Assembly (NCBI GenBank): GCA_016933045.1
Contig: JAFGBR010000019.1
Location: 1 to 64,000, forward strand
Reading direction: 5' to 3'
DNA length: 64,000 bases
From: Marinilabiliaceae bacterium
GTDB taxonomy: Bacteria; Bacteroidota; Bacteroidia; Bacteroidales; Marinilabiliaceae
The position numbers and the translations under genes were made by a program. The notes below the pieces were generated by a model. That model searched no databases. It was not told the DNA's origin and saw only the letters and a list, made by a program, of their open reading frames with translations. Below are positions 1 through 64,000 of this stretch, in pieces (positions within the stretch are counted from its first letter, which is position 1; each line of letters begins with the position of its first letter).

Positions 1-28
1 TAGATTTTATCTTAGCAAGTAGTTATTC

Positions 29-48
29 ATCTCTGCGCAGGCAGAGAT
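29..48. repeat. Small perfect hairpin repeat, CTGCGNAGGCAG type
   Basis: An 8-bp perfect stem (ATCTCTGC / GCAGAGAT) closes a GCAG loop and is followed by TCTCCC. It resembles the short CTGCG-N-AGGCAG hairpins scattered between genes in many bacterial genomes. It may also terminate a gene lying before the window. No U-tract follows on the plus strand, so a dispersed repeat is the preferred reading. The rest of positions 1-139 shows nothing else. Confidence 0.4.
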
Positions 49-139
49 CTCCCAGAACATTGAGTTACTTTGCCAATACGTAGTTTTTTTTCGTTAAATC
101 TTAGTATGTTCGTAATTCGTAATTTTATTTTTGGGTTGC

Positions 140-2146
140 ATGAATTTTAGGGCGTTTATTTTTTTGTTTTATTATTGTATAAGTATCTACCCTTGTATTA
201 ATGCAGGTTCTATTGTTAATAATGATTCATTATCAGCAATAGAAATTATGGCATTGTATACAAATGAAATATCTGTAAAGTATAATCCCGACTCTACAAC
301 AGATTACTCTTGTGTACAATATCAAAAGATTTTTTTTGAAACTAGTGATTCTGGCATCTCATCGCCATTTTTACTAATTGAATCACTTCTTGAAAAAAAA
401 CATAAACGACCTAATAATACCAAAATACGAATGGTGTCGAATAATATTGTTGGAAAAAGCGATCCAACACTTATTATACTTGCTTCTCAACTTGATCCAT
501 TTCTTATTTACAAAAATAAAATTCGCCTTTGGACTCTGTTGCTTCACAATCCATTATCGGGTAGTGGAATGAATTTTTACGATTATTATATTATTGAAAA
601 TTCTATTGATTCAATTGTGAAAATTGGTTTCAAGCCAAAGTATTCCGGGATTGGTTTTTATGGTTATTGCAATATTTCGGATGGCTCGCTTTTAAATTAC
701 GAAATGACAGTTTCATCTGAAGATACAAGGTTTAATATTACAATACGCCAATCGTTCTGTATTATCGATGATAAGCATTGGTTTCCAGACAAAATGAATG
801 CTTTGATAAAAATTATTCCCGAAAATGATATTACATCGCCCATTAAAGCTGAAATGAAAAGCAGTTTTACGGCTGTTAACCTCAATGCATTTTTTTTACC
901 CGATGAATTTGACAAAACACTCGTTGGTGCGGATCAGGTTATGTCAAAACATAATGACAGCTTACGTGCTATGATTATGCTCGATAGCATTAACAGAGCA
1001 AACAGTGATGAACAATTAATAAACTTTCAAAAAAAAGTAATTGAGGGGCAAATGCCTATAGGTCCGGTTAACCTCGATTTTACAAAATTCATTGACTATA
1101 ACGATTTCGAAGGTTTCAAATTAGGGATGGGAGTTTGGACGAATAAAAGAATTTCGCAGGTTTGGTCGACAGGTGGTTATTACGTTCGGAGTTTTGGAAA
1201 TAACAACAATAAATACGGCGCCGGGGTAAAAGTAAACCTTCATAAAGAATCGGATACCCGTATGAGCGTTATGTGGCAGGACGATTATTTAGAAACTGGT
1301 ATCATTACATTTTTTGATGGCTTTGAGCGTTTTTCGCAGGAGTCGTTCAGACGTTTCTTAACTGAGTCGATGGATCGTACCGAATCGTTTTCGTTCGATA
1401 TACGTTCGAAAGTGACTAAAAACATCACAACAGCTTTTGCTTTTAATTATCGCGATGTAGCACCCGAACTCTCGTATCGTTTTTTTACCGATCACACTCA
1501 AATGGAGGAAAGGTACACTCTTTACAAAGGCTCTGTTCGGGGAAAATGGCATATTGACCGTGATGAGAAAGTATTTGCCATACCTACAATATGGGTAAAT
1601 GCAAGTTTAGGAGAAGGTAATCAATCATCGGGCAGTTTTAGTTATAATGAATTTGAAACTCAGATTGAAGAAAATATTCATGTAACTCCATCAAATATTA
1701 CTATACTTAGGTTAGTTGCCGGTTATATAACAGGTTCTTTTCCTTCGTCGTGCCTGTTTAGTGCTTTTGGTTCCTATAAAAAAGTGGGTATCGAAATACC
1801 TTACACATTTGCCACTATGCGATTGAATGAATTTGCTGCCGACAAGTTTTATTCGCTTCATTTGAGTCACGATATTGATCTTTTCCATCAATCGCCCGGG
1901 CGTTTCAAACCCCATTTGCTTTTAACAACTAACTACGGGCAGGGATTAATAACCAGCAAACAATATAAAAACAGCGTTGTTGATTTTAGCAAGGGGTATT
2001 TAGAATCGGGACTAATTGTAAACAGTCTGTTGCACAATTACATCATCGATTACGGCTTTGCGGTGCATTACAGGTATGGGCCTTACCAACTTGATAATGA
2101 TATTGACAACTGGGCGTTTATGGTTTCTGTTATTTATAATTTGTAG
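140..2146 (+). CDS. DUF5686-like outer-membrane protein without regulatory domain
   Basis: A secreted protein of about 668 residues beginning with a hydrophobic signal peptide (MNFRAFIFLFYYC..., likely cleaved near residue 23). The ATG at 140 is preferred over an upstream TTG at 131. The middle and C-terminal parts match what I know of the Bacteroidetes DUF5686 family: a block ending in I.FKPKYSGIGFYG around residues 170-180, then EGFKLGMGVWTNKRIS near residue 325, followed by alternating aromatic and polar strands typical of an outer-membrane barrel. Family members usually start with a carboxypeptidase-regulatory-like beta-sandwich; it is missing here and the protein is shorter than the usual 800 or so residues. 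Function is unknown. Family call fairly sure, role not. Confidence 0.65.
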   Translation: MNFRAFIFLFYYCISIYPCINAGSIVNNDSLSAIEIMALYTNEISVKYNPDSTTDYSCVQYQKIFFETSDSGISSPFLLIESLLEKKHKRPNNTKIRMVSNNIVGKSDPTLIILASQLDPFLIYKNKIRLWTLLLHNPLSGSGMNFYDYYIIENSIDSIVKIGFKPKYSGIGFYGYCNISDGSLLNYEMTVSSEDTRFNITIRQSFCIIDDKHWFPDKMNALIKIIPENDITSPIKAEMKSSFTAVNLNAFFLPDEFDKTLVGADQVMSKHNDSLRAMIMLDSINRANSDEQLINFQKKVIEGQMPIGPVNLDFTKFIDYNDFEGFKLGMGVWTNKRISQVWSTGGYYVRSFGNNNNKYGAGVKVNLHKESDTRMSVMWQDDYLETGIITFFDGFERFSQESFRRFLTESMDRTESFSFDIRSKVTKNITTAFAFNYRDVAPELSYRFFTDHTQMEERYTLYKGSVRGKWHIDRDEKVFAIPTIWVNASLGEGNQSSGSFSYNEFETQIEENIHVTPSNITILRLVAGYITGSFPSSCLFSAFGSYKKVGIEIPYTFATMRLNEFAADKFYSLHLSHDIDLFHQSPGRFKPHLLLTTNYGQGLITSKQYKNSVVDFSKGYLESGLIVNSLLHNYIIDYGFAVHYRYGPYQLDNDIDNWAFMVSVIYNL

Positions 2147-2425
2147 TAATAGTTACCATTAAGGCACTTAGATTACTAAGGGAAAAGTAAAAATTATTAT
2201 TGTCTTTTGTGTTTTGTGGGAAAAATAACCTGGCTTTTTTACTTCTGAATTCTGTTTTTTTAGATCTTTTGCCGGCATGAGCTTGTATTCTTCGAAATAT
2301 TATTTACATAATTATTTTGTTTTTTGAGTTATAATTTTAATTTTATATTTTCATTTTAACAAAATAAATCTATTACTAACCCGATTGTCTTAAAGATGTA
2401 ACAGACAATCATTAAAATTACATGG

Positions 2426-3127
2426 ATGGAATTTCAGCAAGAATTCGAGCAATGGAAGGAGACCATTGCCGGGGTAAAAACTGATGAAACAAAGTTACCA
2501 ACCCTACCCATTGACGTTGTTTGCAGCGAAGCCGAGAACCTGCAAGTAGAGGCGCAAAAGGACAAAGAGCAACTTATTGGTGCCGGACTAGAATGGATTT
2601 TGGTTGAGGAATTATTACCCTTATCACACGCTTTGCGTTATTGCCAGGCGGTGTGGATGAGTGAATACAAAGCCAAACAGGAAAGCCGTGAACAGTGGAA
2701 TGCACTTTCGCCATTGGCCTATGAACTGCGCAATGATATGTTGCACCATTTTTCTTATGCTTTTCGTGGCGACAATAATCTTATGGCAAAGGTAAGCCGT
2801 ATTCGACAAGGAACCGGCCACTCCGATATGATTCAGGATTTGGTTGAATTGAGCGTACTGGCCATCAAAAACCCTGAACCTTTAACGGCCATTAACTACG
2901 ATGTAACATTAAACGATAGAGCCGCTGCAACATCGAAACAAATGTCGGAGTTACTGGCTATGGCAAATGGCGATGCAAACTCGAACAGCGAAGCAAAACA
3001 AATGAGAGACAAAGCCTTTACCTTGCTGCACGAAAAAATGACTGTTGTTAGGGAGTGTGGTCAATATGTTTTTTGGCGTAACGAAGAGCGAAAAGCTAAA
3101 TATGCCTGTGATTATAATCGCAAATAG
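2426..3127 (+). CDS. Hypothetical helical protein, unrecognised
   Basis: A 233-residue soluble protein with no signal peptide or membrane segment. It looks almost entirely alpha-helical, with an acidic, Gln-rich N-terminus (residues 1-60) and several Trp and His residues around 70-115. I do not recognise the family. The gene reads as visibly richer in G and C than the intergenic DNA on both sides and is followed within 50 bases by a GC-rich repeat cluster, so it may be part of an acquired or mobile segment. A second in-line ATG lies four bases upstream in another frame, so the ATG at 2426 is the only sensible start. No function is proposed. Confidence 0.6.
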   Translation: MEFQQEFEQWKETIAGVKTDETKLPTLPIDVVCSEAENLQVEAQKDKEQLIGAGLEWILVEELLPLSHALRYCQAVWMSEYKAKQESREQWNALSPLAYELRNDMLHHFSYAFRGDNNLMAKVSRIRQGTGHSDMIQDLVELSVLAIKNPEPLTAINYDVTLNDRAAATSKQMSELLAMANGDANSNSEAKQMRDKAFTLLHEKMTVVRECGQYVFWRNEERKAKYACDYNRK

Positions 3128-3161
3128 TTAAAATGCTCAAATGCCTTATTTTATTAGTCCT

Positions 3162-3296
3162 GGGAGGTTTTTACCCTCCCCGGGACACTTTTATGCTCTT
3201 CTGAAGCAATATTTACCCTCCCCGGGAGTATATTACCCCTTCCCAAGCATGTTTTTTCATCTTCTGAAGCAATATTTACCCTCCCCGGGACACTTA
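3162..3296. repeat. GC-rich REP-like repeat cluster with two 31-bp direct repeats
   Basis: The core TACCCTCCCCGGGA occurs at about 3172, 3214 and 3277, with a degenerate fourth copy (TTACCCCTTCCCAAGCA) near 3232. Two copies extend to identical 31-bp direct repeats at 3197-3227 and 3260-3290, separated by 32 bases. The first core is preceded by GGGAGG at 3162-3167, which pairs with CCTCCC at 3175-3180 to make a hairpin that could terminate the upstream gene. The composition contrasts sharply with the AT-rich surroundings. It resembles REP-type or miniature mobile repeats; no transposase is nearby. Confidence 0.6.
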
Positions 3297-3300
3297 TGGG

Positions 3301-3444
3301 GTGTTCACAAACGATAAAACACATTTCATAAATGGTGATTATTGGAAAATAACCTATGGGAAATACTTCGATATTAATATTGGTGGTTTGGTTAATAAAA
3401 AACATGATTTATCAGATGGTATAATTGACAATTTTCCATTCTAA
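3301..3444 (+). pseudogene. Possible gene fragment
   Basis: One open reading frame of about 47 codons (GVFTNDKTHFINGDYWKITY...) runs out of the repeat cluster and stops with TAA at 3442. It has no plausible start codon upstream because the frame enters the repeats. The sequence looks like the C-terminal end of a real protein (regular mix of aromatic, Gly and Asp residues), not random AT-rich translation, but it is too short to assign. It may be a remnant of a gene cut by the repeat cluster. Confidence 0.2.
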
Positions 3445-3538
3445 TAAATGATTGTTACACGCAAATACTAATGAAAAAAGCAAATATGGAGTTCCATTTG
3501 ATAATTAAAAACAATTTATTTACGGATGAAAAAAAACT

Positions 3539-4063
3539 ATGAAAATAATCTTGATTGGAGTACCTACAATTTTTGGATCTCATTTTTTGTTTAGATTTGT
3601 TTTGAATCATTATATCGAAAAGAGGATACAGATTTTTTGCAATAATAATTAATGCATTGATGTTTGGAATATCCTATTCAATACTTTTTGTGTTAGGGTT
3701 AAGAATTTTTTTTAAAAAGCGAAATGTAAATTCTTTGAATTTAATATCTCTATCGATAATAAATTTGACAATAATTAGATAGTTTTCAATATTGATTCTG
3801 TTTTATATTTTGATGAAATTAAGCAATTAATAAGCAAGTGTTTTGTTATTACTTATGTTGATAATAATGATTTTGTGATTAAAATGCTGGATAAATTTAA
3901 ATTTTTTAGATTGGGTGCCGTAGCGTTATTAAAGGTTTATAATAATAGAATTAAGATATATTCTTATCCAATGAGAGGGTTAAATAATTTTTTTGATAAA
4001 GAATTGACTGGAAAAATAATTGACAAAATAAAAAAAGCAACAACTGTACAAAAATGTATATAA
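3539..4063 (+). pseudogene. Frameshifted small membrane-protein gene
   Basis: Three open segments in two frames join into one plausible protein of about 175 residues. The first starts with ATG at 3539 (MKIILIGVPTIFGSHFLF...). The reading shifts by one near 3620 into a frame reading RGYRFFAIIINALMFGISYS and continuing through about 3779. It then shifts back near 3779 to a frame reading VFNIDSVLYFDEIKQLI that ends with TAA at 4063. The two shifts compensate each other. The N-terminal half has two hydrophobic segments, and the C-terminal half is a soluble basic domain. Either the gene is decaying or the assembly has two small errors. The family is unknown. Confidence 0.4.
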
Positions 4064-4192
4064 ATAATATCAAGGCTTGTAGCTCGTATTATAATTATTG
4101 CGGTTTGATAATGAATAGCTCTGAAGCCCGCCAATACTAATACAATAATTAAAAAGAATATATGTGTAAGATTTTAATATACTTAATAAGTT

Positions 4193-4393
4193 ATGAGACA
4201 ATTTAGATTTGGATTATTTTTTTTTGCTGTTATTATTCTAATATTACAACTTACTGTTGTTAATTATACCGATTTAAGTTGGGCAGAAAATAAAGGTAGC
4301 TATTTGGGAATCATGTCGATGATTCTAATAATATTAGGCGTTATTTTTCCAAATAAAGATGGAATTGAAAATCATACAAAGAATACAGAATAA
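4193..4393 (+). CDS. Small two-helix membrane protein
   Basis: A 66-residue protein with two strongly hydrophobic segments (about residues 6-24 and 37-53) joined by a short polar loop (NYTDLSWAENKGS), and a charged tail KDGIENHTKNTE. The layout predicts an inner-membrane hairpin. I recognise no family. It follows the broken membrane-protein gene in the same orientation by about 130 bases, so the two may be remains of one accessory locus. The 273 bases after it, up to the next gene, hold nothing I can identify. Confidence 0.5.
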   Translation: MRQFRFGLFFFAVIILILQLTVVNYTDLSWAENKGSYLGIMSMILIILGVIFPNKDGIENHTKNTE

Positions 4394-4678
4394 CTAACAT
4401 ACAGGCTATTTGAAACAATATCGTTGCCAATTTAAGACCTGCATTTAACAACTTTTGCTAAAGTTTTAATTCGCATTGAACATTGAAATAAATACTTATA
4501 ATTGGTACTTGAATATTTGCACAGAAATAATAATAAAGCACGAAAGTACAATAATTTGACTTTTTTACTAATAAATTCTGTTTTTTCGATTTATTTATTT
4601 TTTAATTGTTAAGGTAAGTTAGCAATTTCGGTTTACTTTGTAATGCTATACTAAACTACTAATATTATGACTGTTTTA

Positions 4679-7411
4679 ATGAAAAATCCTTTAAAGAAAG
4701 GATTGTTAATTATTGTATTGGTGACGATGCATTGCTTTGTTTTTGCGGCCGACTCGGGTAAGATTATAATTAACGAGGTAATGGCTATTAATAACACAAC
4801 GTTGGCCGATAAAGATGGCGAATACTCCGACTGGATTGAGCTGTATAACCCGGGGGCATCAGCAGTTAATTTAAGTGGCTGGTACCTTACCGATAACCCC
4901 GACAATCTTCCAAAATGGCAATTTCCAGGTATTACCATAGCGGCAGGGGGTTACTTAATTATTTTTGCATCGGAAAAAAACTATACTGACCCATTAAGTG
5001 AGTTGCATACTAATTTTAAACTATCGGGGTCGGGCGAATATCTGTCATTACTCGAACCCGACGGCGTTACCTTTTCATCGTCGTTTGGAACTGGCATCCC
5101 CTATCAGCAAGCCGATGTATCGTATGGATTATACAATAGCCAATACGTTTATTTAACCCAACCAACTCCGGGCTTGCAAAACCTTTCGGGAAGTAATATT
5201 TTTCTGCCAAAATTTAGTCACGAACGCGGTTTTTACGATGCCCAGTTTTCGTTAACATTAAGTAGTGTTGAAGCGGGGTACGACATTTATTACACCACCA
5301 ACGGAAGCATCCCAACCAAAAGTAATGGCACCAAGTATTCGTCGCCAATCACTATCTCAAAAACATCGGTTGTTAGCGCTGTTTGTATTAATAAATCTAC
5401 ATCGGCAGTTGGTCCAATGGGGTGTAACACCTACCTGTTTATCGACGACATTTTGACCCAACCAAACGATCCGGCTGGTTATCCAAACAAGTTTAGCTCC
5501 ACATATCCGGCCGATTACGAGATGGATCCAGAGATTTGTACAACAGGTAACAAAACAAAATTAGTTGAGGCCCTTAAATCTATCCCATCAGTATCGTTTG
5601 TAACTAGTATTGACAACCTGTTTTCGAGCAGTACCGATCCATATACAGGTGGCATTTATTACAATAGTGAAAAAACTACCGATGAATGGGAACGTCCGGC
5701 ATCTATCGAATATATTGATATAACAACGGGACAAAGTTTTCAGCTCAATTGCGGACTACGTGTGCATGGGGGTAACTCCCGCAAACCGGGAAACAGTCCT
5801 AAACATGGATTTCGCGCATCATTCCGAAGCAACTATGGCCCATCGAAACTAAACTTTAATGTGTTTGACGAGAAGAGCGCGACCAACGAATTTAACAACC
5901 TCGTGTTTCGTGCCGGATATAACTATTCGTGGATAAAGAACGCCCCGGTACAATGCGATGGAGCAGACTACCTGAAAGATCCGTTTGCAAAAAATACCCA
6001 ACTCGACATGGACAGGGTGGCTGCTCACAATAAGTTTGTTCATTTGTATATTAATGGCCTGTATTGGGGGTTGTACAATATATCCGAAAAATTGAATAAC
6101 GATTTTATGGAAGCCTATATGGGAGGAAATGAAGAAGATTATGATGTGGTTAATGACGATGGAATTAATGCAGTTACAGACGGAACCTGGACAGCATGGA
6201 AAAGTTTGCTTGATGCTACATCAGCTGGATATTCATCCATAGCTAATTACGAAAAAGTGCAAGGACGGAACGCCGATGGCAGCATAAACACATCCTATTC
6301 AAACCTATTAGATGTTCGTAATTTTATCGATTATATGATTATTAATTATTACATGGGTAATAAAGACTGGGATAAAAATAACTGGTTTGCTGGTCGTAAC
6401 AGGGTTACAAACGAATATGGGTTTCGCTTTTACTGCTGGGATACCGAGACTTCATTGTTAGACTTGAATGAAAACCTTTTGAGTATGAACAACAGCAGTA
6501 ATCCAACCGGCATTCACAACAAACTTAAAGCCAGCGATGAATACAAATTATACTTTGCCGATCGTATTCAAAAACATCTCTTCAACGGTGGCGCTTTAAC
6601 CCCAACATCGGCAACAGATCGTTACATGAAAATGGCCACCAAAATTGAAAAAGCTATTTGGGGCGAGTCGGCTCGCTGGGGCGATTACCGCAGAGATGTT
6701 GAGCCAAACATGTATTCTTCATCTGATTATGAGCTTTACAACCCCGATGAACATTGGACGCCCAATGTCAACTATATGCAAAACACCTATTTCCCTCAGC
6801 GAACCGATATTGTTTTGGAGCAATTTAAAAATGCTGGTTTATTCCCCGATATCGACGCCCCAACATTCAGCCATTACGGAGGCGATATTACCGAAAGTGT
6901 AAGTGTTTCAATATCATCGACCGAAGGAACCATTTATTACACAACCAACGACAGCGACCCCCGTTTAATTGGAGGCTCCATTGCTGTTGGAACGTCATCG
7001 GAATACAGTCAGCCTTTGATAATAACGCAAGATACTGTTATTAAAGCAAGGGTAAAAAGTGGTAGCGATTGGTCGCCAATTGTAAGAGTTAAGTTCGATT
7101 GCAAAAATGGAGGTACAATATCGGTACAACAACAAATATATGTAAGCAACAGCGTTATTGAATCAAGTGCTTATCCGAATCCGTTCAGCGTAAGTACCAC
7201 TATCGCATGGTATCAGCCCGAAGAAGGCCCGGTGACGGTTAGTATTGTTAATATTGATGGGCGAGTTATTGATGAGCTATATTATGGAACGCAGAATGCA
7301 GGAAGAAATTTTGTAGAATGGGCACCCGTAAATGTAACCGAAGGCATATATTTTTATCAGATACAATATAATAGCAAGATTATATCTGATAAGATTTTAT
7401 ATAAACCATGA
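4679..7411 (+). CDS. Secreted CotH-kinase protein with lamin-tail domain and T9SS tail
   Basis: A large secreted protein of about 910 residues. The ATG at 4679 gives a clean signal peptide ending around residue 23 (CFVFA-ADS); an ATG at 4667 adds only four residues. Domains in order: a lamin-tail domain (about 27-130, with EYSDWIELYNPG and LSGWYLTD); a chitobiase-C-terminal-like beta domain (about 180-250, GYDIYYTTNGSIPT); a CotH atypical kinase domain (about 340-650, with CGLRVHGGNSRKPGNSPKHG, LYWGLYNISEK and WDTETSL); a second chitobiase-C-like domain (GTIYYTTNDSDP); and a C-terminal T9SS sorting domain starting at SAYPNPFS and ending ISDKILYKP. It is therefore probably exported through the type IX system and held at the cell surface. 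CotH enzymes phosphorylate proteins in spore formers; the substrate here is unknown. Confidence 0.85.
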   Translation: MKNPLKKGLLIIVLVTMHCFVFAADSGKIIINEVMAINNTTLADKDGEYSDWIELYNPGASAVNLSGWYLTDNPDNLPKWQFPGITIAAGGYLIIFASEKNYTDPLSELHTNFKLSGSGEYLSLLEPDGVTFSSSFGTGIPYQQADVSYGLYNSQYVYLTQPTPGLQNLSGSNIFLPKFSHERGFYDAQFSLTLSSVEAGYDIYYTTNGSIPTKSNGTKYSSPITISKTSVVSAVCINKSTSAVGPMGCNTYLFIDDILTQPNDPAGYPNKFSSTYPADYEMDPEICTTGNKTKLVEALKSIPSVSFVTSIDNLFSSSTDPYTGGIYYNSEKTTDEWERPASIEYIDITTGQSFQLNCGLRVHGGNSRKPGNSPKHGFRASFRSNYGPSKLNFNVFDEKSATNEFNNLVFRAGYNYSWIKNAPVQCDGADYLKDPFAKNTQLDMDRVAAHNKFVHLYINGLYWGLYNISEKLNNDFMEAYMGGNEEDYDVVNDDGINAVTDGTWTAWKSLLDATSAGYSSIANYEKVQGRNADGSINTSYSNLLDVRNFIDYMIINYYMGNKDWDKNNWFAGRNRVTNEYGFRFYCWDTETSLLDLNENLLSMNNSSNPTGIHNKLKASDEYKLYFADRIQKHLFNGGALTPTSATDRYMKMATKIEKAIWGESARWGDYRRDVEPNMYSSSDYELYNPDEHWTPNVNYMQNTYFPQRTDIVLEQFKNAGLFPDIDAPTFSHYGGDITESVSVSISSTEGTIYYTTNDSDPRLIGGSIAVGTSSEYSQPLIITQDTVIKARVKSGSDWSPIVRVKFDCKNGGTISVQQQIYVSNSVIESSAYPNPFSVSTTIAWYQPEEGPVTVSIVNIDGRVIDELYYGTQNAGRNFVEWAPVNVTEGIYFYQIQYNSKIISDKILYKP

Positions 7412-7432
7412 TTTTTAAATTTTTTCATTTTT

Positions 7433-7464
7433 TACACCCGAAGCATAATAAAGTTTCGGGTGTA
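7433..7464. terminator. Intrinsic terminator between convergent genes
   Basis: A 10-bp perfect inverted repeat TACACCCGAA / TTCGGGTGTA encloses a 12-base loop. It sits 21 bases past the CotH gene stop and before the end of the opposite-strand gene, with T-rich or A-rich flanks on both sides, so it can serve both directions. Confidence 0.7.
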
Positions 7465-7535
7465 ATTATTAATAATTATGCTATTTATAAAAATAATAAC
7501 AGTATTATGTGAATGATATATGATATTTGAAAATA

Positions 7536-8951
7536 TTATTTCTTCATAGCCTTACTAACAATTGTTTTTCCAATTGAATCTTTTACCTGTATTAAATATA
7601 ATCCTTGAGGTAATGATTCAGTAAGTACTAAATGATGATCAGAGGTAATATGTTCATAAATACATTTTTTGCCATTAGCATCAAATATTTCAATAATGCT
7701 ATTCTCAATGCCTTTTACTAATAAATAATCAGAGAATGGAATAGGGTAAATCATTAAATAATCGTCAGTTTTTGCATCTCTATTATTTGTTTGAGTAAAA
7801 TGAGAATAGGCAAAGGAACCTAATGAAGCTGATTGCCATGAGGATCCGTCCCAACTATAAGCATCTATAAGTGTTATCATGGTATTAAAATAAACTCCGT
7901 TAATTATTGGTTCGTCGTAAGGAATAATTAGTTTTTCGGCAGTATAAAGGTTATTGTAGTGATAAACTTCTTTTAAGTTGTTAATCCATACATTAAACTG
8001 CGAATCGTTATTATCCATGTCAATAAATTGGGTAATATTGCCATAAGAGTCATATTCATATATCTCTTTATCGTAATAGTCCCATTTTTGAGTGTTATTA
8101 TTCCACTCCCATTCGGTGTAAGTTAAAATACGGCCATCGGTATTTAAATCGTGTAGTTCTTTAGTGAAATTAACCCAGCTCGATAGTGCTTGATTCCAAT
8201 ATTTCGATAGATATGAAAATTTAAGACCATCGGTGCTATATATTGATGAGTCTTTAAAAACGTATTCCCATTGGTCATTCATTTCGTTCCATTCGAAATA
8301 ACAATATTTCGCCCATGAATCTTCTGTTTTATATTCTTCTTTATCGAAATACAACCATTCGTCAAGCAGGAAATCCCAAACCCATGAAGTAAAAGTTTTT
8401 AATGTGTTTGAGTTATCATATTCATATAGATTTTTTTCAACATTATCCCATGTGTTTGTTTCGGTATTCCATTCGTAAAAATAAAGCTCATTAATGGCTC
8501 CCTTGTCGTTATATGTGTATATCTCTTTTGTTTCAGGCTTCCAGCTTTCATTATTCGATAAGCGGCTGAAAATTTCAACAGTGGTTAATTCATTTTTTTC
8601 GTTAAAAGAGAATTTACGCATTAGGGTATCAATCCATGTTGATTCGGAATAATTGGCATAAATTTTCGAATCCAGAATGCTGTTATTGTAGTTTGTCGTA
8701 ATTCTATTGCTGTAACGATAAGTTGGAGACAGACATTGCCAGTAACTTAGTGTGGCCGAAGTTACTAGCCCTTCATTATTGTAAGTATATTCTTCTTTTT
8801 CGGTGTTTACCAATGCTGACGATACATAATCTTTCCACTCCATTCCATCTAACGACATAAAAGTATTATCAGGGATAGAACTTTGTCCCAACGTTATGTT
8901 TTGTCCTATTAAGAGTAAACAAATTAATATGTAATACTCTTTAAGAGTCAT
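7536..8951 (-). CDS. Trp-rich repeat surface protein with T9SS sorting domain
   Basis: A secreted protein of about 471 residues. The ATG at 8951 gives a signal peptide (MTLKEYYILICLLLIGQ...) and avoids overlap with the upstream gene. The body has about six imperfect repeats of roughly 35-40 residues built on the pattern W....K-E-x-Y-x-Y-D/N-x-x-G followed by EWN.....W, as in RHS-like or DUF3836-like beta repeats. The C-terminus (DYLMIYPIPFSDYLLVKG... TIVSKAMKK) is a T9SS type A sorting domain, so export to the cell surface is likely. It is the second gene of a pair with the barrel protein 5 bases upstream. No enzymatic motif is visible; adhesion or a structural role is only a guess. Confidence 0.75.
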   Translation of the reverse strand: MTLKEYYILICLLLIGQNITLGQSSIPDNTFMSLDGMEWKDYVSSALVNTEKEEYTYNNEGLVTSATLSYWQCLSPTYRYSNRITTNYNNSILDSKIYANYSESTWIDTLMRKFSFNEKNELTTVEIFSRLSNNESWKPETKEIYTYNDKGAINELYFYEWNTETNTWDNVEKNLYEYDNSNTLKTFTSWVWDFLLDEWLYFDKEEYKTEDSWAKYCYFEWNEMNDQWEYVFKDSSIYSTDGLKFSYLSKYWNQALSSWVNFTKELHDLNTDGRILTYTEWEWNNNTQKWDYYDKEIYEYDSYGNITQFIDMDNNDSQFNVWINNLKEVYHYNNLYTAEKLIIPYDEPIINGVYFNTMITLIDAYSWDGSSWQSASLGSFAYSHFTQTNNRDAKTDDYLMIYPIPFSDYLLVKGIENSIIEIFDANGKKCIYEHITSDHHLVLTESLPQGLYLIQVKDSIGKTIVSKAMKK

Positions 8952-8956
8952 CGCGT

Positions 8957-9919
8957 TTAGTTTATGTCGATAATATAAGCTAAAGATATACTCCAAAAGC
9001 CCGATTTGTCGTAGTAATACGCAGGATCGAGTGATTTTGGAAAATGAAAAGAGTATGACACTTCAAAGTCGAATTGACGGTAAGAAACACTTAATGGTAA
9101 TGATATTTGTGTGTTTAACAAACCAAACTCTTCTTTTTGTATATAGTTTGGTTCGTAAAAAGGATCATTAACCATATAGGCATTTAGGTCATATTCGACC
9201 ATGTCTGCACCATAAAACCACGATAATTGAGGCTCAAACTGAATTCTATCGTAAGTGCCCAGCGATAATAATTTTATTTTTGAGAAAACGTCGAATGAAA
9301 GTAAGTTTCCAAACTCATTACCCAGTAACATGGTATAATCAAAACGACCTCCTATTATTTTGTTTTTCAGAGTAAATCCGACATTAATATCCGAATTATA
9401 AGTAGGTTCAAAATCGGTTCCCATGTTCACATAAATATAACGGTCGTAGGCTAATCTATAATTGAGATACTTGAACTTTTTTAAGGTATTGGCATATCCG
9501 GCCGAAACAACAACTGATCGGAAACCCGGATCGAGATGGCTGTATTGAACGCCGGAAGCCCCAAAATAAAGTCCATTTGAAATAAAATAATACATCTGAC
9601 CAGATATATTATATTCGTTATCGCCTACCTGCCGCCCTGCATAATAGGTAGCGCTGTTAAATGTCGAAACGAAATAGAGAAAATGATATTTGGTATTACC
9701 ATCGAACAGTTCATATAAATCAACTTCCTCGAAAAATAAATCATTCAGCACCGAGTCTACAACTTCATCATTTTGCGCTCGGATTGTTAATGAAACAACC
9801 AGTGCAAATGCAATAAAAAAAGAGATTCTTTTCGATATGAATTCGTTGCTTAACCCGGAAAATAAATTTTGGATGGCTTTAATGTACCTTCTATTTATAT
9901 ATGAACTTATTTGATGCAT
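8957..9919 (-). CDS. Predicted outer-membrane beta-barrel protein
   Basis: A 320-residue protein with a hydrophobic export signal at about residues 31-48 (RISFFIAFALVVSLTIRA-Q) behind an unusually long polar N-terminus; no internal ATG offers a shorter start. After residue 90 the chain alternates polar and hydrophobic or aromatic residues with Gly turns (YYFISNGLYFGASG, FWSISLAYIIDIN) and ends in a strand, typical of a small outer-membrane barrel. I do not recognise a named family. It is probably co-transcribed with the downstream T9SS cargo gene, so it may help display or anchor that protein, but this is inference from order alone. Confidence 0.6.
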   Translation of the reverse strand: MHQISSYINRRYIKAIQNLFSGLSNEFISKRISFFIAFALVVSLTIRAQNDEVVDSVLNDLFFEEVDLYELFDGNTKYHFLYFVSTFNSATYYAGRQVGDNEYNISGQMYYFISNGLYFGASGVQYSHLDPGFRSVVVSAGYANTLKKFKYLNYRLAYDRYIYVNMGTDFEPTYNSDINVGFTLKNKIIGGRFDYTMLLGNEFGNLLSFDVFSKIKLLSLGTYDRIQFEPQLSWFYGADMVEYDLNAYMVNDPFYEPNYIQKEEFGLLNTQISLPLSVSYRQFDFEVSYSFHFPKSLDPAYYYDKSGFWSISLAYIIDIN

Positions 9920-9960
9920 AATGATACGTGTTAGATAAGCGGTGATATTATATCAAAAAT

Positions 9961-9992
9961 AAGAGGAGCCTGAAAACAGGCTCTCTGCTTAT
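9961..9992 (-). terminator. Terminator after LTxxQ protein gene
   Basis: On the minus strand GAGCCTG-TTTT-CAGGCTC forms a 7-bp stem with a TTTT loop (9966-9983), followed by CTCTTATTTTTG. It abuts the stop codon of the gene starting at 10486. Confidence 0.7.
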
Positions 9993-10486
9993 TATTTGTT
10001 ACCTCCCTGACCAGTTCCGGTTTCGGATCCACTACCAGTTCCGGTTCCAGATCCACTACCGCTTCTTACGCGTTTTTTCATTGCATTTTTTTGAGAGTCA
10101 GTTAATGTTTCACGAAATGCTTCGCGATGTGCTTTCATTGCCTGGCGATTGTTTTTTAACATCTCTTTTTGCTCAGCACTCATAGTTGCTCTAAATGCCT
10201 GACGTTTTTGAGCTTTTGTCATTTCCTGGTTACTTAAAATAGCTTTTTGCTCTTCGGTAAGTGAGTTTTTAAACTGGTTGCGTGTTTGTTTTGTTTCTTG
10301 TTTTCTTTCCTGCAACATAGCTTTTTGTTCCTCAGTGAGGTTTTGGCGTAGACGTTCCCTTGTTTGTGTTTCGGTACGGGTTTGTAATGGCTCTTCTGTT
10401 GTGGTTGTTTCTTGTGCGAAAGTAACAGGAGCAAATAATAACAACATTACTAATGTTCCTAATAAATTTTTAACTAGTGTTTTCAT
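9992..10486 (-). CDS. Secreted LTxxQ-repeat protein with Ser/Gly/Thr tail
   Basis: A 164-residue exported protein with signal peptide MKTLVKNLLGTLVMLLLFAPVTFA. The mature part has four spaced copies of a motif like LTEEQKAML (about residues 50, 73, 103 and 127) separated by charged helical stretches, recalling the LTxxQ motif of Spy/CpxP-type periplasmic proteins. The last 25 residues are a flexible SGSGSGTGTGSGSETG tail. A promoter-like element nearly identical to the one before the ECF sigma gene at 14409 lies 45 bases upstream, so it is probably controlled by that sigma factor. A chaperone or envelope-stress role is inferred from the motif only. Confidence 0.7.
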   Translation of the reverse strand: MKTLVKNLLGTLVMLLLFAPVTFAQETTTTEEPLQTRTETQTRERLRQNLTEEQKAMLQERKQETKQTRNQFKNSLTEEQKAILSNQEMTKAQKRQAFRATMSAEQKEMLKNNRQAMKAHREAFRETLTDSQKNAMKKRVRSGSGSGTGTGSGSETGTGQGGNK

Positions 10487-10530
10487 GTTTCAAATATTTA
10501 AGAGTTTAACTTGTGTTAATAATCACTTTT

Positions 10531-10566
10531 CGATTATATACCGCACAAGTAAAAAACTACCCTACC
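10531..10566 (-). promoter_or_regulatory. Putative ECF sigma promoter (copy A)
   Basis: Read on the minus strand: GGTAGGGTA, 14 bases (T-rich), then CGGTATATA. The same two boxes with the same 14-base spacing occur before the ECF sigma operon at 14436-14469. It is placed 45-80 bases ahead of the LTxxQ gene. This is likely a sigma-dependent promoter recognised by the nearby ECF factor. Confidence 0.6.
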
Positions 10567-10589
10567 TTAAAAATTATTTTTTTATTTTT

Positions 10590-13037
10590 TTAAAAACTTA
10601 TTACAGTAAAAAAGGTTGTAAATAATGGCATTCCACCTTGTCCGGCTAAAAATGATTTTTCACTGTCAATAGTAATGTTTCTTAAATATAATGATGATTC
10701 GTTTGTTTGGTTAAAAATATTATATGCCGAAACACCCGATTCAATTTTCCAGAATCCAATATTTGAGGTAAAAGACACCATTAAATCAGTTCTCATGTAA
10801 TTTGTATTGATTGAAATAATATTCGAATTTAGTTTTGATGGGGATCCATACACAAATGTTGCACCTATTTTTACCGGATTTAAGTTAAATAAAGCTGTCG
10901 ATTTTAACTCATGTAGCCTGCTGTACCACGATGGCTGGTAATATGTTTCATTTTCGTATTTTTCCTTAGTATCGTTATATGTGTATGATTGTAAAAAAAG
11001 GTGTTTTCCCAGTTCCTTTTTTACAGTAACATCAGCTCCTGTGGTAGTTGAGCGCCCTTTTTCAAAAATGTACGATGTGGTGTTGTTACGAAAACGAGCT
11101 AAACCTTCAACACTCTTTTGATAAATCTCTGTATTAATGCCCCATCCGTTTTTCGAAAAGTTCCATCCTCCGGTAATAATATTCGAAAGTAAATAGTTTC
11201 CTTTTTTATTGAAACCTTGCCATATAAATTCGCAATTTTTATTTTGTTCAATTATAGGTACAAATGTAAGATACTGTTGGTGAATACCCCAGCTGAAATT
11301 TAATTGTGTTGTTGATGTTACCTGAATAGTTCCTTTTATTCGGGGGAATACAAATAGTTGTTTTAAATCATGATGATAATCAAAACGAAAACCAATATCC
11401 ATTAACAATTTTTTATTTGCATAAATATGATTTCTGATATAAGCAGATGTTTGAATCATATCCATCTTCGAAGTAATAGCTGTATCGTTTAGTGGCACAT
11501 CAATTACCGGACTAATAACCTGAATAGAAGCACCTGCTTCAACAAACTGTTTCGAATTCATTGAAAATCTGTTTTCAACTGATAACTTATTGTCCCATAT
11601 TTTTTGATAACTTATTGTGCCAGGTAGCACCAGCGAGCTGTCAATTTCTTTGTTAATTTCGGCATTTGAAGTTGAGAAATTAATATTTGTATTAACTCCG
11701 TTTTTCCATATACGGTTAAATAAAACAGAAGCACCTACTTGGTGTCTTTTTTCTGTTTCGGTTAAATGAGAGTCTTTGTTTATTTCAGAGATAAACTCAT
11801 TATTACTTTCGGCTTCACTGCTATATAATGAGATGAAATATTGATCGCCGTTAAAATTATTACCCGAATATTTTACATTAAAATCATAATACTTACTTTT
11901 ATATGGTATCCATGTGTCAATCTTATCTGATGATTGTAACTGTGATGATTTTGCAAAATAATTAAAGTAACCGGGAAACCAGGTAGTGCGTCCGGCAACA
12001 GCAACTGATGATCTGTTTCCGGCAGGACATGAGATCATTGCGTTGATAGCTGTCGCATCCATTCCTATTTTAATTTCAGGGTTTGAAACATTACCTTCTT
12101 TTCCTGTCAGCATTATAATTCCACCTACTCTATTTCCGAAGTTTGAGCCAAAAGCACCTTTGTTAATTATCACATCCTTAACCATAAATGGGTTAACTGG
12201 ATAAATAAGTTCCGACATTTGAGGATATGTGTAGATGCTTATTCCATCGAAAATAATTTGATTATGGCCAGGGTAACTTCCCCAAATTGAATGTGAGCCA
12301 TAGCCTGTTGATGCAGTTTGAACTCCTGCCTGCAGGTCAATAATTTGTTTTATTCCAATATTTGCACCTCCTGGAAGATATGCTGTTATTTTGGGGTTCA
12401 TTCTCGACTGGCCGCTACTCATTCCAAGTTGAGTTCCAAATTCTTTCTTTTTACCCGATATTAAAGCCTCATTTAAAAAATTTACAACAGGTTTTAATTC
12501 ACAGTTAAAATTATTTCGGGCTACAATTGTAGTGTCATAATATTGATACCCTAGGTGAGATACCTCAATTTTTAAAAACTCTTCATAAAACGCAATAAAT
12601 GAGAATCGTCCATTAACATCTGTAATGCGGTATTCGCCGTTAATAATTACAGTGCTGTACGGCAATGATTCACCTGTTTTTGAGTCTTTTATTAAGCCAT
12701 TAAACAATATGGTGCTAATAATTGGAATGTCAATTTTGGAGTCATCTTTATAAATTATGTATACTCCGTTGTTAAGCTCAAAATCGTAAGGAATTTCGGC
12801 TAATAATTCTTGTAAAAGATTGCTTAATTCTTGAAAATGACCTTTTAAAGATACTTTATAACTCGATAGTTCAGAGTCGTTATATGAAAGTTGTAAGTCA
12901 TATTTATCGCGCAACTGATTGAGAGTTTTACTAATACTCTGATTTTTAATGTCGATATCAAAACTGTTGTTTTGAGATATTATTTCGAACTGAAAAGCAT
13001 AAAAAATGAGTATAATAGTAATAAATTTATTTATCAT
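10590..13037 (-). CDS. FecA-type TonB-dependent receptor with STN signalling domain
   Basis: An outer-membrane active transporter of about 815 residues. The ATG at 13037 gives a signal peptide (MINKFITIILIFYAFQF...) and overlaps the anti-sigma gene by 11 bases. Domains: an STN secretin/TonB short domain (about 25-95, ISKTLNQLRDKYDLQLSY), which in FecA-type receptors passes the ligand signal to FecR; a carboxypeptidase-regulatory-like domain (about 110-190); a TonB plug (about 215-320, IKQIIDLQAGVQT...VGGIIMLTG); and a beta-barrel ending in an aromatic strand. No SusD partner is adjacent. With sigma and FecR upstream it forms a cell-surface signalling operon. The substrate cannot be read from the sequence. 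Confidence 0.88.
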   Translation of the reverse strand: MINKFITIILIFYAFQFEIISQNNSFDIDIKNQSISKTLNQLRDKYDLQLSYNDSELSSYKVSLKGHFQELSNLLQELLAEIPYDFELNNGVYIIYKDDSKIDIPIISTILFNGLIKDSKTGESLPYSTVIINGEYRITDVNGRFSFIAFYEEFLKIEVSHLGYQYYDTTIVARNNFNCELKPVVNFLNEALISGKKKEFGTQLGMSSGQSRMNPKITAYLPGGANIGIKQIIDLQAGVQTASTGYGSHSIWGSYPGHNQIIFDGISIYTYPQMSELIYPVNPFMVKDVIINKGAFGSNFGNRVGGIIMLTGKEGNVSNPEIKIGMDATAINAMISCPAGNRSSVAVAGRTTWFPGYFNYFAKSSQLQSSDKIDTWIPYKSKYYDFNVKYSGNNFNGDQYFISLYSSEAESNNEFISEINKDSHLTETEKRHQVGASVLFNRIWKNGVNTNINFSTSNAEINKEIDSSLVLPGTISYQKIWDNKLSVENRFSMNSKQFVEAGASIQVISPVIDVPLNDTAITSKMDMIQTSAYIRNHIYANKKLLMDIGFRFDYHHDLKQLFVFPRIKGTIQVTSTTQLNFSWGIHQQYLTFVPIIEQNKNCEFIWQGFNKKGNYLLSNIITGGWNFSKNGWGINTEIYQKSVEGLARFRNNTTSYIFEKGRSTTTGADVTVKKELGKHLFLQSYTYNDTKEKYENETYYQPSWYSRLHELKSTALFNLNPVKIGATFVYGSPSKLNSNIISINTNYMRTDLMVSFTSNIGFWKIESGVSAYNIFNQTNESSLYLRNITIDSEKSFLAGQGGMPLFTTFFTVISF

Positions 13038-13899
13038 AATACAGGTGGTATTTTCCTTTTTCTGTTCTATTAAATTTAAAACCAAAAGGCTTACACACCA
13101 AATTTAAAATGTTTTCGAAAGAATGGTTCTTTTTAAAAAAACCTGAATATTTAAGATTATTAAGTTGAATATCAGAATCAAATTCAAATTCTACGTTAAA
13201 TTGCAATTCTAAATCATCAAAAACCTGACTTAAAGGAGATGATTCGTAATAAAATTCTGAGGCTATCCAAGCGTTTATCTCTTTCTCATTTTCAAAACTA
13301 TTTTTTGTCAGTTTCTTGTTTTCTTGCAGTTCTGCTTTTTCGTTTGGTAACAAAATTATTTCGTCAAGTTTGCCGGAAACTTTTACTTTACCGGTAATAC
13401 ATGCCACCTCAATATTGCCTTCTCTTGAGTATACATTAAATGAGGTGCCTAAGACTTGAGTTTTTATTTCATCTGAATAAACAGTAAAACGCTCTCCCTT
13501 TTTAACTTTAAAAAAGCCTTCTCCATTTAATTTAACATTTCGTTCTATCCACCACCAATAAGGCTGGTAGTTCAAATTCGATAATGCATTTAAACTTACT
13601 TCTGATCCATCGGGTAATAAAACATTGGCATGTTCTCCTTTTATAGTTGTAATAGTTTCGCTATAAAAACGCATGAACAATCCGGTTCCAATTAGTAACA
13701 TTAAAGTTGCTGCAATTGCGTAACGAAATGTTAAATTTTGAAATGCAAAAAATGGAATTAGTTGTTTTTTGGGTTTTTCCATTTTTGATTCAATTTCTTT
13801 CCAAACCTCATGCTTACTTTTTGAATAGGTTGGATAAATATTGCTATAAACACTTAAGCATTTCTCAAATTGAATGTTGTTTTTATCATTTAAAGCCAT
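13027..13899 (-). CDS. FecR family anti-sigma factor
   Basis: A 290-residue single-pass inner-membrane regulator. The N-terminal cytoplasmic part (about 1-50) includes VWKEIESKM. A membrane segment follows at about 56-76 (YAIAATLMLLIGTGLFM), then the periplasmic FecR domain (about 85-185: NVLLPDGSEVSLNALSNLNY, LNGEGFFKV, VLGTSFNVYS, VACITGKVKV) and the C-terminal domain of Bacteroidetes FecR proteins (about 215-285) that contacts the receptor STN domain. It lies 18 bases after the sigma gene and overlaps the receptor gene, so all three are translated from one message. It is expected to hold the sigma factor inactive until the receptor binds ligand. Confidence 0.92.
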   Translation of the reverse strand: MALNDKNNIQFEKCLSVYSNIYPTYSKSKHEVWKEIESKMEKPKKQLIPFFAFQNLTFRYAIAATLMLLIGTGLFMRFYSETITTIKGEHANVLLPDGSEVSLNALSNLNYQPYWWWIERNVKLNGEGFFKVKKGERFTVYSDEIKTQVLGTSFNVYSREGNIEVACITGKVKVSGKLDEIILLPNEKAELQENKKLTKNSFENEKEINAWIASEFYYESSPLSQVFDDLELQFNVEFEFDSDIQLNNLKYSGFFKKNHSFENILNLVCKPFGFKFNRTEKGKYHLYYDK

Positions 13900-13917
13900 G
13901 ATGTTTAATTTATAACT

Positions 13918-14409
13918 TTACAATAACATTTTTCTAAAATAATCGAGTGCTAAACTCATTCTTTTCTCAACAGCTTTAACGCTAATTCCTAAATTTTGAG
14001 CAATTTCACTATATTTTAATCCATCAACACGGTTTAATAAAAAAACAATTCGTTGTTTTTCGTTTAGCTCACTTAAAGCATGTTCGTATTTATTATTTAT
14101 TTCCTTATATGTCATTTCATCTTCAGGTGTAGTATCAACATTTTCAAGTTTAATTGCATTTCGAAAATTTTGCCCGTATTTTATTCTTCGGTGGGCACTA
14201 ATAAATAAGTCGTTAGCAATTTTAATTAATAGTCCCATTTCTTTTTTTTCAAAAACGTCAATTTTCTTTTCCCATATTTTCATAAATGTTTCCTGTGTAA
14301 TATCGGTAGCTAATTCGCTATCGCCACACCTGTAATAAATATAATTGCGCAATGCATCAAAATACTTGTCAAATAGCTTTTTGAAGCTGTATTCATTAAG
14401 TACTGGCAT
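13918..14409 (-). CDS. ECF RNA polymerase sigma factor, FecI-like
   Basis: A 163-residue sigma factor with region 2 (about 10-75, including DITQETFMKIWEK and ANDLFISAHRR) and region 4 (about 108-160, LNEKQRIVFLLNRVDGLKYSEIAQNLGIS, ending with a recognition helix KAVEKRMSLALDYFRK). It heads the sigma/FecR/TonB-receptor operon. A promoter-like element shared with the LTxxQ gene lies 27-60 bases upstream, which suggests autoregulation. Length and order are typical of Bacteroidetes FecI-type factors. Confidence 0.93.
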   Translation of the reverse strand: MPVLNEYSFKKLFDKYFDALRNYIYYRCGDSELATDITQETFMKIWEKKIDVFEKKEMGLLIKIANDLFISAHRRIKYGQNFRNAIKLENVDTTPEDEMTYKEINNKYEHALSELNEKQRIVFLLNRVDGLKYSEIAQNLGISVKAVEKRMSLALDYFRKMLL

Positions 14410-14435
14410 AATAATGATTTTTTATTTGCCTTTCA

Positions 14436-14469
14436 TTTATACACCGTATAAGATAAAAAATACCCTACC
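14436..14469 (-). promoter_or_regulatory. Putative ECF sigma promoter (copy B)
   Basis: On the minus strand GGTAGGGTA, 14 bases, then CGGTGTATA, ending about 27 bases before the sigma gene start. It matches copy A at 10531-10566 in both boxes and in spacing, consistent with autoregulation by the ECF factor it precedes. Confidence 0.6.
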
Positions 14470-14620
14470 AAAAAAATGATAAAAGTTAATTTTTTTTTAT
14501 AATCTTCTGTTTTATATATAAGGAGATGGGAGAAGTGTTTTTTGTCTCAGAAAATATTAATATATTGTTTAAAGTAAATAAATGTATAATAAACCCTTAA
14601 CTTTTAATCCTTAATTGAAC

Positions 14621-15772
14621 ATGGTTACAAAGTCATGTTATACTACGTTATTGGATCCGTACCGGGCAGGTATTGAGATAGGTGAGCAATTAGAAGAACT
14701 CCAACCCGAAGTAATTTTTTTATTTGCTTCTATTCATTATAAAGGCTCTGTTGAGCTTACTGAAGCTATTTACGAGGTGTTAAATAATGAAAAACTAATA
14801 ATTATTGGAAATACCGGTGATGGCATTTATGAAACTAATAATATCGAAAATATTGGAGTTTCGGCTTTGGGAATTAATTCGAATGGTACAATAATATGGA
14901 ATATTGCATTAAAAACAGGTATTGAACAATATCCATATAAAACAGCAAAAGAGTGTCTTTTTGAACTTCAAAAAATGGAGTTGGAACCACCAAAATTCTA
15001 TTTTGTAGCATCTGATTTCAGAACCGATGGTTCCCAGTTAATTAATGGTATATCTGATTTTACAGATGTACCTGTTATAGGAGGATTGGCTGCTGATGAT
15101 TATTCGTTGAAAGGTTCTTTTGTGTATGTTAATAAACAGGTTTGTTCTGATACAATTGCGATATTAAGTGCTCAAGGTGATTTTAATATTGATATAAGTG
15201 TTTCGCAAAAAATGCATGAGGTTGGTAAAATGGGTCAAATTACAAAAGTGGAAGGGACAAATATTATAGGTATAGATAATATGCCAGCTATGGATTTTGT
15301 TGAGCGGGAGATTGGAAAGCCAATAGGAACTGTTGATGAAGGTATTGTTGCTTTTAAATTGTCGGAAAGTCCTGAAGCAAATGAATATCATATTCATTCG
15401 CTTTTTTTGCCCGAAAACCAGTTTAATAAGAGTGTGCATTTATATGGGAGTGTAAAAAAAGGTATTTATACTAAGGTTTGTCTGGCTCAAACTCAAACAA
15501 TTATTGATGATGTAAAAAAAATAAGTCAACATATTCATCAACTTCCTTTTGAGCCTAAAGCATCTATTATTGTGAGTTGCGCTGGGCGTAAGCGAGTACT
15601 TCAGTCTAAAATTATAGAAGAAATGCGGGCTATAACAAGTGTAAACCACGAGTTAAAATCAATTGTTGGTTTTCCTTCATTTGGTGAATTTGGTCCGTTA
15701 AAGCAAAATGAGTCATATTCTAAAAATTATTTTCATAATATGACATTTATTATTTTAACAATCGGTGATTAA
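14621..15772 (+). CDS. FIST N/C domain sensory protein
   Basis: A 383-residue cytosolic protein. The FIST N domain spans about residues 25-215 (PEVIFLFASIHYKGS, LIIIGNTGDGIYETNN, PVIGGLAADDY, SDTIAILSAQGDFNI) and the FIST C domain about 220-365 (VDEGIVAFKLSE, ASIIVSCAGRKRVL, IVGFPSFGEFGP). FIST domains are sensory modules thought to bind small ligands such as amino acids and usually feed kinases or chemoreceptors. The histidine kinase gene starts 9 bases after the stop, so the two very likely work together. The ATG at 14621 is preferred to a TTG at 14615; there is no signal peptide. Confidence 0.85.
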   Translation: MVTKSCYTTLLDPYRAGIEIGEQLEELQPEVIFLFASIHYKGSVELTEAIYEVLNNEKLIIIGNTGDGIYETNNIENIGVSALGINSNGTIIWNIALKTGIEQYPYKTAKECLFELQKMELEPPKFYFVASDFRTDGSQLINGISDFTDVPVIGGLAADDYSLKGSFVYVNKQVCSDTIAILSAQGDFNIDISVSQKMHEVGKMGQITKVEGTNIIGIDNMPAMDFVEREIGKPIGTVDEGIVAFKLSESPEANEYHIHSLFLPENQFNKSVHLYGSVKKGIYTKVCLAQTQTIIDDVKKISQHIHQLPFEPKASIIVSCAGRKRVLQSKIIEEMRAITSVNHELKSIVGFPSFGEFGPLKQNESYSKNYFHNMTFIILTIGD

Positions 15773-15781
15773 GTAAATAGA

Positions 15782-17116
15782 ATGGAAATGAAAATAGATT
15801 TTCTAAGTCTTTCTGATGATTGCCCTGTTGGTTTTGAAAAAAAAATGCTTGTTAAAAAAGACATGCTGGCTCATACAATTGTACTTTTTGCTGATTCATT
15901 GGAACAGGTATATGATACACTTGGGGATTTAAAAAGCAGAGTTCAAGGAATAATTGTTACGGTTGAGCAATATTTTGGTATTGTACCTGTTACTGATAAA
16001 CTATTTCATTTAACTATAACATCAAATTATATCTCCAATGTGGTATCTGTTGCATCTTCATTTGCATTACTTATCGAAGATAGGATAGCTTTATTGGATC
16101 AATATAATATTATATCGTCCGATAAACAACGGTTGGATTTACATCAGATGCAATTAAGGGAGAATTATAATTCTGCAATTCAGCGTCTTGAGGTGCAAAT
16201 TGAGAGTTTAAGAGAAGAGGTTAACCGAAGAGAAAAGGTAGAGTTAGAATTGCATCGTCAAAATGCTGAGTATATTAAGATTAATAATAAATTAAGAGTT
16301 TATCAGGAGGAATTGGTTGCTAAATCGCAGCAGCTTATAGAGAGTAATAAGGAGCTTATTGAGTCACGATTAAAAGCAGAGGAGAGTAATCAGTTAAAAA
16401 CTGAATTTATCAGAAATATGTCGCATGAAATTCGCACACCATTAAATAGTATAATTGGTTTTTCAGAATTGATTTCTGATGGTAGTATATCTCAAACGGA
16501 GAAAGGAAATTTTGTTAAAATATTAATAAATAGTGGCGCTCAATTGACTCGCATTGTTGAAGATATTTTGGAAATATCAAGCTTAGGAACTAAACAACAA
16601 AAAATTGATGAGAAAATTATATCTATAAATAATTTGCTCGATGAACAATATGCAATATTTGATTTGATTGCTAAAGAAAGAAATGTTGAACTGATTTTAA
16701 AAAAAGGATTGCCTAATAATTTGAGTAATATATTTTCAGATGAATATAAACTTTTGAGAATTATTAATAATTTAATTGAAAATGCTTTGAAGTTTACTAA
16801 CGAAGGATTTATTGAGTTTGGATATGTTGTTAAAAATAGATCCAAAGTATCAAGTGATGAGGTTATTGAATTTTACATTAAAGACTCTGGAATTGGTATT
16901 GAACATTCTCAGTTTAATCGCATTTTTGATCGTTTTTCTCAAGCTGATAAAGATATATCACGAAAGGTTGGAGGATTAGGGCTTGGATTGTCAATTGCAA
17001 AAGAAAATGCTGAATTATTGGGTGGTAATATTACTTTAGAATCAGTAAAAGGCATTGGAACAACATTTTATTTCACAATGCCTTTTAGGCCTGCACTAAT
17101 AAAAACATCCAATTAG
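15782..17116 (+). CDS. Soluble sensor histidine kinase paired with FIST protein
   Basis: A 444-residue kinase without membrane segments. Residues 1-110 form an unassigned globular domain. Residues 115-205 are a long coiled coil (repeated Leu/Glu/Arg heptads). The dimerisation/phosphoacceptor domain follows with SHEIRTPLNS and the phosphorylatable His at residue 215. The ATPase domain has N box NLIENALKF, G1 DSGIGI and G2 GGLGLGLSIAKEN, ending near residue 437. It follows the FIST gene by 9 bases and probably receives its signal from that protein. No response regulator lies beside it, so its phosphate target is unknown. The start could also be the Met two codons later. Confidence 0.9.
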   Translation: MEMKIDFLSLSDDCPVGFEKKMLVKKDMLAHTIVLFADSLEQVYDTLGDLKSRVQGIIVTVEQYFGIVPVTDKLFHLTITSNYISNVVSVASSFALLIEDRIALLDQYNIISSDKQRLDLHQMQLRENYNSAIQRLEVQIESLREEVNRREKVELELHRQNAEYIKINNKLRVYQEELVAKSQQLIESNKELIESRLKAEESNQLKTEFIRNMSHEIRTPLNSIIGFSELISDGSISQTEKGNFVKILINSGAQLTRIVEDILEISSLGTKQQKIDEKIISINNLLDEQYAIFDLIAKERNVELILKKGLPNNLSNIFSDEYKLLRIINNLIENALKFTNEGFIEFGYVVKNRSKVSSDEVIEFYIKDSGIGIEHSQFNRIFDRFSQADKDISRKVGGLGLGLSIAKENAELLGGNITLESVKGIGTTFYFTMPFRPALIKTSN

Positions 17117-17161
17117 AAAAGTTGGGTGTTTTGTATTATTTGAGGCTCTTCTGTATTTTTT

Positions 17162-18040
17162 TTAAGTAAGTAATCCGGCTTTTAAAAGTTTAATTTCTTT
17201 ATCGGTTAAATAACGCCAGCGACCTCGCGGGAGAGCTTTTTTTGTTAGTCCTGCAAAATATACCCGATCGAGCTTTTCAACTCTATAGCCTAAATGTTCA
17301 AATATACGACGAACAATTCGGTTTCGGCCAGAATGAATTTCAATGCCAATTTCGTTTTTACGTCCTTCAACGTAACTTATCGCATCGGCCTTAATGGTGC
17401 CATCATCGAGTGTAATACCTGTTTGAATATCATCGAGATGTTTTTTTGTTACCTGTTTATCGAGAAAAACATGGTATATTTTTTTTACATTATATTTTGG
17501 GTGTGTAAGTTTTTTTGATAGGTCTCCATCGTTGGTTAACAAGAGTACTCCAGTTGTGTTTTTATCCAGACGGCCTACCGGATATATTCGTTCATCGCAA
17601 GCATTATGTACAATATCCATTACAGTAAGTTTGGCATGTGGATCTTTTAGAGTGGTTACTACGTCTTTAGGTTTATTTAATAAAACATAAACCAATAGTT
17701 CGCTCGATAATCGTTTGCCATTATAAATTATTTCGTCACTTTTGTTAACAGTAACGCCCATTTCAGTAATAACTTTGCCATTTACAGTTATTTGGCCTTC
17801 CTGAATTAACTTATCTGCTTCACGTCGGCTGCAAACGCCGGCATTCGCAATGAATTTGTTTAAACGAATTCCCTCTTTTTCAATTCGTTCGTGTTTTGTT
17901 AATCCGTTTCGTTTTCGAATGTCAGATGTTTGTATGTTTTTTTTACCCGAATTACTAGCTGTTTTATTATCAGCCTGGTTATTCGAAGATTTATTAGTAC
18001 GGGAAAAATCTCGTTTTTCTCTATTTTCTCTATATCCCAT
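17162..18040 (-). CDS. rluB: rRNA pseudouridine synthase, RluB/RsuA family
   Basis: A 292-residue enzyme that converts specific rRNA uridines to pseudouridine. A charged, low-complexity tail (1-55, rich in Lys, Asn, Arg) precedes an S4 RNA-binding domain (about 59-105, LNKFIANAGVCSRREADKLI). The catalytic domain has the motif GRLDKNTTGVLLLTNDG with the nucleophilic Asp at about residue 159, and the late motif GRNRIVRRIFEHLGY. The RluB subgroup is favoured over RluE or RluF by the S4 domain and this last motif, but specificity is inferred. It is a single-gene unit, divergent from glmM. Confidence 0.85.
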   Translation of the reverse strand: MGYRENREKRDFSRTNKSSNNQADNKTASNSGKKNIQTSDIRKRNGLTKHERIEKEGIRLNKFIANAGVCSRREADKLIQEGQITVNGKVITEMGVTVNKSDEIIYNGKRLSSELLVYVLLNKPKDVVTTLKDPHAKLTVMDIVHNACDERIYPVGRLDKNTTGVLLLTNDGDLSKKLTHPKYNVKKIYHVFLDKQVTKKHLDDIQTGITLDDGTIKADAISYVEGRKNEIGIEIHSGRNRIVRRIFEHLGYRVEKLDRVYFAGLTKKALPRGRWRYLTDKEIKLLKAGLLT

Positions 18041-18172
18041 TATTACTTGTTAAATATTTGTCAAAGTTCATAAATTCGTCTGAATATTCTTTCATTTTTG
18101 TTTAATTTGGGCGAAGTTTTTTTAAAACACGCAGGATACTGCACTCTTTAACGTCTTTAATAATCAGAAAAT

Positions 18173-19564
18173 ATGACTTTAATAAAATCTATATCAGGTA
18201 TTCGAGGTACAATTGGTGGCGAACCAGGTGACGGACTAAGTCCGTTGGATGTGGTTAAATTTACAGCTGCTTATGGTTATTGGTTAAAAAATCAATCGGG
18301 AAAAAATCGGTTGAAGGTGGTTGTTGGTCGCGATGCTCGTATTTCGGGTGATATGGTAAAAAATCTGGTGCTTGGAACCCTTCAGGGTTTGGGAATTGAT
18401 GTCGTTCATATTGGGTTGGCAACAACTCCAACTACCGAAATTGCTGTAACTGAAGAGAATGCTGATGGAGGTTTGATTTTAACGGCCAGTCATAATCCAA
18501 AACAATGGAACGCCTTAAAGCTGTTGAATGAGCGTGGTGAGTTCCTATCTGCAAAAGATGGTGAAGAGGTGTTGAAAATTGCCGATGACGAGTCTTTTGT
18601 GTTTGTTGGCGTTGATGATTTGGGACATGTTGTTGAAAAAACAGACTATAATGAAATTCATATTCAAAAGGTTTTGGATTTGAAACTTGTTGATGTTGAT
18701 GTAATTAGAAAAGCCAATTTTAAAGTTGCTATTGATTGTGTGAACTCTGTTGGTGGCATAGTTATTCCTCAATTATTAAAAGCTCTTGGCGTTGCTGAAG
18801 TTATTGAATTGTATACAACACCAAACGGGCAGTTTCCTCATAATCCGGAACCACTTCCTGAGCATTTGACTGAAATATCTGCTTTAATAAAAGATAAAAA
18901 GGCCGATGTTGGTTTTGTTGTTGACCCCGATGTTGATCGTTTGGCAATAATAAATGAAGATGGCACTATGTTTGGCGAAGAGTACACTTTAGTTGCTGTT
19001 GCCGATTATGTTTTGAACCACACAAAAGGAAATACTGTTTCCAATCTTTCATCTTCAAGGGCATTGGCCGATGTAACGGTTACGCATGGCGGAATCTATC
19101 AACCCGGAGCAGTGGGAGAGGTGAATGTGGTAACAAAAATGAAAGAGATTGGTGCTGTTATTGGAGGTGAAGGAAACGGAGGTGTTATTTATCCCGAATC
19201 GCATTACGGTCGTGATGCTTTGGTGGGTATTGGATTGTTCCTGACTCATCTGGCTAAAAAAGGTCAAAAATGTTCAGATTTGCGTAAGAGTTACCCATCA
19301 TACTTCATGTCGAAAAATAAAATTGAATTAACACCGTTAATTGATACAGATGCTATTTTAAAGACCATGAAAGAGAAGTATCAGCACGAGAAAGTGACCG
19401 ATATTGATGGTGTGAAAATTGACTTTGCTGAAAGTTGGGTGCATTTGCGCAAGTCGAATACAGAGCCAATTATTCGTATCTACTCCGAGGCGAAATCGCC
19501 TCAGCAGGCCGATCGGCTTGCAAAAGATATGATTGAGGTAATTAAAAAAATAGCTAATATTTAA
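18173..19564 (+). CDS. glmM: Phosphoglucosamine mutase
   Basis: A 463-residue alpha-D-phosphohexomutase that interconverts glucosamine-6-phosphate and glucosamine-1-phosphate for UDP-GlcNAc, peptidoglycan and LPS synthesis. The active-site loop GLILTASHNPKQWNALK carries the phosphorylated Ser at about residue 106. The metal loop is VDPDVDRLAI (around residue 245), the sugar-binding loop GEGNGGVIYPESHYGRDAL, and the phosphate-binding loop RKSNTEPIIRIYSE is near the C-terminus. Phosphomannomutase activity cannot be excluded from sequence alone. The adaptor gene follows after 10 bases in the same direction. Confidence 0.85.
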   Translation: MTLIKSISGIRGTIGGEPGDGLSPLDVVKFTAAYGYWLKNQSGKNRLKVVVGRDARISGDMVKNLVLGTLQGLGIDVVHIGLATTPTTEIAVTEENADGGLILTASHNPKQWNALKLLNERGEFLSAKDGEEVLKIADDESFVFVGVDDLGHVVEKTDYNEIHIQKVLDLKLVDVDVIRKANFKVAIDCVNSVGGIVIPQLLKALGVAEVIELYTTPNGQFPHNPEPLPEHLTEISALIKDKKADVGFVVDPDVDRLAIINEDGTMFGEEYTLVAVADYVLNHTKGNTVSNLSSSRALADVTVTHGGIYQPGAVGEVNVVTKMKEIGAVIGGEGNGGVIYPESHYGRDALVGIGLFLTHLAKKGQKCSDLRKSYPSYFMSKNKIELTPLIDTDAILKTMKEKYQHEKVTDIDGVKIDFAESWVHLRKSNTEPIIRIYSEAKSPQQADRLAKDMIEVIKKIANI

Positions 19565-19574
19565 TTATATAATA

Positions 19575-20993
19575 ATGCAGGTTTTCAAAAAGCGTTTGTT
19601 TCTTATTTTGGGTGGCTTTGTGGTATTGGTTGTAGGATTTGTTTATTTTGGAGGTGGTTCAAAAGAAAGTCAGCAAATAATCACCTACAAGGTAACAAAA
19701 GGTCAGTTTAAAGCACAAATTTATTCGACAGGTCAGTTGCAAGCTGAAAAATCAGTGCCAATTGATGTTCCGGGGGAGCTTTCAAGTCGAAACATGCGTA
19801 TTTACGAAATAAAGATTTCAAAGCTTATTGATGAAGGAACAGTTGTGGATAGTGGCGATTTTGTTGCCATGCTCGACCATAGTGGTGTAGAGGAGTTACT
19901 TGCTACAAATAAAGATGAATTGGAAACCAATCTTCGTAGTTTTGAAGATGCTAAAATTGATACCAATATAAACCTGAGTAATTTACGTGATGGATTATTG
20001 AATTCAAAGGTTGATGTTGAAGAGAAGCAACTTATTTTGGAACAGTCGCAATACGAATCTCCGGCTGTTGTTCGTCAGGCTAAATTAGATTTAGAAAGGG
20101 CAAAACGAAATTTGGAGCAGGAAGATCGTAATTACGAATTGAAACGTAGGCAGGAAGCTTTTAAAGTTCAGCGGGCTTATCAAGAGGTTTCGCGCCAACA
20201 AGAGAAAGTTGAGGAAATTGAGAAACTACTCGATAAAATGGAGGTTAGAGCTCCTCAGTCGGGCATGGTGATTTATGATACTGACCGTTTTGGAAATAAA
20301 ATTAAGGTAGGGTCTACGGTTTCAACCTGGCGACCTACTTTTGCTACACTTCCCGATTTAACATCGATGATATCAAAAACCTTTATTAATGAAATTGATA
20401 TTTCACGTGTAAAAGTAGGACAGATTGTTCAGGTGGGAATTGATGCTTTCCCTGATAAGGTATTTGATGGTATTGTTCGCGATGTTGCAAATATTGGGCA
20501 GGTTTTGCCGGGAGGCGATTCAAAGGTGTTCGAGGTAACCATAAAACTCAATGGTTCCGATCCGGAACTTAAACCGGCTATGACAACCAGTAATGCTATT
20601 ACTGTTGATGTTTTAGATACTGTTTTGTTTGTGCCTCTCGAAACGGTTCATCAGAACGATAGTTTGCAGTTTGTTTATGTAAAAGATGGTGGTAGTTTTT
20701 ATAAGCAAATTATTGATGCGGGCTCAATAAATGAGAATTACGTAGTTATTAACAAAGGGATAAGCGAGGGCGATGTATTGTTGCTATCGATGCCCGATAT
20801 AGAAGATGAGATGGATTTAAAAGGGATTGGAATTTATGAGATACAAAAACAACGTAAAGAACAGCTCGAAAAGGAGCAAAAAGAGAAACTAGATAAAGAT
20901 ACTATAGAGGTAGATAAAGATAAGCCTACTGAAGGTGATAAATCAGAGGAAGGTAAAAAAAGAAGAATGCCTGAAGGTGTATTAAAACAATAA
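19575..20993 (+). CDS. HlyD-family periplasmic adaptor (first copy)
   Basis: A 472-residue membrane-fusion protein. One N-terminal membrane anchor (about 7-25, LFLILGGFVVLVVGFVYF) is followed by a lipoyl-like half (about 50-95), a long helical hairpin (about 110-215, charged coiled coil with LDLERAKRNLEQEDRNYELKRR), a barrel domain (about 255-345), and a Lys/Glu/Asp-rich tail of about 50 residues. It connects an inner-membrane transporter to a TolC channel. It starts the order adaptor / MacB-like permease / TolC / second adaptor, 11 bases before the permease. The charged tail is unusual for the family and is absent from the second adaptor. Confidence 0.85.
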   Translation: MQVFKKRLFLILGGFVVLVVGFVYFGGGSKESQQIITYKVTKGQFKAQIYSTGQLQAEKSVPIDVPGELSSRNMRIYEIKISKLIDEGTVVDSGDFVAMLDHSGVEELLATNKDELETNLRSFEDAKIDTNINLSNLRDGLLNSKVDVEEKQLILEQSQYESPAVVRQAKLDLERAKRNLEQEDRNYELKRRQEAFKVQRAYQEVSRQQEKVEEIEKLLDKMEVRAPQSGMVIYDTDRFGNKIKVGSTVSTWRPTFATLPDLTSMISKTFINEIDISRVKVGQIVQVGIDAFPDKVFDGIVRDVANIGQVLPGGDSKVFEVTIKLNGSDPELKPAMTTSNAITVDVLDTVLFVPLETVHQNDSLQFVYVKDGGSFYKQIIDAGSINENYVVINKGISEGDVLLLSMPDIEDEMDLKGIGIYEIQKQRKEQLEKEQKEKLDKDTIEVDKDKPTEGDKSEEGKKRRMPEGVLKQ

Positions 20994-21004
20994 ATTATCA
21001 CAGA

Positions 21005-22393
21005 ATGACTGGAAAAATTAAATATCTGTTCCGACGATATGCTCACGATGTGGTAATTGCCGTAGAAGCTATACTGGCAAATAAGGTTAAGTCGCTTCTT
21101 ACAGCTTTGGGTATAATGTTTGGAGTAGCCGCTGTAATAAGTATGCTTGCTATTGGTAAGGGTGCTCAACAGGAGGTTTTAGAGCAAATTAAGCTGGTTG
21201 GGGTTAATAATATTATCGTAACCCCAACAGACATTTCTGTCTCAGAAGATGAAAGTGGAAATAATGCTGGTTCGGGAAGTGATAATTCTAATAAGCGTTT
21301 TTCTAAGGGTTTGACCATTTTAGATGCTGATGCAATTAAGGAAGTGTTACCGGTGGTATCTAAAATCAGTCCGGTTATTTCGTTTAATTATCCGGCTATT
21401 TTAAATGGTAAAAGTTATCCTGTTGTATTGGAAGGTGTTTCATCCGACTATTTTGATCTTTTAAATATCAACCTGATTCGGGGTGAAGTTTTTTCGGTGG
21501 AACAAAACGATTTGGGTTTGCCCGTTTGTATAATTGGCGATAACATTCGCGACCGTTTTTTCAATCAGGATGATCCCATTGGTAAGTACATTAAATGCGG
21601 TCAAAACTGGTTAAGGGTGATTGGCGTTATCGAAAAGCGCGATTTTACTTCAAGTGCTTCCGATGAGATGGGGATAAGTAGTAGTGATAACAAGATTTTT
21701 ATTCCTGTAAAAACCATCCTGATGAGGTTTAAAGATCGCGGGAAGATAAATGCAGAGTTGCTTGAACAGATGTCCCGTGGCGGACAGCGTTTTATGAGTT
21801 CGGGTTCGCAAGGTGAAGATGCTTCTTCGGCACGCGGAAAATTAAATAATCAGCTCGATAAGATTATTGTGCAGGTGAAGGAGACAGAGTATTTGAGTTC
21901 ATCTGCCGAAGTAATAAAAAGATTGTTATTAAGACGACATTCCGAAATTTATGATTTTGAAGTTACGGTGCCAGAATTACTACTTAAACAGCAACAAAAA
22001 ACCAACGATATTTTTAACATCGTACTTGGGGCAATTGCAAGTATTTCGCTTGTTGTTGGCGGCATCGGTATAATGAATATAATGCTGGCCTCGGTTTGGG
22101 AACGTATTCGAGAAATTGGCACCCGACAGGCAATAGGTGCATCGCGAAAAGATATTGTTGTTCAGTTTTTGGCCGAATCTACATTAATAAGTATCTCTGG
22201 TGGTATTATTGGAATTATTATGGGTGTTTTGCTTGCTCATTTAATCCATATAATGTCCGATATTAAAACCATTGTATCTCTTTTTTCAGTAATTGTAGCT
22301 TTTGGCGTTTCGGCCTCGGTGGGGGTTGTTTTTGGTTACATTCCTGCCAAACGAGCTGCTAATCAGGATCCTGTTGAATCATTAAGACATTAA
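21005..22393 (+). CDS. MacB-like ABC transporter permease
   Basis: A 462-residue permease of the FtsX/MacB type. The first membrane helix is at about 35-58 (LLTALGIMFGVAAVISMLAIG), followed by a periplasmic MacB-PCD domain (about 60-330, including GVSSDYFDLLNINLIRGE and VCIIGDNIRDRFF). A C-terminal FtsX domain with three helices carries the family motif IGIMNIMLASVWERIREIGTRQAIGAS. MacB itself has an N-terminal ATPase domain; this protein starts directly at the membrane part and no ABC ATPase gene lies in the cluster. It needs an ATPase encoded elsewhere to be an active pump. The neighbours supply adaptor and outer-membrane parts of a tripartite exporter. Confidence 0.88.
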   Translation: MTGKIKYLFRRYAHDVVIAVEAILANKVKSLLTALGIMFGVAAVISMLAIGKGAQQEVLEQIKLVGVNNIIVTPTDISVSEDESGNNAGSGSDNSNKRFSKGLTILDADAIKEVLPVVSKISPVISFNYPAILNGKSYPVVLEGVSSDYFDLLNINLIRGEVFSVEQNDLGLPVCIIGDNIRDRFFNQDDPIGKYIKCGQNWLRVIGVIEKRDFTSSASDEMGISSSDNKIFIPVKTILMRFKDRGKINAELLEQMSRGGQRFMSSGSQGEDASSARGKLNNQLDKIIVQVKETEYLSSSAEVIKRLLLRRHSEIYDFEVTVPELLLKQQQKTNDIFNIVLGAIASISLVVGGIGIMNIMLASVWERIREIGTRQAIGASRKDIVVQFLAESTLISISGGIIGIIMGVLLAHLIHIMSDIKTIVSLFSVIVAFGVSASVGVVFGYIPAKRAANQDPVESLRH

Positions 22394-22401
22394 ATACTAT
22401 T

Positions 22402-23895
22402 ATGGTTTTATTAAAAAGAATTTTTGTTGCAATATTATTATTTATTGGTATATCTATTTTTCTGATAGGACAAGAGAAAGAAGCACAGGTGCTGAATATG
22501 GATATGAAACAGGCTATTGCATTAGCACAGTCTCAATCTATTCGGAGTTTGATAAATAAGAATAATTTCTTAAGTGCATATTGGGCAAATAAAAGTTATA
22601 AGGGAAGCAAATTGCCGGGAATTGATTTAGATGTAAACCCTCTTTCATATAGTAATAATTATTTTTTTGATGAGAGTAATGAAGAGTTTAAATATAGACA
22701 AAGCTTAAATTCTACAGGCGAAATATCAATAAGTCAGAATTTAGTGCTTACCGGAGGTGTTTTAGGTATTGGTTCAAATCTTACCAGATATCAGTCGTTT
22801 GAAAAAAGAGGATGGGAAAGTTTTCAAACAAATCCTATTAATATGTTTTTGCGACAGCCTTTAAATGGATACAATACTTTTAGGTGGGATTCAAAAATTG
22901 AACCATTAAAATTTGAGATAGCCAAGCGTGAATTTATTCAATCTTTAGAGGATATTTCTGTAACTGCGATTCGTTATTTTTTTAATCAGGTATCTGACGA
23001 AATAAATTTAAAAATTGCTCAAACTAATTATAGTAATGCTGATACATTATATCGTATAGCAAAAGGTCGTTTTGAAATAGGAACAGTTACTCAGGATGAA
23101 ATGCTTGATCTTGAGTTAGGATTGTTAAATTCAAAAATAAACATCGTTAAAGCTGAACTGAATCTCAAGCAGTCTCAGATATTGCTTAATAGTTTTTTAG
23201 GTTTAGATGAAACGGTTGTAGTTAATTGTATTATTCCTGATGAAATACCAAATTTTGATATTGAGTTGGATAAAGTGTTAAACTTAGCATTAGAAAATAA
23301 TCCTGAGATATTAGAATTTGAGCGACAGCTTTTATCTGCTCAAAGAAATGTGGTATCAACAAAAGCAGGAAGTGGCTTGAAAGCACAATTAAATGCTTCT
23401 TATGGAATAAGTAATAGTGCTGATAATATTGCTGATGCTTATAAGCCGGAGTTTATGAAGGGTGAGTCTTTTGGACTATCTTTTACTATGCCAATACTTG
23501 ATTGGGGGGAGCGAAAAGGTCAAATACAGATGTCGAAAGCTGGACTTGCTGTTGTTGAGGCTCAGGTTCGACAAGCAAGGATTGATTTTAACCAGAATGT
23601 TTTTCAGCAGGTTGCCGAGTTTAATATGCAAGATGATCAGGTTGAAATTGCTGCAAAAGCAGATACAGTTTCTGCATTAGGTTATGATGTGACTAAACAA
23701 AGATTTTTAATCGGAAAAGTTGATGTGATAAAATTAAATGCTGCAAGAAACTCCGTTGATGCAGCAAAAAGAAACTATGTTGATGCTTTATGGCGTTACT
23801 GGGATTATTTTTACGCTATTCGTCAATTAACACTTTACGATTTTGAAAGAAATCAGTCTTTAATGAAAGAACTCGACTACTTACTCGAAAAATGA
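22402..23895 (+). CDS. TolC-family outer-membrane efflux protein
   Basis: A 497-residue exit duct. A signal segment (MVLLKRIFVAILLFIGISIFLIG-Q) precedes two outer-membrane efflux repeats (about 35-240 and 285-485) rich in long helices with Ala, Asn and Gln. Typical features are MDMKQAIALAQSQS near the N-terminus and its counterpart LDKVLNLALENNPEILEFERQLL in the second repeat, plus FTMPILDWGERKGQIQ. The gene lies between the permease and the second adaptor and overlaps the latter by 4 bases (ATGA), showing translational coupling. Confidence 0.9.
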   Translation: MVLLKRIFVAILLFIGISIFLIGQEKEAQVLNMDMKQAIALAQSQSIRSLINKNNFLSAYWANKSYKGSKLPGIDLDVNPLSYSNNYFFDESNEEFKYRQSLNSTGEISISQNLVLTGGVLGIGSNLTRYQSFEKRGWESFQTNPINMFLRQPLNGYNTFRWDSKIEPLKFEIAKREFIQSLEDISVTAIRYFFNQVSDEINLKIAQTNYSNADTLYRIAKGRFEIGTVTQDEMLDLELGLLNSKINIVKAELNLKQSQILLNSFLGLDETVVVNCIIPDEIPNFDIELDKVLNLALENNPEILEFERQLLSAQRNVVSTKAGSGLKAQLNASYGISNSADNIADAYKPEFMKGESFGLSFTMPILDWGERKGQIQMSKAGLAVVEAQVRQARIDFNQNVFQQVAEFNMQDDQVEIAAKADTVSALGYDVTKQRFLIGKVDVIKLNAARNSVDAAKRNYVDALWRYWDYFYAIRQLTLYDFERNQSLMKELDYLLEK

Positions 23896-25157
23896 TGTTT
23901 ACAAAACTAAATAAAAAAGTCCTGTGGATAATAGGGGCAGCTTGTGTTGTCCTGTTTGTTTTAATGTATTTACTTCCCACAACTATCGAAGAAGGTGGTG
24001 ATGTTGTTGAATGTGAACAAGGGTTGTTTGAAACAACCGTAACCACTATTGGCCAAATTGAGGCTACCGAAACCATCGATATTACTATTCCTGATGCACT
24101 TCGCGATCGAAGAACCCGAATATGGGGAATAAAAATTGTTGATATGGTAGCCGAAGGTACGAAGGTGAAGAAAGGTGATTTTGTTGCATCACTCGATCCT
24201 ACCGAGGTTGATAGTGAACTTAAAAGTGTTCTGGAGCAGTTGGATCAGTTACAAAATTCTTTTGAATCAGCATGTCTTGATAGTAGTTTACGATTATCGG
24301 GCTACCGCGATGTCATATTAAGTGCAAAAGATCAACTTGCCGATAAGGAAATCAAAGTTGAACAAAGCAAATACGAATCGAAAGCTTATCAGCGACAAGC
24401 TCAAATTGAATATGAGAAAGCGTTGCGTGAAGTTGGTAAAAAAGAAAGAGATTTGACTAGGCAGAGGATAAGACTTGAAGTTGGTATTAGGCGTATTGAG
24501 GATGATATTAAGTTTAGAAATGAGCGGTTGAATAAACTTAAAGAGTTGAAAGATGGATTAAAAATATTTGCACCTTCAGATGGGATGGTGATTTATGGTA
24601 AAAATCTATGGGAGGGTGGTCGTAAATTTAAAATTGGCGATGAAGTAAATCGTTATAACCCCAATGTGGCTTCACTTCCTAATTTGAAAAGTTTAGTCTC
24701 TCAATCTTTTGTTCAGGAGGTAGATATTAAGCATGTGAAAGTTGGACAGAAAGTGAAAATTAAAGTTGATGCTTTTCCTGAGGTTTTATTTACAGGAAAG
24801 GTATTGAAAATGGCAAATATTGGTCAGAAAATTCCTGGTAAACAGATGAATGGTTTTAGTGTTACTATTGAACTTGACCCTTTTAATGAAGATCTGTTCC
24901 CCGGAATGACATCTAATAATAGTATTATTACAGGTTCGTGGGTAGATGCTTTATATATTCCCCGTGAAGCATTATTTGGAAATGATTCTTTGAAATTTGT
25001 TTATCAAAAAAGAGGTTTCTCTATTACTAAACAAATAGTTGTTACTGGAGGTGAAAATGAAACTTATTTTCGTATAGTTAAAGGATTAAACAAAGGGGAT
25101 CGGTTATTACTCAATAAGCCAGCTGATATTTCTGATATTGAAACAAATGAGTTGTAA
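23892..25157 (+). CDS. HlyD-family periplasmic adaptor (second copy)
   Basis: A 421-residue membrane-fusion protein paralogous to the one at 19575. The membrane anchor is at about 10-27 (VLWIIGAACVVLFVLMYLL); then come a lipoyl half (VAEGTKVKKGDFVASLDPTEV), a coiled-coil hairpin (about 100-215) and a barrel domain with VDIKHVKVGQKVKIKVDAFPEVLFTGKV, which parallels INEIDISRVKVGQIVQVGIDAFPDKVFDGIV in the first copy. It shares its start with the TolC stop (ATGA). Two adaptors for one permease suggest a mixed adaptor ring or two alternating pumps. Confidence 0.87.
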   Translation: MMFTKLNKKVLWIIGAACVVLFVLMYLLPTTIEEGGDVVECEQGLFETTVTTIGQIEATETIDITIPDALRDRRTRIWGIKIVDMVAEGTKVKKGDFVASLDPTEVDSELKSVLEQLDQLQNSFESACLDSSLRLSGYRDVILSAKDQLADKEIKVEQSKYESKAYQRQAQIEYEKALREVGKKERDLTRQRIRLEVGIRRIEDDIKFRNERLNKLKELKDGLKIFAPSDGMVIYGKNLWEGGRKFKIGDEVNRYNPNVASLPNLKSLVSQSFVQEVDIKHVKVGQKVKIKVDAFPEVLFTGKVLKMANIGQKIPGKQMNGFSVTIELDPFNEDLFPGMTSNNSIITGSWVDALYIPREALFGNDSLKFVYQKRGFSITKQIVVTGGENETYFRIVKGLNKGDRLLLNKPADISDIETNEL

Positions 25158-25268
25158 TTTTATAACGTGGATGTGTAGTGTTTTTATTGTATTATGTTGA
25201 TTAAACATTAATTAACCTTTTTTCAACTAAAGAGAATATTTTATCTGGACGATCTTTTTTATATTTAC

Positions 25269-25320
25269 GACACAAAAAATTGACTTACTGAAAGTAAGGT
25301 TTTTTTTGTGTCTTTTTTTT
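25269..25320 (+). terminator. Terminator after efflux operon
   Basis: GACACAAAAAA at 25269-25279 pairs with TTTTTTGTGTC ending at 25312 around a nested CTTAC-TGAAA-GTAAG hairpin, followed by an eight-T run. It is placed 110 bases after the second adaptor and before mdh. Confidence 0.7.
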
Positions 25321-25374
25321 ATATTGATTTAGATGATAGCTATATAACAAATTATAATCTTAAATTTTTTTCTT

Positions 25375-26307
25375 ATGAAAGTGACTGTTGTTGGAGCTGG
25401 GAATGTTGGTGCTACATGTGCTGATGTTTTAGCGTATCGTGAAATCGCAAATGAAGTAATTTTAGTTGATATTAAAGAAGGTATTGCCGAAGGAAAAGCA
25501 TTGGATATTTTTCAAAAAGCACCCATTACTCTTTACGACACAAAAACTACTGGTGTAAATAATGACTATTCTGCAACTAAAGATTCAGATGTTGTTGTAA
25601 TTACTTCAGGATTGCCACGCAAACCCGGTATGAGTCGTGACGATTTGATTGAGACAAATGCTGGTATTGTAAAAATGGTTACTGAAAATGTTATAAAATA
25701 TTCTCCAGATGCTATTATTATTGTGGTTAGTAACCCGCTAGATGTTATGACTTATCAAGCTCATATTACTGCTAATAAATCGAGAAATAAAGTAATGGGT
25801 ATGGCAGGGGTGTTAGATACTGCTCGTTATAGAGCATTCCTGGCAGAAGAACTTGGCGTGTCTGTTAAAGATATTCAGGCCATGTTATTAGGTGGGCATG
25901 GCGATACTATGGTTCCACTACCACGTTATACTACAGTAGGAGGTATACCGGTAACTGAACTAATCGATGCTGAAAAATTAGATACTATTATTGATCGTAC
26001 AAAGTTTGGTGGTGGTGAATTAGTGAAATTAATGGGTACTTCGGCTTGGTATGCTCCGGGTGCTGCGGCTGCTCAAATGGTTGAATCAATTGTTAGAGAT
26101 CAGAAAAGAGTATTTCCGGTTTGTATTAAACTTGAAGGTGAATATGGTATTGACGATTGCTACCTGGGTGTTCCTGTTATTTTAGGTAAAAATGGGGTTG
26201 AAAAAGTTATCGAACTTAAATTGAACGATGATGAAATGGCTTTGATGCAAACAAGCCGTAAACATGTTAAAGAGGTTATGGATGTGTTAGATAACTTGAG
26301 GAAATAA
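25375..26307 (+). CDS. mdh: Malate dehydrogenase
   Basis: A 310-residue NAD-dependent enzyme of the LDH-like MDH class, catalysing malate to oxaloacetate in the TCA cycle. The Rossmann motif is GAGNVGATCA (7-16), with Asp 32 for NAD. The substrate arginines are R82 and R88 in LPRKPGMSRDDL; R151 follows in DTARYRAF; the catalytic His is about residue 175 in LLGGHGDTMV. An Arg at the specificity position (82) favours malate over lactate. It is a monocistronic gene between two terminators. Confidence 0.95.
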   Translation: MKVTVVGAGNVGATCADVLAYREIANEVILVDIKEGIAEGKALDIFQKAPITLYDTKTTGVNNDYSATKDSDVVVITSGLPRKPGMSRDDLIETNAGIVKMVTENVIKYSPDAIIIVVSNPLDVMTYQAHITANKSRNKVMGMAGVLDTARYRAFLAEELGVSVKDIQAMLLGGHGDTMVPLPRYTTVGGIPVTELIDAEKLDTIIDRTKFGGGELVKLMGTSAWYAPGAAAAQMVESIVRDQKRVFPVCIKLEGEYGIDDCYLGVPVILGKNGVEKVIELKLNDDEMALMQTSRKHVKEVMDVLDNLRK

Positions 26308-26325
26308 TCAAACTTTACATATTAA

Positions 26326-26362
26326 TAAAAAATGCTGCTCATGTTTTGAGTGGCATTTTTTA
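26326..26362 (+). terminator. Terminator after mdh
   Basis: AAAAAATGC at about 26327-26335 pairs with GGCATTTTTT (26352-26361) around an inner GCTC / GAGT pairing, followed by TATTAAT. It lies 20 bases past the mdh stop and may also serve the opposite TonB gene. Confidence 0.65.
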
Positions 26363-26443
26363 TTAATAAAATTAATGTATTAATAGTTGTTAAAAAAAAT
26401 GAAATCTCATTTAAAGAGCTTATCTAAATTTAGGAAGTCACTT

Positions 26444-27331
26444 TTAATTGAGAACGAAATGATAGGTAATAGTACCCTTTTGAACAGAAGGGGCATCCGG
26501 ATCTGCATTGAATTTTGCTTTTAAGGCTGCGGCTTTGGCCTGTTGCCATAATACTGAGTTTTGTGTTGTTGTACCTTTTAAGATGGGTGTCGCATTGACG
26601 ACATTACCATTATTATCAACACTAATTTCTATTACAACAATACCTTCCTCTTGAATAGTGTAGGCTGGTTTGGGTAGTGAGCCTCGTAACGATCGTCCTG
26701 ATAGGCTATACCCATTTCCGGTTGTTCCTTGTCCCGAACCTGTTCTGTTTCTCGAATTCGGATCGCCGGTAACATACCCTTGATTGCCTGTTCCTTTTGT
26801 TTCACCTTCTGATGTAGACCCCGATCCTGTATTGCTTCCAAAAGCATTTTTAACCCGGTTTTGAGCTTCGGCTTTTTGTCGGGCAAGTTCTTCTTGTCGT
26901 TTTTTTTCAGCCTCTTGTGCTTCTCTAACTTTTCGTGCCTCTTCGTCCCGTTGTTTTTTTGCCTCAATTTCCTGCTGTCTTTTTTTCTCGTTTTCGGCTT
27001 TAACTTGTGCCTCTTTTTTCTTTCTGGCCTTTAATGCAGCCGCTTCTTCAAAATCCTGAGTGTTAACATCTTCGTTATTGCTTTTCGAAGTTGCAGATTC
27101 TGATTTAGGAGGTGGGGGAGGCGTTTGTTCTGCTTGTGAAACATTTTGGGCAGCCGATTGACGAGGTTCTGTTAAGCCCATGCCGGTTTGACTATCGCCA
27201 AAGTTTACCAATAATCCCTCTTCTTCTTCAGGAATGGATTGCATACCAAACACAATTAAAAGAATAAGAATAATAGCATGGTAAACAATAGTACCAACTA
27301 CACCTTGTTTTTTATAATCCTTCTCCTTCAT
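26444..27331 (-). CDS. TonB-family energy transducer, TolA-like
   Basis: A 295-residue envelope-spanning protein: cytoplasmic N-terminus, one membrane anchor (about 10-30, VVGTIVYHAIILILLIVFGM), a Pro-containing linker with QTPPPPPK, a long Lys/Glu/Ala/Arg coiled coil (about 95-165) as in TolA, a Gly/Ser/Thr linker, and a C-terminal TonB domain (about 215-295, PKPAYTIQEEGIVVIEISVDNNGNV...AKFN). It transmits proton-motive force from ExbB/ExbD to outer-membrane receptors. It is the last gene of the exbB-exbD-tonB operon, 1 base after exbD. The coiled coil leaves a Tol-type function possible. Confidence 0.85.
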   Translation of the reverse strand: MKEKDYKKQGVVGTIVYHAIILILLIVFGMQSIPEEEEGLLVNFGDSQTGMGLTEPRQSAAQNVSQAEQTPPPPPKSESATSKSNNEDVNTQDFEEAAALKARKKKEAQVKAENEKKRQQEIEAKKQRDEEARKVREAQEAEKKRQEELARQKAEAQNRVKNAFGSNTGSGSTSEGETKGTGNQGYVTGDPNSRNRTGSGQGTTGNGYSLSGRSLRGSLPKPAYTIQEEGIVVIEISVDNNGNVVNATPILKGTTTQNSVLWQQAKAAALKAKFNADPDAPSVQKGTITYHFVLN

Positions 27332-27332
27332 T

Positions 27333-27722
27333 TTATGGTCGGGTGGCCAATATAAGTTTGTACTTATTTCGTTTTGCTATGTTCATTACTTTTACAACCT
27401 CTTTCATAGGTACTGTTTCATCAACGTGCAATGATATGTAAATGTCGGGGTTTTGACCGAGTTTTTGTTGTAATAATGTTTCAATTTCATTAAACCTCAC
27501 TCGTTTCGATTCGACGTAATATCTTAAATCCTTTGTAATAGAAACGGTTGTTAATGGTTTTGCAGCAGTTTGGGTTTTACTTTGAGGTAAAAGTAATTTA
27601 ATTGCTTGTGGGTGCACCAAAGTAGATGTAAGCATGAAAAATATCAGTAACAGAAAAACTAAGTCTGTCATTGACGACATGCTGAATGTTGCACTTATTT
27701 TATTTCTCGAGCGTAATGCCAT
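27333..27722 (-). CDS. exbD: ExbD/TolR biopolymer transport protein
   Basis: A 129-residue protein with one N-terminal membrane helix (about 14-36) that carries the proton-conducting Asp in SMTDLVFLLLIFFMLTSTL (about residue 19), then a periplasmic domain ending in VMNIAKRNKYKLILAT. It works with the ExbB-like protein 9 bases upstream and the TonB-like protein downstream. ExbD versus TolR cannot be settled from sequence. Confidence 0.9.
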   Translation of the reverse strand: MALRSRNKISATFSMSSMTDLVFLLLIFFMLTSTLVHPQAIKLLLPQSKTQTAAKPLTTVSITKDLRYYVESKRVRFNEIETLLQQKLGQNPDIYISLHVDETVPMKEVVKVMNIAKRNKYKLILATRP

Positions 27723-27731
27723 ATTTATGTG

Positions 27732-28427
27732 TTATTGTGCTGGTTCATTAAGAATATCCATAAATTCCATTGTAGTTGCCTCAATATTGAAAACAACTTT
27801 TTCAACTTTGGCAACCAACATATTGTATGCGAAATAGGCAAAGATACCTACAATTAGTCCGGCAACTGTTGTTACAAGTGCTGTGTAAATACCACCGGCC
27901 ATCATACTTACCTCGATGTTATTTCCGGCAGTACTCATGCTCCAAAACGATTGTACCATGCCAATTACTGTTCCCAGAAAACCAATCATAGGAGCACCAC
28001 CGGCAACAGTTGCCAGTGTAGGGAGTCCCTTTTCCAGTTTACTTATTTCGAGGTTTCCAACATTTTCGATAGCAGTGTTTACATCATTTAAAGGGCGTCC
28101 TAAACGGCTTATTCCTTTTTCAATCATTCGTGCAATAGGTGAATTTTGCGATTGACATAATGTTATTGCAGAATCTATTTTTCCATCGTGTATATAGTCT
28201 TTAATTCTATTCATAAAGTTACTATCCTCATGCGATGCTTTTTTTAATGCAAAAAAGCGTTCAATAAATATATAGCCAGATAATAAGGATAGTATTAATA
28301 ATGGAATCATAATCCATCCTCCTTTAATAGCAAGCTCAATATAATTTAGGGTTTGAACTTCAGCTACTGCCTCTGCTGCGTCTGAAACTTCCTGTGTTGC
28401 TGATTGAATTAATAAAAGTATGTTCAT
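27732..28427 (-). CDS. exbB: MotA/TolQ/ExbB proton channel protein
   Basis: A 231-residue inner-membrane protein with three helices (about 33-52, 138-160 and 178-205). The MotA/TolQ/ExbB signature is GLPTLATVAGGAPMIGFLGTVIGMVQSFWSM followed by GGIYTALVTTVAGLIVGIFAYFAYN. With ExbD it forms the proton-driven motor that energises TonB. It is the first gene of the three-gene operon. The short N-terminal Ala/Glu-rich stretch before the first helix is normal for Bacteroidetes members. Confidence 0.92.
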   Translation of the reverse strand: MNILLLIQSATQEVSDAAEAVAEVQTLNYIELAIKGGWIMIPLLILSLLSGYIFIERFFALKKASHEDSNFMNRIKDYIHDGKIDSAITLCQSQNSPIARMIEKGISRLGRPLNDVNTAIENVGNLEISKLEKGLPTLATVAGGAPMIGFLGTVIGMVQSFWSMSTAGNNIEVSMMAGGIYTALVTTVAGLIVGIFAYFAYNMLVAKVEKVVFNIEATTMEFMDILNEPAQ

Positions 28428-28506
28428 TTTTTGTTTATTGTTTTTTGTATGTAAAAATTGTATCTAAAGTACTAAAAATGCAGTTTTATTTAAAAAATAA
28501 CGAAAA

Positions 28507-31500
28507 TTATTCTTTTTTATTTGAAGTAGCTTCTTCTTTATCTTCCTTTTTTGATGAGCCGGTAATAACAGCCCAATATTTTTTTATTAGATCGCTCCAT
28601 GAATCGAATTCTTTTCGAAATGAGATGCCAATGCCCTGTTTGGTTGGTGATGTAGATGTAGCAATAATATCGTTATTTGTTCGGTGATATCCGTGTGCAC
28701 TAATTGTGCCACTTTTATTTAGTTTTACATTCATTTCAAAATCGCCAATAAAATTATTGGCATTGGTTGTGGCCTGGTACTCTTCATATCCTAGATTGGT
28801 ACTGATAGTAACACGGTCGTTAAATAGTTGTGTGCTTAGTGCTAAATCAATTTCTCGTTTGGTTAATTCATCACCAGGTCTGTAACTGAATCCAATATCA
28901 ACATTATTGTTTATTTGCGATAGCATGTTACTAAAATGGTTCGATAATACTTCGGCAGTGGTTGTTAAATAGGCATTATTCGATGAGCTATTTGCATCCT
29001 GGCGTTGATTATCACTGGTGTAGAATTTGTTTAAGAATAAAAGCGATAACATTTGTCGGTTTAGTTCTTCTTCACTATCAATGAACGATTGGATAAGAGT
29101 TTGTGCTGAGGGTTCCAGGGTTGGTGTTTCAATTCCAAATCGTATTTTAGGGGTAGTTAGCCTGTCTGAAAGAATTACATTGCAATTGATAGGTACTCTT
29201 TTATTCCCTTCGTCACTTAAGCCAATATTAGAAAAGTTATATCCCGATCCGGTTAAATCGGAAAGACTGGCTTTTAGTTTATAAGTAGCTTTAACATTTA
29301 ATAATGCATCGTATGGATCTCCATCCCACTGAACCATACTTCCCTTGTTAATAATAAACCGTTTATTCATAAGGTTTTCAAGTGAGAATAGATATTCACC
29401 CCCATCGAATTGATAATCGCCAAAAATAAGGAAATTCTCGTTTTTATCAATTTTTAGCTGCACATTACCGTTTCCTTCACCTTTTAATGCTGATCCTGTT
29501 CTGCTGTCGAAAATTATTTGTACTTGAGCATCGGGGGTTACTGTTAAGTCCATTGTCATTTCAACTCCTGATAAATCAATTTCATAAGTTTTGTTATTGA
29601 TTGCTGTATTATGTTTATACTGCGTATTGTTTGAAAATGATATGAATGTATTGGTTGATGCTTCACTTGATTCTTGTAATGGGATATAAAAGCTGGTTTT
29701 GGGCATTGTTGATGCTGTGATATCGATATTTACTCCATTGGCAGTACCTGTTATTGCCATTGTTCCGGTTGAGTAAACGGTACCATAATATAGCGGATTG
29801 TTATTAGGTTTTGTATCAAGTACTAAACAATTATTCACATCTATGTTTAGATTAAAACGGAGGTTTGAAAAGGAATTGTGTTTTATGGTTCCCGAAAAAA
29901 TACCTTTGTTGCCATTTTTATCTTCCATGTTCATGTTTTTGAAATAAATTTCATTTGCAGTAAGAATCACAGAATCTTTAATAAAAAATGAGGTATTTAA
30001 AAAGTTGACATCAAATTGTCCGTTATTAACATTTAATTTGCCGGTTAAAATAGGTTTATCTAATGTCCCATTTAAATTAACTGTTCCAGAACTGGTTCCT
30101 TTTAAGTTTTGCATTATGTTGGGTAGGTAATAATTCAGAAATGATATTTGTAAACTGTCAACTTCGGCATTGTATGATATTGATTTTTCTTGAGTTAAGT
30201 ATTCGCCAGCACCATCGAGTTTTTTTTTGCCATTGTCGTTTACTTTTGTGTTAATAATTAGTGATTTTTTCTTATCATTCCAAAGGCTAGTGGTATTGAA
30301 CTGACCAATTCGTTCGTTGTTGAAATAGAGATCATCGATTAATATATCTCCAATTATCGATGGAGTAGAGAAGTAATCTTTTATTTGAAATTCGGCATTT
30401 AAAGTTCCGGATATATTTTTTATGTTTAGGTTAAGGTTGTTAAAAGTGTTTTCCATGTTTATATTTCTAATATATCCATTCAGTCCGTCGTTTCCTGTAC
30501 GGGCTAAAAATCCATCAATGGTAATTTGTTGATTGGAATGCCATATTCTGAAATTATCTACATGAAAATTGTTTTTTGAAAATGATATTTTTGTAGGTTT
30601 TATATTCCAAACTGTATCGTTAAGTATGATGTGTGACTTTTGCATTTCAATATCGATTGATTGGATAGAGTCATGTGTTGAAATGTGAGAAGTGGTAAAT
30701 ATTGAGCCGCTATTGGTTTTTGATCCCCAGTTATTCCAGTATATATTTGTGTTAATATCTTTGTTTGAAATGGTTTGTTGGAGTGATAAGTTTTTGAAAG
30801 ACAGTGTGTTTGATGTTGATAAATTGTCGAATTGAATAAGTGATGATATCGATTCATCTCCTTTTATGGAAAATATCATGTTTTCTCCATTAATTTCTTC
30901 GAATTGTAATGACGGAATTTCTCCTTCTATTTCAAAATAGCTTGTTTTTTCATTTAATTGACCGCTAATTGTGCCAGATTTTGATATAGATATTTGGGGG
31001 TTAAACAGATTTAGTAAACTGCCAATTTCTTTTATGTCGAACAAAAAAGAAAAACTGTTATTTGAGGTTATTGTTGTGTTATTTTTTTTTGCCGATAATT
31101 CAGGTATGTATGTTGAAATGAAATTGTTTAAGCTGTTTTTTATGTTTGTAAAGTCGTATCTGCCAAGTATTTCGCCATCTATTAAACTACTTTGTAATAA
31201 TAATTGTTTATTTTCCCCCATTCTTTTGGCACTTATTATTATTGAGTCAATGGAAATTGTTTTGTCTTTGTTTTTTATTGTTCCATTGTCGGCTCTTATA
31301 AAACCCGTGAGGTTAGTTATGTTGTTTGCTTCGAAATTTGAAATGATATCGATCGAAAATTCGCTATCAATTAATTGAGGGGCAATGTTTAATTTGTCGG
31401 GTTTTAAGTTGTTTATAGTTGCATAAAAATTGAAGTTTGGTGTTGTTTGACTGTAATCTATGTTGCCAGAGAATAATACTTTGCCATTTGGATCGTTTAG

Positions 31501-32988
31501 TTCGAACTGACCGTCAAATTTCTGATTGGCAAATAATCCGTTTATTGTTATGTTTTTGTATTGATATTTTTTAATTGTTAGTGAGTCGATGTTTCCTTTC
31601 ATGTAAGCGAAGAAATCTTTTGATGATTTGTGACTTCCGCTTATTGATATTTGTGTAGATATATTTCCAATGCTTTGTTCATAATTAATCATTCGACCGA
31701 TATTAAATCTGTTGGTTTTAATATTTCCGGCAAAGTTGATGCGGTTGTTTATTTGAATTCCCAGATCAGTGTGAATGTCTCCCAGGTTGGTATTGAAATC
31801 GCCGTAGGCAACAAGGTCGTTAAAAAAGCCCGATACGTTTCCTTTGAATTGTATATTGCCTAGTTTATTAAATGTATCATTTGACCATGAATACCCGGTT
31901 TGGGTTACTCTTTTAAATAAATTTGATATATCAGTTGTGTTTGATTGTAGCGATTTTATATTTAAAAATACAAATGCATCATTCATGTTTGGTAATCCAA
32001 TAATGTTGAATTCTGATTCTATGCTGGAGTTGTTTCCAAATGAAATTTTTGTATCAGATGCTTTTATGTTTGATAGATTACCTTCGAAATTGCCGGATAG
32101 TACTATTGGGTATTTGATTTTTTTGTTTTCTTTTAAAAAGATGTCAATGTCTTTGTAATCGATGTGCGATGGTGATATTTGAATTGAAATATGGCTACTG
32201 TCGTTGAGTGTTTTTAAGCTGCTTATGGCATTGTATTTTGCTGATATTGAGTCAATGTTTATGGTTGATTGTTCTGTTTTAATTTTTATGTTATGTGCTA
32301 TTAAGCGTTTTTTCCCAATTGCTAAACGAGCTTTTCCTTCAGTAATGTGAAGATTGGATGATTCATGAAAAGATAGATGAGTAAGAGAGAGAGAGAGAGA
32401 ATCATTTTTGCAGTAATAATTATTTATTACAACATTAAATTTTTTTATAAATGTATTTAAAATTGCTGAGTTGTCATCCCAATCAATTGACTTAAAAATA
32501 CCGTTAGTGATTTGTATGTTTGCCGGGGTTATTATCCAGTCGCTTTGTTTTTGTGTTGTGTCGGGAATTAAAAAGTTAAAATTAAACAGTTCGTTTTCTT
32601 TGTAAATATTTATTTTGGGGTTTGTAACAGATATTTGATTAAATAATACCTCTTTGTTTTTAAGGGCAAATATGTCAATGGATACATTAATTTCATCACA
32701 ATAAAGGAGAGTGTCTGTTTTTTGATCTCTTATTAAAAGTTGTTTTAATGATATTTGGCTAAATGGATGAATCTGTATTTGTGATATTGAAATCTCTGTT
32801 TTGTATTTTTCACTTAAAAAAAATGTTATTCTTTTGGCTATATTGTTTTGAATAGAGGGTATCATTAACAATACAGTCAAAAGTATAGGAAGTGCTATTA
32901 GAGATAACACAACCGATGATCCTATTTTGTATACTTTTTTAATATTTTTGCACTTAAAATGGTGTTTTACAAAAATAGACAAAAACAT
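28507..32988 (-). CDS. tamB: TamB-like translocation/assembly or lipid-transport protein
   Basis: A very long protein of 1493 residues. One N-terminal membrane helix (about 22-46, IGSSVVLSLIALPILLTVLLMI) is followed by an AsmA-like start (KYKTEISISQIQIHPFSQISLK) and more than 1000 residues of beta-strand repeats, ending with the TamB/DUF490 domain (about 1000-1450: GNVQLKIDKNENFLIFGDYQFDGGEYLFSL, RVPINCNVILSDRLTTPKIRFGIETP). Such proteins bridge the periplasm, with TamA in barrel assembly or alone in phospholipid transport. It is divergent from tsaD, a common arrangement in Bacteroidetes. A run of eight AG dinucleotides lies inside the coding sequence at 32384-32400. Confidence 0.88.
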   Translation of the reverse strand: MFLSIFVKHHFKCKNIKKVYKIGSSVVLSLIALPILLTVLLMIPSIQNNIAKRITFFLSEKYKTEISISQIQIHPFSQISLKQLLIRDQKTDTLLYCDEINVSIDIFALKNKEVLFNQISVTNPKINIYKENELFNFNFLIPDTTQKQSDWIITPANIQITNGIFKSIDWDDNSAILNTFIKKFNVVINNYYCKNDSLSLSLTHLSFHESSNLHITEGKARLAIGKKRLIAHNIKIKTEQSTINIDSISAKYNAISSLKTLNDSSHISIQISPSHIDYKDIDIFLKENKKIKYPIVLSGNFEGNLSNIKASDTKISFGNNSSIESEFNIIGLPNMNDAFVFLNIKSLQSNTTDISNLFKRVTQTGYSWSNDTFNKLGNIQFKGNVSGFFNDLVAYGDFNTNLGDIHTDLGIQINNRINFAGNIKTNRFNIGRMINYEQSIGNISTQISISGSHKSSKDFFAYMKGNIDSLTIKKYQYKNITINGLFANQKFDGQFELNDPNGKVLFSGNIDYSQTTPNFNFYATINNLKPDKLNIAPQLIDSEFSIDIISNFEANNITNLTGFIRADNGTIKNKDKTISIDSIIISAKRMGENKQLLLQSSLIDGEILGRYDFTNIKNSLNNFISTYIPELSAKKNNTTITSNNSFSFLFDIKEIGSLLNLFNPQISISKSGTISGQLNEKTSYFEIEGEIPSLQFEEINGENMIFSIKGDESISSLIQFDNLSTSNTLSFKNLSLQQTISNKDINTNIYWNNWGSKTNSGSIFTTSHISTHDSIQSIDIEMQKSHIILNDTVWNIKPTKISFSKNNFHVDNFRIWHSNQQITIDGFLARTGNDGLNGYIRNINMENTFNNLNLNIKNISGTLNAEFQIKDYFSTPSIIGDILIDDLYFNNERIGQFNTTSLWNDKKKSLIINTKVNDNGKKKLDGAGEYLTQEKSISYNAEVDSLQISFLNYYLPNIMQNLKGTSSGTVNLNGTLDKPILTGKLNVNNGQFDVNFLNTSFFIKDSVILTANEIYFKNMNMEDKNGNKGIFSGTIKHNSFSNLRFNLNIDVNNCLVLDTKPNNNPLYYGTVYSTGTMAITGTANGVNIDITASTMPKTSFYIPLQESSEASTNTFISFSNNTQYKHNTAINNKTYEIDLSGVEMTMDLTVTPDAQVQIIFDSRTGSALKGEGNGNVQLKIDKNENFLIFGDYQFDGGEYLFSLENLMNKRFIINKGSMVQWDGDPYDALLNVKATYKLKASLSDLTGSGYNFSNIGLSDEGNKRVPINCNVILSDRLTTPKIRFGIETPTLEPSAQTLIQSFIDSEEELNRQMLSLLFLNKFYTSDNQRQDANSSSNNAYLTTTAEVLSNHFSNMLSQINNNVDIGFSYRPGDELTKREIDLALSTQLFNDRVTISTNLGYEEYQATTNANNFIGDFEMNVKLNKSGTISAHGYHRTNNDIIATSTSPTKQGIGISFRKEFDSWSDLIKKYWAVITGSSKKEDKEEATSNKKE
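32384..32400. repeat. AG dinucleotide tract inside tamB
   Basis: A 17-base (AG)8 tract, translated on the minus strand as a Ser-Leu-Ser-Leu-Ser-Leu stretch near codon 197-202 of tamB. Such tracts can change length by slipped-strand mispairing, which here would shift the frame of most of the gene. Confidence 0.8.
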
Positions 32989-33053
32989 TGGTGATGATTA
33001 TGGTTAAGAACCAAATTTCATGCCTTTTATTATAAGTTCTTAAAAAAAAAATT

Positions 33054-34073
33054 ATGAGTGTAAAAATACTGGCAATAGAATCATCGTGTGATGATACATC
33101 GGCGGCTGTATTGAGTGACGATGTTGTGTTGTCAAATGTAATAGCTAATCAACTTGTGCATGAGGAATATGGAGGGGTTGTGCCCGAGTTGGCATCGAGG
33201 GCACATCAGCAAAATATAGTTCCAGTTGTGCAAAAGGCCTTAAATGATGCAAATGTGAATAAAAATGAAATAGATGCTGTTGCGTTTACTCGTGGGCCGG
33301 GTCTTATGGGATCGTTGTTGGTTGGAACAGCTTTTGCAAAAGGTTTTGCTTTATCGTTGGGTGTGCCTTTAATTGAAGTGAATCATTTACAAGCTCATGT
33401 GTTAGCTCATTTTATAAAAGATTCTTCTGATAGTACGAATGTTCCCGGGTTTCCTTTTTTGTGTTTATTGGTATCGGGGGGAAATAGTCAGATTATTTTG
33501 GTTAATGATTATGATAAAATGGATATTATTGGCCAAACAATTGATGATGCAGCCGGTGAAGCATTTGATAAGTGTGCTAAAGTGATGGGATTACCATATC
33601 CGGGAGGACCATTGATTGATAAATATTCGAAAATGGGTAATGATACAGCATATAGTTTTTCGAAACCTAAAGTTGCAGGTTATAATTATAGTTTTAGTGG
33701 ATTAAAGACATCATTTTTATATTTTTTACGGGACTCTTTAAAAGATAACGAAAATTTTATTGAAGAGAATAAATATGATTTGTGCGCTTCGTTACAAAAG
33801 GCTATTGTTGATATTTTGATGGATAAGTTGGAACTTGCATCAATGCAAACAGGAATTCGTACTATTGCAATTGCTGGTGGTGTGTCGGCAAATTCGGGGT
33901 TAAGAGATGCGTTGGATAAGTATTCGCATCTGAAAAAATGGAAAACGTATATTCCGAAATTTTCGTACACTACCGATAATGCTGCAATGATAGGTATTAG
34001 TGGTTATTATAAATACTTAAAAAATGACTTTTGTTCTCATGAGGTTGCTCCTTTTGCACGGTTAAATTTTTAA
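33054..34073 (+). CDS. tsaD: tRNA threonylcarbamoyladenosine synthase subunit TsaD
   Basis: A 339-residue ASKHA-fold enzyme that, with TsaB and TsaE, attaches threonylcarbamoyl to A37 of ANN-decoding tRNAs. It starts with the typical KILAIESSCDDTSAAVL and continues with VVPELASRAH. The metal-binding pair is H111 and H115 in VNHLQAHVLAH; later motifs are LLVSGGNSQI, DDAAGEAFDKCAKVMGLPYPGGP and AIAGGVSANSGLR. The length is full for the family. The stop at 34073 is followed by a palindrome at 34138-34163 before the peptide cassette. Confidence 0.96.
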   Translation: MSVKILAIESSCDDTSAAVLSDDVVLSNVIANQLVHEEYGGVVPELASRAHQQNIVPVVQKALNDANVNKNEIDAVAFTRGPGLMGSLLVGTAFAKGFALSLGVPLIEVNHLQAHVLAHFIKDSSDSTNVPGFPFLCLLVSGGNSQIILVNDYDKMDIIGQTIDDAAGEAFDKCAKVMGLPYPGGPLIDKYSKMGNDTAYSFSKPKVAGYNYSFSGLKTSFLYFLRDSLKDNENFIEENKYDLCASLQKAIVDILMDKLELASMQTGIRTIAIAGGVSANSGLRDALDKYSHLKKWKTYIPKFSYTTDNAAMIGISGYYKYLKNDFCSHEVAPFARLNF

Positions 34074-34137
34074 TTAAATAAATGCTGTTGGCATGAAATA
34101 TTATTTGTTTTATAAAATAAATGAGGTAAAATATCAG

Positions 34138-34173
34138 AAAAATGGTTGATATCAATCATTTTTCTTATTTTTG
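34138..34173 (+). promoter_or_regulatory. Palindrome and -7-like box before the RiPP-like cassette
   Basis: Positions 34138-34163 form a 26-base near-palindrome centred on TTGATATCAA with AAAAATGG / TCATTTTT arms (one G:T pair). It has no loop, so an operator is as likely as a terminator for tsaD. It is directly followed by TATTTTTG at 34166-34173, which fits the Bacteroidetes -7 consensus TAnnTTTG, 11 bases before the first gene of the cassette. Confidence 0.45.
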
Positions 34174-34184
34174 TGTCGATTGAC

Positions 34185-34484
34185 ATGTTGGATAAAATTT
34201 ACATAAAATCGGAAGATATTGTTGTTAAGCAACTTAGCGGTGAGATTGTTATAGTGCCGTTATCCAATGATATTGTAAAAATGAGTGAGATTTTTACTTT
34301 AAATGAGGTAGGTGCGTTTATTTTTACTTTGTTTGATGGAAAAAAAAATGTCAGTTCAATAATTAAAAATGTTTTGGCAGAGTTTGATGTTGATAACAAT
34401 ACTGCTCAAAATGATGTTGTTGAGTTTGTTGAATTGGCATTAAAAAAAAATATAATAAAAGAAATAGAAACTAGTACATATTAA
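34185..34484 (+). CDS. PqqD-family peptide chaperone (RiPP recognition element)
   Basis: A 99-residue PqqD-like protein. The ATG at 34185 gives the normal family length; an upstream TTG lies in the palindrome. Typical features are the early strand VVKQLSGEIVIVPL, the central FTLNEVGAFIFTLFDGKKNVSSIIKNVLAEFDVD (family pattern L-N-x-x-G--I-W--L-d-G--tv--I---l---fdv) and the C-terminal helix VVEFVELALKKNIIKEI. PqqD/RRE domains bind the leader part of ribosomally made peptides and present it to modifying enzymes. The stop codon directly abuts the start of the 64-residue peptide gene, supporting a chaperone-substrate relation. Confidence 0.82.
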   Translation: MLDKIYIKSEDIVVKQLSGEIVIVPLSNDIVKMSEIFTLNEVGAFIFTLFDGKKNVSSIIKNVLAEFDVDNNTAQNDVVEFVELALKKNIIKEIETSTY

Positions 34485-34679
34485 ATGATATATACTAATA
34501 AAAAAAGTTATTCTTCGCCCAAATTAACTTCGATAAAGGTCGATCGGGAGATTAGCTTGGTAATGGTGAGTGACCCTCCGCTCTATGAGTCTCCTTCGGT
34601 TCCAAAGGCTCCGTCGAACGGCGTATTGCCCGATAAAAATCCTTTTGGTGGAGCTTCTCCTGATTATAGTAAAATGTAA
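34485..34679 (+). CDS. Putative RiPP precursor peptide
   Basis: A 64-residue peptide starting at the base after the PqqD stop. The N-terminal part (about 9-34) is leader-like: YSSPKLTSIKVDREISLVMV. A SDPP junction follows, then a short Pro/Ser-rich segment with PSVPKAP, NGVLPDKNPFGG and the C-terminus SPDYSKM. There is no Cys, so lanthionine or sactipeptide chemistry is excluded; Ser and Tyr residues are available for phosphorylation by the kinase-like neighbour. There is no signal peptide. Its small size, position between PqqD and kinase, and composition support a precursor role; the final product is unknown. Confidence 0.65.
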   Translation: MIYTNKKSYSSPKLTSIKVDREISLVMVSDPPLYESPSVPKAPSNGVLPDKNPFGGASPDYSKM

Positions 34680-34687
34680 ATTTTAAT

Positions 34688-35587
34688 ATGGGATGTCAAA
34701 AAAAAAATGACATTTCGTTATGTGTCGCCGGTATTCAAATCGATTTTAACTGTTTGGATGCTTCTGTTTTTATTGATCACTTTGCCACCTCAAATAAGTT
34801 TATCTTACTAAATTCTTTTTCTTTTAATAGTTATAAAGCAAATATTGAGCGATGCTCAAAAAATGAATACCCAAAAATGCAACCTGTCTTTCATGGTAAT
34901 CCATGGGGTAATATTTTAATTGATTATAATTGGACAATTTTCAGTTCAGAAGGAAAGACAGGTATTCAAATAGATTTTAAAGAGATAGGTAGCATCTCAT
35001 CTGTTTTTATTGTTATTGATAAGGTTCGAAAAAATATTCTTATTTGTATTGACAGTAATGAGATTAATGTTAAGTTTGACCCATTTATGTACCCTTTTGG
35101 GGTTTTGTTGTATGTATATCTTGTTAATTATCAGAATGGGTTAATGATACATGCATCGGGAGTTGATGATGGAGGTAATGGTTTTTTGTTCACAGGTTTG
35201 TCTGGTATAGGTAAATCAACAATGGCTGGTATTTGGGCGCAAAAAGGGGCTAACGTTATTAACGATGACCGGTTGATTATAAGTCCGTTAAATGGTAAAT
35301 ATTTTATTTACAATACTCCAATGCCTTTTTATACCGATGTGCCAAAGATGGTAGAGTTGTCGAAAATTTTTATTCTAAAGCAATCAAAAGAAAATTATAT
35401 TAATAAGCTATCGGGGGTTTTGGCATATGCAAATGTAATGTCTAATTGTATCCAACATTTGTTTGCAAAAGATATGGTTCAATTACATGCCGATATTATT
35501 GGTAAAATAATATCAACGATTCCTGTATATGAGCTGGGTTTTAAACCCGATACTGAAATTGTAGATTTAATTAGGCAATTGAGGTAA
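34688..35587 (+). CDS. HPr-kinase-like protein of the peptide cassette
   Basis: A 299-residue protein. The N-terminal 130 residues are unassigned. The C-terminal half is an HprK-type kinase fold: MIHASGVDDGGNGFLFTG leads to the P-loop GLSGIGKST (about 170-178), then GANVINDDRLII (about 188-198), which matches the acidic motif of HPr kinase. HprK-like proteins in some lasso-peptide clusters (paeninodin type) phosphorylate a Ser of the precursor, so the 64-residue peptide is the likely substrate. The gene starts 8 bases after the peptide gene. No PTS HPr gene is nearby, arguing against a catabolite-control role. Confidence 0.78.
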   Translation: MGCQKKNDISLCVAGIQIDFNCLDASVFIDHFATSNKFILLNSFSFNSYKANIERCSKNEYPKMQPVFHGNPWGNILIDYNWTIFSSEGKTGIQIDFKEIGSISSVFIVIDKVRKNILICIDSNEINVKFDPFMYPFGVLLYVYLVNYQNGLMIHASGVDDGGNGFLFTGLSGIGKSTMAGIWAQKGANVINDDRLIISPLNGKYFIYNTPMPFYTDVPKMVELSKIFILKQSKENYINKLSGVLAYANVMSNCIQHLFAKDMVQLHADIIGKIISTIPVYELGFKPDTEIVDLIRQLR

Positions 35588-35588
35588 G

Positions 35589-36047
35589 ATGGATAACAAA
35601 CAAAAGATTCAACAGCTAATAAAGAATTTCATTGACGATGGAAAGATAATAGATATACCTGTTTTTGGATTAAGTATGTTTCCTTTTTTTTTACCCGGAA
35701 CAATAGTAAGGATAGGTGCAACTCCTTTTGATCAATTAAAAATGGGTGATGTAGTGCTTTTTAAAAGTGATAGTAAATACGTGATGCATCGACTGGTAAA
35801 GTGTAATGATAACGGTTTACTTACTAAAGGTGATAGTCTTCCTTATTACGATAGTAATATTACACGCGATAGATATATTGGAAAAGTTATTGCCTATTAC
35901 TCAGGTAATAAACTTAAAGAAACAACTTCAGTAATATTTCGCATTTGGGCTTTATTAATGATTGGTGGACAACGTTATTTAGGATCAATATTACACTTTT
36001 TTTCGTTTATTTGGTATAAATATGTTGGCAGTAAAAAGGTTATGTAA
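35589..36047 (+). CDS. S24/S26 peptidase, SipW-like, of the peptide cassette
   Basis: A 152-residue signal-peptidase-like protein starting one base after the kinase stop. The catalytic Ser is in PVFGLSMFPFFLPGT (S29). The second motif MHRLVK (H67) with TKGDSLPYYD (79-88) follows the archaeal/SipW Ser-His-Asp pattern, in place of the Ser-Lys dyad of bacterial LepB. A C-terminal hydrophobic stretch (about 116-146) probably anchors it in the membrane. Its place between kinase and exporter suggests it removes the leader from the exported peptide; the exporter has no C39 peptidase domain of its own. Confidence 0.75.
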   Translation: MDNKQKIQQLIKNFIDDGKIIDIPVFGLSMFPFFLPGTIVRIGATPFDQLKMGDVVLFKSDSKYVMHRLVKCNDNGLLTKGDSLPYYDSNITRDRYIGKVIAYYSGNKLKETTSVIFRIWALLMIGGQRYLGSILHFFSFIWYKYVGSKKVM

Positions 36048-36096
36048 TAATCTTGTGTAATTTTAGTGCGATAAACTATTTTAAGTTATTTATCTG

Positions 36097-37899
36097 GTGA
36101 ATTTACTATCAAAAGAAGGAACTAAACTTGTTTTTAAATCTGCCCAAATTGTTTGGAGTAGTTCGCTACATTGGAGTGTTGTAAATATATTGCTTGTTTT
36201 TTTTAGAGGTTTTATCCCGTTGGTGTTATTGTTTGTTATCAAACTTTTAATTGATGAGGTTACACAGGCTCTGGAGGTACCGTTGGAAGACAGATCATAT
36301 CGAGGCGCTTTGATTGTGGTGGGTTATGCCGGTATTTTATTTTTAGTTAACAGTGTTTCGGCCAGTATTAGTGTTTTTGCTCGCGAAAAGCAGGCGCATA
36401 AAGTTAATGATTACGTTCAGGCATTGATTCATAATAAAACTACAAAAATTCACTATTCATTTTTTGAAAACCCTGATTATCAGGATGTTTATCATCGGGC
36501 TATTAATGATGCTAATTATCGACCAACAAAAATATTTTACGGATTGGTAGGGGTATTTCAAAACCTTATTACTTTATTGTTTTTAGGAATTATGTTATTG
36601 TCATTAAACTGGCTTATGTCGGTTGTTTTGCTTACTGCTATAATTCCTACTACTATTTATAGAATATTTAGTGCAAAAAAAATGTTTTTGCTTCGACGAT
36701 CGCAAACCGAAGATGAAAGAAAACTGGCTTATTATAACAGGTTGTTAACTTTACGCGATTATGCTAAAGAACTAAGGGTATTTAATTTGGGTAATTTGTT
36801 CGAGAATCGTTTCGATTTTTACCGTAATATTATTCGAAATGCACAGCTGAAACTTTTGGTTCGAAAAACAATTGGGGAACTTATTTCACTTGTATTTACA
36901 GTAGGTGTTATTGTTGCGTTTTATGCATATATTGTAATATATACGTTGCAGGGCGAAATTAGTGGAGGAGAAATGGTAATGTATTTTTTGGCTTTACAGC
37001 GGGGATATGGGTATTTTCAGGATTTGATGTCGAAACTGTCATCATTGTATGAAGATAGTTTGTTTGTTCGTAATTTTATAGATTTTTTAAATATTAAGAT
37101 ATCATTGAATAATGGTATCCAGGTTAATACTTTTCCCGACAGGATAACATCGGGTGTTACTTTTAACAATGTTCATTTTAGGTATGACGATAGTAAGAAA
37201 TGGGTACTTAAGGATGTTAATTTGCATATAAATCCGGGCGAAACTATTGCACTGGTTGGAAATAACGGCGCAGGAAAATCAACTTTTATTAAGTTGTTGT
37301 CGGGGTTGTACGATGTTAATAGTGGAGGTATTTTTATTGATGGTATCGATATCAAAACTATTTCGAGAGATTCAATTTCTGATAATATCTCGGTTATTTT
37401 TCAGGATTTTATGCTTTATAATGTGTCGGCTAGAGAAAATATATGGTTTGGAAATGTAAGAGAATCGATTAGTAAGGATAAAATTTACCATTCGGCAAAT
37501 GATGCAGGGGTTCACGATTTGATTTCTAATTTGCCTAACGGTTATGATACAATATTGGGTAATTTGTTTAAAGATAGTGAACAGTTGAGCCAGGGTGAAT
37601 GGCAGCGTATTGCATTAGCACGATCGTTTTACAATAATGCGCAATTAATTATACTTGATGAACCTACCAGTAGTTTGGATGCTTTTAAAGAAGCAGAGTT
37701 GATTCATCATTTTAAGGAGATTACAAAAGGGAAAACTTCAATAATTATTAGTCACAGGCTTAGTACTATTTTATTGGCCGATCGTATTGCAGTACTTAAC
37801 GATTCTTGTATTACTGAAATGGGTACTTACAACGAATTAATGGAGAATAGAGGTGTTTTTTATAATATGGCACAGGCTTTTAAGTGCTCATATCAATAA
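36097..37899 (+). CDS. ABC exporter of the peptide cassette
   Basis: A 600-residue half transporter fused to its ATPase. Six membrane helices lie in residues about 25-310. The ATPase domain (about 345-595) has Walker A GNNGAGKST near 388, Q loop VIFQDFM, signature LSQGEWQRIALARSF near 496, Walker B LIILDEPTSSLD near 517 and H loop SHRLS. There is no N-terminal C39 peptidase, as in lasso-peptide exporters of the McjD type. The start is a GTG at 36097; no ATG upstream is in frame and the first internal ATG would remove membrane helices. It ends in a 7-base overlap with the convergent gene. Confidence 0.85.
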   Translation: MNLLSKEGTKLVFKSAQIVWSSSLHWSVVNILLVFFRGFIPLVLLFVIKLLIDEVTQALEVPLEDRSYRGALIVVGYAGILFLVNSVSASISVFAREKQAHKVNDYVQALIHNKTTKIHYSFFENPDYQDVYHRAINDANYRPTKIFYGLVGVFQNLITLLFLGIMLLSLNWLMSVVLLTAIIPTTIYRIFSAKKMFLLRRSQTEDERKLAYYNRLLTLRDYAKELRVFNLGNLFENRFDFYRNIIRNAQLKLLVRKTIGELISLVFTVGVIVAFYAYIVIYTLQGEISGGEMVMYFLALQRGYGYFQDLMSKLSSLYEDSLFVRNFIDFLNIKISLNNGIQVNTFPDRITSGVTFNNVHFRYDDSKKWVLKDVNLHINPGETIALVGNNGAGKSTFIKLLSGLYDVNSGGIFIDGIDIKTISRDSISDNISVIFQDFMLYNVSARENIWFGNVRESISKDKIYHSANDAGVHDLISNLPNGYDTILGNLFKDSEQLSQGEWQRIALARSFYNNAQLIILDEPTSSLDAFKEAELIHHFKEITKGKTSIIISHRLSTILLADRIAVLNDSCITEMGTYNELMENRGVFYNMAQAFKCSYQ

Positions 37900-39215
37900 A
37901 AATGATAGGTTAATCCTGCGTTAAAAGAATAACTGTATGGTTGAAAATTTTGATTTGAGGATTCGTTAATTGATGACATAAAATACCGGAAAACGGGTTC
38001 AACGTTAATCGAAATATTTTTTAAAACAGGGTATTCAATGCCAATTGAAAATTTTGAACTGTAGTTGAAATCTTTAATATCTTTTGTGGTACTTTCTGCT
38101 ACATTAACCCCATCTTGTAATAGTGTTGCTTTGTTATTAATTAAAAAGTTAGAGCATAATCCTGCTGAAACAGAAAGAATTGTCTTCTTTTCAATTATGT
38201 TAAACCGGGCAGCTAATGGAATTTCGATATATTGTAGTTGCTGTTTTATATCAATATTGGAAGAATATAAATAAACATTGTTTCCATCTTCATTAATTGT
38301 TGGCGACCTGTGTAATAAGTAGTCCATATTAATTTCGGGTAATGGAGTGTTGTTAAATGAAATACTGCCTAATGAGTTGTTAGGTATATTAACAGTGTTA
38401 GATTCTTCAAAAGGAATAACCTTATCCATTGCTATTTGATAAGGTATAGTTGTATTTGTCTGTCCTGAAATGTTTTGGCCGGTATTGGTTACAAATAAAC
38501 CGGATTCAAAACTCCAGCGTTTTTTTGTTTTTACTCTAAAGTTTAAACCTCCTGATATGGCATTTATGCCCGATTCTGTTAATTGTTGTGTGTTGGAAGT
38601 GTTTGAAACAGAATTATTTGAGAATTCGGGGGAAAATAATGCAGTTATACTCCAGTTTAAATCTCTTTTTATATTTTTTTTATATGACTCATTAGTAGAT
38701 ATATAATTGGCAGATATATAAATGTCTTTAGTTGAATTTGTATGTTGATATATTTTTTTTGGAGTGTTAACCCAATGGGTATTTATTAAGTGATATAATG
38801 GCTTTATATAAGTTAGGTTATTTTTGTGTATGTTGTTGTTTTTATTTGTAATACGTATGTGTGGTTTGGATTGTGTAATTCTTGTTTCATTTTTCGAAAC
38901 ATTTTTTGAAGTGTTTATATGAGTATTTGAGTTAGTATTATTGTATATGTTAGTGTTTGAATGAGTGGTTTGAACCTGTGTGTGTTGTTTTTTATTTGTG
39001 TTTGTATTGGTTGTCGAATTAATAAGCCATGAAAGTAATCCGATTGTTAATGAAAGCATTGCAGCAACAGATGTAACCCATATTGGTATTATTTTCTTTT
39101 TCTTTTGTTTATCAAGATTCAACTCTATGTTGTCCCATATATTTAAGGGTGGGGCAATTTCATGCTCACCTAAATGGGTTTTAAATAAATAATCTGTATC
39201 ACGATGCTGAGACAT
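37893..39215 (-). CDS. Anti-sigma-like / beta-barrel fusion protein
   Basis: A 440-residue protein with an unusual layout. Residues 1-40 (EIAPPLNIWDNIELNLDKQKKKK) look like the cytoplasmic start of Bacteroidetes anti-sigma proteins. One membrane helix follows (about 43-65, IIPIWVTSVAAMLSLTIGLLSWLI), then about 120 residues extremely rich in Asn and Thr (repeated NTN, HTN, NTS), and a C-terminal half with the strand pattern of a porT-like outer-membrane barrel (LNFRVKTKKRWSFESGLFVT ... YSYSFNAGLTYHFY). It overlaps the upstream ECF sigma gene by 17 bases. It probably holds the sigma factor at the inner membrane while its end reaches the outer membrane; signal unknown. Confidence 0.7.
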   Translation of the reverse strand: MSQHRDTDYLFKTHLGEHEIAPPLNIWDNIELNLDKQKKKKIIPIWVTSVAAMLSLTIGLLSWLINSTTNTNTNKKQHTQVQTTHSNTNIYNNTNSNTHINTSKNVSKNETRITQSKPHIRITNKNNNIHKNNLTYIKPLYHLINTHWVNTPKKIYQHTNSTKDIYISANYISTNESYKKNIKRDLNWSITALFSPEFSNNSVSNTSNTQQLTESGINAISGGLNFRVKTKKRWSFESGLFVTNTGQNISGQTNTTIPYQIAMDKVIPFEESNTVNIPNNSLGSISFNNTPLPEINMDYLLHRSPTINEDGNNVYLYSSNIDIKQQLQYIEIPLAARFNIIEKKTILSVSAGLCSNFLINNKATLLQDGVNVAESTTKDIKDFNYSSKFSIGIEYPVLKNISINVEPVFRYFMSSINESSNQNFQPYSYSFNAGLTYHFY

Positions 39216-39768
39216 AATGTTTTAGTTCGTTTGTGTTTAGTTTATTTATTCTGTTTTGAAGCCATTTTCTTGCTCTCGATAAATTTGATTTTGATGTTCC
39301 TATTGAAATGTTTAATCGTTTTGATATTTCTTCGTGTGAATAGTCATCTATAACAAATAACGAAAATACCATCCTATATTGATGAGGAAGTTCCATGATT
39401 AACTGGTGTAATAATTCTCCATTTATTTCCGTTTGTTCATCTTCGTATTGCAAAATATCACTATTTACTATTTCGTCAATGTTGTAATAATTTTTGTTTA
39501 TATCTTTTTTTCTATATTCTTCTATTATTGTGTTAATAATAATTCGCCGTACCCACCCTTCAAATGAACCTTTAAATGAAAAAGTGTCAATTTTTGTAAA
39601 TACTTTTATAAAACCTTCTTGTAAAAAATCTTCAGCTTCCATTTTGTTTCGGGTGTACCGTAAACAAATTGAATACATTTTGGGCGAAAACAGTTCATAA
39701 ATTTTTTTTTGAGCCGCTCGGTCACCTTTTTTGCAGTTAATTATTATATTTTTTATATCAGTAATCAC
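39199..39768 (-). CDS. ECF RNA polymerase sigma factor
   Basis: A sigma-70 family factor of about 190 residues. Region 2 spans about 15-80 (KKIYELFSPKMYSICLRYTRNKMEAEDFLQEGFIKVF, GSFEGWVRRIIINTIIEEYRKK). Region 4 covers about 125-175 (LPHQYRMVFSLFVIDDYSHEEISKRLNISIGTSKSNLSRARKWLQ). No in-frame ATG exists at the N-terminus; I chose the GTG at 39768, and a TTG at 39792 is the alternative. The stop overlaps the start of the fusion protein downstream, which is its likely anti-sigma partner. The -7/-35-like motif shared by the FecI operon is not seen upstream, so this is a separate regulon. Confidence 0.88.
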   Translation of the reverse strand: MITDIKNIIINCKKGDRAAQKKIYELFSPKMYSICLRYTRNKMEAEDFLQEGFIKVFTKIDTFSFKGSFEGWVRRIIINTIIEEYRKKDINKNYYNIDEIVNSDILQYEDEQTEINGELLHQLIMELPHQYRMVFSLFVIDDYSHEEISKRLNISIGTSKSNLSRARKWLQNRINKLNTNELKHYVSAS

Positions 39769-39929
39769 AATACAACAAGGAATTAATAACAACTGTGTTG
39801 TTGAAGTTTGAAGTGTTAAATTAATTCCTTTTTGATTTATTTACAATAAACTGATCATATAAAATAAATAATAATCAACTTTTATAAAATGATGGATTGC
39901 TAAGTTAAAAGGTTGCGTGAATAATTGAA

Positions 39930-40385
39930 TTAGTATTTTTTTACTACTTTATCCATTTCTCTTTTTGCATCTTTTAGTTTTAGGCTTTCTCTCTTGTCGT
40001 GCTGTTTCTTTCCTTGAGCAAGTGCTATTTCAATTTTTGCTAGTCCTTTTTCGTTAATGAAAAGTCGAAGTGGAATAATGGTTAAACCCGATTCTTTTGT
40101 TTTTCTGTTTAGTTTAAAAAGTTCTTTTTTCTGTAGCAGAAGTTTTCTTTCGCGTTGGGGTTGATGATTGTTGTAAGTTCCGTAAAAATATTCCGAAATG
40201 TTCATGCCTTTTAGCCATAATTCGTTGTTGACGAAGTAACAAAATGAATCTACCAAGCTGGCCTTTCCTTGTCTTATACTTTTAATTTCTGTGCCTGCAA
40301 GTTGAATGCCGGCTATATATTTCTCAAGAATTTCATAGTCAAATGTTGCTCTTTTATTTTTTATGTTAATTTTCGATTGGGTCAT
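39930..40385 (-). CDS. smpB: SsrA-binding protein SmpB
   Basis: A 151-residue RNA-binding protein that brings tmRNA to stalled ribosomes. Typical features are the start [39 protein letters not shown], the middle [12 protein letters not shown]...[23 protein letters not shown]-type strand [26 protein letters not shown], and the C-terminal basic tail [18 protein letters not shown] that inserts in the ribosomal A site. Full family length. The tmRNA gene itself is not in this window. Confidence 0.95.
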
Positions 40386-40390
40386 GTAAC

Positions 40391-40975
40391 TTAAAATTTA
40401 ACAAAGTGATAACTAATTCTTGAAATTATTTCGGGTGTTGCAATAATAATAAATGAATAGAATATTGAAATCCAGATTTTGGTTGATTTTTGTTTGATTT
40501 CAATATTGTTTAGGCTGTGCCAGATTATAATAATATGATAAAGTAAAATAAATTTAAAAATAAATAGTTCGGGAATTATTATAATGGCAAAGTCGATAAC
40601 ATATATTAGGCTCGATGAATAAGCTATAATTTTAAAAATTGAATTTGGATTTAGTAATGGAGTTATATGTTTGTATATGCTTTTTAATATTAAAAATGCT
40701 CCATAAAGCCCTCCAAATAAAGAGATAAATGTTAATGTAACTTTTTTTAATGCGGTTTGAAGTAAAAACTCCTGAGTTTCTATTGAATAACTAATAAATG
40801 TAAGTATAGAAATAAAACCAATTAGTGGAAAACTAAATATTGAAACAATATCATTATTGGAGGTTTTTTCATTTAAAATAACTAACCATTCTTTTTTTGG
40901 TGAAATTATTATGTTTTTTAACCTTATAATCAGGTTTTTATACGATGCTTCGTGTGTGTTTTCTATATCTTTCAT
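40391..40975 (-). CDS. Yip1-domain membrane protein
   Basis: A 194-residue integral membrane protein with about five hydrophobic helices from residue 45 to the end. The N-terminus ([22 protein letters not shown]) matches the start of bacterial Yip1/DUF1282-type proteins, where an amphipathic helix with P-x-x-x-W precedes the membrane part. Function in bacteria is unknown. It lies 5 bases upstream of smpB in the same direction, so the two are probably co-transcribed. Confidence 0.7.
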
Positions 40976-41110
40976 AATTTAATGTGTTTTCAAAATTACA
41001 AAAAAACTGGGATCTTTTGTTGTTTGTTTTAACATGCCATTTTAAAATCATTTATGTATGAGTGACTGTTTTTTATAATTGGACTATTTTTGTTGAAAAT
41101 GATTTTAGTT

Positions 41111-42040
41111 ATGACAAAGAATATATCTCAATACCAGATGCTTACGATTTTAGGGCCAACAGCTGTTGGAAAAACCAGATTGGCAGCACTTTTGGCAAGT
41201 AGGTTAAATGGCGAAATACTTAGTGCTGATTCTCGTCAGGTTTATCGTGAAATGAATTATGGTACCGGAAAAGATTATGATGATTATATTGTTAATGGCC
41301 AAAAAGTTCCTTATCACCTTGTTGATATTGCAGAACCAGGATCAAAGTATAATGTTTACGAATTTCAGAAAGATTTCAAAATTGCATATGATGATGTTCT
41401 TTTGCGGGAGAAAGTGCCAGTTATGTGTGGTGGATCGGGCTTATATGTTGAGGCAATTTTAAATAATTATAAACTTATTGCAGTTCCTGTTAACGAGAAG
41501 CTTCGTCAACAGCTTAAAGAAAAAACGTTAGAGGAGTTAATAACGATTCTTTCGAAATATAAAAGCCTGCATAATACAACCGATATTGATACAGTTTCAC
41601 GGGTTATCAGAGCTATTGAAATTGAGCAATATTATCAGGAAAATAAAGGATTTGAAAGCCCATTTCCGAATATAAAGTCATTGGTTGTGGGAATTAATAT
41701 TGATAGAGATTCACGTAGAAGAAGAATTTCCAATCGTTTAAAGGAACGTCTCAATTCGGGAATGATAAGTGAAGTTGAACATTTGATGTCTATTGGATTA
41801 TCTATTGATGATTTGATTTATTATGGTTTGGAATATAAGTTTGTTGCATTATATCTTTCAAACCAATTGAGTTATGAAGATATGTATAAACAACTTGAAA
41901 CTGCCATTCATCAGTTTGCAAAACGACAGATGACTTGGTTTCGACGAATGGAAAGAAATGGTTGTGAAATTAGATGGGTTGACGCGTTACAACCAATAGA
42001 AGATAGAGTGAATATAATTGAAAAGTGGTTTTTTGAATAG
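41111..42040 (+). CDS. miaA: tRNA dimethylallyltransferase
   Basis: An enzyme of about 309 residues that adds a dimethylallyl group to A37 of tRNAs reading UNN codons. P-loop LGPTAVGKTRLA is near the N-terminus, then EILSADSRQVYREMNYGTGKD, VPYHLVDIAEPG and MCGGSGLYVEAIL. The C-terminal part includes ISRVIRAIEI-like SRVIRAIEIEQYY and AIHQFAKRQMTWFRRM. The short form with TGKDYDDY resembles the second MiaA type found in Bacteroidetes. Starts at 41090 (TTG) and 41099 (ATG) are also possible. The 298 bases after it hold no recognisable feature. Confidence 0.93.
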   Translation: MTKNISQYQMLTILGPTAVGKTRLAALLASRLNGEILSADSRQVYREMNYGTGKDYDDYIVNGQKVPYHLVDIAEPGSKYNVYEFQKDFKIAYDDVLLREKVPVMCGGSGLYVEAILNNYKLIAVPVNEKLRQQLKEKTLEELITILSKYKSLHNTTDIDTVSRVIRAIEIEQYYQENKGFESPFPNIKSLVVGINIDRDSRRRRISNRLKERLNSGMISEVEHLMSIGLSIDDLIYYGLEYKFVALYLSNQLSYEDMYKQLETAIHQFAKRQMTWFRRMERNGCEIRWVDALQPIEDRVNIIEKWFFE

Positions 42041-42338
42041 TTTTGTAGGGTTAATTCTTTTCTTGGTTAATTATTTTAATTCATTCCTGTAAAAAGTGAA
42101 ACAAAAATTTTAGTACACGTTTAACTATTGATATGAATGAAATTTTTTGTAAATGGAAGATTATTTTCATTTATTATGATTAGTTATACAGCAATTAAAT
42201 TAGAGCAAATTATTGTATTGGAGTGTTAAGTTTTTTGTATATTGATATTAATTGCAATAACGAAATTTGAATGTGAGGAGGAAATTTTTTGTTGTACTTT
42301 TTTAGGTCTTATTTGAATTAATACTAACTAACAGACTA

Positions 42339-43757
42339 ATGGAAAATATTGGGGAATATATAAGCCGAATAACAAGACTCGCCAACAGAAATAAACAACT
42401 TAATGAGCAATTGCAAGATTTAGTAGGAAGATACGAAGTGATTCAAGATCAAAATAACCGATATCAGAGTTTGCTTAATGAATATTCGATGGGCGAAGCC
42501 GATCAGCAAACTGTTGGGCGAAAAAAAATGACACGTTATCCTATGGTGTCAATGATGTTTATTACAATAAGAGGGTTTCGTAATTTATATAATCATCCAA
42601 AAGCAACTGAACTTGTTGATCTTTTAGATGAATTACATATGTTAATAAATGATATTGCTAATAAGCATAGTTTATTAAAGATGAAAACTATTGGTGATTC
42701 GTTATTATTTGCCTCTGGTATTGTAGAAAAGAATAGAACTAACCCCATAAATATTTTAATGGCAGCTAAAGAAATGCAGGAGGCTGTTAAAGTACGTTCG
42801 TATGATTTGAATAATAGAAAGCCATTTTGGGAATTAGGAATTGGAGTTCATACGGGGCCTGTTACTGCTGAAGTTACTGGGAAAAAGAATAATCCATATA
42901 ACTTATTGGGCGAGTCTGTTAATATTACTTATCGACTTTGTAGAATATCTGATACTGGAAAAATTAGTCTTTCGGCTATGACATTTGAAATGGTAAAAGA
43001 ATTTTTTAATATTAACCGATGGGGAAATTTACCTGTAAAATATAAAGGTGCTATTGATGTATATCATTTAAGTATGATTAAACCTGAATTATCAATTGAT
43101 GGTGTTGGAACCGAACCCAATAAGGATTTTTTCATTAAATATGGGTTAATCCAATTTATGGATATTCAGGAGCAGATTTTAGACCGTCTTGAGAAACAAT
43201 TGCCAAAGAGTCTTTATTATCATAGTGTTAAGCATACAATTGATGTTGTAACTGAGGTTGAGCTAATAGGTTGGGCTGAGGGGCTGACAGAAGAAGAAGT
43301 GCTTTTGTTAAAACTGGCTGGTTTGTTTCACGATTGTGGGCACATAATTAGTTATCAGAACCATGAGTTTTATGGATCGGAGATTGCTCGTGAAGTGCTT
43401 TCGAATTATAATTATTCAGTTGAGCAGGTTGAAACAATATGTCGATTAATTATGGCGACAAAATTTCCGCCAGAACCCAAAGATAAGCTTGAAGAGGTGA
43501 TTTGCGATTCTGATTTAGATTATCTTGGTAGGAGTGATTTTATTCCTGTTTCTGATACTCTGTATCAGGAGCTTAAAGAACGTGATATGATTGGGACTTA
43601 TGATGAATGGAATAAAATGCAATTGAATTTTATTAAAAAACATCAATATTTTACAAAAACAGCAAGAAACCTGAGGGAGGTCAATAAACAGAGTCAAATT
43701 GAAAGAATTAAAGGATTATTACAGCACGATCATGATTTTGTTGGACAAAAATCATAA
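42339..43757 (+). CDS. Class III cyclase-like domain fused to HD hydrolase domain
   Basis: A soluble 472-residue protein. A coiled coil (about 12-50) leads to a class III nucleotide cyclase domain (about 68-245). K116 and the second metal Asp D120 are present in MKTIGDSLLF, and N195 and R199 in GESVNITYRL. The first metal Asp, expected in F-x-D-I-x-G-F, is Thr76 in FITIRGF, so cyclase activity is doubtful. The C-terminal HD domain (about 285-460) has YHSVKHTIDVV, H331-D332 in LAGLFHDCGH, and an Asp-rich ICDSDLDYLGR, all intact. It may be a nucleotide-sensing phosphohydrolase. It is convergent with the chemoreceptor operon. Confidence 0.82.
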   Translation: MENIGEYISRITRLANRNKQLNEQLQDLVGRYEVIQDQNNRYQSLLNEYSMGEADQQTVGRKKMTRYPMVSMMFITIRGFRNLYNHPKATELVDLLDELHMLINDIANKHSLLKMKTIGDSLLFASGIVEKNRTNPINILMAAKEMQEAVKVRSYDLNNRKPFWELGIGVHTGPVTAEVTGKKNNPYNLLGESVNITYRLCRISDTGKISLSAMTFEMVKEFFNINRWGNLPVKYKGAIDVYHLSMIKPELSIDGVGTEPNKDFFIKYGLIQFMDIQEQILDRLEKQLPKSLYYHSVKHTIDVVTEVELIGWAEGLTEEEVLLLKLAGLFHDCGHIISYQNHEFYGSEIAREVLSNYNYSVEQVETICRLIMATKFPPEPKDKLEEVICDSDLDYLGRSDFIPVSDTLYQELKERDMIGTYDEWNKMQLNFIKKHQYFTKTARNLREVNKQSQIERIKGLLQHDHDFVGQKS

Positions 43758-43766
43758 CTCTTTTTT

Positions 43767-45497
43767 TTATTTTTTTATTTTAAAAAATGAAATTGCGTTA
43801 TTCAATTCATTAGCCTGATTTGCTAATATTTCAGCGTTAGAAGCGGTAATTTGATTGATTTGATTAAGTTGAATTAAGGCTGAATTGACTTGTTCAGCTC
43901 CAATTATTTGTTCACGGTTTGCTGTTGAAATTTCTTTTACGAGTAAATTTGTTTTTTCTATGTTTGGTACTATTGCGCCCATGTTTTTACTAGTTTTTCG
44001 TGCTATTGTAACGCTGTTTTTCGAAATGTTAATGATGTGATTAGCCGATGATTGACTTTTTTCGGCCAGTTTTCTTACTTCGTTTGCAACAACAGAAAAA
44101 CCTTTGCCATGTTCTCCAGCACGAGCAGCTTCTATTGATGCGTTAATTGCTAATAAATCAATCCTTTCGGCTATTTCTTCAATAATATCAATGTTTTCAG
44201 CTATCTCGATCATCGATTTGACAGTTTCCTGAACTCCTTGGTAGCCAATTTCTAAATCGGTTGCTGCTCTGTTGGCAATAGATTCGGTTTGAATTGCATT
44301 TTCAGTGTTTTGTTTAATATTGGTAATCATTTGTTCCATTGCCGATGAAACTTCCTCGGATGATGCTGCTTGTTCTGTTGCACCTGATGATAAATTATGA
44401 CTTGAATTATTTAAATTTTCAATAGTTTTTTGAATTTTGGATATAATATTTTGCAAACTGCTTGTCATCTCATACATATTTTTATATATGCCTTGCATTT
44501 GTGCAGATTCTGAAAATTGTACAGATAATTCACCATTTGCTATGCTATTGGCAATTTCGGCAACTTTAGCAGGTTCGTCACCTAAAATTTTGTAAATAGA
44601 TGAATTGATTATCAGACTTCCGCCTATTGAAGTAATGGAGCCAATAAATATTGCAATTGATAAAACCCAAAATGATTCTTTACTCTTTTTTTCTGATGTT
44701 TTTGATATAGAACTGCGAATATTTTCTATTGCCGGTTCGAAAAGTTGTATCATCAATTCCAGTTCGCCAAGTAATCCTTCATTTTTTGTTAAACCTATTG
44801 TATTGTCAATTTCGGTTAAATTATTAAATGCGGTTTGATAATCGATTAGTGATTTTTTTAAACTGTTAATATGTTTTTGATTTGTTAATGTGTCTTTTAT
44901 TAATAATAGTGTATTTTTTATTTCAGTGTTAAAAGTTGTAATGTATTCACGATCTTTTCGTAATAAGTAATCTTTTTCAATTCTGCGAAGCATAAGCATT
45001 TTGTTTTGTATTGTTAAATGTGCTGTGTCGCTAAGAGATTCAAAGTTATGAATGGCATTTCTCAAATGTCCTATTTGTCCCCAATTTTTGAAGCCTCTTT
45101 TTAAAACTTTTTTTTCAAGTTTATCAAAGGATTCTTTATATGAAAAAAACATTTTTTCAATACTTATTATGCCGATTATTATTGATGAGTCTTGAAGTGT
45201 TTTAGATTGACGTAATAATTTACATATATTATTAGCTTTTGTAATTGTGGAGTCAAATTCTAGAACAATTGAGCTAATTCCATTTTGAAAGTATTTTGGA
45301 TTAATTGTTTCAGTTGTAAGATACTCTTTTTCAAGTGCAATTATTTTATTTGAACAAAGTTCCAATTCCTGAACATCAGTTGTCATATCTTCGAAATGAT
45401 TAATGTTCGAGAACGATCGATATGTGATATATCCTATTGTAAGAAATATCATTGTTAAACCTAAGGTCAGGAAAAGGAACCGTGTTTTTACTGGCAT
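43767..45497 (-). CDS. Methyl-accepting chemotaxis protein (576 residues)
   Basis: A transmembrane chemoreceptor. TM1 is at about 6-27, a helical periplasmic sensor of about 250 residues follows (resembling the helical bimodular type), TM2 at about 280-302, then a HAMP-like linker ([23 protein letters not shown]) and a signalling domain with the hairpin tip [43 protein letters not shown]. It ends soon after the signalling helix, with no C-terminal CheR-binding pentapeptide. Last gene of the cheA-cheW-mcp-mcp operon. Ligand unknown. Confidence 0.9.
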
Positions 45498-45540
45498 AAT
45501 ACAATAACTATTTTTTATTTAATGGATGCAAAATTGTTGT

Positions 45541-47145
45541 CTAAAAGTCTTCAAATTCATCGCCAAAAGATGGAGCTTTTTTGTGTGATTCTTTAAAATG
45601 AGTTTCACTTGTTTTTGAATAATCATTTTTCATTTTTTTTTGTATAGAGTTTGATGATTGCTCAATGTTTACCTTAAAGAAAGAGATGATTTCTTTAAGT
45701 TTTTCGGCTTGGCTTGCAAGTTGTTCAGCATTAGCAGCTGTGTTTTGGTTTATTTGATTAAGTTGTTGCAATGATATATTAACCTGATCGGCTCCTGTGC
45801 TTTGCTCTTTACTTGCGGCTGATATTTCTTGAACCAAAATGGATGTTTTTTCAATTTCGGGAACTATTTCGCCCATTTTTTGACCAGTACTTTTGGCTAT
45901 TTCAACGCTGTTTTTCGAAAGTGCATTTATTTCGGCAGCAGCTTGCTGACTTCGCTCGGCAAGTTTTCTAACTTCCATTGCAACTACGGCAAAACCTTTG
46001 CCATGTTCACCGGCTCTGGCAGCTTCAATTGCTGCATTTATTGCCAGGAGGTCAGTTTTTTCGGCTATTTCTTCTATAACATTAATTTTGTCTGCAATTT
46101 CGAGCATTGATTTAACCGATTGATTTACATTTTTGTAGCCAATGTTTATTTCGTTTGCAGCATTATTGGCAATTTTTTCAGTTTGACTTGCATTTTCATT
46201 ATTGTTTTGTATGTTGGCCATCATCTCCTCCATCGATGATGAAACTTCTTCTGTAGATGCAGCTTGTTCTGATGCTCCGGTTGATAATCCCTGACTCGAT
46301 ATTGTTATATTTGAAATGGCAAGTTGAACTTCTCCAATAATTTCATTAATTTTTTCTTGCATAGTAACTAAAGCTGCTGCGAGCATTCCTATTTCGTCTT
46401 TTTGTGTTACTTCTATCTCTTCTGACAAATCACCTTTAGCCATTTTGTCAAGTATTTTAACTACTTTAAGAATTGGACGATTTACGCTTCGGGTAAGGAC
46501 TATACTTGCAATTATTATTAGAATGATGATACTTGTAAGTATAATTATTGAATTTCGGTAAATATCGTCACTAATAATATGGCTTTGGTTATAAGCTTCT
46601 TCCGATTTTTTTAAACTAACCTCGGTAAATTTATCCAATGTACTTCGCATTGTTTCGAATGTTGTAACGTAGTTAATATGATAGAAGCTGCTTGCTTCTT
46701 CAATATTTCCGGCTTCAAGTAAAGAGGTTACCTGATTTGTGAGTTCACCAAGTTTTTTGTAATTATCGTGAAATTCAGTGTTGTTCTTTTTTAATTCGGA
46801 ATCGAAGTATTGTGATGATAATTTTTCAAATATTGAATAACGTTCGAGTATTTGAGTGTAGTTTTCTTTTGCCGATGCTATATTTGTTTCAAGCTCGGTT
46901 TTGTTTTTTGTGTAAATATTAAATACTCCAAAACTAAGGGCAATGCTCGATTGGTAAGCATCGCGGTCTGCTTCAATTAATGACTCCATGCTTATTAAAT
47001 GAACCAGGTAAATGTTGTCTAATTCTTTGGTAATGCTTTGTGAGCGATTAATGGTGTAAAAAAATGCTCCGGCTACAATTATCACAATCAAAGTGAAGAT
47101 TAATACTAATCGGGTGCCAATTTTTAAATTATTTATTGCTTTCAT
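45541..47145 (-). CDS. Methyl-accepting chemotaxis protein (534 residues)
   Basis: A transmembrane chemoreceptor. TM1 is at about 11-31 ([21 protein letters not shown]), followed by a four-helix-bundle sensor (about 35-190), TM2 at about 195-217 ([19 protein letters not shown]) and a HAMP domain (about 218-270, [26 protein letters not shown]). The signalling domain has the tip [47 protein letters not shown] polar tail of about 40 residues ends GDEFEDF. It precedes the other receptor by 43 bases; the two have similar signalling domains but different sensors, so they report different inputs to the same CheA. Confidence 0.92.
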
Positions 47146-47178
47146 TGTCGATGTTTTTTGGTTTGTATTTTTGGCTTA

Positions 47179-47664
47179 TTAACTTAAATCTGTATTAGTT
47201 ATCATATTTATCTCTTCAGATGAAAAAACTCTGTCAACATTTAAAATCATTAAAAATCTATTGTTAACCTGTACCATTCCATGTATGAATTCGAGGTTGT
47301 AATTAGCTCCCATGTCGGGAACATCTTTTATTTCATCATCTGCAAATTCTAGTACATCTTTAACGCCGTCAGCTATTACTCCAAGCATTAATTTTCGGTC
47401 GTTTGTGGTTAAGTCTAAAACAATGATCACGTATTTTTTTTCGTCTTCGCGCAAAGGCATGTTAAATTTTTGACGTGCTTCAATAACAGGTAGTATTTCT
47501 CCTCTGAAATTAATAACTCCTTTAATGAAGTCGGGAACGTTTGGAACATTGGTTACTTGTTGTTTTTGCAATACCTCAAGTACTTTATGAACATCTATTG
47601 CGAATAGTTCATCGTTAAGCTTTATTGAGAGATAATGCTTTTTTGTTTGATCGTTTTGCTTCAT
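47179..47664 (-). CDS. cheW: Chemotaxis coupling protein CheW
   Basis: A 161-residue scaffold protein that links chemoreceptors to CheA. The CheW domain spans about 8-150: YLSIKLNDELFAIDVHKVLEVL, NVPDFIKGVINFRGEILPVIEARQKF, LMLGVIADGVKDVLEF and FIHGMVQVNNRFLMILNVDRVF. It lies between cheA (35 bases upstream) and the first receptor gene. Length is normal. Confidence 0.95.
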   Translation of the reverse strand: MKQNDQTKKHYLSIKLNDELFAIDVHKVLEVLQKQQVTNVPNVPDFIKGVINFRGEILPVIEARQKFNMPLREDEKKYVIIVLDLTTNDRKLMLGVIADGVKDVLEFADDEIKDVPDMGANYNLEFIHGMVQVNNRFLMILNVDRVFSSEEINMITNTDLS

Positions 47665-47699
47665 TTTTTTGTGTTTTATCTTGTGGCGATATTTTATTG

Positions 47700-49790
47700 T
47701 TAATTTAGTTTTACAAAATCTTTATTTACCAGTTTATTGGAATCAAGCATTAGAGCGAGCGATCCATCGCCTAAGAAACTGGCTCCTGATAAGAATTGTT
47801 GTGATTTAAAAACTTCGCCCAGAGGTTTTAATACGGCTTGGTGTTCACCTACAATTTTATCGGCTATAATGGCAATTCGTTTATCGTTTTTATTTATAAT
47901 TATGAGTTTTTCTTTTTTTGGATAATTGCGTTCATGGCTAAAAAGGTCTCTTAATGAAACAAAAGGTATAAGTTCGTTGCCAAGTTGAACCTGTCTGTTT
48001 TTATTCTTATAAAGCGTTGAGTGTTGTTCTTGTTCGCAGTATTCAATGTCGGATATTGGAACCAGGTAGTTTGAGTTATCAACTTTAATAAGTAAAGTGT
48101 CAATTATTGATAGTGTTTGATGGAGTTTTATAGTTATTAAGGTCCCTTGACCTTTTTCAGTACTTATTTCGACTTCGCCTCGTAATTCGGTTATTTTTTT
48201 TAGTACAACATCCATTCCAACGCCTCTACCCGATACTTCGGTTACTTTTTCGGCTGTTGAAAAACCGGCATTGAAAAGCAGATCCAGAATATCTTTTTCT
48301 TTTAATCTGTCATCTTCGTTTATTAAACCTTTTTCGATGGCTTTTTTTTGTATTTTTTGAATGTCGATGCCGGCACCGTCATCTTGAATTTGGATGTAAA
48401 CATTTGCTCCTGAATAGAATGATGTAAATGTAATATTGCCGTGAGGTGTTTTGTTGTTTTTTTTTCTTTCATCAGGACTTTCTATTCCATGGTCTATGCT
48501 GTTTCTTATAATGTGCATTATAGGCTCGGCTAGTCTGTCGATTACATTTTTATCAAGTTCTGTATCTATTCCTTTTGTGGTAAATTTCACCTCTTTCCCT
48601 AAATCTTTTGATAAATCGCGGATGAGTCTTTTAAATGGAACTATCATCTCGGCAACCGGAACTAGTCGGATGTTTAGAGCATTGTCTCTAAAGTGGCGCG
48701 ATAGGTCGTCAATTTTTTCGGCTATTGATATTAATTTTGAATAATTTTTTGTTTCAACAATCATGTTTAGTTGCGATTTGGTAATTACCAGTTCGCTAAC
48801 TAAATACATTAAACGGTCAAGTTTTGAAGCTTCAATGTTTATTCTAGCTGTTACTTGTTTTTCAACATCTTTAAATGTGTCATTAATGTTGTTGTTTTCA
48901 TCTGTTTGGTCGTTATTGTTTAGATGATTATAAGATGTTTTTTTTGTTTTAATATCCATATTGGTTGTTTCTATGGATTTGTTATAAGTTTTAATGGATT
49001 GTTCTATTTTGCTTTGTATTGATTTTGTTTCTTCTTCATTTTTACTCTCTTTTAACGAGTTAAGGTAATCGATAAAGTCTTGTTGGTTAAAGAGGTTTTT
49101 TCGTGAAATATTAAGAATTCTACAATCGTCGAGTACAAACATCAGTACCTCTTCAATAGCTTCTTTGCCCTGATCGGTAACCAAATAGATTCCCCATGCT
49201 GTTTGTTTCTGATCTTCTGCATTTTGGTCGTAAAACAGATGGTTTACAATTCTATATTCACCTAATTCAGCTAATTCATTAAATATTTGAAGGATGTTAA
49301 TGCATCGGAATAGTTGGCTTTCAGTAGGGTGAAATACAATGTAATAGGTTTCTTTGTTGAGCGATTTTTGTGTTGGTATGGTATGTATTATTGAAGGTTC
49401 GAGTAGTACTTCGGAAACGATTTTGCTTATTTCAGCCAGTAAATCTTTTTGGTTTTTTTTGTTGTTTTCATTTTCCAGTTTCTCATCGTTTAATAGGTTT
49501 CGTATGTGATCTACAATTTTGAGTGTTATTTCAAATATTGAAGTTGTAAACTCTTGACGGTCTTCTCTTATTAAGTCAAAAATTGATTCAAGGTCATGAA
49601 CCAGATCGCCAATGTGAACGTACCCATACATGGCACTAGTGCCTTTAAGTGTGTGTAAAACTCTGAAAATTTGTTGCACATTTTCTTTGTTTTCAAGGTT
49701 GTCTTCCTGATCAAGGAGTGACTCCTCAAGTTTGTTGACGAGATCAAATGCTTCTTCGATAAATCGTTCTTTAAATTTTGATATATCCAT
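47700..49790 (-). CDS. cheA: Chemotaxis histidine kinase CheA
   Basis: A kinase of about 696 residues. The ATG at 49790 starts directly at the Hpt domain; an upstream start would add 15 unlikely residues. The P1 Hpt domain has RVLHTLKGTSAMYGY with the phosphorylated His at about residue 46. An Asn/Lys/Asp-rich linker of uncertain fold (about 130-310) replaces a clear CheY-binding P2. P3 dimerisation is IEASKLDRLMYLVSELVITKSQL, P4 ATPase IMHIIRNSIDHGIE ... DDGAGIDI ... GRGVGMDVV, and P5 is a CheW-like domain at the C-terminus. First gene of cheA-cheW-mcp-mcp; no CheY, CheB or CheR gene is adjacent. Confidence 0.95.
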   Translation of the reverse strand: MDISKFKERFIEEAFDLVNKLEESLLDQEDNLENKENVQQIFRVLHTLKGTSAMYGYVHIGDLVHDLESIFDLIREDRQEFTTSIFEITLKIVDHIRNLLNDEKLENENNKKNQKDLLAEISKIVSEVLLEPSIIHTIPTQKSLNKETYYIVFHPTESQLFRCINILQIFNELAELGEYRIVNHLFYDQNAEDQKQTAWGIYLVTDQGKEAIEEVLMFVLDDCRILNISRKNLFNQQDFIDYLNSLKESKNEEETKSIQSKIEQSIKTYNKSIETTNMDIKTKKTSYNHLNNNDQTDENNNINDTFKDVEKQVTARINIEASKLDRLMYLVSELVITKSQLNMIVETKNYSKLISIAEKIDDLSRHFRDNALNIRLVPVAEMIVPFKRLIRDLSKDLGKEVKFTTKGIDTELDKNVIDRLAEPIMHIIRNSIDHGIESPDERKKNNKTPHGNITFTSFYSGANVYIQIQDDGAGIDIQKIQKKAIEKGLINEDDRLKEKDILDLLFNAGFSTAEKVTEVSGRGVGMDVVLKKITELRGEVEISTEKGQGTLITIKLHQTLSIIDTLLIKVDNSNYLVPISDIEYCEQEQHSTLYKNKNRQVQLGNELIPFVSLRDLFSHERNYPKKEKLIIINKNDKRIAIIADKIVGEHQAVLKPLGEVFKSQQFLSGASFLGDGSLALMLDSNKLVNKDFVKLN

Positions 49791-49990
49791 GGTTTTACAG
49801 TTTCGAAAATGGAAAAAACTGATTAAGTTTATCACGTTTATTGAGACTCAATTAGTGATATAAAGTAATTGTATTGAATAATGTAAAAACAGAGAAAAAA
49901 TACCCTTTTTTATTGCTTTATACACTCAATTTATCAGATTGTATTACTTATGTGATATAGGTAATAAGTGCAATTTTTGGAGGAAAATTA

Positions 49991-50026
49991 TGTACCTTTT
50001 AAATAAGTAATAAAATAAAAGGTACA
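49991..50026. promoter_or_regulatory. 10-bp inverted repeat between cheA and the response regulator
   Basis: TGTACCTTTT (49991-50000) and AAAAGGTACA (50017-50026) form a perfect 10-bp inverted repeat with a 16-base AT-rich spacer. It is in the 338-base gap that holds the cheA promoter and the end of the regulator gene. It may be an operator for cheA or a terminator of the kinase-regulator operon. Nothing else is recognisable in the gap. Confidence 0.45.
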
Positions 50027-50128
50027 TTTTATGCTGATAACAGTAAAGAATAACTTACTGAATTATGTTGTTGGTAATAAAGTGTTTAATAATTCTGATT
50101 GATGAATATTTTCAGATGTTACTTGGGT

Positions 50129-50776
50129 TTATATTTTTACAATTTCATTTTTAATGGCATAAATAATAAGGCTAACAGTATTTTTTGTTCCCGTTTTTTG
50201 TAGTAAGTTCGATTTGTGATTTTCGATTGTTCTAACGCTAATATTAAGTTTTTCAGCAATTTCTTTGTTTGAATAACCCGAACAGATGTGTTGTAATATT
50301 TCTATTTCCCTGATGGTAAAATCAGATTCGTGTTGGTCATTTTTTTTCTCTGTAAGGTTTACAATTATATTTCGTAATAGTTCCTGAGAAAAGAAATTGC
50401 GACCTTCAAATACCTCTTTTATTGCTTCTTCGAGTTCGCGGCTGCCAGCTTCTTTTAAAACAAAACCTTTAACGCCCGAGTGTATCATTTTGTAATAATA
50501 TTCTTGTTCTCCAAACATTGAAAGTGCAATTATTTTTAATGATGGGTTCGATGCTATTAATTGTTGTGTTGTTTCAATGCCATCCATAACGGGCATTAAT
50601 ATGTCCATTAAAATTACATCGGTGTTAGCGGGTAATTTTTTAATGCATTCCTTTCCATTTGCGGCTTCACCTATTACTTCGAATTGAGATGAATTGCTCA
50701 AAAGCATTTTTACGCCTTCACGAAACATTTCGTGATCATCGACAATATATACTTTAATTTTATTGGCTGTTTGCAT
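50129..50776 (-). CDS. NarL/FixJ-type response regulator
   Basis: A 215-residue DNA-binding regulator. The receiver domain (about 6-122) has the acidic pair D13-D14, the phosphorylated Asp at about 58 in VILMDILMPVMDG, Ser in IIALSMFG and the conserved Lys in GFVLKEAG. The LuxR-type helix-turn-helix (about 148-212) reads FTIREIEILQHICSGYSNKEIAEKLNISVRTIENHKSNLLQKTG. It overlaps the end of the sensor kinase gene by 17 bases, which makes them a clear two-component pair. Target genes cannot be read here. Confidence 0.95.
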   Translation of the reverse strand: MQTANKIKVYIVDDHEMFREGVKMLLSNSSQFEVIGEAANGKECIKKLPANTDVILMDILMPVMDGIETTQQLIASNPSLKIIALSMFGEQEYYYKMIHSGVKGFVLKEAGSRELEEAIKEVFEGRNFFSQELLRNIIVNLTEKKNDQHESDFTIREIEILQHICSGYSNKEIAEKLNISVRTIENHKSNLLQKTGTKNTVSLIIYAIKNEIVKI

Positions 50777-53030
50777 GTTTGTAATTTGTTACTTCAAATA
50801 TAGCTTGAAATGTTAGTGAATTATTTTTATCAGTGTTGAATTTATAATTGCCGTTAAATGATTTAACTCGGTGAATTATATTGAATAGTCCATCGCCTTT
50901 GCCCATTTTTATTGTTTTATCAAAGTCAAATCCATCGCCGTTGTGTTTGAAAATAAGTAATAGTTGATTGTTAAAATAGTTTATTGAAATAGTTATTTCA
51001 GTTGCATTTGCATGTTTATATGTATTGTTAATTAGTTCAGTAACAATTCGGAATATAGCTATTTCTAAATTTTCATCAAAGCGAATTCCTTCGATATTTG
51101 AATTAATTGTTATTGTAATATTTTGTTTAGATGCTTTTTTAATAAATGAGTTAATAGCCGAAATGATTCCAAAATGTTTCATAACCCTGGGGCTGATATT
51201 GTTCGATATTTCTTTAATGTTTTTAATAACTTCATCGAATGAGTCAATTGTTTTTGTAATTATTTTTTCTCTTTCGTGTTTATCCGTATCGCGGTTTAAT
51301 GATATTAGAAACATTTTTATGGCAGATAAATATGGGCCTATGCCATCGTGTAAATCTCTTGCAAAACGAGCTCTTTCTTTTTCTTCAGTTCGAACAATGG
51401 CCTCCATAATTTTTGTGTCAGTTTTTTTTCGGTCTGTAATATCAATGGTTCTTAATAGCAGTGCTTTTTTGTTAAAATAATGAATTGGTCGACCCGAAAT
51501 TTCAAAATATACTTTTTGTCCATCTTTATTAATGAATATTTCTTCATCGGAAGCTTCTCCGTTTTTTTGAATGTTAAGTAAAAATTCCTTGATTCGTTCG
51601 CGTGAAACATGAGGAAGGATATCTATTGAATTTAATTTTAGCAGGGAATCTCTTGGGATTCCCATGCGTTGTATTGCTACGTTGTTTGCTTCTAAAAAGT
51701 TACCTTGCCAGTCGGTAATGAAAATGGAGTCACTGCTTGAGTTGAAAATGTTTTGGAAGTTTTCTTCGTAAATAATTCGTTCGGTAATGTTTCGCATGTG
51801 AATTACAATGCCTTCAATGCCCTCTATGTGAAGTAGGTTTGTTATTGTAACAAATGAATGAGCTATTGCTCCATCTTTTAAAATAGATCTAATATGTGGG
51901 ATCTTTTTTTCATCACCTTTTTTTGTTAGTGTACTTTGAACTGTATTGATAAATTTGGCTTTGTCGTTTTCGTGAATAGCAAATCCTACACTGTTTTTTA
52001 GTATCTCTTCGGGGGTGAGTTGATATTTAGTAATTGATGGAGTAACGTACTTATATGTTAAGTCGCTATTGGCTATAAAAATAACGTTGTCGAGGTTTTC
52101 AAATAGAACCCGGTAACGATTTTCGTTTTGTATTATCTGTTCAAGAGCCCTCAGGTTGTCGAATGTTGAGAATATTTGGGTGAAAATAATTCTGAAAAAT
52201 TCACGATCTAAAACTATATCAGGATTGGAGTCAGAATTATAATTTAATCCAAATAATTTCCAGGTGAACGATTCTTTACTGGCACCTATAATGAGTTGTT
52301 TGTTTATGTTTTTGTTAAATTGAGGTAATATAAGTAGCTCGTTATTACTAAATGAATAGATGTCTTGTGGCGTGTTTAAGAAGTGTTCGATTTTGTTTAT
52401 AATACCCCGGTTAAGTTTATAAGTGTATGTTTTGCACTCAATTTTATTGCAAAGCACTAGGTCGATATAATCGTTTGGTTTTGGAGTTATGAACCATGCT
52501 TCTTTTGCATCGGTTAGTAATATTGATTGGCGACATAAATTCTCTTTTAAGTCAGTTTTGTTTTTTGCCTGGCGTAATTCGGTTTGTATAATTGATTGTT
52601 TGGCTAAAATTTCAATTTGTCTAAGAGCATTGTTTTCAAGTTCTTTTTGTTTTTCGAGGTTTTTTATGATAACAATGATTTGTTTTGAATTGGGGGTAGA
52701 GTTTTCCGCAATAATATCAACAGGATATTGTTTTCCCTGATTGTTTACAATATAGGTAAATGCTTTTAATTTAGTATTTTGATGTATCACTCTGTTGAGC
52801 TCGTAAAGAACAATTTCACGATCGTCATCGGTAATAAACTGAATAAATGGTTTATCTATAACATTTTTTGTGTTGTTAAAATTTAAAAGAGATATGAAGT
52901 AATTATTACAATCGGTTATTAGTCCATCGTTATTTAATATAACAATGCCGTTGTCGGTTAATCTGAAAATGGAGCTTAATATATTATTTGCCTGTTTATT
53001 TTTAGGTGTGTTGTGTTCCATTTGTTTCAT
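50760..53030 (-). CDS. Multi-PAS sensor histidine kinase, NarX-like
   Basis: A 756-residue soluble kinase without membrane segments. PAS 1 is at about 18-130 (DNGIVILNNDGLITDCNNYFISLLNF). A GAF-like domain of uncertain fold spans about 145-290. PAS 2 runs about 300-410 (LFENLDNVIFIANSDLTYKYVTPS) and PAS 3 about 415-530 (IFNSSSDSIFITDWQGNFLEANN). A HisKA_3 domain has the phosphoacceptor His in ARFARDLHDGIGPYLSAIK (about residue 565), and the ATPase domain has LINNTYKHANATEITI and GKGDGLFNI. The regulator gene overlaps its end. A cytosolic signal, for example redox or a ligand of a PAS domain, is likely. Confidence 0.92.
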   Translation of the reverse strand: MKQMEHNTPKNKQANNILSSIFRLTDNGIVILNNDGLITDCNNYFISLLNFNNTKNVIDKPFIQFITDDDREIVLYELNRVIHQNTKLKAFTYIVNNQGKQYPVDIIAENSTPNSKQIIVIIKNLEKQKELENNALRQIEILAKQSIIQTELRQAKNKTDLKENLCRQSILLTDAKEAWFITPKPNDYIDLVLCNKIECKTYTYKLNRGIINKIEHFLNTPQDIYSFSNNELLILPQFNKNINKQLIIGASKESFTWKLFGLNYNSDSNPDIVLDREFFRIIFTQIFSTFDNLRALEQIIQNENRYRVLFENLDNVIFIANSDLTYKYVTPSITKYQLTPEEILKNSVGFAIHENDKAKFINTVQSTLTKKGDEKKIPHIRSILKDGAIAHSFVTITNLLHIEGIEGIVIHMRNITERIIYEENFQNIFNSSSDSIFITDWQGNFLEANNVAIQRMGIPRDSLLKLNSIDILPHVSRERIKEFLLNIQKNGEASDEEIFINKDGQKVYFEISGRPIHYFNKKALLLRTIDITDRKKTDTKIMEAIVRTEEKERARFARDLHDGIGPYLSAIKMFLISLNRDTDKHEREKIITKTIDSFDEVIKNIKEISNNISPRVMKHFGIISAINSFIKKASKQNITITINSNIEGIRFDENLEIAIFRIVTELINNTYKHANATEITISINYFNNQLLLIFKHNGDGFDFDKTIKMGKGDGLFNIIHRVKSFNGNYKFNTDKNNSLTFQAIFEVTNYKHANSQ

Positions 53031-53176
53031 GGGGTTGGATTAAATATCGGGTTGCACTTTCTAAATTTAATAAAAAGTAGTGTTTTGCAGTGGCAAAATG
53101 TTTGACTTTTTTTGCATAAATTAACGGGGTGTTAATCAAAAAAAGGAGTAATAAAATAATAAATGTTTTTATTATT

Positions 53177-53581
53177 ATGATTAGGAAGACCAAGGTAATA
53201 ATAACTGATGATAGCCCATCGTTTATACAGGGATTGGTTTTGATGATTGGCAGTAATTCTTTGTTTGAAATAATAGCTACATGTAGTAATGGATTGGAGT
53301 TGTTGCAAAGCAAAGATTTGCTTCGTGCGGATTTGCTATTAATTGATATTGAAATGCCTGTAATGAATGGGTTTGAAGCAGCAAAAAAAATTAGCTTTAT
53401 TGAGCCAAAATTGCCTATGATTGCTATAACAATGAACAGAACTACTGTATTTTTGCGCGATGTGGTTATGGCAGGTTTTAAAGGATTTGTTTATAAGACC
53501 GAGATTCATAAAGATTTATTTGATACGATTGAAAAAGTACTTACAAATAAGTTTGTTTTTCCAAAGGAATTAAATCTATAA
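53177..53581 (+). CDS. Receiver-only response regulator
   Basis: A 134-residue protein made of one receiver domain. The ATG at 53177 begins right at the first strand (MIRKTKVIITDDS). The acidic residues are D11-D12; the phosphorylated Asp is at about 57 in LLLIDIEMPVMNG; Thr is in MIAITMNRT and Lys in GFVYKTEIHKD. It resembles the NarL subfamily but stops before any helix-turn-helix (ends FVFPKELNL). It is divergent from the PAS kinase, 146 bases away, and may compete with the full regulator for phosphate or act as the missing CheY for the nearby CheA. Confidence 0.85.
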   Translation: MIRKTKVIITDDSPSFIQGLVLMIGSNSLFEIIATCSNGLELLQSKDLLRADLLLIDIEMPVMNGFEAAKKISFIEPKLPMIAITMNRTTVFLRDVVMAGFKGFVYKTEIHKDLFDTIEKVLTNKFVFPKELNL

Positions 53582-53639
53582 TATTTTTGAGTTTTTTAGT
53601 GGGTTTTTAAGTATATATATTAAGCTGGTAAGATTTTTA

Positions 53640-54797
53640 TTATTTAAATGTTAGGTTTATTACGATAATCTCAGGGCGATTACCAAGTCGAACCGGAGGT
53701 CCCCAAGTACCAAAACCGGTACTAACGTAGAAGTGAGTGTTTCCTTTTTGTTTGTAACCTTTACTTATCTCGAATATTTTTTGAGTAATGTATCCAAAAG
53801 GCCATAACTGACCATGATGGGTGTGTCCTGATATTTGTAAGTCAACACCTGCCAATTCAGATTTGTGTAAATTGTAAGGTTGATGATCGAGAAGAATAAT
53901 AGGTTTTGTTTTGTCTAATTCATCAACTAATTCAGATATTTCTTTTCGGTTTTTATTCGAGAATCTTATTTTGTCTTTATCATCGCGCCCTACAATGTAA
54001 AATGATTCGTCAATTAAAACAGATGTGTCGCGTAATATTTTTAAGCCATGATTTGATAAATATTCACAGGCTCTGTCAACTCCACCAATATATTCATGGT
54101 TTCCGGTTACTGCATAAATACCCAAAGGAGCCTTGAGTTCAAGAAGGCTCTCGCCTAAATTTTGTCGTATTACTGGTTGAACATCTTCATCAACCACATC
54201 ACCGGCAAATAAAATAATATCGGGGTTTAGATTATTTATTTTCCGAACTAGTTTGCGTGTTTTTCGTTTTGCAATTATTGTTCCCATGTGGATATCTGAA
54301 GCAGCAACAATTTTTATGTTGTTGTGTTTAATTGTTTTTTTATTTATGTCTATATTAAGATTAACAATTTTGGGATGCCAGGCGTTGTAAAAACCTATTG
54401 CAACAATTAGCAGTGTAAGTGAGATAATAGTTGTTGTAGTGAATAATTTCAAATTAATATATTGTGAGGATCCCTGTGTAGGTAGAAAATGTATGAAGTA
54501 ATTAATAATTCGTATTATATCTGATGCAAAAATAAGCATTACAGAATATAACATAATGGCAAACCAAAAAGCTCCAATCCAATGAAATATATCAGAAAGT
54601 GGAGAAATCCATACTTTTTCCAAAAAACGCCCAACAGGATATGATAGCATTGCTGTAATTGCAATTATTTTAAATGATAGTATGAGCTTAGGTGCACCTT
54701 CAAGTCCTTGAATGCCTCTGTGATAAATATATAGGTTTACCAGTATATGAATCGATAGTATTATTATAAAAAATACGATCATTGAAATTTTTTTCAC
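53640..54797 (-). CDS. Membrane metallophosphoesterase, YaeI-like
   Basis: A 385-residue protein with about four membrane helices in the first 150 residues. The calcineurin-type phosphoesterase domain (about 160-370) has all metal-binding motifs: ASDIHMG, LFAGDVVD, VTGNHEY, LDHQP and ISGHTHHGQLWPF. Relatives hydrolyse phosphate esters such as lipid A precursors at the membrane surface (YaeI-type); substrate here is inferred. It ends 59 bases from the convergent receiver gene. Confidence 0.88.
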   Translation of the reverse strand: MKKISMIVFFIIILSIHILVNLYIYHRGIQGLEGAPKLILSFKIIAITAMLSYPVGRFLEKVWISPLSDIFHWIGAFWFAIMLYSVMLIFASDIIRIINYFIHFLPTQGSSQYINLKLFTTTTIISLTLLIVAIGFYNAWHPKIVNLNIDINKKTIKHNNIKIVAASDIHMGTIIAKRKTRKLVRKINNLNPDIILFAGDVVDEDVQPVIRQNLGESLLELKAPLGIYAVTGNHEYIGGVDRACEYLSNHGLKILRDTSVLIDESFYIVGRDDKDKIRFSNKNRKEISELVDELDKTKPIILLDHQPYNLHKSELAGVDLQISGHTHHGQLWPFGYITQKIFEISKGYKQKGNTHFYVSTGFGTWGPPVRLGNRPEIIVINLTFK

Positions 54798-54898
54798 TTG
54801 TTTTGTAAATTATATTGTTTGCGAAAATTAAAAAACCTTTTTTTATTAGCAAATAAAAATGGGGCAATCAACATTATTAATCTGTAATTAGTAAGAAA

Positions 54899-55843
54899 TT
54901 ATTTTGAAAAAAGTTGACTTAGTAATGATTGTTTTTTTTGATTATTTTCTTCGAACGGTAATTCCATAAGTCGTTGTTTGAATTCCATGGCATTTTGAAA
55001 ACGTTCGTTAATGCCTTTTTTGAGAATTTCGTTTATAACCGAGCTTGAAAGTCGTTTGGGTGGTATTGGAAAGCGCTCTTTATAAGCCGCTTTTTGAATA
55101 ATTTCAAAAAGCGAATCGGACATATTTGCAGGTTTTTTTAAGGGGTATGTGAGTTGGAGATTTAATAAAATTTCGGCATTACAATCTTCGTATGGTGGTT
55201 TTTTTGCAATAATTTCATAAAGGGATATGGCTATTGAGAATAGATCACATGTGGGGTTTAGTAATTCACTTTTATTTAATAATTGTTCGGGGGGGCTATA
55301 AATTAGTGCAAATGGGGCTCTTTGGTTTGGTATTAGTGGAAAAATAGTTGCCTGTTCAAAATCAGTTAGAATAATATTGTTCGGTTTCCAATTGTTAGGT
55401 GATTCTTCATTGGTGTGGCGAAAAATAATGTTTGATGGTTTAATATCGCGATGTATAATGTTGTATTTGTGTAATTCGTTAATTGCATCGAGCAGGTATG
55501 TAAAAGCTTTAATATAAAAGTTATTATTGATATTTTTGAATTTGCTTTTCTTTTTTATTATTGTTTTTAAATCGGTTCCGGGGTAATAATTACGTATTAG
55601 AAAAAAACCTTTTTCATTGGAAATATATTCAATTGTTTCGCTCAGATTTGGGTGTTTAATCTGGCAAATTTTTTCCATAATAATGTGCTGTGATGATGAG
55701 GTTTGCTTTGGAATTTTTTTAATAGAAACTTGTAAATTATCACTTTCTCTATAACCAAGCCATATTCCACCAAACTTACCTCTTTTAAAAGGTTGTTTTT
55801 TATTTGTTATATAATTACCAAGTTGACCTTCTATTTTTTCCAT
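54899..55843 (-). CDS. Serine/threonine protein kinase, Hanks type
   Basis: A 314-residue soluble kinase. The Gly loop is KRGKFGGIWLG (20-30), the ATP lysine K42 in VSIKKI, the helix-C Glu about residue 57, the catalytic loop HRDIKPSNI with D133 and N138, and the metal site D161-F-E in place of D-F-G. The activation segment includes APFALIYSPPEQ. No membrane helix or PASTA domain follows; the C-terminus is a short polar tail. It starts one base after the S9 peptidase stop, so both come from one message. The DFE triplet is unusual but the metal-binding Asp is kept, so activity is likely. Confidence 0.88.
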   Translation of the reverse strand: MEKIEGQLGNYITNKKQPFKRGKFGGIWLGYRESDNLQVSIKKIPKQTSSSQHIIMEKICQIKHPNLSETIEYISNEKGFFLIRNYYPGTDLKTIIKKKSKFKNINNNFYIKAFTYLLDAINELHKYNIIHRDIKPSNIIFRHTNEESPNNWKPNNIILTDFEQATIFPLIPNQRAPFALIYSPPEQLLNKSELLNPTCDLFSIAISLYEIIAKKPPYEDCNAEILLNLQLTYPLKKPANMSDSLFEIIQKAAYKERFPIPPKRLSSSVINEILKKGINERFQNAMEFKQRLMELPFEENNQKKQSLLSQLFSK

Positions 55844-55844
55844 T

Positions 55845-57923
55845 TTATTTTAGCCATTTGTTAAGCCATCTGAAAAACTCGCGATGCCACAATATTCCAT
55901 TTTGGGGACTTAGTACCCAGTGGTTTTCTTCGGGGAAATATAAGAAGCGAGCTGGAATATCTCTTAAAATTGCAGAATTAAAAGCTGCCATTCCTTGAGT
56001 GTAAGGAATTCGAAAATCTTTTTCGCCATGAATAACAAGTATTGGAGTATCCCAGTTTTGAATAAATTTGTGTGGGGAAAATGTATAACTTTTTTGTGCT
56101 TCTTTATTTTCTAAATCCCAATAAGCGCCTTTTAAGTCCCAATTAACAAAAAATGTTTCTTCGGTTGTTGAGTACATTTGTTCAAAATTAAATATTCCAC
56201 AATGACTTACGAATGCTTTGAAACGCTTGTTGTGATTTCCAGCCAGCCAGTATACCGAGTATCCACCGTAACTGGCTCCAATTGCACCTATTTTATCTTT
56301 GTCAACAAATGATTCTTTTGACATTGAATCAATGGCTGATAGATAATCTTGCATATTTTGGCCTCCGTAATCGCCACTAATCTGTTCGTTCCACTCTAAT
56401 CCAAAACCGGGCAATCCACGACGGTTAGGTGCAATAATAATGTAATTGTTAGCTGCCATTAGTTGAAAATTCCACCTATAACTCCAAAATTGACTTACAG
56501 TTGCTTGTGGACCTCCTTGGCAATAAAGAAGTGTTGGGTATTTTTTTTGGGGATTGAAGTTTGGAGGGTAAATAACCCATGTTAGCATTTCTTTATTGTC
56601 GGTAGTTTTAATCCATCTCGATTCAACTTTACCCATTTTGATCTGATCAAGTAGTGATTTATTGATATCTGATATTATAGAATCGTTGCCATTTTGGATG
56701 TTAATTTCGCATATTTCAGTTGGATGACTCATCGTCATTTTAGTTCCAATTAGTTTGTTATCTAATGTAGAAATTGTTGTGAAATCATGTGTTCCCGACG
56801 TTAGTTGTTTAATTGTTTTTTTATTAACATCTATAAAAAAAATCTCATCAGTTCCTTTATTGTTACTTATGAAATAGACAATTTGGTTATCGTTACTCCA
56901 TATTTTTGTTTTAACTGTATTGTTGAAGTTCTCAGTTAAGTCGGTAGTTTTATTTGTAGATAAATTGAGTATTATTAGCCTGTTTTTATCCGACTCATAA
57001 CCATTACGCGCCATGCTTTCGAATAGTAGAGAGTTTCCGTCTTTCGAGAATAAGGGATTTCTATCGTATCCGGGCATGTCTTTAGTTATATTTGTAGTTT
57101 TTTTTGTGTCCGTATCATATATATAAATATCGGAGTTGGTTGATAGAGCGTATGTTTTACCTTTTTGTTTTTTGCAGGTATATGCAATTAGTTTACTGTT
57201 GGGCGACCAGGTTATTTCTTGCATATCTTCGAACGGTTTTAATGGAGAATCGAATTTCTCATTTTTCATTATGTCAACTCCTTTTGTGCATATAGAACCT
57301 TCGTTGTAGTTGCTAATAATGATGTGATTATAGGTTCCATCACTCCATCTATCCCAATGTCGATACATAATATCATCTTCAATTCGGGCGTTTGCCAGTT
57401 TTAAATCTGGATATATATCACTAATTGTTGAATCTAGTTTTATTTGTGATACAAATAGTATTTTAGATAAGTCGGGTGAATATTGATAGCCGATAATTCC
57501 ATTTTTAATGTCAGACACTTGTTTTGGGGAAGATCCATCGGGATTAATCTCCCAAAGCTGAATATGCCCATTGGTATCAGTTGTGTAAGTTATTTTTTTG
57601 CCATCAGGACGCCATTTAACATTGTGTTCATTTTTTTTTGTGAATGTTATTTGTTTGTTTGTTTTACTTGTTGTATTGTAAATGTAAATATCAGTAAATG
57701 ATTTATTTTCGTCAATGTTGGTATATGCAATTGAATATACTATTTGTTTTAGGTTGGGCGAAACATTGTAGTTTATTAATCTTCCAAATTTCCACAATAT
57801 TTCAGGTGTTAATATATTGGTATCGGGTTTGAATCCTTTGTTTGTATAATATTCATTGACTTCATTTTTACTGCAATTTGTTAGAAGTAATAGAGTGAAG
57901 ATTAAATATATCATTGTTTTCAT
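55845..57923 (-). CDS. S9 prolyl-oligopeptidase-family lipoprotein
   Basis: A peptidase of about 692 residues. The ATG at 57923 gives a lipoprotein signal with lipobox LLTNC (Cys 17); the upstream start would place 23 extra polar residues before it. Residues about 40-420 form a beta-propeller with TolB/DPP-like repeats (WRPDGKKITYTTDTNG, WSPNSKLIAYTCKK, FSKDGNSLLFES). The C-terminal alpha/beta hydrolase has the catalytic Ser in GASYGGYSV, Asp in HGEKDFRIPYTQG and His in ENHWV. It probably cleaves peptides at the outer face of a membrane. The Ser/Thr kinase follows after one base. Confidence 0.93.
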   Translation of the reverse strand: MKTMIYLIFTLLLLTNCSKNEVNEYYTNKGFKPDTNILTPEILWKFGRLINYNVSPNLKQIVYSIAYTNIDENKSFTDIYIYNTTSKTNKQITFTKKNEHNVKWRPDGKKITYTTDTNGHIQLWEINPDGSSPKQVSDIKNGIIGYQYSPDLSKILFVSQIKLDSTISDIYPDLKLANARIEDDIMYRHWDRWSDGTYNHIIISNYNEGSICTKGVDIMKNEKFDSPLKPFEDMQEITWSPNSKLIAYTCKKQKGKTYALSTNSDIYIYDTDTKKTTNITKDMPGYDRNPLFSKDGNSLLFESMARNGYESDKNRLIILNLSTNKTTDLTENFNNTVKTKIWSNDNQIVYFISNNKGTDEIFFIDVNKKTIKQLTSGTHDFTTISTLDNKLIGTKMTMSHPTEICEINIQNGNDSIISDINKSLLDQIKMGKVESRWIKTTDNKEMLTWVIYPPNFNPQKKYPTLLYCQGGPQATVSQFWSYRWNFQLMAANNYIIIAPNRRGLPGFGLEWNEQISGDYGGQNMQDYLSAIDSMSKESFVDKDKIGAIGASYGGYSVYWLAGNHNKRFKAFVSHCGIFNFEQMYSTTEETFFVNWDLKGAYWDLENKEAQKSYTFSPHKFIQNWDTPILVIHGEKDFRIPYTQGMAAFNSAILRDIPARFLYFPEENHWVLSPQNGILWHREFFRWLNKWLK

Positions 57924-58422
57924 TCGTACTTTTTTTTGAAGGTATGAAAGTCTGCTTCGATATTTCGGAATAACTTGCATGGTTTTGTTCATGCGTGTTT
58001 CGCGATTTTTTTGAATATGTTGTATTTAGTTTTATACATGCAAGTTTCATTTTTTTTTATTGTGTTTTTGTAAGATAGAACAATCATTGTTTTGTGTTTA
58101 AATAATAATGATTTACTTTTTCTGTATTACTCATTTTTAATGTGGTTCAAAAATAGAAATAATGAAATAGAACTCCTAATTACAAAGTGATTGGTTGTAA
58201 AATTATTAGCTAGTTATTTATAATATGTCTAAATAAACTACTGAGGTTAGTTTTTGAGTTATAAAGTATTATATTTGAGATAATTGGAAGTTTTTTGATT
58301 TGTACTTAGTTATCAAACTATTATTTATTTGTAAATAAAGCTCAATTTAATGCAGAATATTTATACAATTTATTAAAACGAGTTTTAAGAGCAATTTTCA
58401 GTATAAACAAAAATATTTTGCT
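57924..58422. other. Long AT-rich gap without recognisable gene
   Basis: About 500 bases between the divergent starts of the S9 peptidase and the next plus-strand unit. It holds several short AT-only stretches but no open frame with coding character, no tRNA, and no clear TAnnTTTG box that I could place with confidence. It must contain the promoters of both sides. Confidence 0.5.
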
Positions 58423-58485
58423 ATGAAATGCATATATATATTAAGACTTGTAAATATTGTTGTTATTTATATAAAATTAAATATG

Positions 58486-58520
58486 AAAAATGGGGACAAA
58501 GGATTTTTGTCCCCATTTTT
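58486..58520 (+). terminator. Strong hairpin in the leader of the 58554 gene
   Basis: A 15-bp perfect stem, AAAAATGGGGACAAA / TTTGTCCCCATTTTT, with the five-base loop GGATT, continuing into TTTTTAG. It has the form of an intrinsic terminator but sits 33 bases upstream of a gene start, with no annotated gene ending before it on this strand. An attenuator or the end of a small RNA fits best. Confidence 0.7.
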
Positions 58521-58553
58521 TTAGTGAATTTTTAACCCTTAATAAATAATTTT

Positions 58554-59033
58554 ATGAAAAATCTATTATTGTCTTTTTTAGTAATTGCTTCATTTTCGGT
58601 AGGTTATTCGCAGGATTTTAGTAAGTTGGATTCTGTTGAACTGACAGATTATGAGCATTATAAAAATGCAGAGCCAAAGGTGCTTGAGTGTTGTGAATAT
58701 TTGTTAGCTAAACCATTTGATAAAAAAGATGAAAACAGAGAGTTTGCATCAAAGTTTTTAATTCGTTGGATGGAAGGTACTCCTGAATATACATTTGAGA
58801 TTGATGCAACCGCTGAAGTACTTACAGAGAAGAAAGCAGAATTGCTTCAGATTTATTTGGCGGCAATGACTAAGGTATATCTAACAACAAAAGATGGGCG
58901 GGTTACAAAGGATAAAATGAATGAGCAAACAGTTGAAACATTTATAAATTATTGTGTTAATGAAGGCAATGAATTAAAGCTGTCGAAGGAATTAAAAAAA
59001 ATTATAAAAGAGCGAAGTGTGCAAGAATCGTAA
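58554..59033 (+). CDS. Small secreted protein of unknown function
   Basis: A 159-residue protein with signal peptide MKNLLLSFLVIASFSVGYS-QDF. The mature part is helical and charged, with a Cys pair in VLECCEYLL (about residues 46-47) and a third Cys in INYCVNEGNELKLSK, and conserved-looking KFLIRWMEGTPEYTFEID. I do not know a named family, though similar secreted proteins occur in Bacteroidetes. The strong hairpin just upstream suggests regulated expression. It is convergent with the methyltransferase gene; an imperfect CAGGC / GCCTG hairpin in the gap (about 59085-59130) may terminate both. Confidence 0.7.
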   Translation: MKNLLLSFLVIASFSVGYSQDFSKLDSVELTDYEHYKNAEPKVLECCEYLLAKPFDKKDENREFASKFLIRWMEGTPEYTFEIDATAEVLTEKKAELLQIYLAAMTKVYLTTKDGRVTKDKMNEQTVETFINYCVNEGNELKLSKELKKIIKERSVQES

Positions 59034-59139
59034 TTGACATAATGTTAGTTTGTAAATTATAAAACGAACATTAATAATTAAAAGCAGGCTTGGGTGGAAA
59101 ATATTATTTCGAGTGATATCCGGCCTGTTTGTATATTTT

Positions 59140-59691
59140 TTATATTATATCAATATGGTTTATTTCCATCATTTGTCTGTACCACTCAAATGAAGCTACA
59201 GCGCCTGCCATTGCAACGTTCATAGATGGGATAGGTCCCGGGGTTGGGATGTGAACACATTCGTCCATTTTTGATAATAATGATTGTGGTAATCCGGTAA
59301 TTTCGTTCCCTAAATAAAGTGCCAATTTGGCAGGTAGTGTGGTTTTGTAAATGTTTTTTGATCCGAAAGAAGTTTCAAGAGCAATATGTTTGTAATCTTG
59401 TTGAATTAGATTTATTAATTCGTCTTCTGATGCAAAATGTACTTCTATAAATTTTTCAGCGTCACGTGCTGTTCTCTTGATTTTGGATATTCTTAATAAC
59501 GTATCTTTATTATTAATAAATATAACCTTTTTTAAACCCATATTGGCAGCTAAACGAATTAAACTGCCTATGTTTTCAGGAGTTTTTAAATGCCATGTAA
59601 TCAGTATTAGTTCGTAATTATTGTTTATTATCGATGGGTAATTAGTTGCTTTGAAAAACTCGCGTGATGATGTAAAGCCTGATTCATTCAT
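59140..59691 (-). CDS. TrmH/SpoU-family RNA methyltransferase
   Basis: A 183-residue SPOUT methyltransferase using S-adenosylmethionine on rRNA or tRNA ribose. The early motif is PENIGSLIRLAANMGLKKVIFIN, motif 2 LALYLGNEITGLPQSLLSKMDECVHIPT, and motif 3 SMNVAMAGAVASFEWYR, forming the trefoil knot. There is no N-terminal substrate-binding domain, so it is a minimal form. It lies 2 bases downstream of the tRNA nucleotidyltransferase gene. Exact target nucleotide unknown. Confidence 0.88.
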   Translation of the reverse strand: MNESGFTSSREFFKATNYPSIINNNYELILITWHLKTPENIGSLIRLAANMGLKKVIFINNKDTLLRISKIKRTARDAEKFIEVHFASEDELINLIQQDYKHIALETSFGSKNIYKTTLPAKLALYLGNEITGLPQSLLSKMDECVHIPTPGPIPSMNVAMAGAVASFEWYRQMMEINHIDII

Positions 59692-59693
59692 GC

Positions 59694-61184
59694 TTAGTAG
59701 TTTTTTTCAATGCCAATTGATTTGCAATATTCAAGCATATAGCCCCAGGCTTCATCGCGATTGTTGTGAATTTTTCCATCGAGAATGGCCTCCTTTATAG
59801 CTGCCTTAATGTCACCAACGATTTTCGATGGTGGAAGTGAAAAATATTTAATAATTTCGTCGCCACTAATAGGAGGTTGAAAATTTCTTATTTTATCTTT
59901 TTGTTCAATTTCCTTAAGTTTCCGACGAACTTTTTTAAAGTTTTTTAAAAATAGGTTTACTTTTTCTTCATTTTTAGAAGTAATATCGGCTTCACAAAGC
60001 GTCATTAACGGATCAATGTCATCACCTGCTTCAAACAGTAAACGACGAACAGCAGAATCAGTAACAATTTCCTGACTTAAAACAATTGGGCGCATGTGCA
60101 AACCAACCATTTTTTGAACAAATTTCATTTTCTCGTTTTGAGGGAGTTTAAGAGCTTTAAAAATGGTTGGTACCATTTTTTCTCCTACAAAATTGTGTGA
60201 ATGAAATGTCCATCCAATTTTGGGGTCATACCTTTTTGTTGCCGGTTTGGCAATGTCGTGTAATAAAGCAGCCCATCTGAGCCACAAATCATTGCTGTTT
60301 ATTGCAAGTTGATCTAATACCTCCAGGGTGTGGTAGAAATTATCTTTATGAGCTCTGCCATTTCTTTTCTCAATTCCTTTCAGATTATGTAACTCGGGAA
60401 AAATTACAGCTAATAATCCTGTTTTTTCTAAAATTTTAAAACCAATGGATGGTTTTTCAGAAAGAATAATTTTATTTAGTTCATCTGCAATTCTTTCTTT
60501 TGATACAATTTTTATTCGCTCTTTATTGTCAATAATAGCCTGTAATGTGTCATCGTGAATGGTAAACTTGAGTTGAGTTGCAAAGCGTATTGCACGCATC
60601 ATTCGTAAAGGGTCGTCAGAAAAGGTAATGTTTGGTTCGAGGGGGGTTCTGATAATTTTATTATTTATATCAGTAATGCCATTAAAGGGATCTAGTAATT
60701 CACCAAAATTTTCTTTATTTAATTTAATTGCCAATGCATTAATGGTAAAGTCACGTCGGTTCTGATCTTCAGTTAATGTACCTGTTTGTACTATGGGTTT
60801 ACGCGAATCTGAATTGTATGATTCTTTACGCGCTCCAACAAACTCAAATTCTAAATCGCGATATTTTATCATAGCTGTACCAAAAGTTTTAAAAATTGAT
60901 ACTTTTAAACCACCAAGTTTATTTGCTACCTGTTGAGCTATTGAGATTGCATCGCCTAAAATTACAAAGTCAATATCTTTTGAGTTGCGATTAAGTATTA
61001 AATCTCTTACAAATCCACCTATTACATAGGCATCAACACAATTTTTTTCGGCTATTAACGATACTGTTTTAAATATTGGATGTTTTAGATTTTCTTTCAC
61101 TATACTTAAATATGTTATATTGTCATGTTTTAAATGACTCTGTTTTATAATACTATTAATTTCATGTTCTTTGTCTGAGAACAT
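59694..61184 (-). CDS. CCA tRNA nucleotidyltransferase / poly(A) polymerase family with HD domain
   Basis: A 496-residue class II nucleotidyltransferase. The head domain has [22 protein letters not shown] with the metal-binding D-x-D in DIDF (about residues 75-77), and [12 protein letters not shown]. The neck carries [16 protein letters not shown]. An HD domain (about 290-400) contains [14 protein letters not shown] and [11 protein letters not shown]. It most likely completes or repairs the CCA end of tRNAs; an HD-containing form is usual in Bacteroidetes. CCA adding versus poly(A) polymerase cannot be fully separated by motif reading. Same operon as the methyltransferase. Confidence 0.9.
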
Positions 61185-61330
61185 TTTTTACTTTATAATT
61201 GTTTGTTTTGAAAACTTAGGGTGACAAAATTACAATTTATTTAGTGTTTTTGGTGTAAAAGTAAAATAAGTAGTTTTGGCACGACAATTGATATGTATAT
61301 ATCGAAATATTTAAATATGTAAAAATTAAT

Positions 61331-61338
61331 TATATTTG
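61331..61338 (+). promoter_or_regulatory. -7 promoter box of thioredoxin genes
   Basis: TATATTTG fits the Bacteroidetes -7 consensus TAnnTTTG and lies 22 bases before the thioredoxin start. No good TTTG is found at the -33 distance. Confidence 0.4.
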
Positions 61339-61360
61339 TAACCAATTAAAACGAAATATC

Positions 61361-61720
61361 ATGGTAGAACATTTAACAAAAGAAACATTCAAGACAAAGG
61401 TTTTTGATTTTGAAAATAATAAGGATTGGGTTTTTGAGGGCGATAAGCCTTGTTTGATTGATTTTTATGCAGAATGGTGTGGGCCATGTAAAATGGTAGC
61501 TCCAATACTTGAAGAACTTGATAAAGAGTACAATGGTAAAATTAATGTTTTTAAAATAGATACAGAAGCGGAACGTGAATTAGCCGGAATGTTTGGAATT
61601 CAAAGTATACCATCTTTATTGTTTGTTCCAAAAGACGGTCAGCCTCAGATGGCAATGGGAGCATTGCCAAAAGATTCATTTGAAAAAGCTATTAAAGATG
61701 TGCTAAATGTTGAGAAATAG
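61361..61720 (+). CDS. trxA: Thioredoxin, cytosolic
   Basis: A 119-residue thioredoxin with the active site WCGPC (C40, C43) in CLIDFYAEWCGPCKMVAPIL, the buried Asp of FYAEW type, and the cis-Pro in IQSIPSLLFVPKDG. It has no signal peptide. It carries an N-terminal segment TFKTKVFDFENNKDWVFEGDKP that is also present in the following lipoprotein thioredoxin, showing tandem duplication. It reduces disulfides of cytosolic proteins. Confidence 0.92.
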   Translation: MVEHLTKETFKTKVFDFENNKDWVFEGDKPCLIDFYAEWCGPCKMVAPILEELDKEYNGKINVFKIDTEAERELAGMFGIQSIPSLLFVPKDGQPQMAMGALPKDSFEKAIKDVLNVEK

Positions 61721-61736
61721 ATTAAAAAGTATTGTA

Positions 61737-62216
61737 ATGAAAAATGTTTTAAACTCTTTGGTTCTAATGTTATTGCTTGTTATAGCTACATCGTGTGCCG
61801 GAAGTAATGACGTAAAAGCAACCAATAATGACGAAGCTGTAACAGCGGTAAATAATGGAGTTATTTATTTAGATAAAGCTGGCTTTCTTGAAAAAGTTTT
61901 TAATTACGAAAAGAATAAAGAGTGGAAGTTTGCAGGAGATAAACCTGTGATAGTTGATTTTTATGCCGATTGGTGTGGGCCATGCCGTATGTTATCTCCT
62001 GTTTTAGAAGAGCTTCAAAAAGATTATGGAGGGAAATTGCAAGTTTATAAGGTGGATACCGAAAAAGAACGTGAGTTGGCAGCAGCATTTGGAATTCAGA
62101 GTTTACCGACTGTGATTTTTATTCCTAAAGAGGGTCAACCTCAGGCTGTAATGGGATTTAGACCAAAAGAGGAACTCGAAAAAATTGTTTCAGAGGTTCT
62201 TAAGGTTACTAAGTAA
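61737..62216 (+). CDS. Lipoprotein thioredoxin
   Basis: A 159-residue thioredoxin-fold protein. The ATG at 61737 gives a lipoprotein signal ending in IATSC (Cys 20). After a polar linker of about 20 residues comes the segment GFLEKVFNYEKNKEWKFAGDKP, which mirrors the cytosolic copy, then WCGPC (C80, C83) in FYADWCGPCRMLSPVLEEL and cis-Pro in IQSLPTVIFIPKEG. It starts 16 bases after the cytosolic thioredoxin gene. A role in disulfide reduction or isomerisation at a membrane facing the periplasm is likely. Confidence 0.88.
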   Translation: MKNVLNSLVLMLLLVIATSCAGSNDVKATNNDEAVTAVNNGVIYLDKAGFLEKVFNYEKNKEWKFAGDKPVIVDFYADWCGPCRMLSPVLEELQKDYGGKLQVYKVDTEKERELAAAFGIQSLPTVIFIPKEGQPQAVMGFRPKEELEKIVSEVLKVTK

Positions 62217-62245
62217 AGTCTATTTATTCTTTTTAATAACTTAAT

Positions 62246-62277
62246 GCGGAGCAGCTTATTTGATGTTCCGCTTTTTT
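62246..62277 (+). terminator. Terminator after thioredoxin pair
   Basis: GCGGAGCA (62246-62253) pairs with TGTTCCGC (62264-62271), one G:T pair, then a six-T run. It lies 29 bases past the lipoprotein thioredoxin stop. Confidence 0.75.
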
Positions 62278-62304
62278 ATTTATATTTTATTAAATGTAAA
62301 TAAT

Positions 62305-62336
62305 TTTGAGTTTTATTTAGAATAATTTTAAATTTG
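62305..62336 (+). promoter_or_regulatory. Bacteroidetes housekeeping promoter
   Basis: TTTG at 62305-62308, 20 bases, then TAAATTTG at 62329-62336 matches TTTG-N19/20-TAnnTTTG. The predicted start near 62342 is exactly at the first riboswitch. Confidence 0.7.
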
Positions 62337-62344
62337 TTTTTGCA

Positions 62345-62414
62345 AAATAGGGGTGCCTTTGGGGCTGAGAAAATACCCTTTGAACCTGAACGGATAATGC
62401 CGATTAGGGAATTT
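62345..62414 (+). promoter_or_regulatory. TPP riboswitch (first)
   Basis: The thi-box elements are present in order: GGGGTGCC, GGGGCTGAGAAAATACCCTT, TGAACCTGAACGGATAATGCCGATTAGGGA, closed by AAAT / ATTT. All strongly conserved bases (CUGAGA, ACCUGA, UAAUGCC, AGGGA) are kept. It binds thiamine diphosphate and controls the downstream receptor. TTCCCTA at 62429-62435 can pair with TAGGGAA at 62405-62411, a possible alternative structure for switching. Confidence 0.92.
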
Positions 62415-62449
62415 GGTTTCTTTTCTATTTCCCTATTTGTACTGTTTTA

Positions 62450-62516
62450 AACGATGGGGTGCTATGTGGTTGAGATAAAACCCTTTGACCTGAACGTGTA
62501 ATGTTGGTTAGGGAAA
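62450..62516 (+). promoter_or_regulatory. TPP riboswitch (second, divergent)
   Basis: A second copy of the thi box: GATGGGGTGC, GTGGTTGAGATAAAACCCTTTGACCTGAACGTGTAATG, TTGGTTAGGGAAA. The CUGAGA element reads TTGAGA and the CGG / CCG helix is weaker, so it may bind TPP with lower affinity. It ends 54 bases before the receptor start. Confidence 0.8.
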
Positions 62517-62569
62517 GAGCAAATCTTAATGAATCCTCATTATAATTTTAACATTTAGTATTTATTGAA

Positions 62570-64000
62570 ATGAAAGTTATTTTGTTGGCTTTGAGTGGAT
62601 TATTATTGACTCAATTTTTTGTGGCGCAGTTAAAAATTGAAGGAGTTGTTACTAACAAAAAAGGTGAACCATTGATAAATGCGACTGTTGCTTTTGATAA
62701 TGGTATTGTTGGTGCTGTAACTAATGAAAATGGTATTTATCAATTAGTTGATGTAACAAAGGGGGTGCATGAAATTCATGTTTCTTTTTTGGGATATGAA
62801 ACTTATAGTGAATTGATAGAGGTAAAAAATAGCATAAAAAAGAATTTTAAATTGTCCTTGTCCGATATAATAACTGAAGAGGTTTTTGTTTATGCAACCA
62901 GGGCTGGAGAAAATACACCGGTTGCCCATACGAGTGTTTCGAAAGAAGAGATTACCGAACGTAATATGGGGCAGGATATTCCATATTTGCTTAGTCTTAC
63001 TCCATCTTTTGTAACAACCTCTGATGCAGGAACAGGTATTGGTTATACTAATTTCCGCATTCGAGGCACTGATGCTAATAGAATTAATATAACCATAAAT
63101 GGAATTCCTTTGAATGATGCAGAGTCGCATGGTGTTTGGTGGGTAAATATGCCCGATTTTGCGTCATCGATTGAAGATGTTCAAGTTCAACGAGGCGTTG
63201 GAACTTCGACAAATGGAGCAGGAGCTTTTGGTGCTTCGGTAAATGTTAAGTCAAATTCGTTAAAAAGAGATTCTTATTCTGAGATAAGTTCTGCTGCAGG
63301 TTCTTTTAATACTTTTAAGAATACACTAAAACTAGGTACCGGACTTATTAATGAACACTTTTCATTTGATGCCAGATTGTCAAAAATTACTTCCGATGGT
63401 TTTCTTGATCGATCGTGGAGCGATTTGAAATCTTTTTTTGTATCGGGTGGATATTATTCTGAAAATACAACTATTCGAATTAATGTTTTTTCGGGTAAGG
63501 AAAGGACTTATCAGGCTTGGAATGGTATTGGCCCTGAGTTGTTACAAAAAAATATAACTTATAATTCATGTGGAGAGTATTATGATAATAATGGAAATAT
63601 TAAGTATTATGAAAACCAAACAGATAATTATCAGCAGGATCATTATCAACTGCATCTGAGCCATAATTTATTGGAGAAATTAACTCTAAATGCTGCTTTT
63701 CATTATACTTACGGACGTGGTTGTTACGAGGAGTATGAAGATGATACCGATTTAAATGAATATGGATTAAATGATTATAATGCTCAAGTTGTAAGTGTTA
63801 ATAAAACAGATTTGATAAGACAAAAGTGGCTTGATAATGATTTTTATGGTTTAACCACATCACTGGTTTATAGCAGTGATAAAATGGAATTGATAGGTGG
63901 TGGAGCATGGAATAATTATGCAGGAAGACATTTTGGAAATATTTTGTGGGTGGAAAACAATGTAGGTATTCCAGGAGGTTATGAATGGTATCGGAGTAAT
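62570..64000 (+). CDS. TonB-dependent receptor, probable thiamine uptake (truncated by window end)
   Basis: The first 477 codons of an outer-membrane receptor that runs past the window. Signal peptide MKVILLALSGLLLTQFFVA-Q; a carboxypeptidase-regulatory-like domain (about 22-105, IEGVVTNKKGEPLINATVAF); a TonB plug (about 115-225, with YTNFRIRGTDANRINITING, GIPLNDAESHGVWWVNMPD and QVQRGVGTSTNGAGAFGASV); then barrel strands. The two TPP riboswitches in its leader imply repression by thiamine diphosphate, so thiamine or a precursor is the likely cargo, as known for TPP-regulated TonB receptors of Bacteroides. No frameshift is seen. Confidence 0.88.
   Translation, partial: MKVILLALSGLLLTQFFVAQLKIEGVVTNKKGEPLINATVAFDNGIVGAVTNENGIYQLVDVTKGVHEIHVSFLGYETYSELIEVKNSIKKNFKLSLSDIITEEVFVYATRAGENTPVAHTSVSKEEITERNMGQDIPYLLSLTPSFVTTSDAGTGIGYTNFRIRGTDANRINITINGIPLNDAESHGVWWVNMPDFASSIEDVQVQRGVGTSTNGAGAFGASVNVKSNSLKRDSYSEISSAAGSFNTFKNTLKLGTGLINEHFSFDARLSKITSDGFLDRSWSDLKSFFVSGGYYSENTTIRINVFSGKERTYQAWNGIGPELLQKNITYNSCGEYYDNNGNIKYYENQTDNYQQDHYQLHLSHNLLEKLTLNAAFHYTYGRGCYEEYEDDTDLNEYGLNDYNAQVVSVNKTDLIRQKWLDNDFYGLTTSLVYSSDKMELIGGGAWNNYAGRHFGNILWVENNVGIPGGYEWYRSN

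Follow-up and report, generated by a model that had tools for sequence, protein, structure and literature searches.

The closest described relatives of the locus analysed here are the pathways of linear polyphosphorylated peptides (LPPs), represented by the lpp cluster of Paenibacillus alginolyticus, which have been described as restricted to the Bacillota, patchy in their distribution and of unknown role (Popov et al. 2026, May 2026, PMC13381572). Experiments on this system established the participation of a RiPP recognition element (RRE), of an HprK kinase that phosphorylates S3, of a SpI-like leader peptidase that needs the RRE, and of a MsbA-like exporter; the kinase LppK rejected threonine at the modified position (S3T), paeninodin-type kinases were, like those of the LPPs, characterised as phosphorylating serine, and the role of the YxxP motif in the leader was established for lasso and LPP leaders (PMC13381572).

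The window under study, i.e. the entire stretch of 64,000 nucleotides from a Marinilabiliaceae genome, contains a five-gene cassette whose logic matches that of the LPPs on sequence comparison: a precursor with a YxxP leader, a discrete RRE, an HprK-like kinase, a SipW/archaeal-type SpI leader peptidase and a MsbA-like exporter, with no macrolactam cyclase or B2 protein in the cluster, an NTP transferase in the genome and an association with a polysaccharide locus. We thus consider, with a probability of roughly 0.7, that the cassette encodes an equivalent, in Bacteroidota, of the LPP-type phosphopeptide RiPP pathways. The separate phosphopeptide RiPP class proposed in a first-pass annotation is thereby not needed, as its logic is already that of the LPPs (PMC13381572). 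Nevertheless, the two systems differ in leader motif and modified site, in the two precursor genes, the T9SS partner and the peptidase-exporter fusions of relatives that distinguish the system described here, and also in host, the LPPs being patchy in Bacillota whereas the present cassette is inherited near-universally in its Bacteroidota family.

Lasso peptides have a [Y/W]xxPx leader and a discrete RRE, and of these both are present here, with binding predicted; in lasso pathways, however, an Asn-synthetase-like cyclase and a B2 transglutaminase-like peptidase are clustered with the precursor, and the cassette of the window has neither. The phosphorylated lasso peptides (paeninodin, pseudomycoidin), which involve HprK-type kinases, share the YxxP/WxxP leader, the discrete RRE, the HprK-like kinase and the ABC exporter, but differ in that the window cassette has an S26 peptidase and lacks macrolactam cyclase and B2, and in that the candidate hydroxyl lies at the start of the core and not on a C-terminal serine.

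Organization of the cassette

All five packed open reading frames proposed previously were found on the + strand, in one tight run behind tsaD: a PqqD-type RRE, a 64-residue peptide, an HprK-like kinase, a SipW-like S26 peptidase and a peptidase-less ABC exporter, separated by intergenic gaps of 0, 8, 1 and 49 nt, respectively. The tsaD gene itself (33054–34073, + strand; PF00814, 308 bits) is a housekeeping neighbour outside the system that adjoins the cassette in most relatives, and it is set apart from it by an intrinsic-terminator-like hairpin (34136–34165, + strand) with a 13-pair stem and a T tail (RNA fold z = −5.1). A weak candidate for a Bacteroidota −7 promoter box, TATTTTTG, follows at 34166–34173 (+ strand). 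Since the gene order recurs across the Marinilabiliaceae, the cassette is more than a chance arrangement. Pfam analysis of the eight proteins from tsaD to an ECF sigma factor (33054–39792) retrieved no Asn-synthetase, B2, radical SAM, YcaO or LanM domains, which bears out the absence of these enzymes noted from the sequence.

Recognition element and precursor peptide

The PqqD-type discrete RRE (34185–34484, + strand; PF05402, 60.7 bits) yielded profile scores of 41.9 bits with TbiB1, 40.1 bits with 9x90 and 33.6 bits with 9x8z. TbiB1 is a lasso RRE and 9x90 a paeninodin-type RRE, and 9x90 and 9x8z are PDB entries; in terms of profile scores the RRE of the window is nearer to lasso RREs than to 9x8z. 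The adjoining precursor gene (34485–34679, + strand) encodes a type 1 peptide of 64 residues, with a C-terminal PFGGxxPDYS, whose alignment reveals a conserved C-terminal motif, NPFGGASPDYSKM (34638–34676, + strand). This frame is conserved in 34 of the 37 family genomes, which removes the concern that it might be peculiar to this DNA. The leader carries Y9-S-S-P12-K-L14 (34509–34526, + strand), an instance of YxxPx[L/I] in which Y and P are invariant in the peptide alignment, and which is the predicted RRE-binding site: the RRE would bind it and present the precursor to the kinase. With respect to the LPP leader consensus, YxxPxVLxHQxIxFETxxS, the agreement is limited to YxxPx[L/I] and an I-x-L further on, the HQ and FET elements being missing.

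A serine or threonine is found exactly 20 residues past the leader tyrosine in 72 of the 72 peptides examined (46 Ser, 26 Thr), an invariance that carries some ascertainment bias, as peptides bearing these residues were the source of the search profiles. At this position (column 21 of the register) at least eight switches between serine and threonine are placed on the kinase tree, and the adjacent columns vary freely. In the window the residue is Ser29 (34569–34571, + strand), which the alignment leads us to predict as the phosphosite. Two other candidates were ruled out: the C-terminal PDYS as main site, on account of the variants PDF, PAW and PDYG and of its absence from second peptides, and the serine of I-S-L (column 16), which is Ser or Thr in just 62% of the peptides. 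Of Ser, Thr and Tyr, initially suggested as kinase targets, the first two remain the predicted ones, whereas tyrosine in the core is unlikely, as the conserved hydroxyl belongs to Ser or Thr and the C-terminal tyrosine can be Phe or Trp. The spacing from tyrosine to hydroxyl is 20 residues here and 18 in the LPPs. Furthermore, threonine is common at the site whereas LppK refuses it, so that either the kinase here is unlike LppK or this position is not the modified one. Some relatives have tiny cores, such as EPPTSDPPF after the threonine.

Kinase fold and active site

The third gene (34688–35587, + strand), present in 35 of the 37 family genomes, encodes a protein with a predicted HprK/PEPCK fold (AlphaFold2 model, mean pLDDT 92.6) that matches HprK/P and PEPCK with a Foldseek probability of 1.00. 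At the sequence level the match to Hpr_kinase_C (PF07475) is weak (23.5 bits, cut-off 33.3), and the full-length HPr kinase model TIGR00679 is not reached (24 of 240 bits). Judging from alignments, the active-site motifs are intact, and the protein has its predicted fold and its His, P-loop and DD motifs in common with HPr kinase/phosphorylase: His155 (35150–35152, + strand) is invariant among the kinases and aligns with a histidine of the HprK active-site region (1jb1/2qmh), and alignments including HprK place the P-loop GLSGIGKST at residues 170–178 (35195–35221, + strand) and Asp193-Asp194 (35264–35269, + strand) in an NDDR motif comparable to the ADDR of HprK. Such an enzyme would phosphorylate Ser29, once or several times.

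Predicted leader peptidase and exporter

The putative leader peptidase (35589–36047, + strand) is of the S26 archaeal/SipW signal-peptidase-like type (TIGR02228, 53.2 bits, cut-off 51.85) and also matches SEC11. Its Ser29, His67 and Asp82/Asp88 are conserved in the S26 alignment, the counterparts in LppS being S29, H68 and D93. It may remove the leader just before Ser29 of the precursor; the presumed −1 residue is a methionine, an atypical signal-peptidase site, and this counts against the proposal. The last gene (36097–37899, + strand, GTG start) encodes a MsbA-like ABC exporter without a peptidase domain (ABC_tran 115.6 bits, ABC_membrane 37 bits), which would export a linear Pro/Gly-rich phosphopeptide to the periplasm.

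Each of the 41 cassette genomes checked has an S26 homologue, even where this gene has moved away from the cassette, and the ABC gene is kept behind it in relatives. ABC or S26 has left the cassette in some lineages, and in a group such as G008 and G036 no ABC gene was seen close to S26, which likewise weighs against the pathway. A loss of S26 in Marinilabilia-type genomes was ruled out, as it is kept elsewhere every time, and often it still lies beside ABC-omp-sigma-smpB, with giant T9SS genes intervening. In three other genomes (G048, G253 and G073) S26 and ABC are fused into one protein, an N-terminal leader peptidase–ABC arrangement recalling the PCAT/AMS exporters, although the peptidase is S26 (Ser-His-Asp) and not C39, and the two genes are separate in the window. 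These fusions would represent a second kind of peptidase-containing exporter. The sequence of recognition, phosphorylation, cleavage and export originally suggested is therefore supported by comparison, through the RRE and leader motif, the HprK active site, the invariant hydroxyl, the S26 Ser-His-Asp residues, the fusions and a cassette free of lasso cyclase and B2, but not its presentation as a new class with a sole modifier and a tyrosine target.

Distribution, second precursor and genomic partners

In the Marinilabiliaceae, where the order tsaD-pqqD-pep-kin-s26-abc is conserved, the cassette is near-universal and vertically inherited, and it has spread through the Bacteroidales. Among 291 genomes sampled, 19 of the 23 outside the family that have the peptide also have a strong kinase (Fisher p = 2e-16, kinship ignored), and in some genomes only pqqD-pep-kin are kept together. 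The peptide usually has a second, dispersed copy per genome; in that of the window (G000) it lies unlinked on contig C67, beside a T9SS surface-protein gene, and the RRE, kinase and peptidase probably serve this precursor as well. NTP_transf_5, a core LPP gene family, occurs in 37 of the 41 cassette genomes, mostly once, and adjoins the cassette in several other Bacteroidales families. Unlike in the LPPs, where it is in the cluster, the single NTP_transf_5 of G000 is unlinked, in an exopolysaccharide locus on contig C20. It may further modify the phosphate, and as a further candidate it displaces the kinase from its supposed position as the only visible modifier.

Outside the family, 7 of 8 informative loci have a T9SS-type-A gene directly preceding the cassette (background 3–10% of genes, p below 1e-6), and of 34 second-peptide loci, 30 have such a gene upstream; these 30 are largely one vertically inherited locus. 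Together with the insertion of giant T9SS genes into Marinilabilia-type cassettes and the position of NTP_transf_5 in an exopolysaccharide locus, this allows for a possible, if doubtful, explanation in which the phosphopeptide, instead of diffusing away as a natural product, would serve T9SS surface proteins as partner, linker or modification donor, and is itself acted upon by the exopolysaccharide-linked NTP_transf_5. However, adjacency is not function, and the first peptide of the window has no adjacent T9SS gene. A broader proposal, which we regard as speculative and rather unlikely, is that of a Bacteroidales-wide RiPP pathway that acts as envelope machinery for type IX secretion and surface polysaccharide and not as the source of a secreted natural product, with an RRE-guided kinase modifying a Ser/Thr at the beginning of the peptide, release to the periplasm by S26 (sometimes ABC-fused), a phosphopeptide that is a partner or covalent part of T9SS surface proteins, and a link to polysaccharide chemistry through NTP_transf_5.

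The vertical, near-universal inheritance beside tsaD and the genomes that keep pqqD-pep-kin alone would also fit a regulatory or housekeeping phosphoprotein, the peptide being an intracellular HPr-like phospho-acceptor and S26 and ABC incidental. This is improbable in view of the S26 homologue kept in every cassette genome, the S26-ABC fusions, and the presence of at least two divergent peptides per genome, with peptide genes that immediately follow those of secreted T9SS proteins. There is likewise little reason to expect that the HprK-like protein adds or transfers a group other than phosphate, or has a different substrate: its weak similarity to HPr kinase families and the use of the PEPCK-like fold in other phosphotransfers leave room for it, but the adjacent peptide has an invariant hydroxyl and the characterised LPP and paeninodin-type kinases phosphorylate serine (PMC13381572).

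With respect to a lasso pathway, B2 (PF13471) was found in none of 37 of the 41 cassette genomes, that of the window included, and in the remaining four it belongs to distinct lasso clusters located on contigs other than that of the cassette, with an RRE, kinase, cyclase and precursor of their own, the kinases of these true Bacteroidales lasso clusters forming a clade apart from those of the cassette. A search for Asn_synthase (PF00733) in 27 genomes gave many matches, none on the cassette in annotated loci; many are expected from asnB and sugar loci. Relatives therefore carry no cyclase at the cassette that could simply have been lost here. The neighbour of one peptide (L173), considered as a possible cyclase, is instead purF-like (126.9 bits against 20.2 for asn_synth). 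A degenerate or disguised lasso pathway, in which an Asn-synthetase-like cyclase encoded elsewhere would thread or cyclise the peptide, would be in keeping with the lasso-like leader and RRE, the slightly higher profile score of TbiB1 and the several Asn_synthase proteins per genome, but is very improbable given the distribution of B2, the self-contained lasso clusters and an alignment in which no conserved Asp/Glu lies 7–9 positions beyond a small first residue of the core.

Biological significance

Under the preferred reading as an LPP-type phosphopeptide pathway, the product would most likely act at the cell envelope or surface with T9SS-exported proteins. An LPP-like logic is thus found in a second phylum, fixed in a family, vertically inherited and spread through the Bacteroidales. 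The invariant Ser/Thr allows the mechanism to be tested with a single residue, and the tiny cores of some relatives ease the chemistry. Because it is fixed in the family, the cassette argues for a basic cellular role over one in warfare, and the recurrent T9SS surface-protein and exopolysaccharide neighbours make such a role testable.

A conserved five-gene cassette

The five open reading frames that the first-pass annotation had grouped into a minimal cassette were recovered at its coordinates, on one strand and with gaps of 0, 8, 1 and 49 nt. They encode a PqqD-type RiPP recognition element (RRE; 34185-34484), a peptide of 64 residues (34485-34679), a kinase with an HprK/PEPCK fold in the predicted model (34688-35587), an S26-family protein resembling signal peptidases of archaeal/SipW type (35589-36047) and an ABC exporter that is MsbA-like and lacks a peptidase domain (36097-37899). 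A terminator-like hairpin (z = -5.1) lies between tsaD and the cassette. An opposed gene for an outer-membrane beta-barrel protein and an ECF sigma factor gene follow straight after it (37893-39792) and, with smpB, are conserved in the family. The kinase is matched weakly by sequence models; its AlphaFold2 model, built with 34 homologues (mean pLDDT 92.6), matches HPr kinase/phosphorylase and PEPCK with probability 1.00 in Foldseek. The His, P-loop and Asp-Asp motifs of the kinase line up with HprK and are invariant among the aligned homologues.

The family, Marinilabiliaceae, has Breznakibacter, Saccharicrinis, Labilibacter, Marinilabilia, Alkaliflexus, Carboxylicivirga, Anaerophaga, Thermophagus, Natronoflexus and Geofilum as named genera; within it the kinase has a homologue in 35 of 37 genomes and the peptide is present in 34/37. 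The neighbourhood comparison proposed earlier agreed with the grouping: the order tsaD-pqqD-peptide-kinase-S26-ABC is common to many genera, and in many the exporter is followed by the opposed outer-membrane protein, the sigma factor and smpB. All 41 cassette genomes tested have an S26 homologue. Loss of S26 in Marinilabilia, Anaerophaga, Thermophagus, Alkaliflexus and Geofilum is ruled out, as the homologue lies elsewhere in the genome; in several of these it still adjoins ABC-omp-sigma-smpB, with giant type IX secretion (T9SS) genes between S26 and kinase. Arrays of giant T9SS-tailed proteins (2,000-3,600 aa) occur within the cassette locus of Marinilabilia-type genomes (loci L228, L229, L232, L233, L165, L168). 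In the Alkaliflexus/Geofilum group no ABC gene was seen beside S26, so that the exporter may have been lost or replaced there. The cassette is inherited vertically as a system and is not a mobile cluster.

Outside the family the peptide was found in 23 of 291 sampled Bacteroidales genomes, 19 of the 23 having a strong kinase match (Fisher p = 2e-16, phylogeny not corrected for), and it is nearly absent from the 395 genomes searched in the phylum outside the order. Three rumen Bacteroidales (G005, G023, G033; loci L065-L067) keep PqqD, kinase and S26 genes side by side, but no peptide could be recognised in the stretch from PqqD to the kinase; their precursor must have diverged or be encoded at another locus.

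The precursor and its candidate phosphosite

The 62 family peptides of alignment A5 have in common K-x-Y-x-x-P-x-[L/I], an Asp 11 residues past the Tyr, and I-x-L, in a block without gaps up to position 21 (Tyr being position 1). This position is Ser or Thr in 61/61 family peptides by pattern and in one more by eye, and in 72/72 (46 Ser, 26 Thr) with ten from other families included, a count to be read knowing that the search profiles came from S/T-bearing sequences. Positions 20 and 22, unlike 21, are free to vary. Ser and Thr have switched at least 8 times on the kinase tree, and therefore it is the hydroxyl, not the residue itself, that is conserved; since some relatives have just a dozen residues beyond position 21, the hydroxyl would sit at the core's start. 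It is the best candidate phosphosite (Ser29 in the window). The C-terminal end of the cassette (type-1) peptide reads PFGGxxPDYS or similar.

Most family genomes also encode a second peptide, unlinked to the cassette, whose leader and hydroxyl are the same but whose tail differs (FxENPFxx). The copy in the window's genome stands alone on contig C67 (L071:9883-10095), 12 nt after the gene for a Big_5/T9SS protein of 1266 aa, a pair (L071:6070-10095) kept across the family. Of the second-peptide loci, 30/34 are directly preceded by a homologue of one Big_5-domain protein with a T9SS type-A tail, the gap usually being 9-49 nt. Outside the family, the complete cassette lies behind a T9SS-tailed gene in 7/8 informative loci (2-77 nt in L204-L207, L209 and L210; 433 nt in L212), all tails exceeding the curated cut-off. 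Against a cargo background of 3 to 10 percent of genes (about 104 in the window's genome, at least about 150 in others) this gives p < 1e-6: chance is an unlikely source of the adjacency, which by itself is no proof of shared function.

Relation to lasso and polyphosphorylated peptides

The lasso B2 peptidase (PF13471) was searched for in 41 cassette genomes and not found in 37. In the other four it lies on contigs other than the cassette's, and its surroundings there resemble genuine lasso clusters, each having an RRE, a precursor and a cyclase-like gene of its own; the HprK-like kinases in three of them belong to a clade separate from those of the cassette. These probable lasso clusters (L242, L244, L245 and L243, in G191, G204, G296 and G082), separate from the cassette, have an extra sulfotransferase-looking gene.

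A closer parallel is found in the linear polyphosphorylated peptides (LPP), whose parts are a YxxP-leader precursor, a discrete RRE, an HprK-like kinase, a signal-peptidase-I-like (SpI-like) peptidase, an MsbA-like exporter and an NTP transferase (Popov et al., PMC13381572). The LPP kinase (LppK) adds several phosphates to core Ser3 and did not accept S3T, the SpI-like peptidase depends on the RRE, and the clusters, stated to be patchy and restricted to Bacillota, are often close to capsule loci (PMC13381572). The cassette would work like LPP. However, the leader consensus differs beyond YxxPx, the spacing is off by two, about one in three of the peptides examined has the Thr that LppK rejected, the NTP transferase lies outside the cluster, and the cassette RRE profile scores TbiB1 and 9x90 higher than 9x8z; because of these differences we do not class it as LPP. 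From structure names and dates, we take 9x8z to be the LPP RRE and 9x90 that of paeninodin. A search of openly accessible journal articles returned no report of such a cassette in Bacteroidota.

NTP_transf_5 (PF14907), to which the core LPP nucleotidyltransferase belongs (PMC13381572), occurs in 37/41 cassette genomes, mostly as one copy, and adjoins or is near the cassette in five (G048, G062, G120, G226, G327). Across the order it is present in 19/23 peptide genomes versus 70/268 others (p = 1e-7). In the window's genome the only copy is unlinked to the cassette (contig C20:26423-27577), in an exopolysaccharide locus (C20, L246:3988-16690) whose neighbouring genes, named by eye from sequence and not by model, resemble Wzc, Wza and glycosyltransferases. 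Two more distant clusters (L068 in G055, L222 in G242), ordered PqqD-NTP_transf_5-ABC-kinase, are nearer to the Bacillota LPP gene set; in L068 a short YxxP-like peptide lies upstream of the kinase.

A putative phosphopeptide pathway

In three genomes (G048, L061:1716-3956; G253, L240:4095-6377; G073, L220:1176-3593) one open frame encodes a fusion protein in which S26, its Ser, His and GD motifs intact, forms the N-terminal part and the MsbA-like exporter follows; this directly ties leader removal to export. The arrangement recalls C39-type peptidase-containing exporters, with a serine peptidase in place of C39. The RRE would bind the leader, as its family and the leader motif suggest; the kinase would phosphorylate Ser29, a site proposed from its invariance; S26 would cleave at some residue shortly before Ser29; and the ABC protein would export the product, a step that the fusions support. 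To this phosphopeptide pathway as a whole we assign a probability of about 0.7. More speculatively, the neighbouring genes hint that the product may act in the cell envelope together with T9SS or polysaccharide, a role that we consider possible but rather doubtful.
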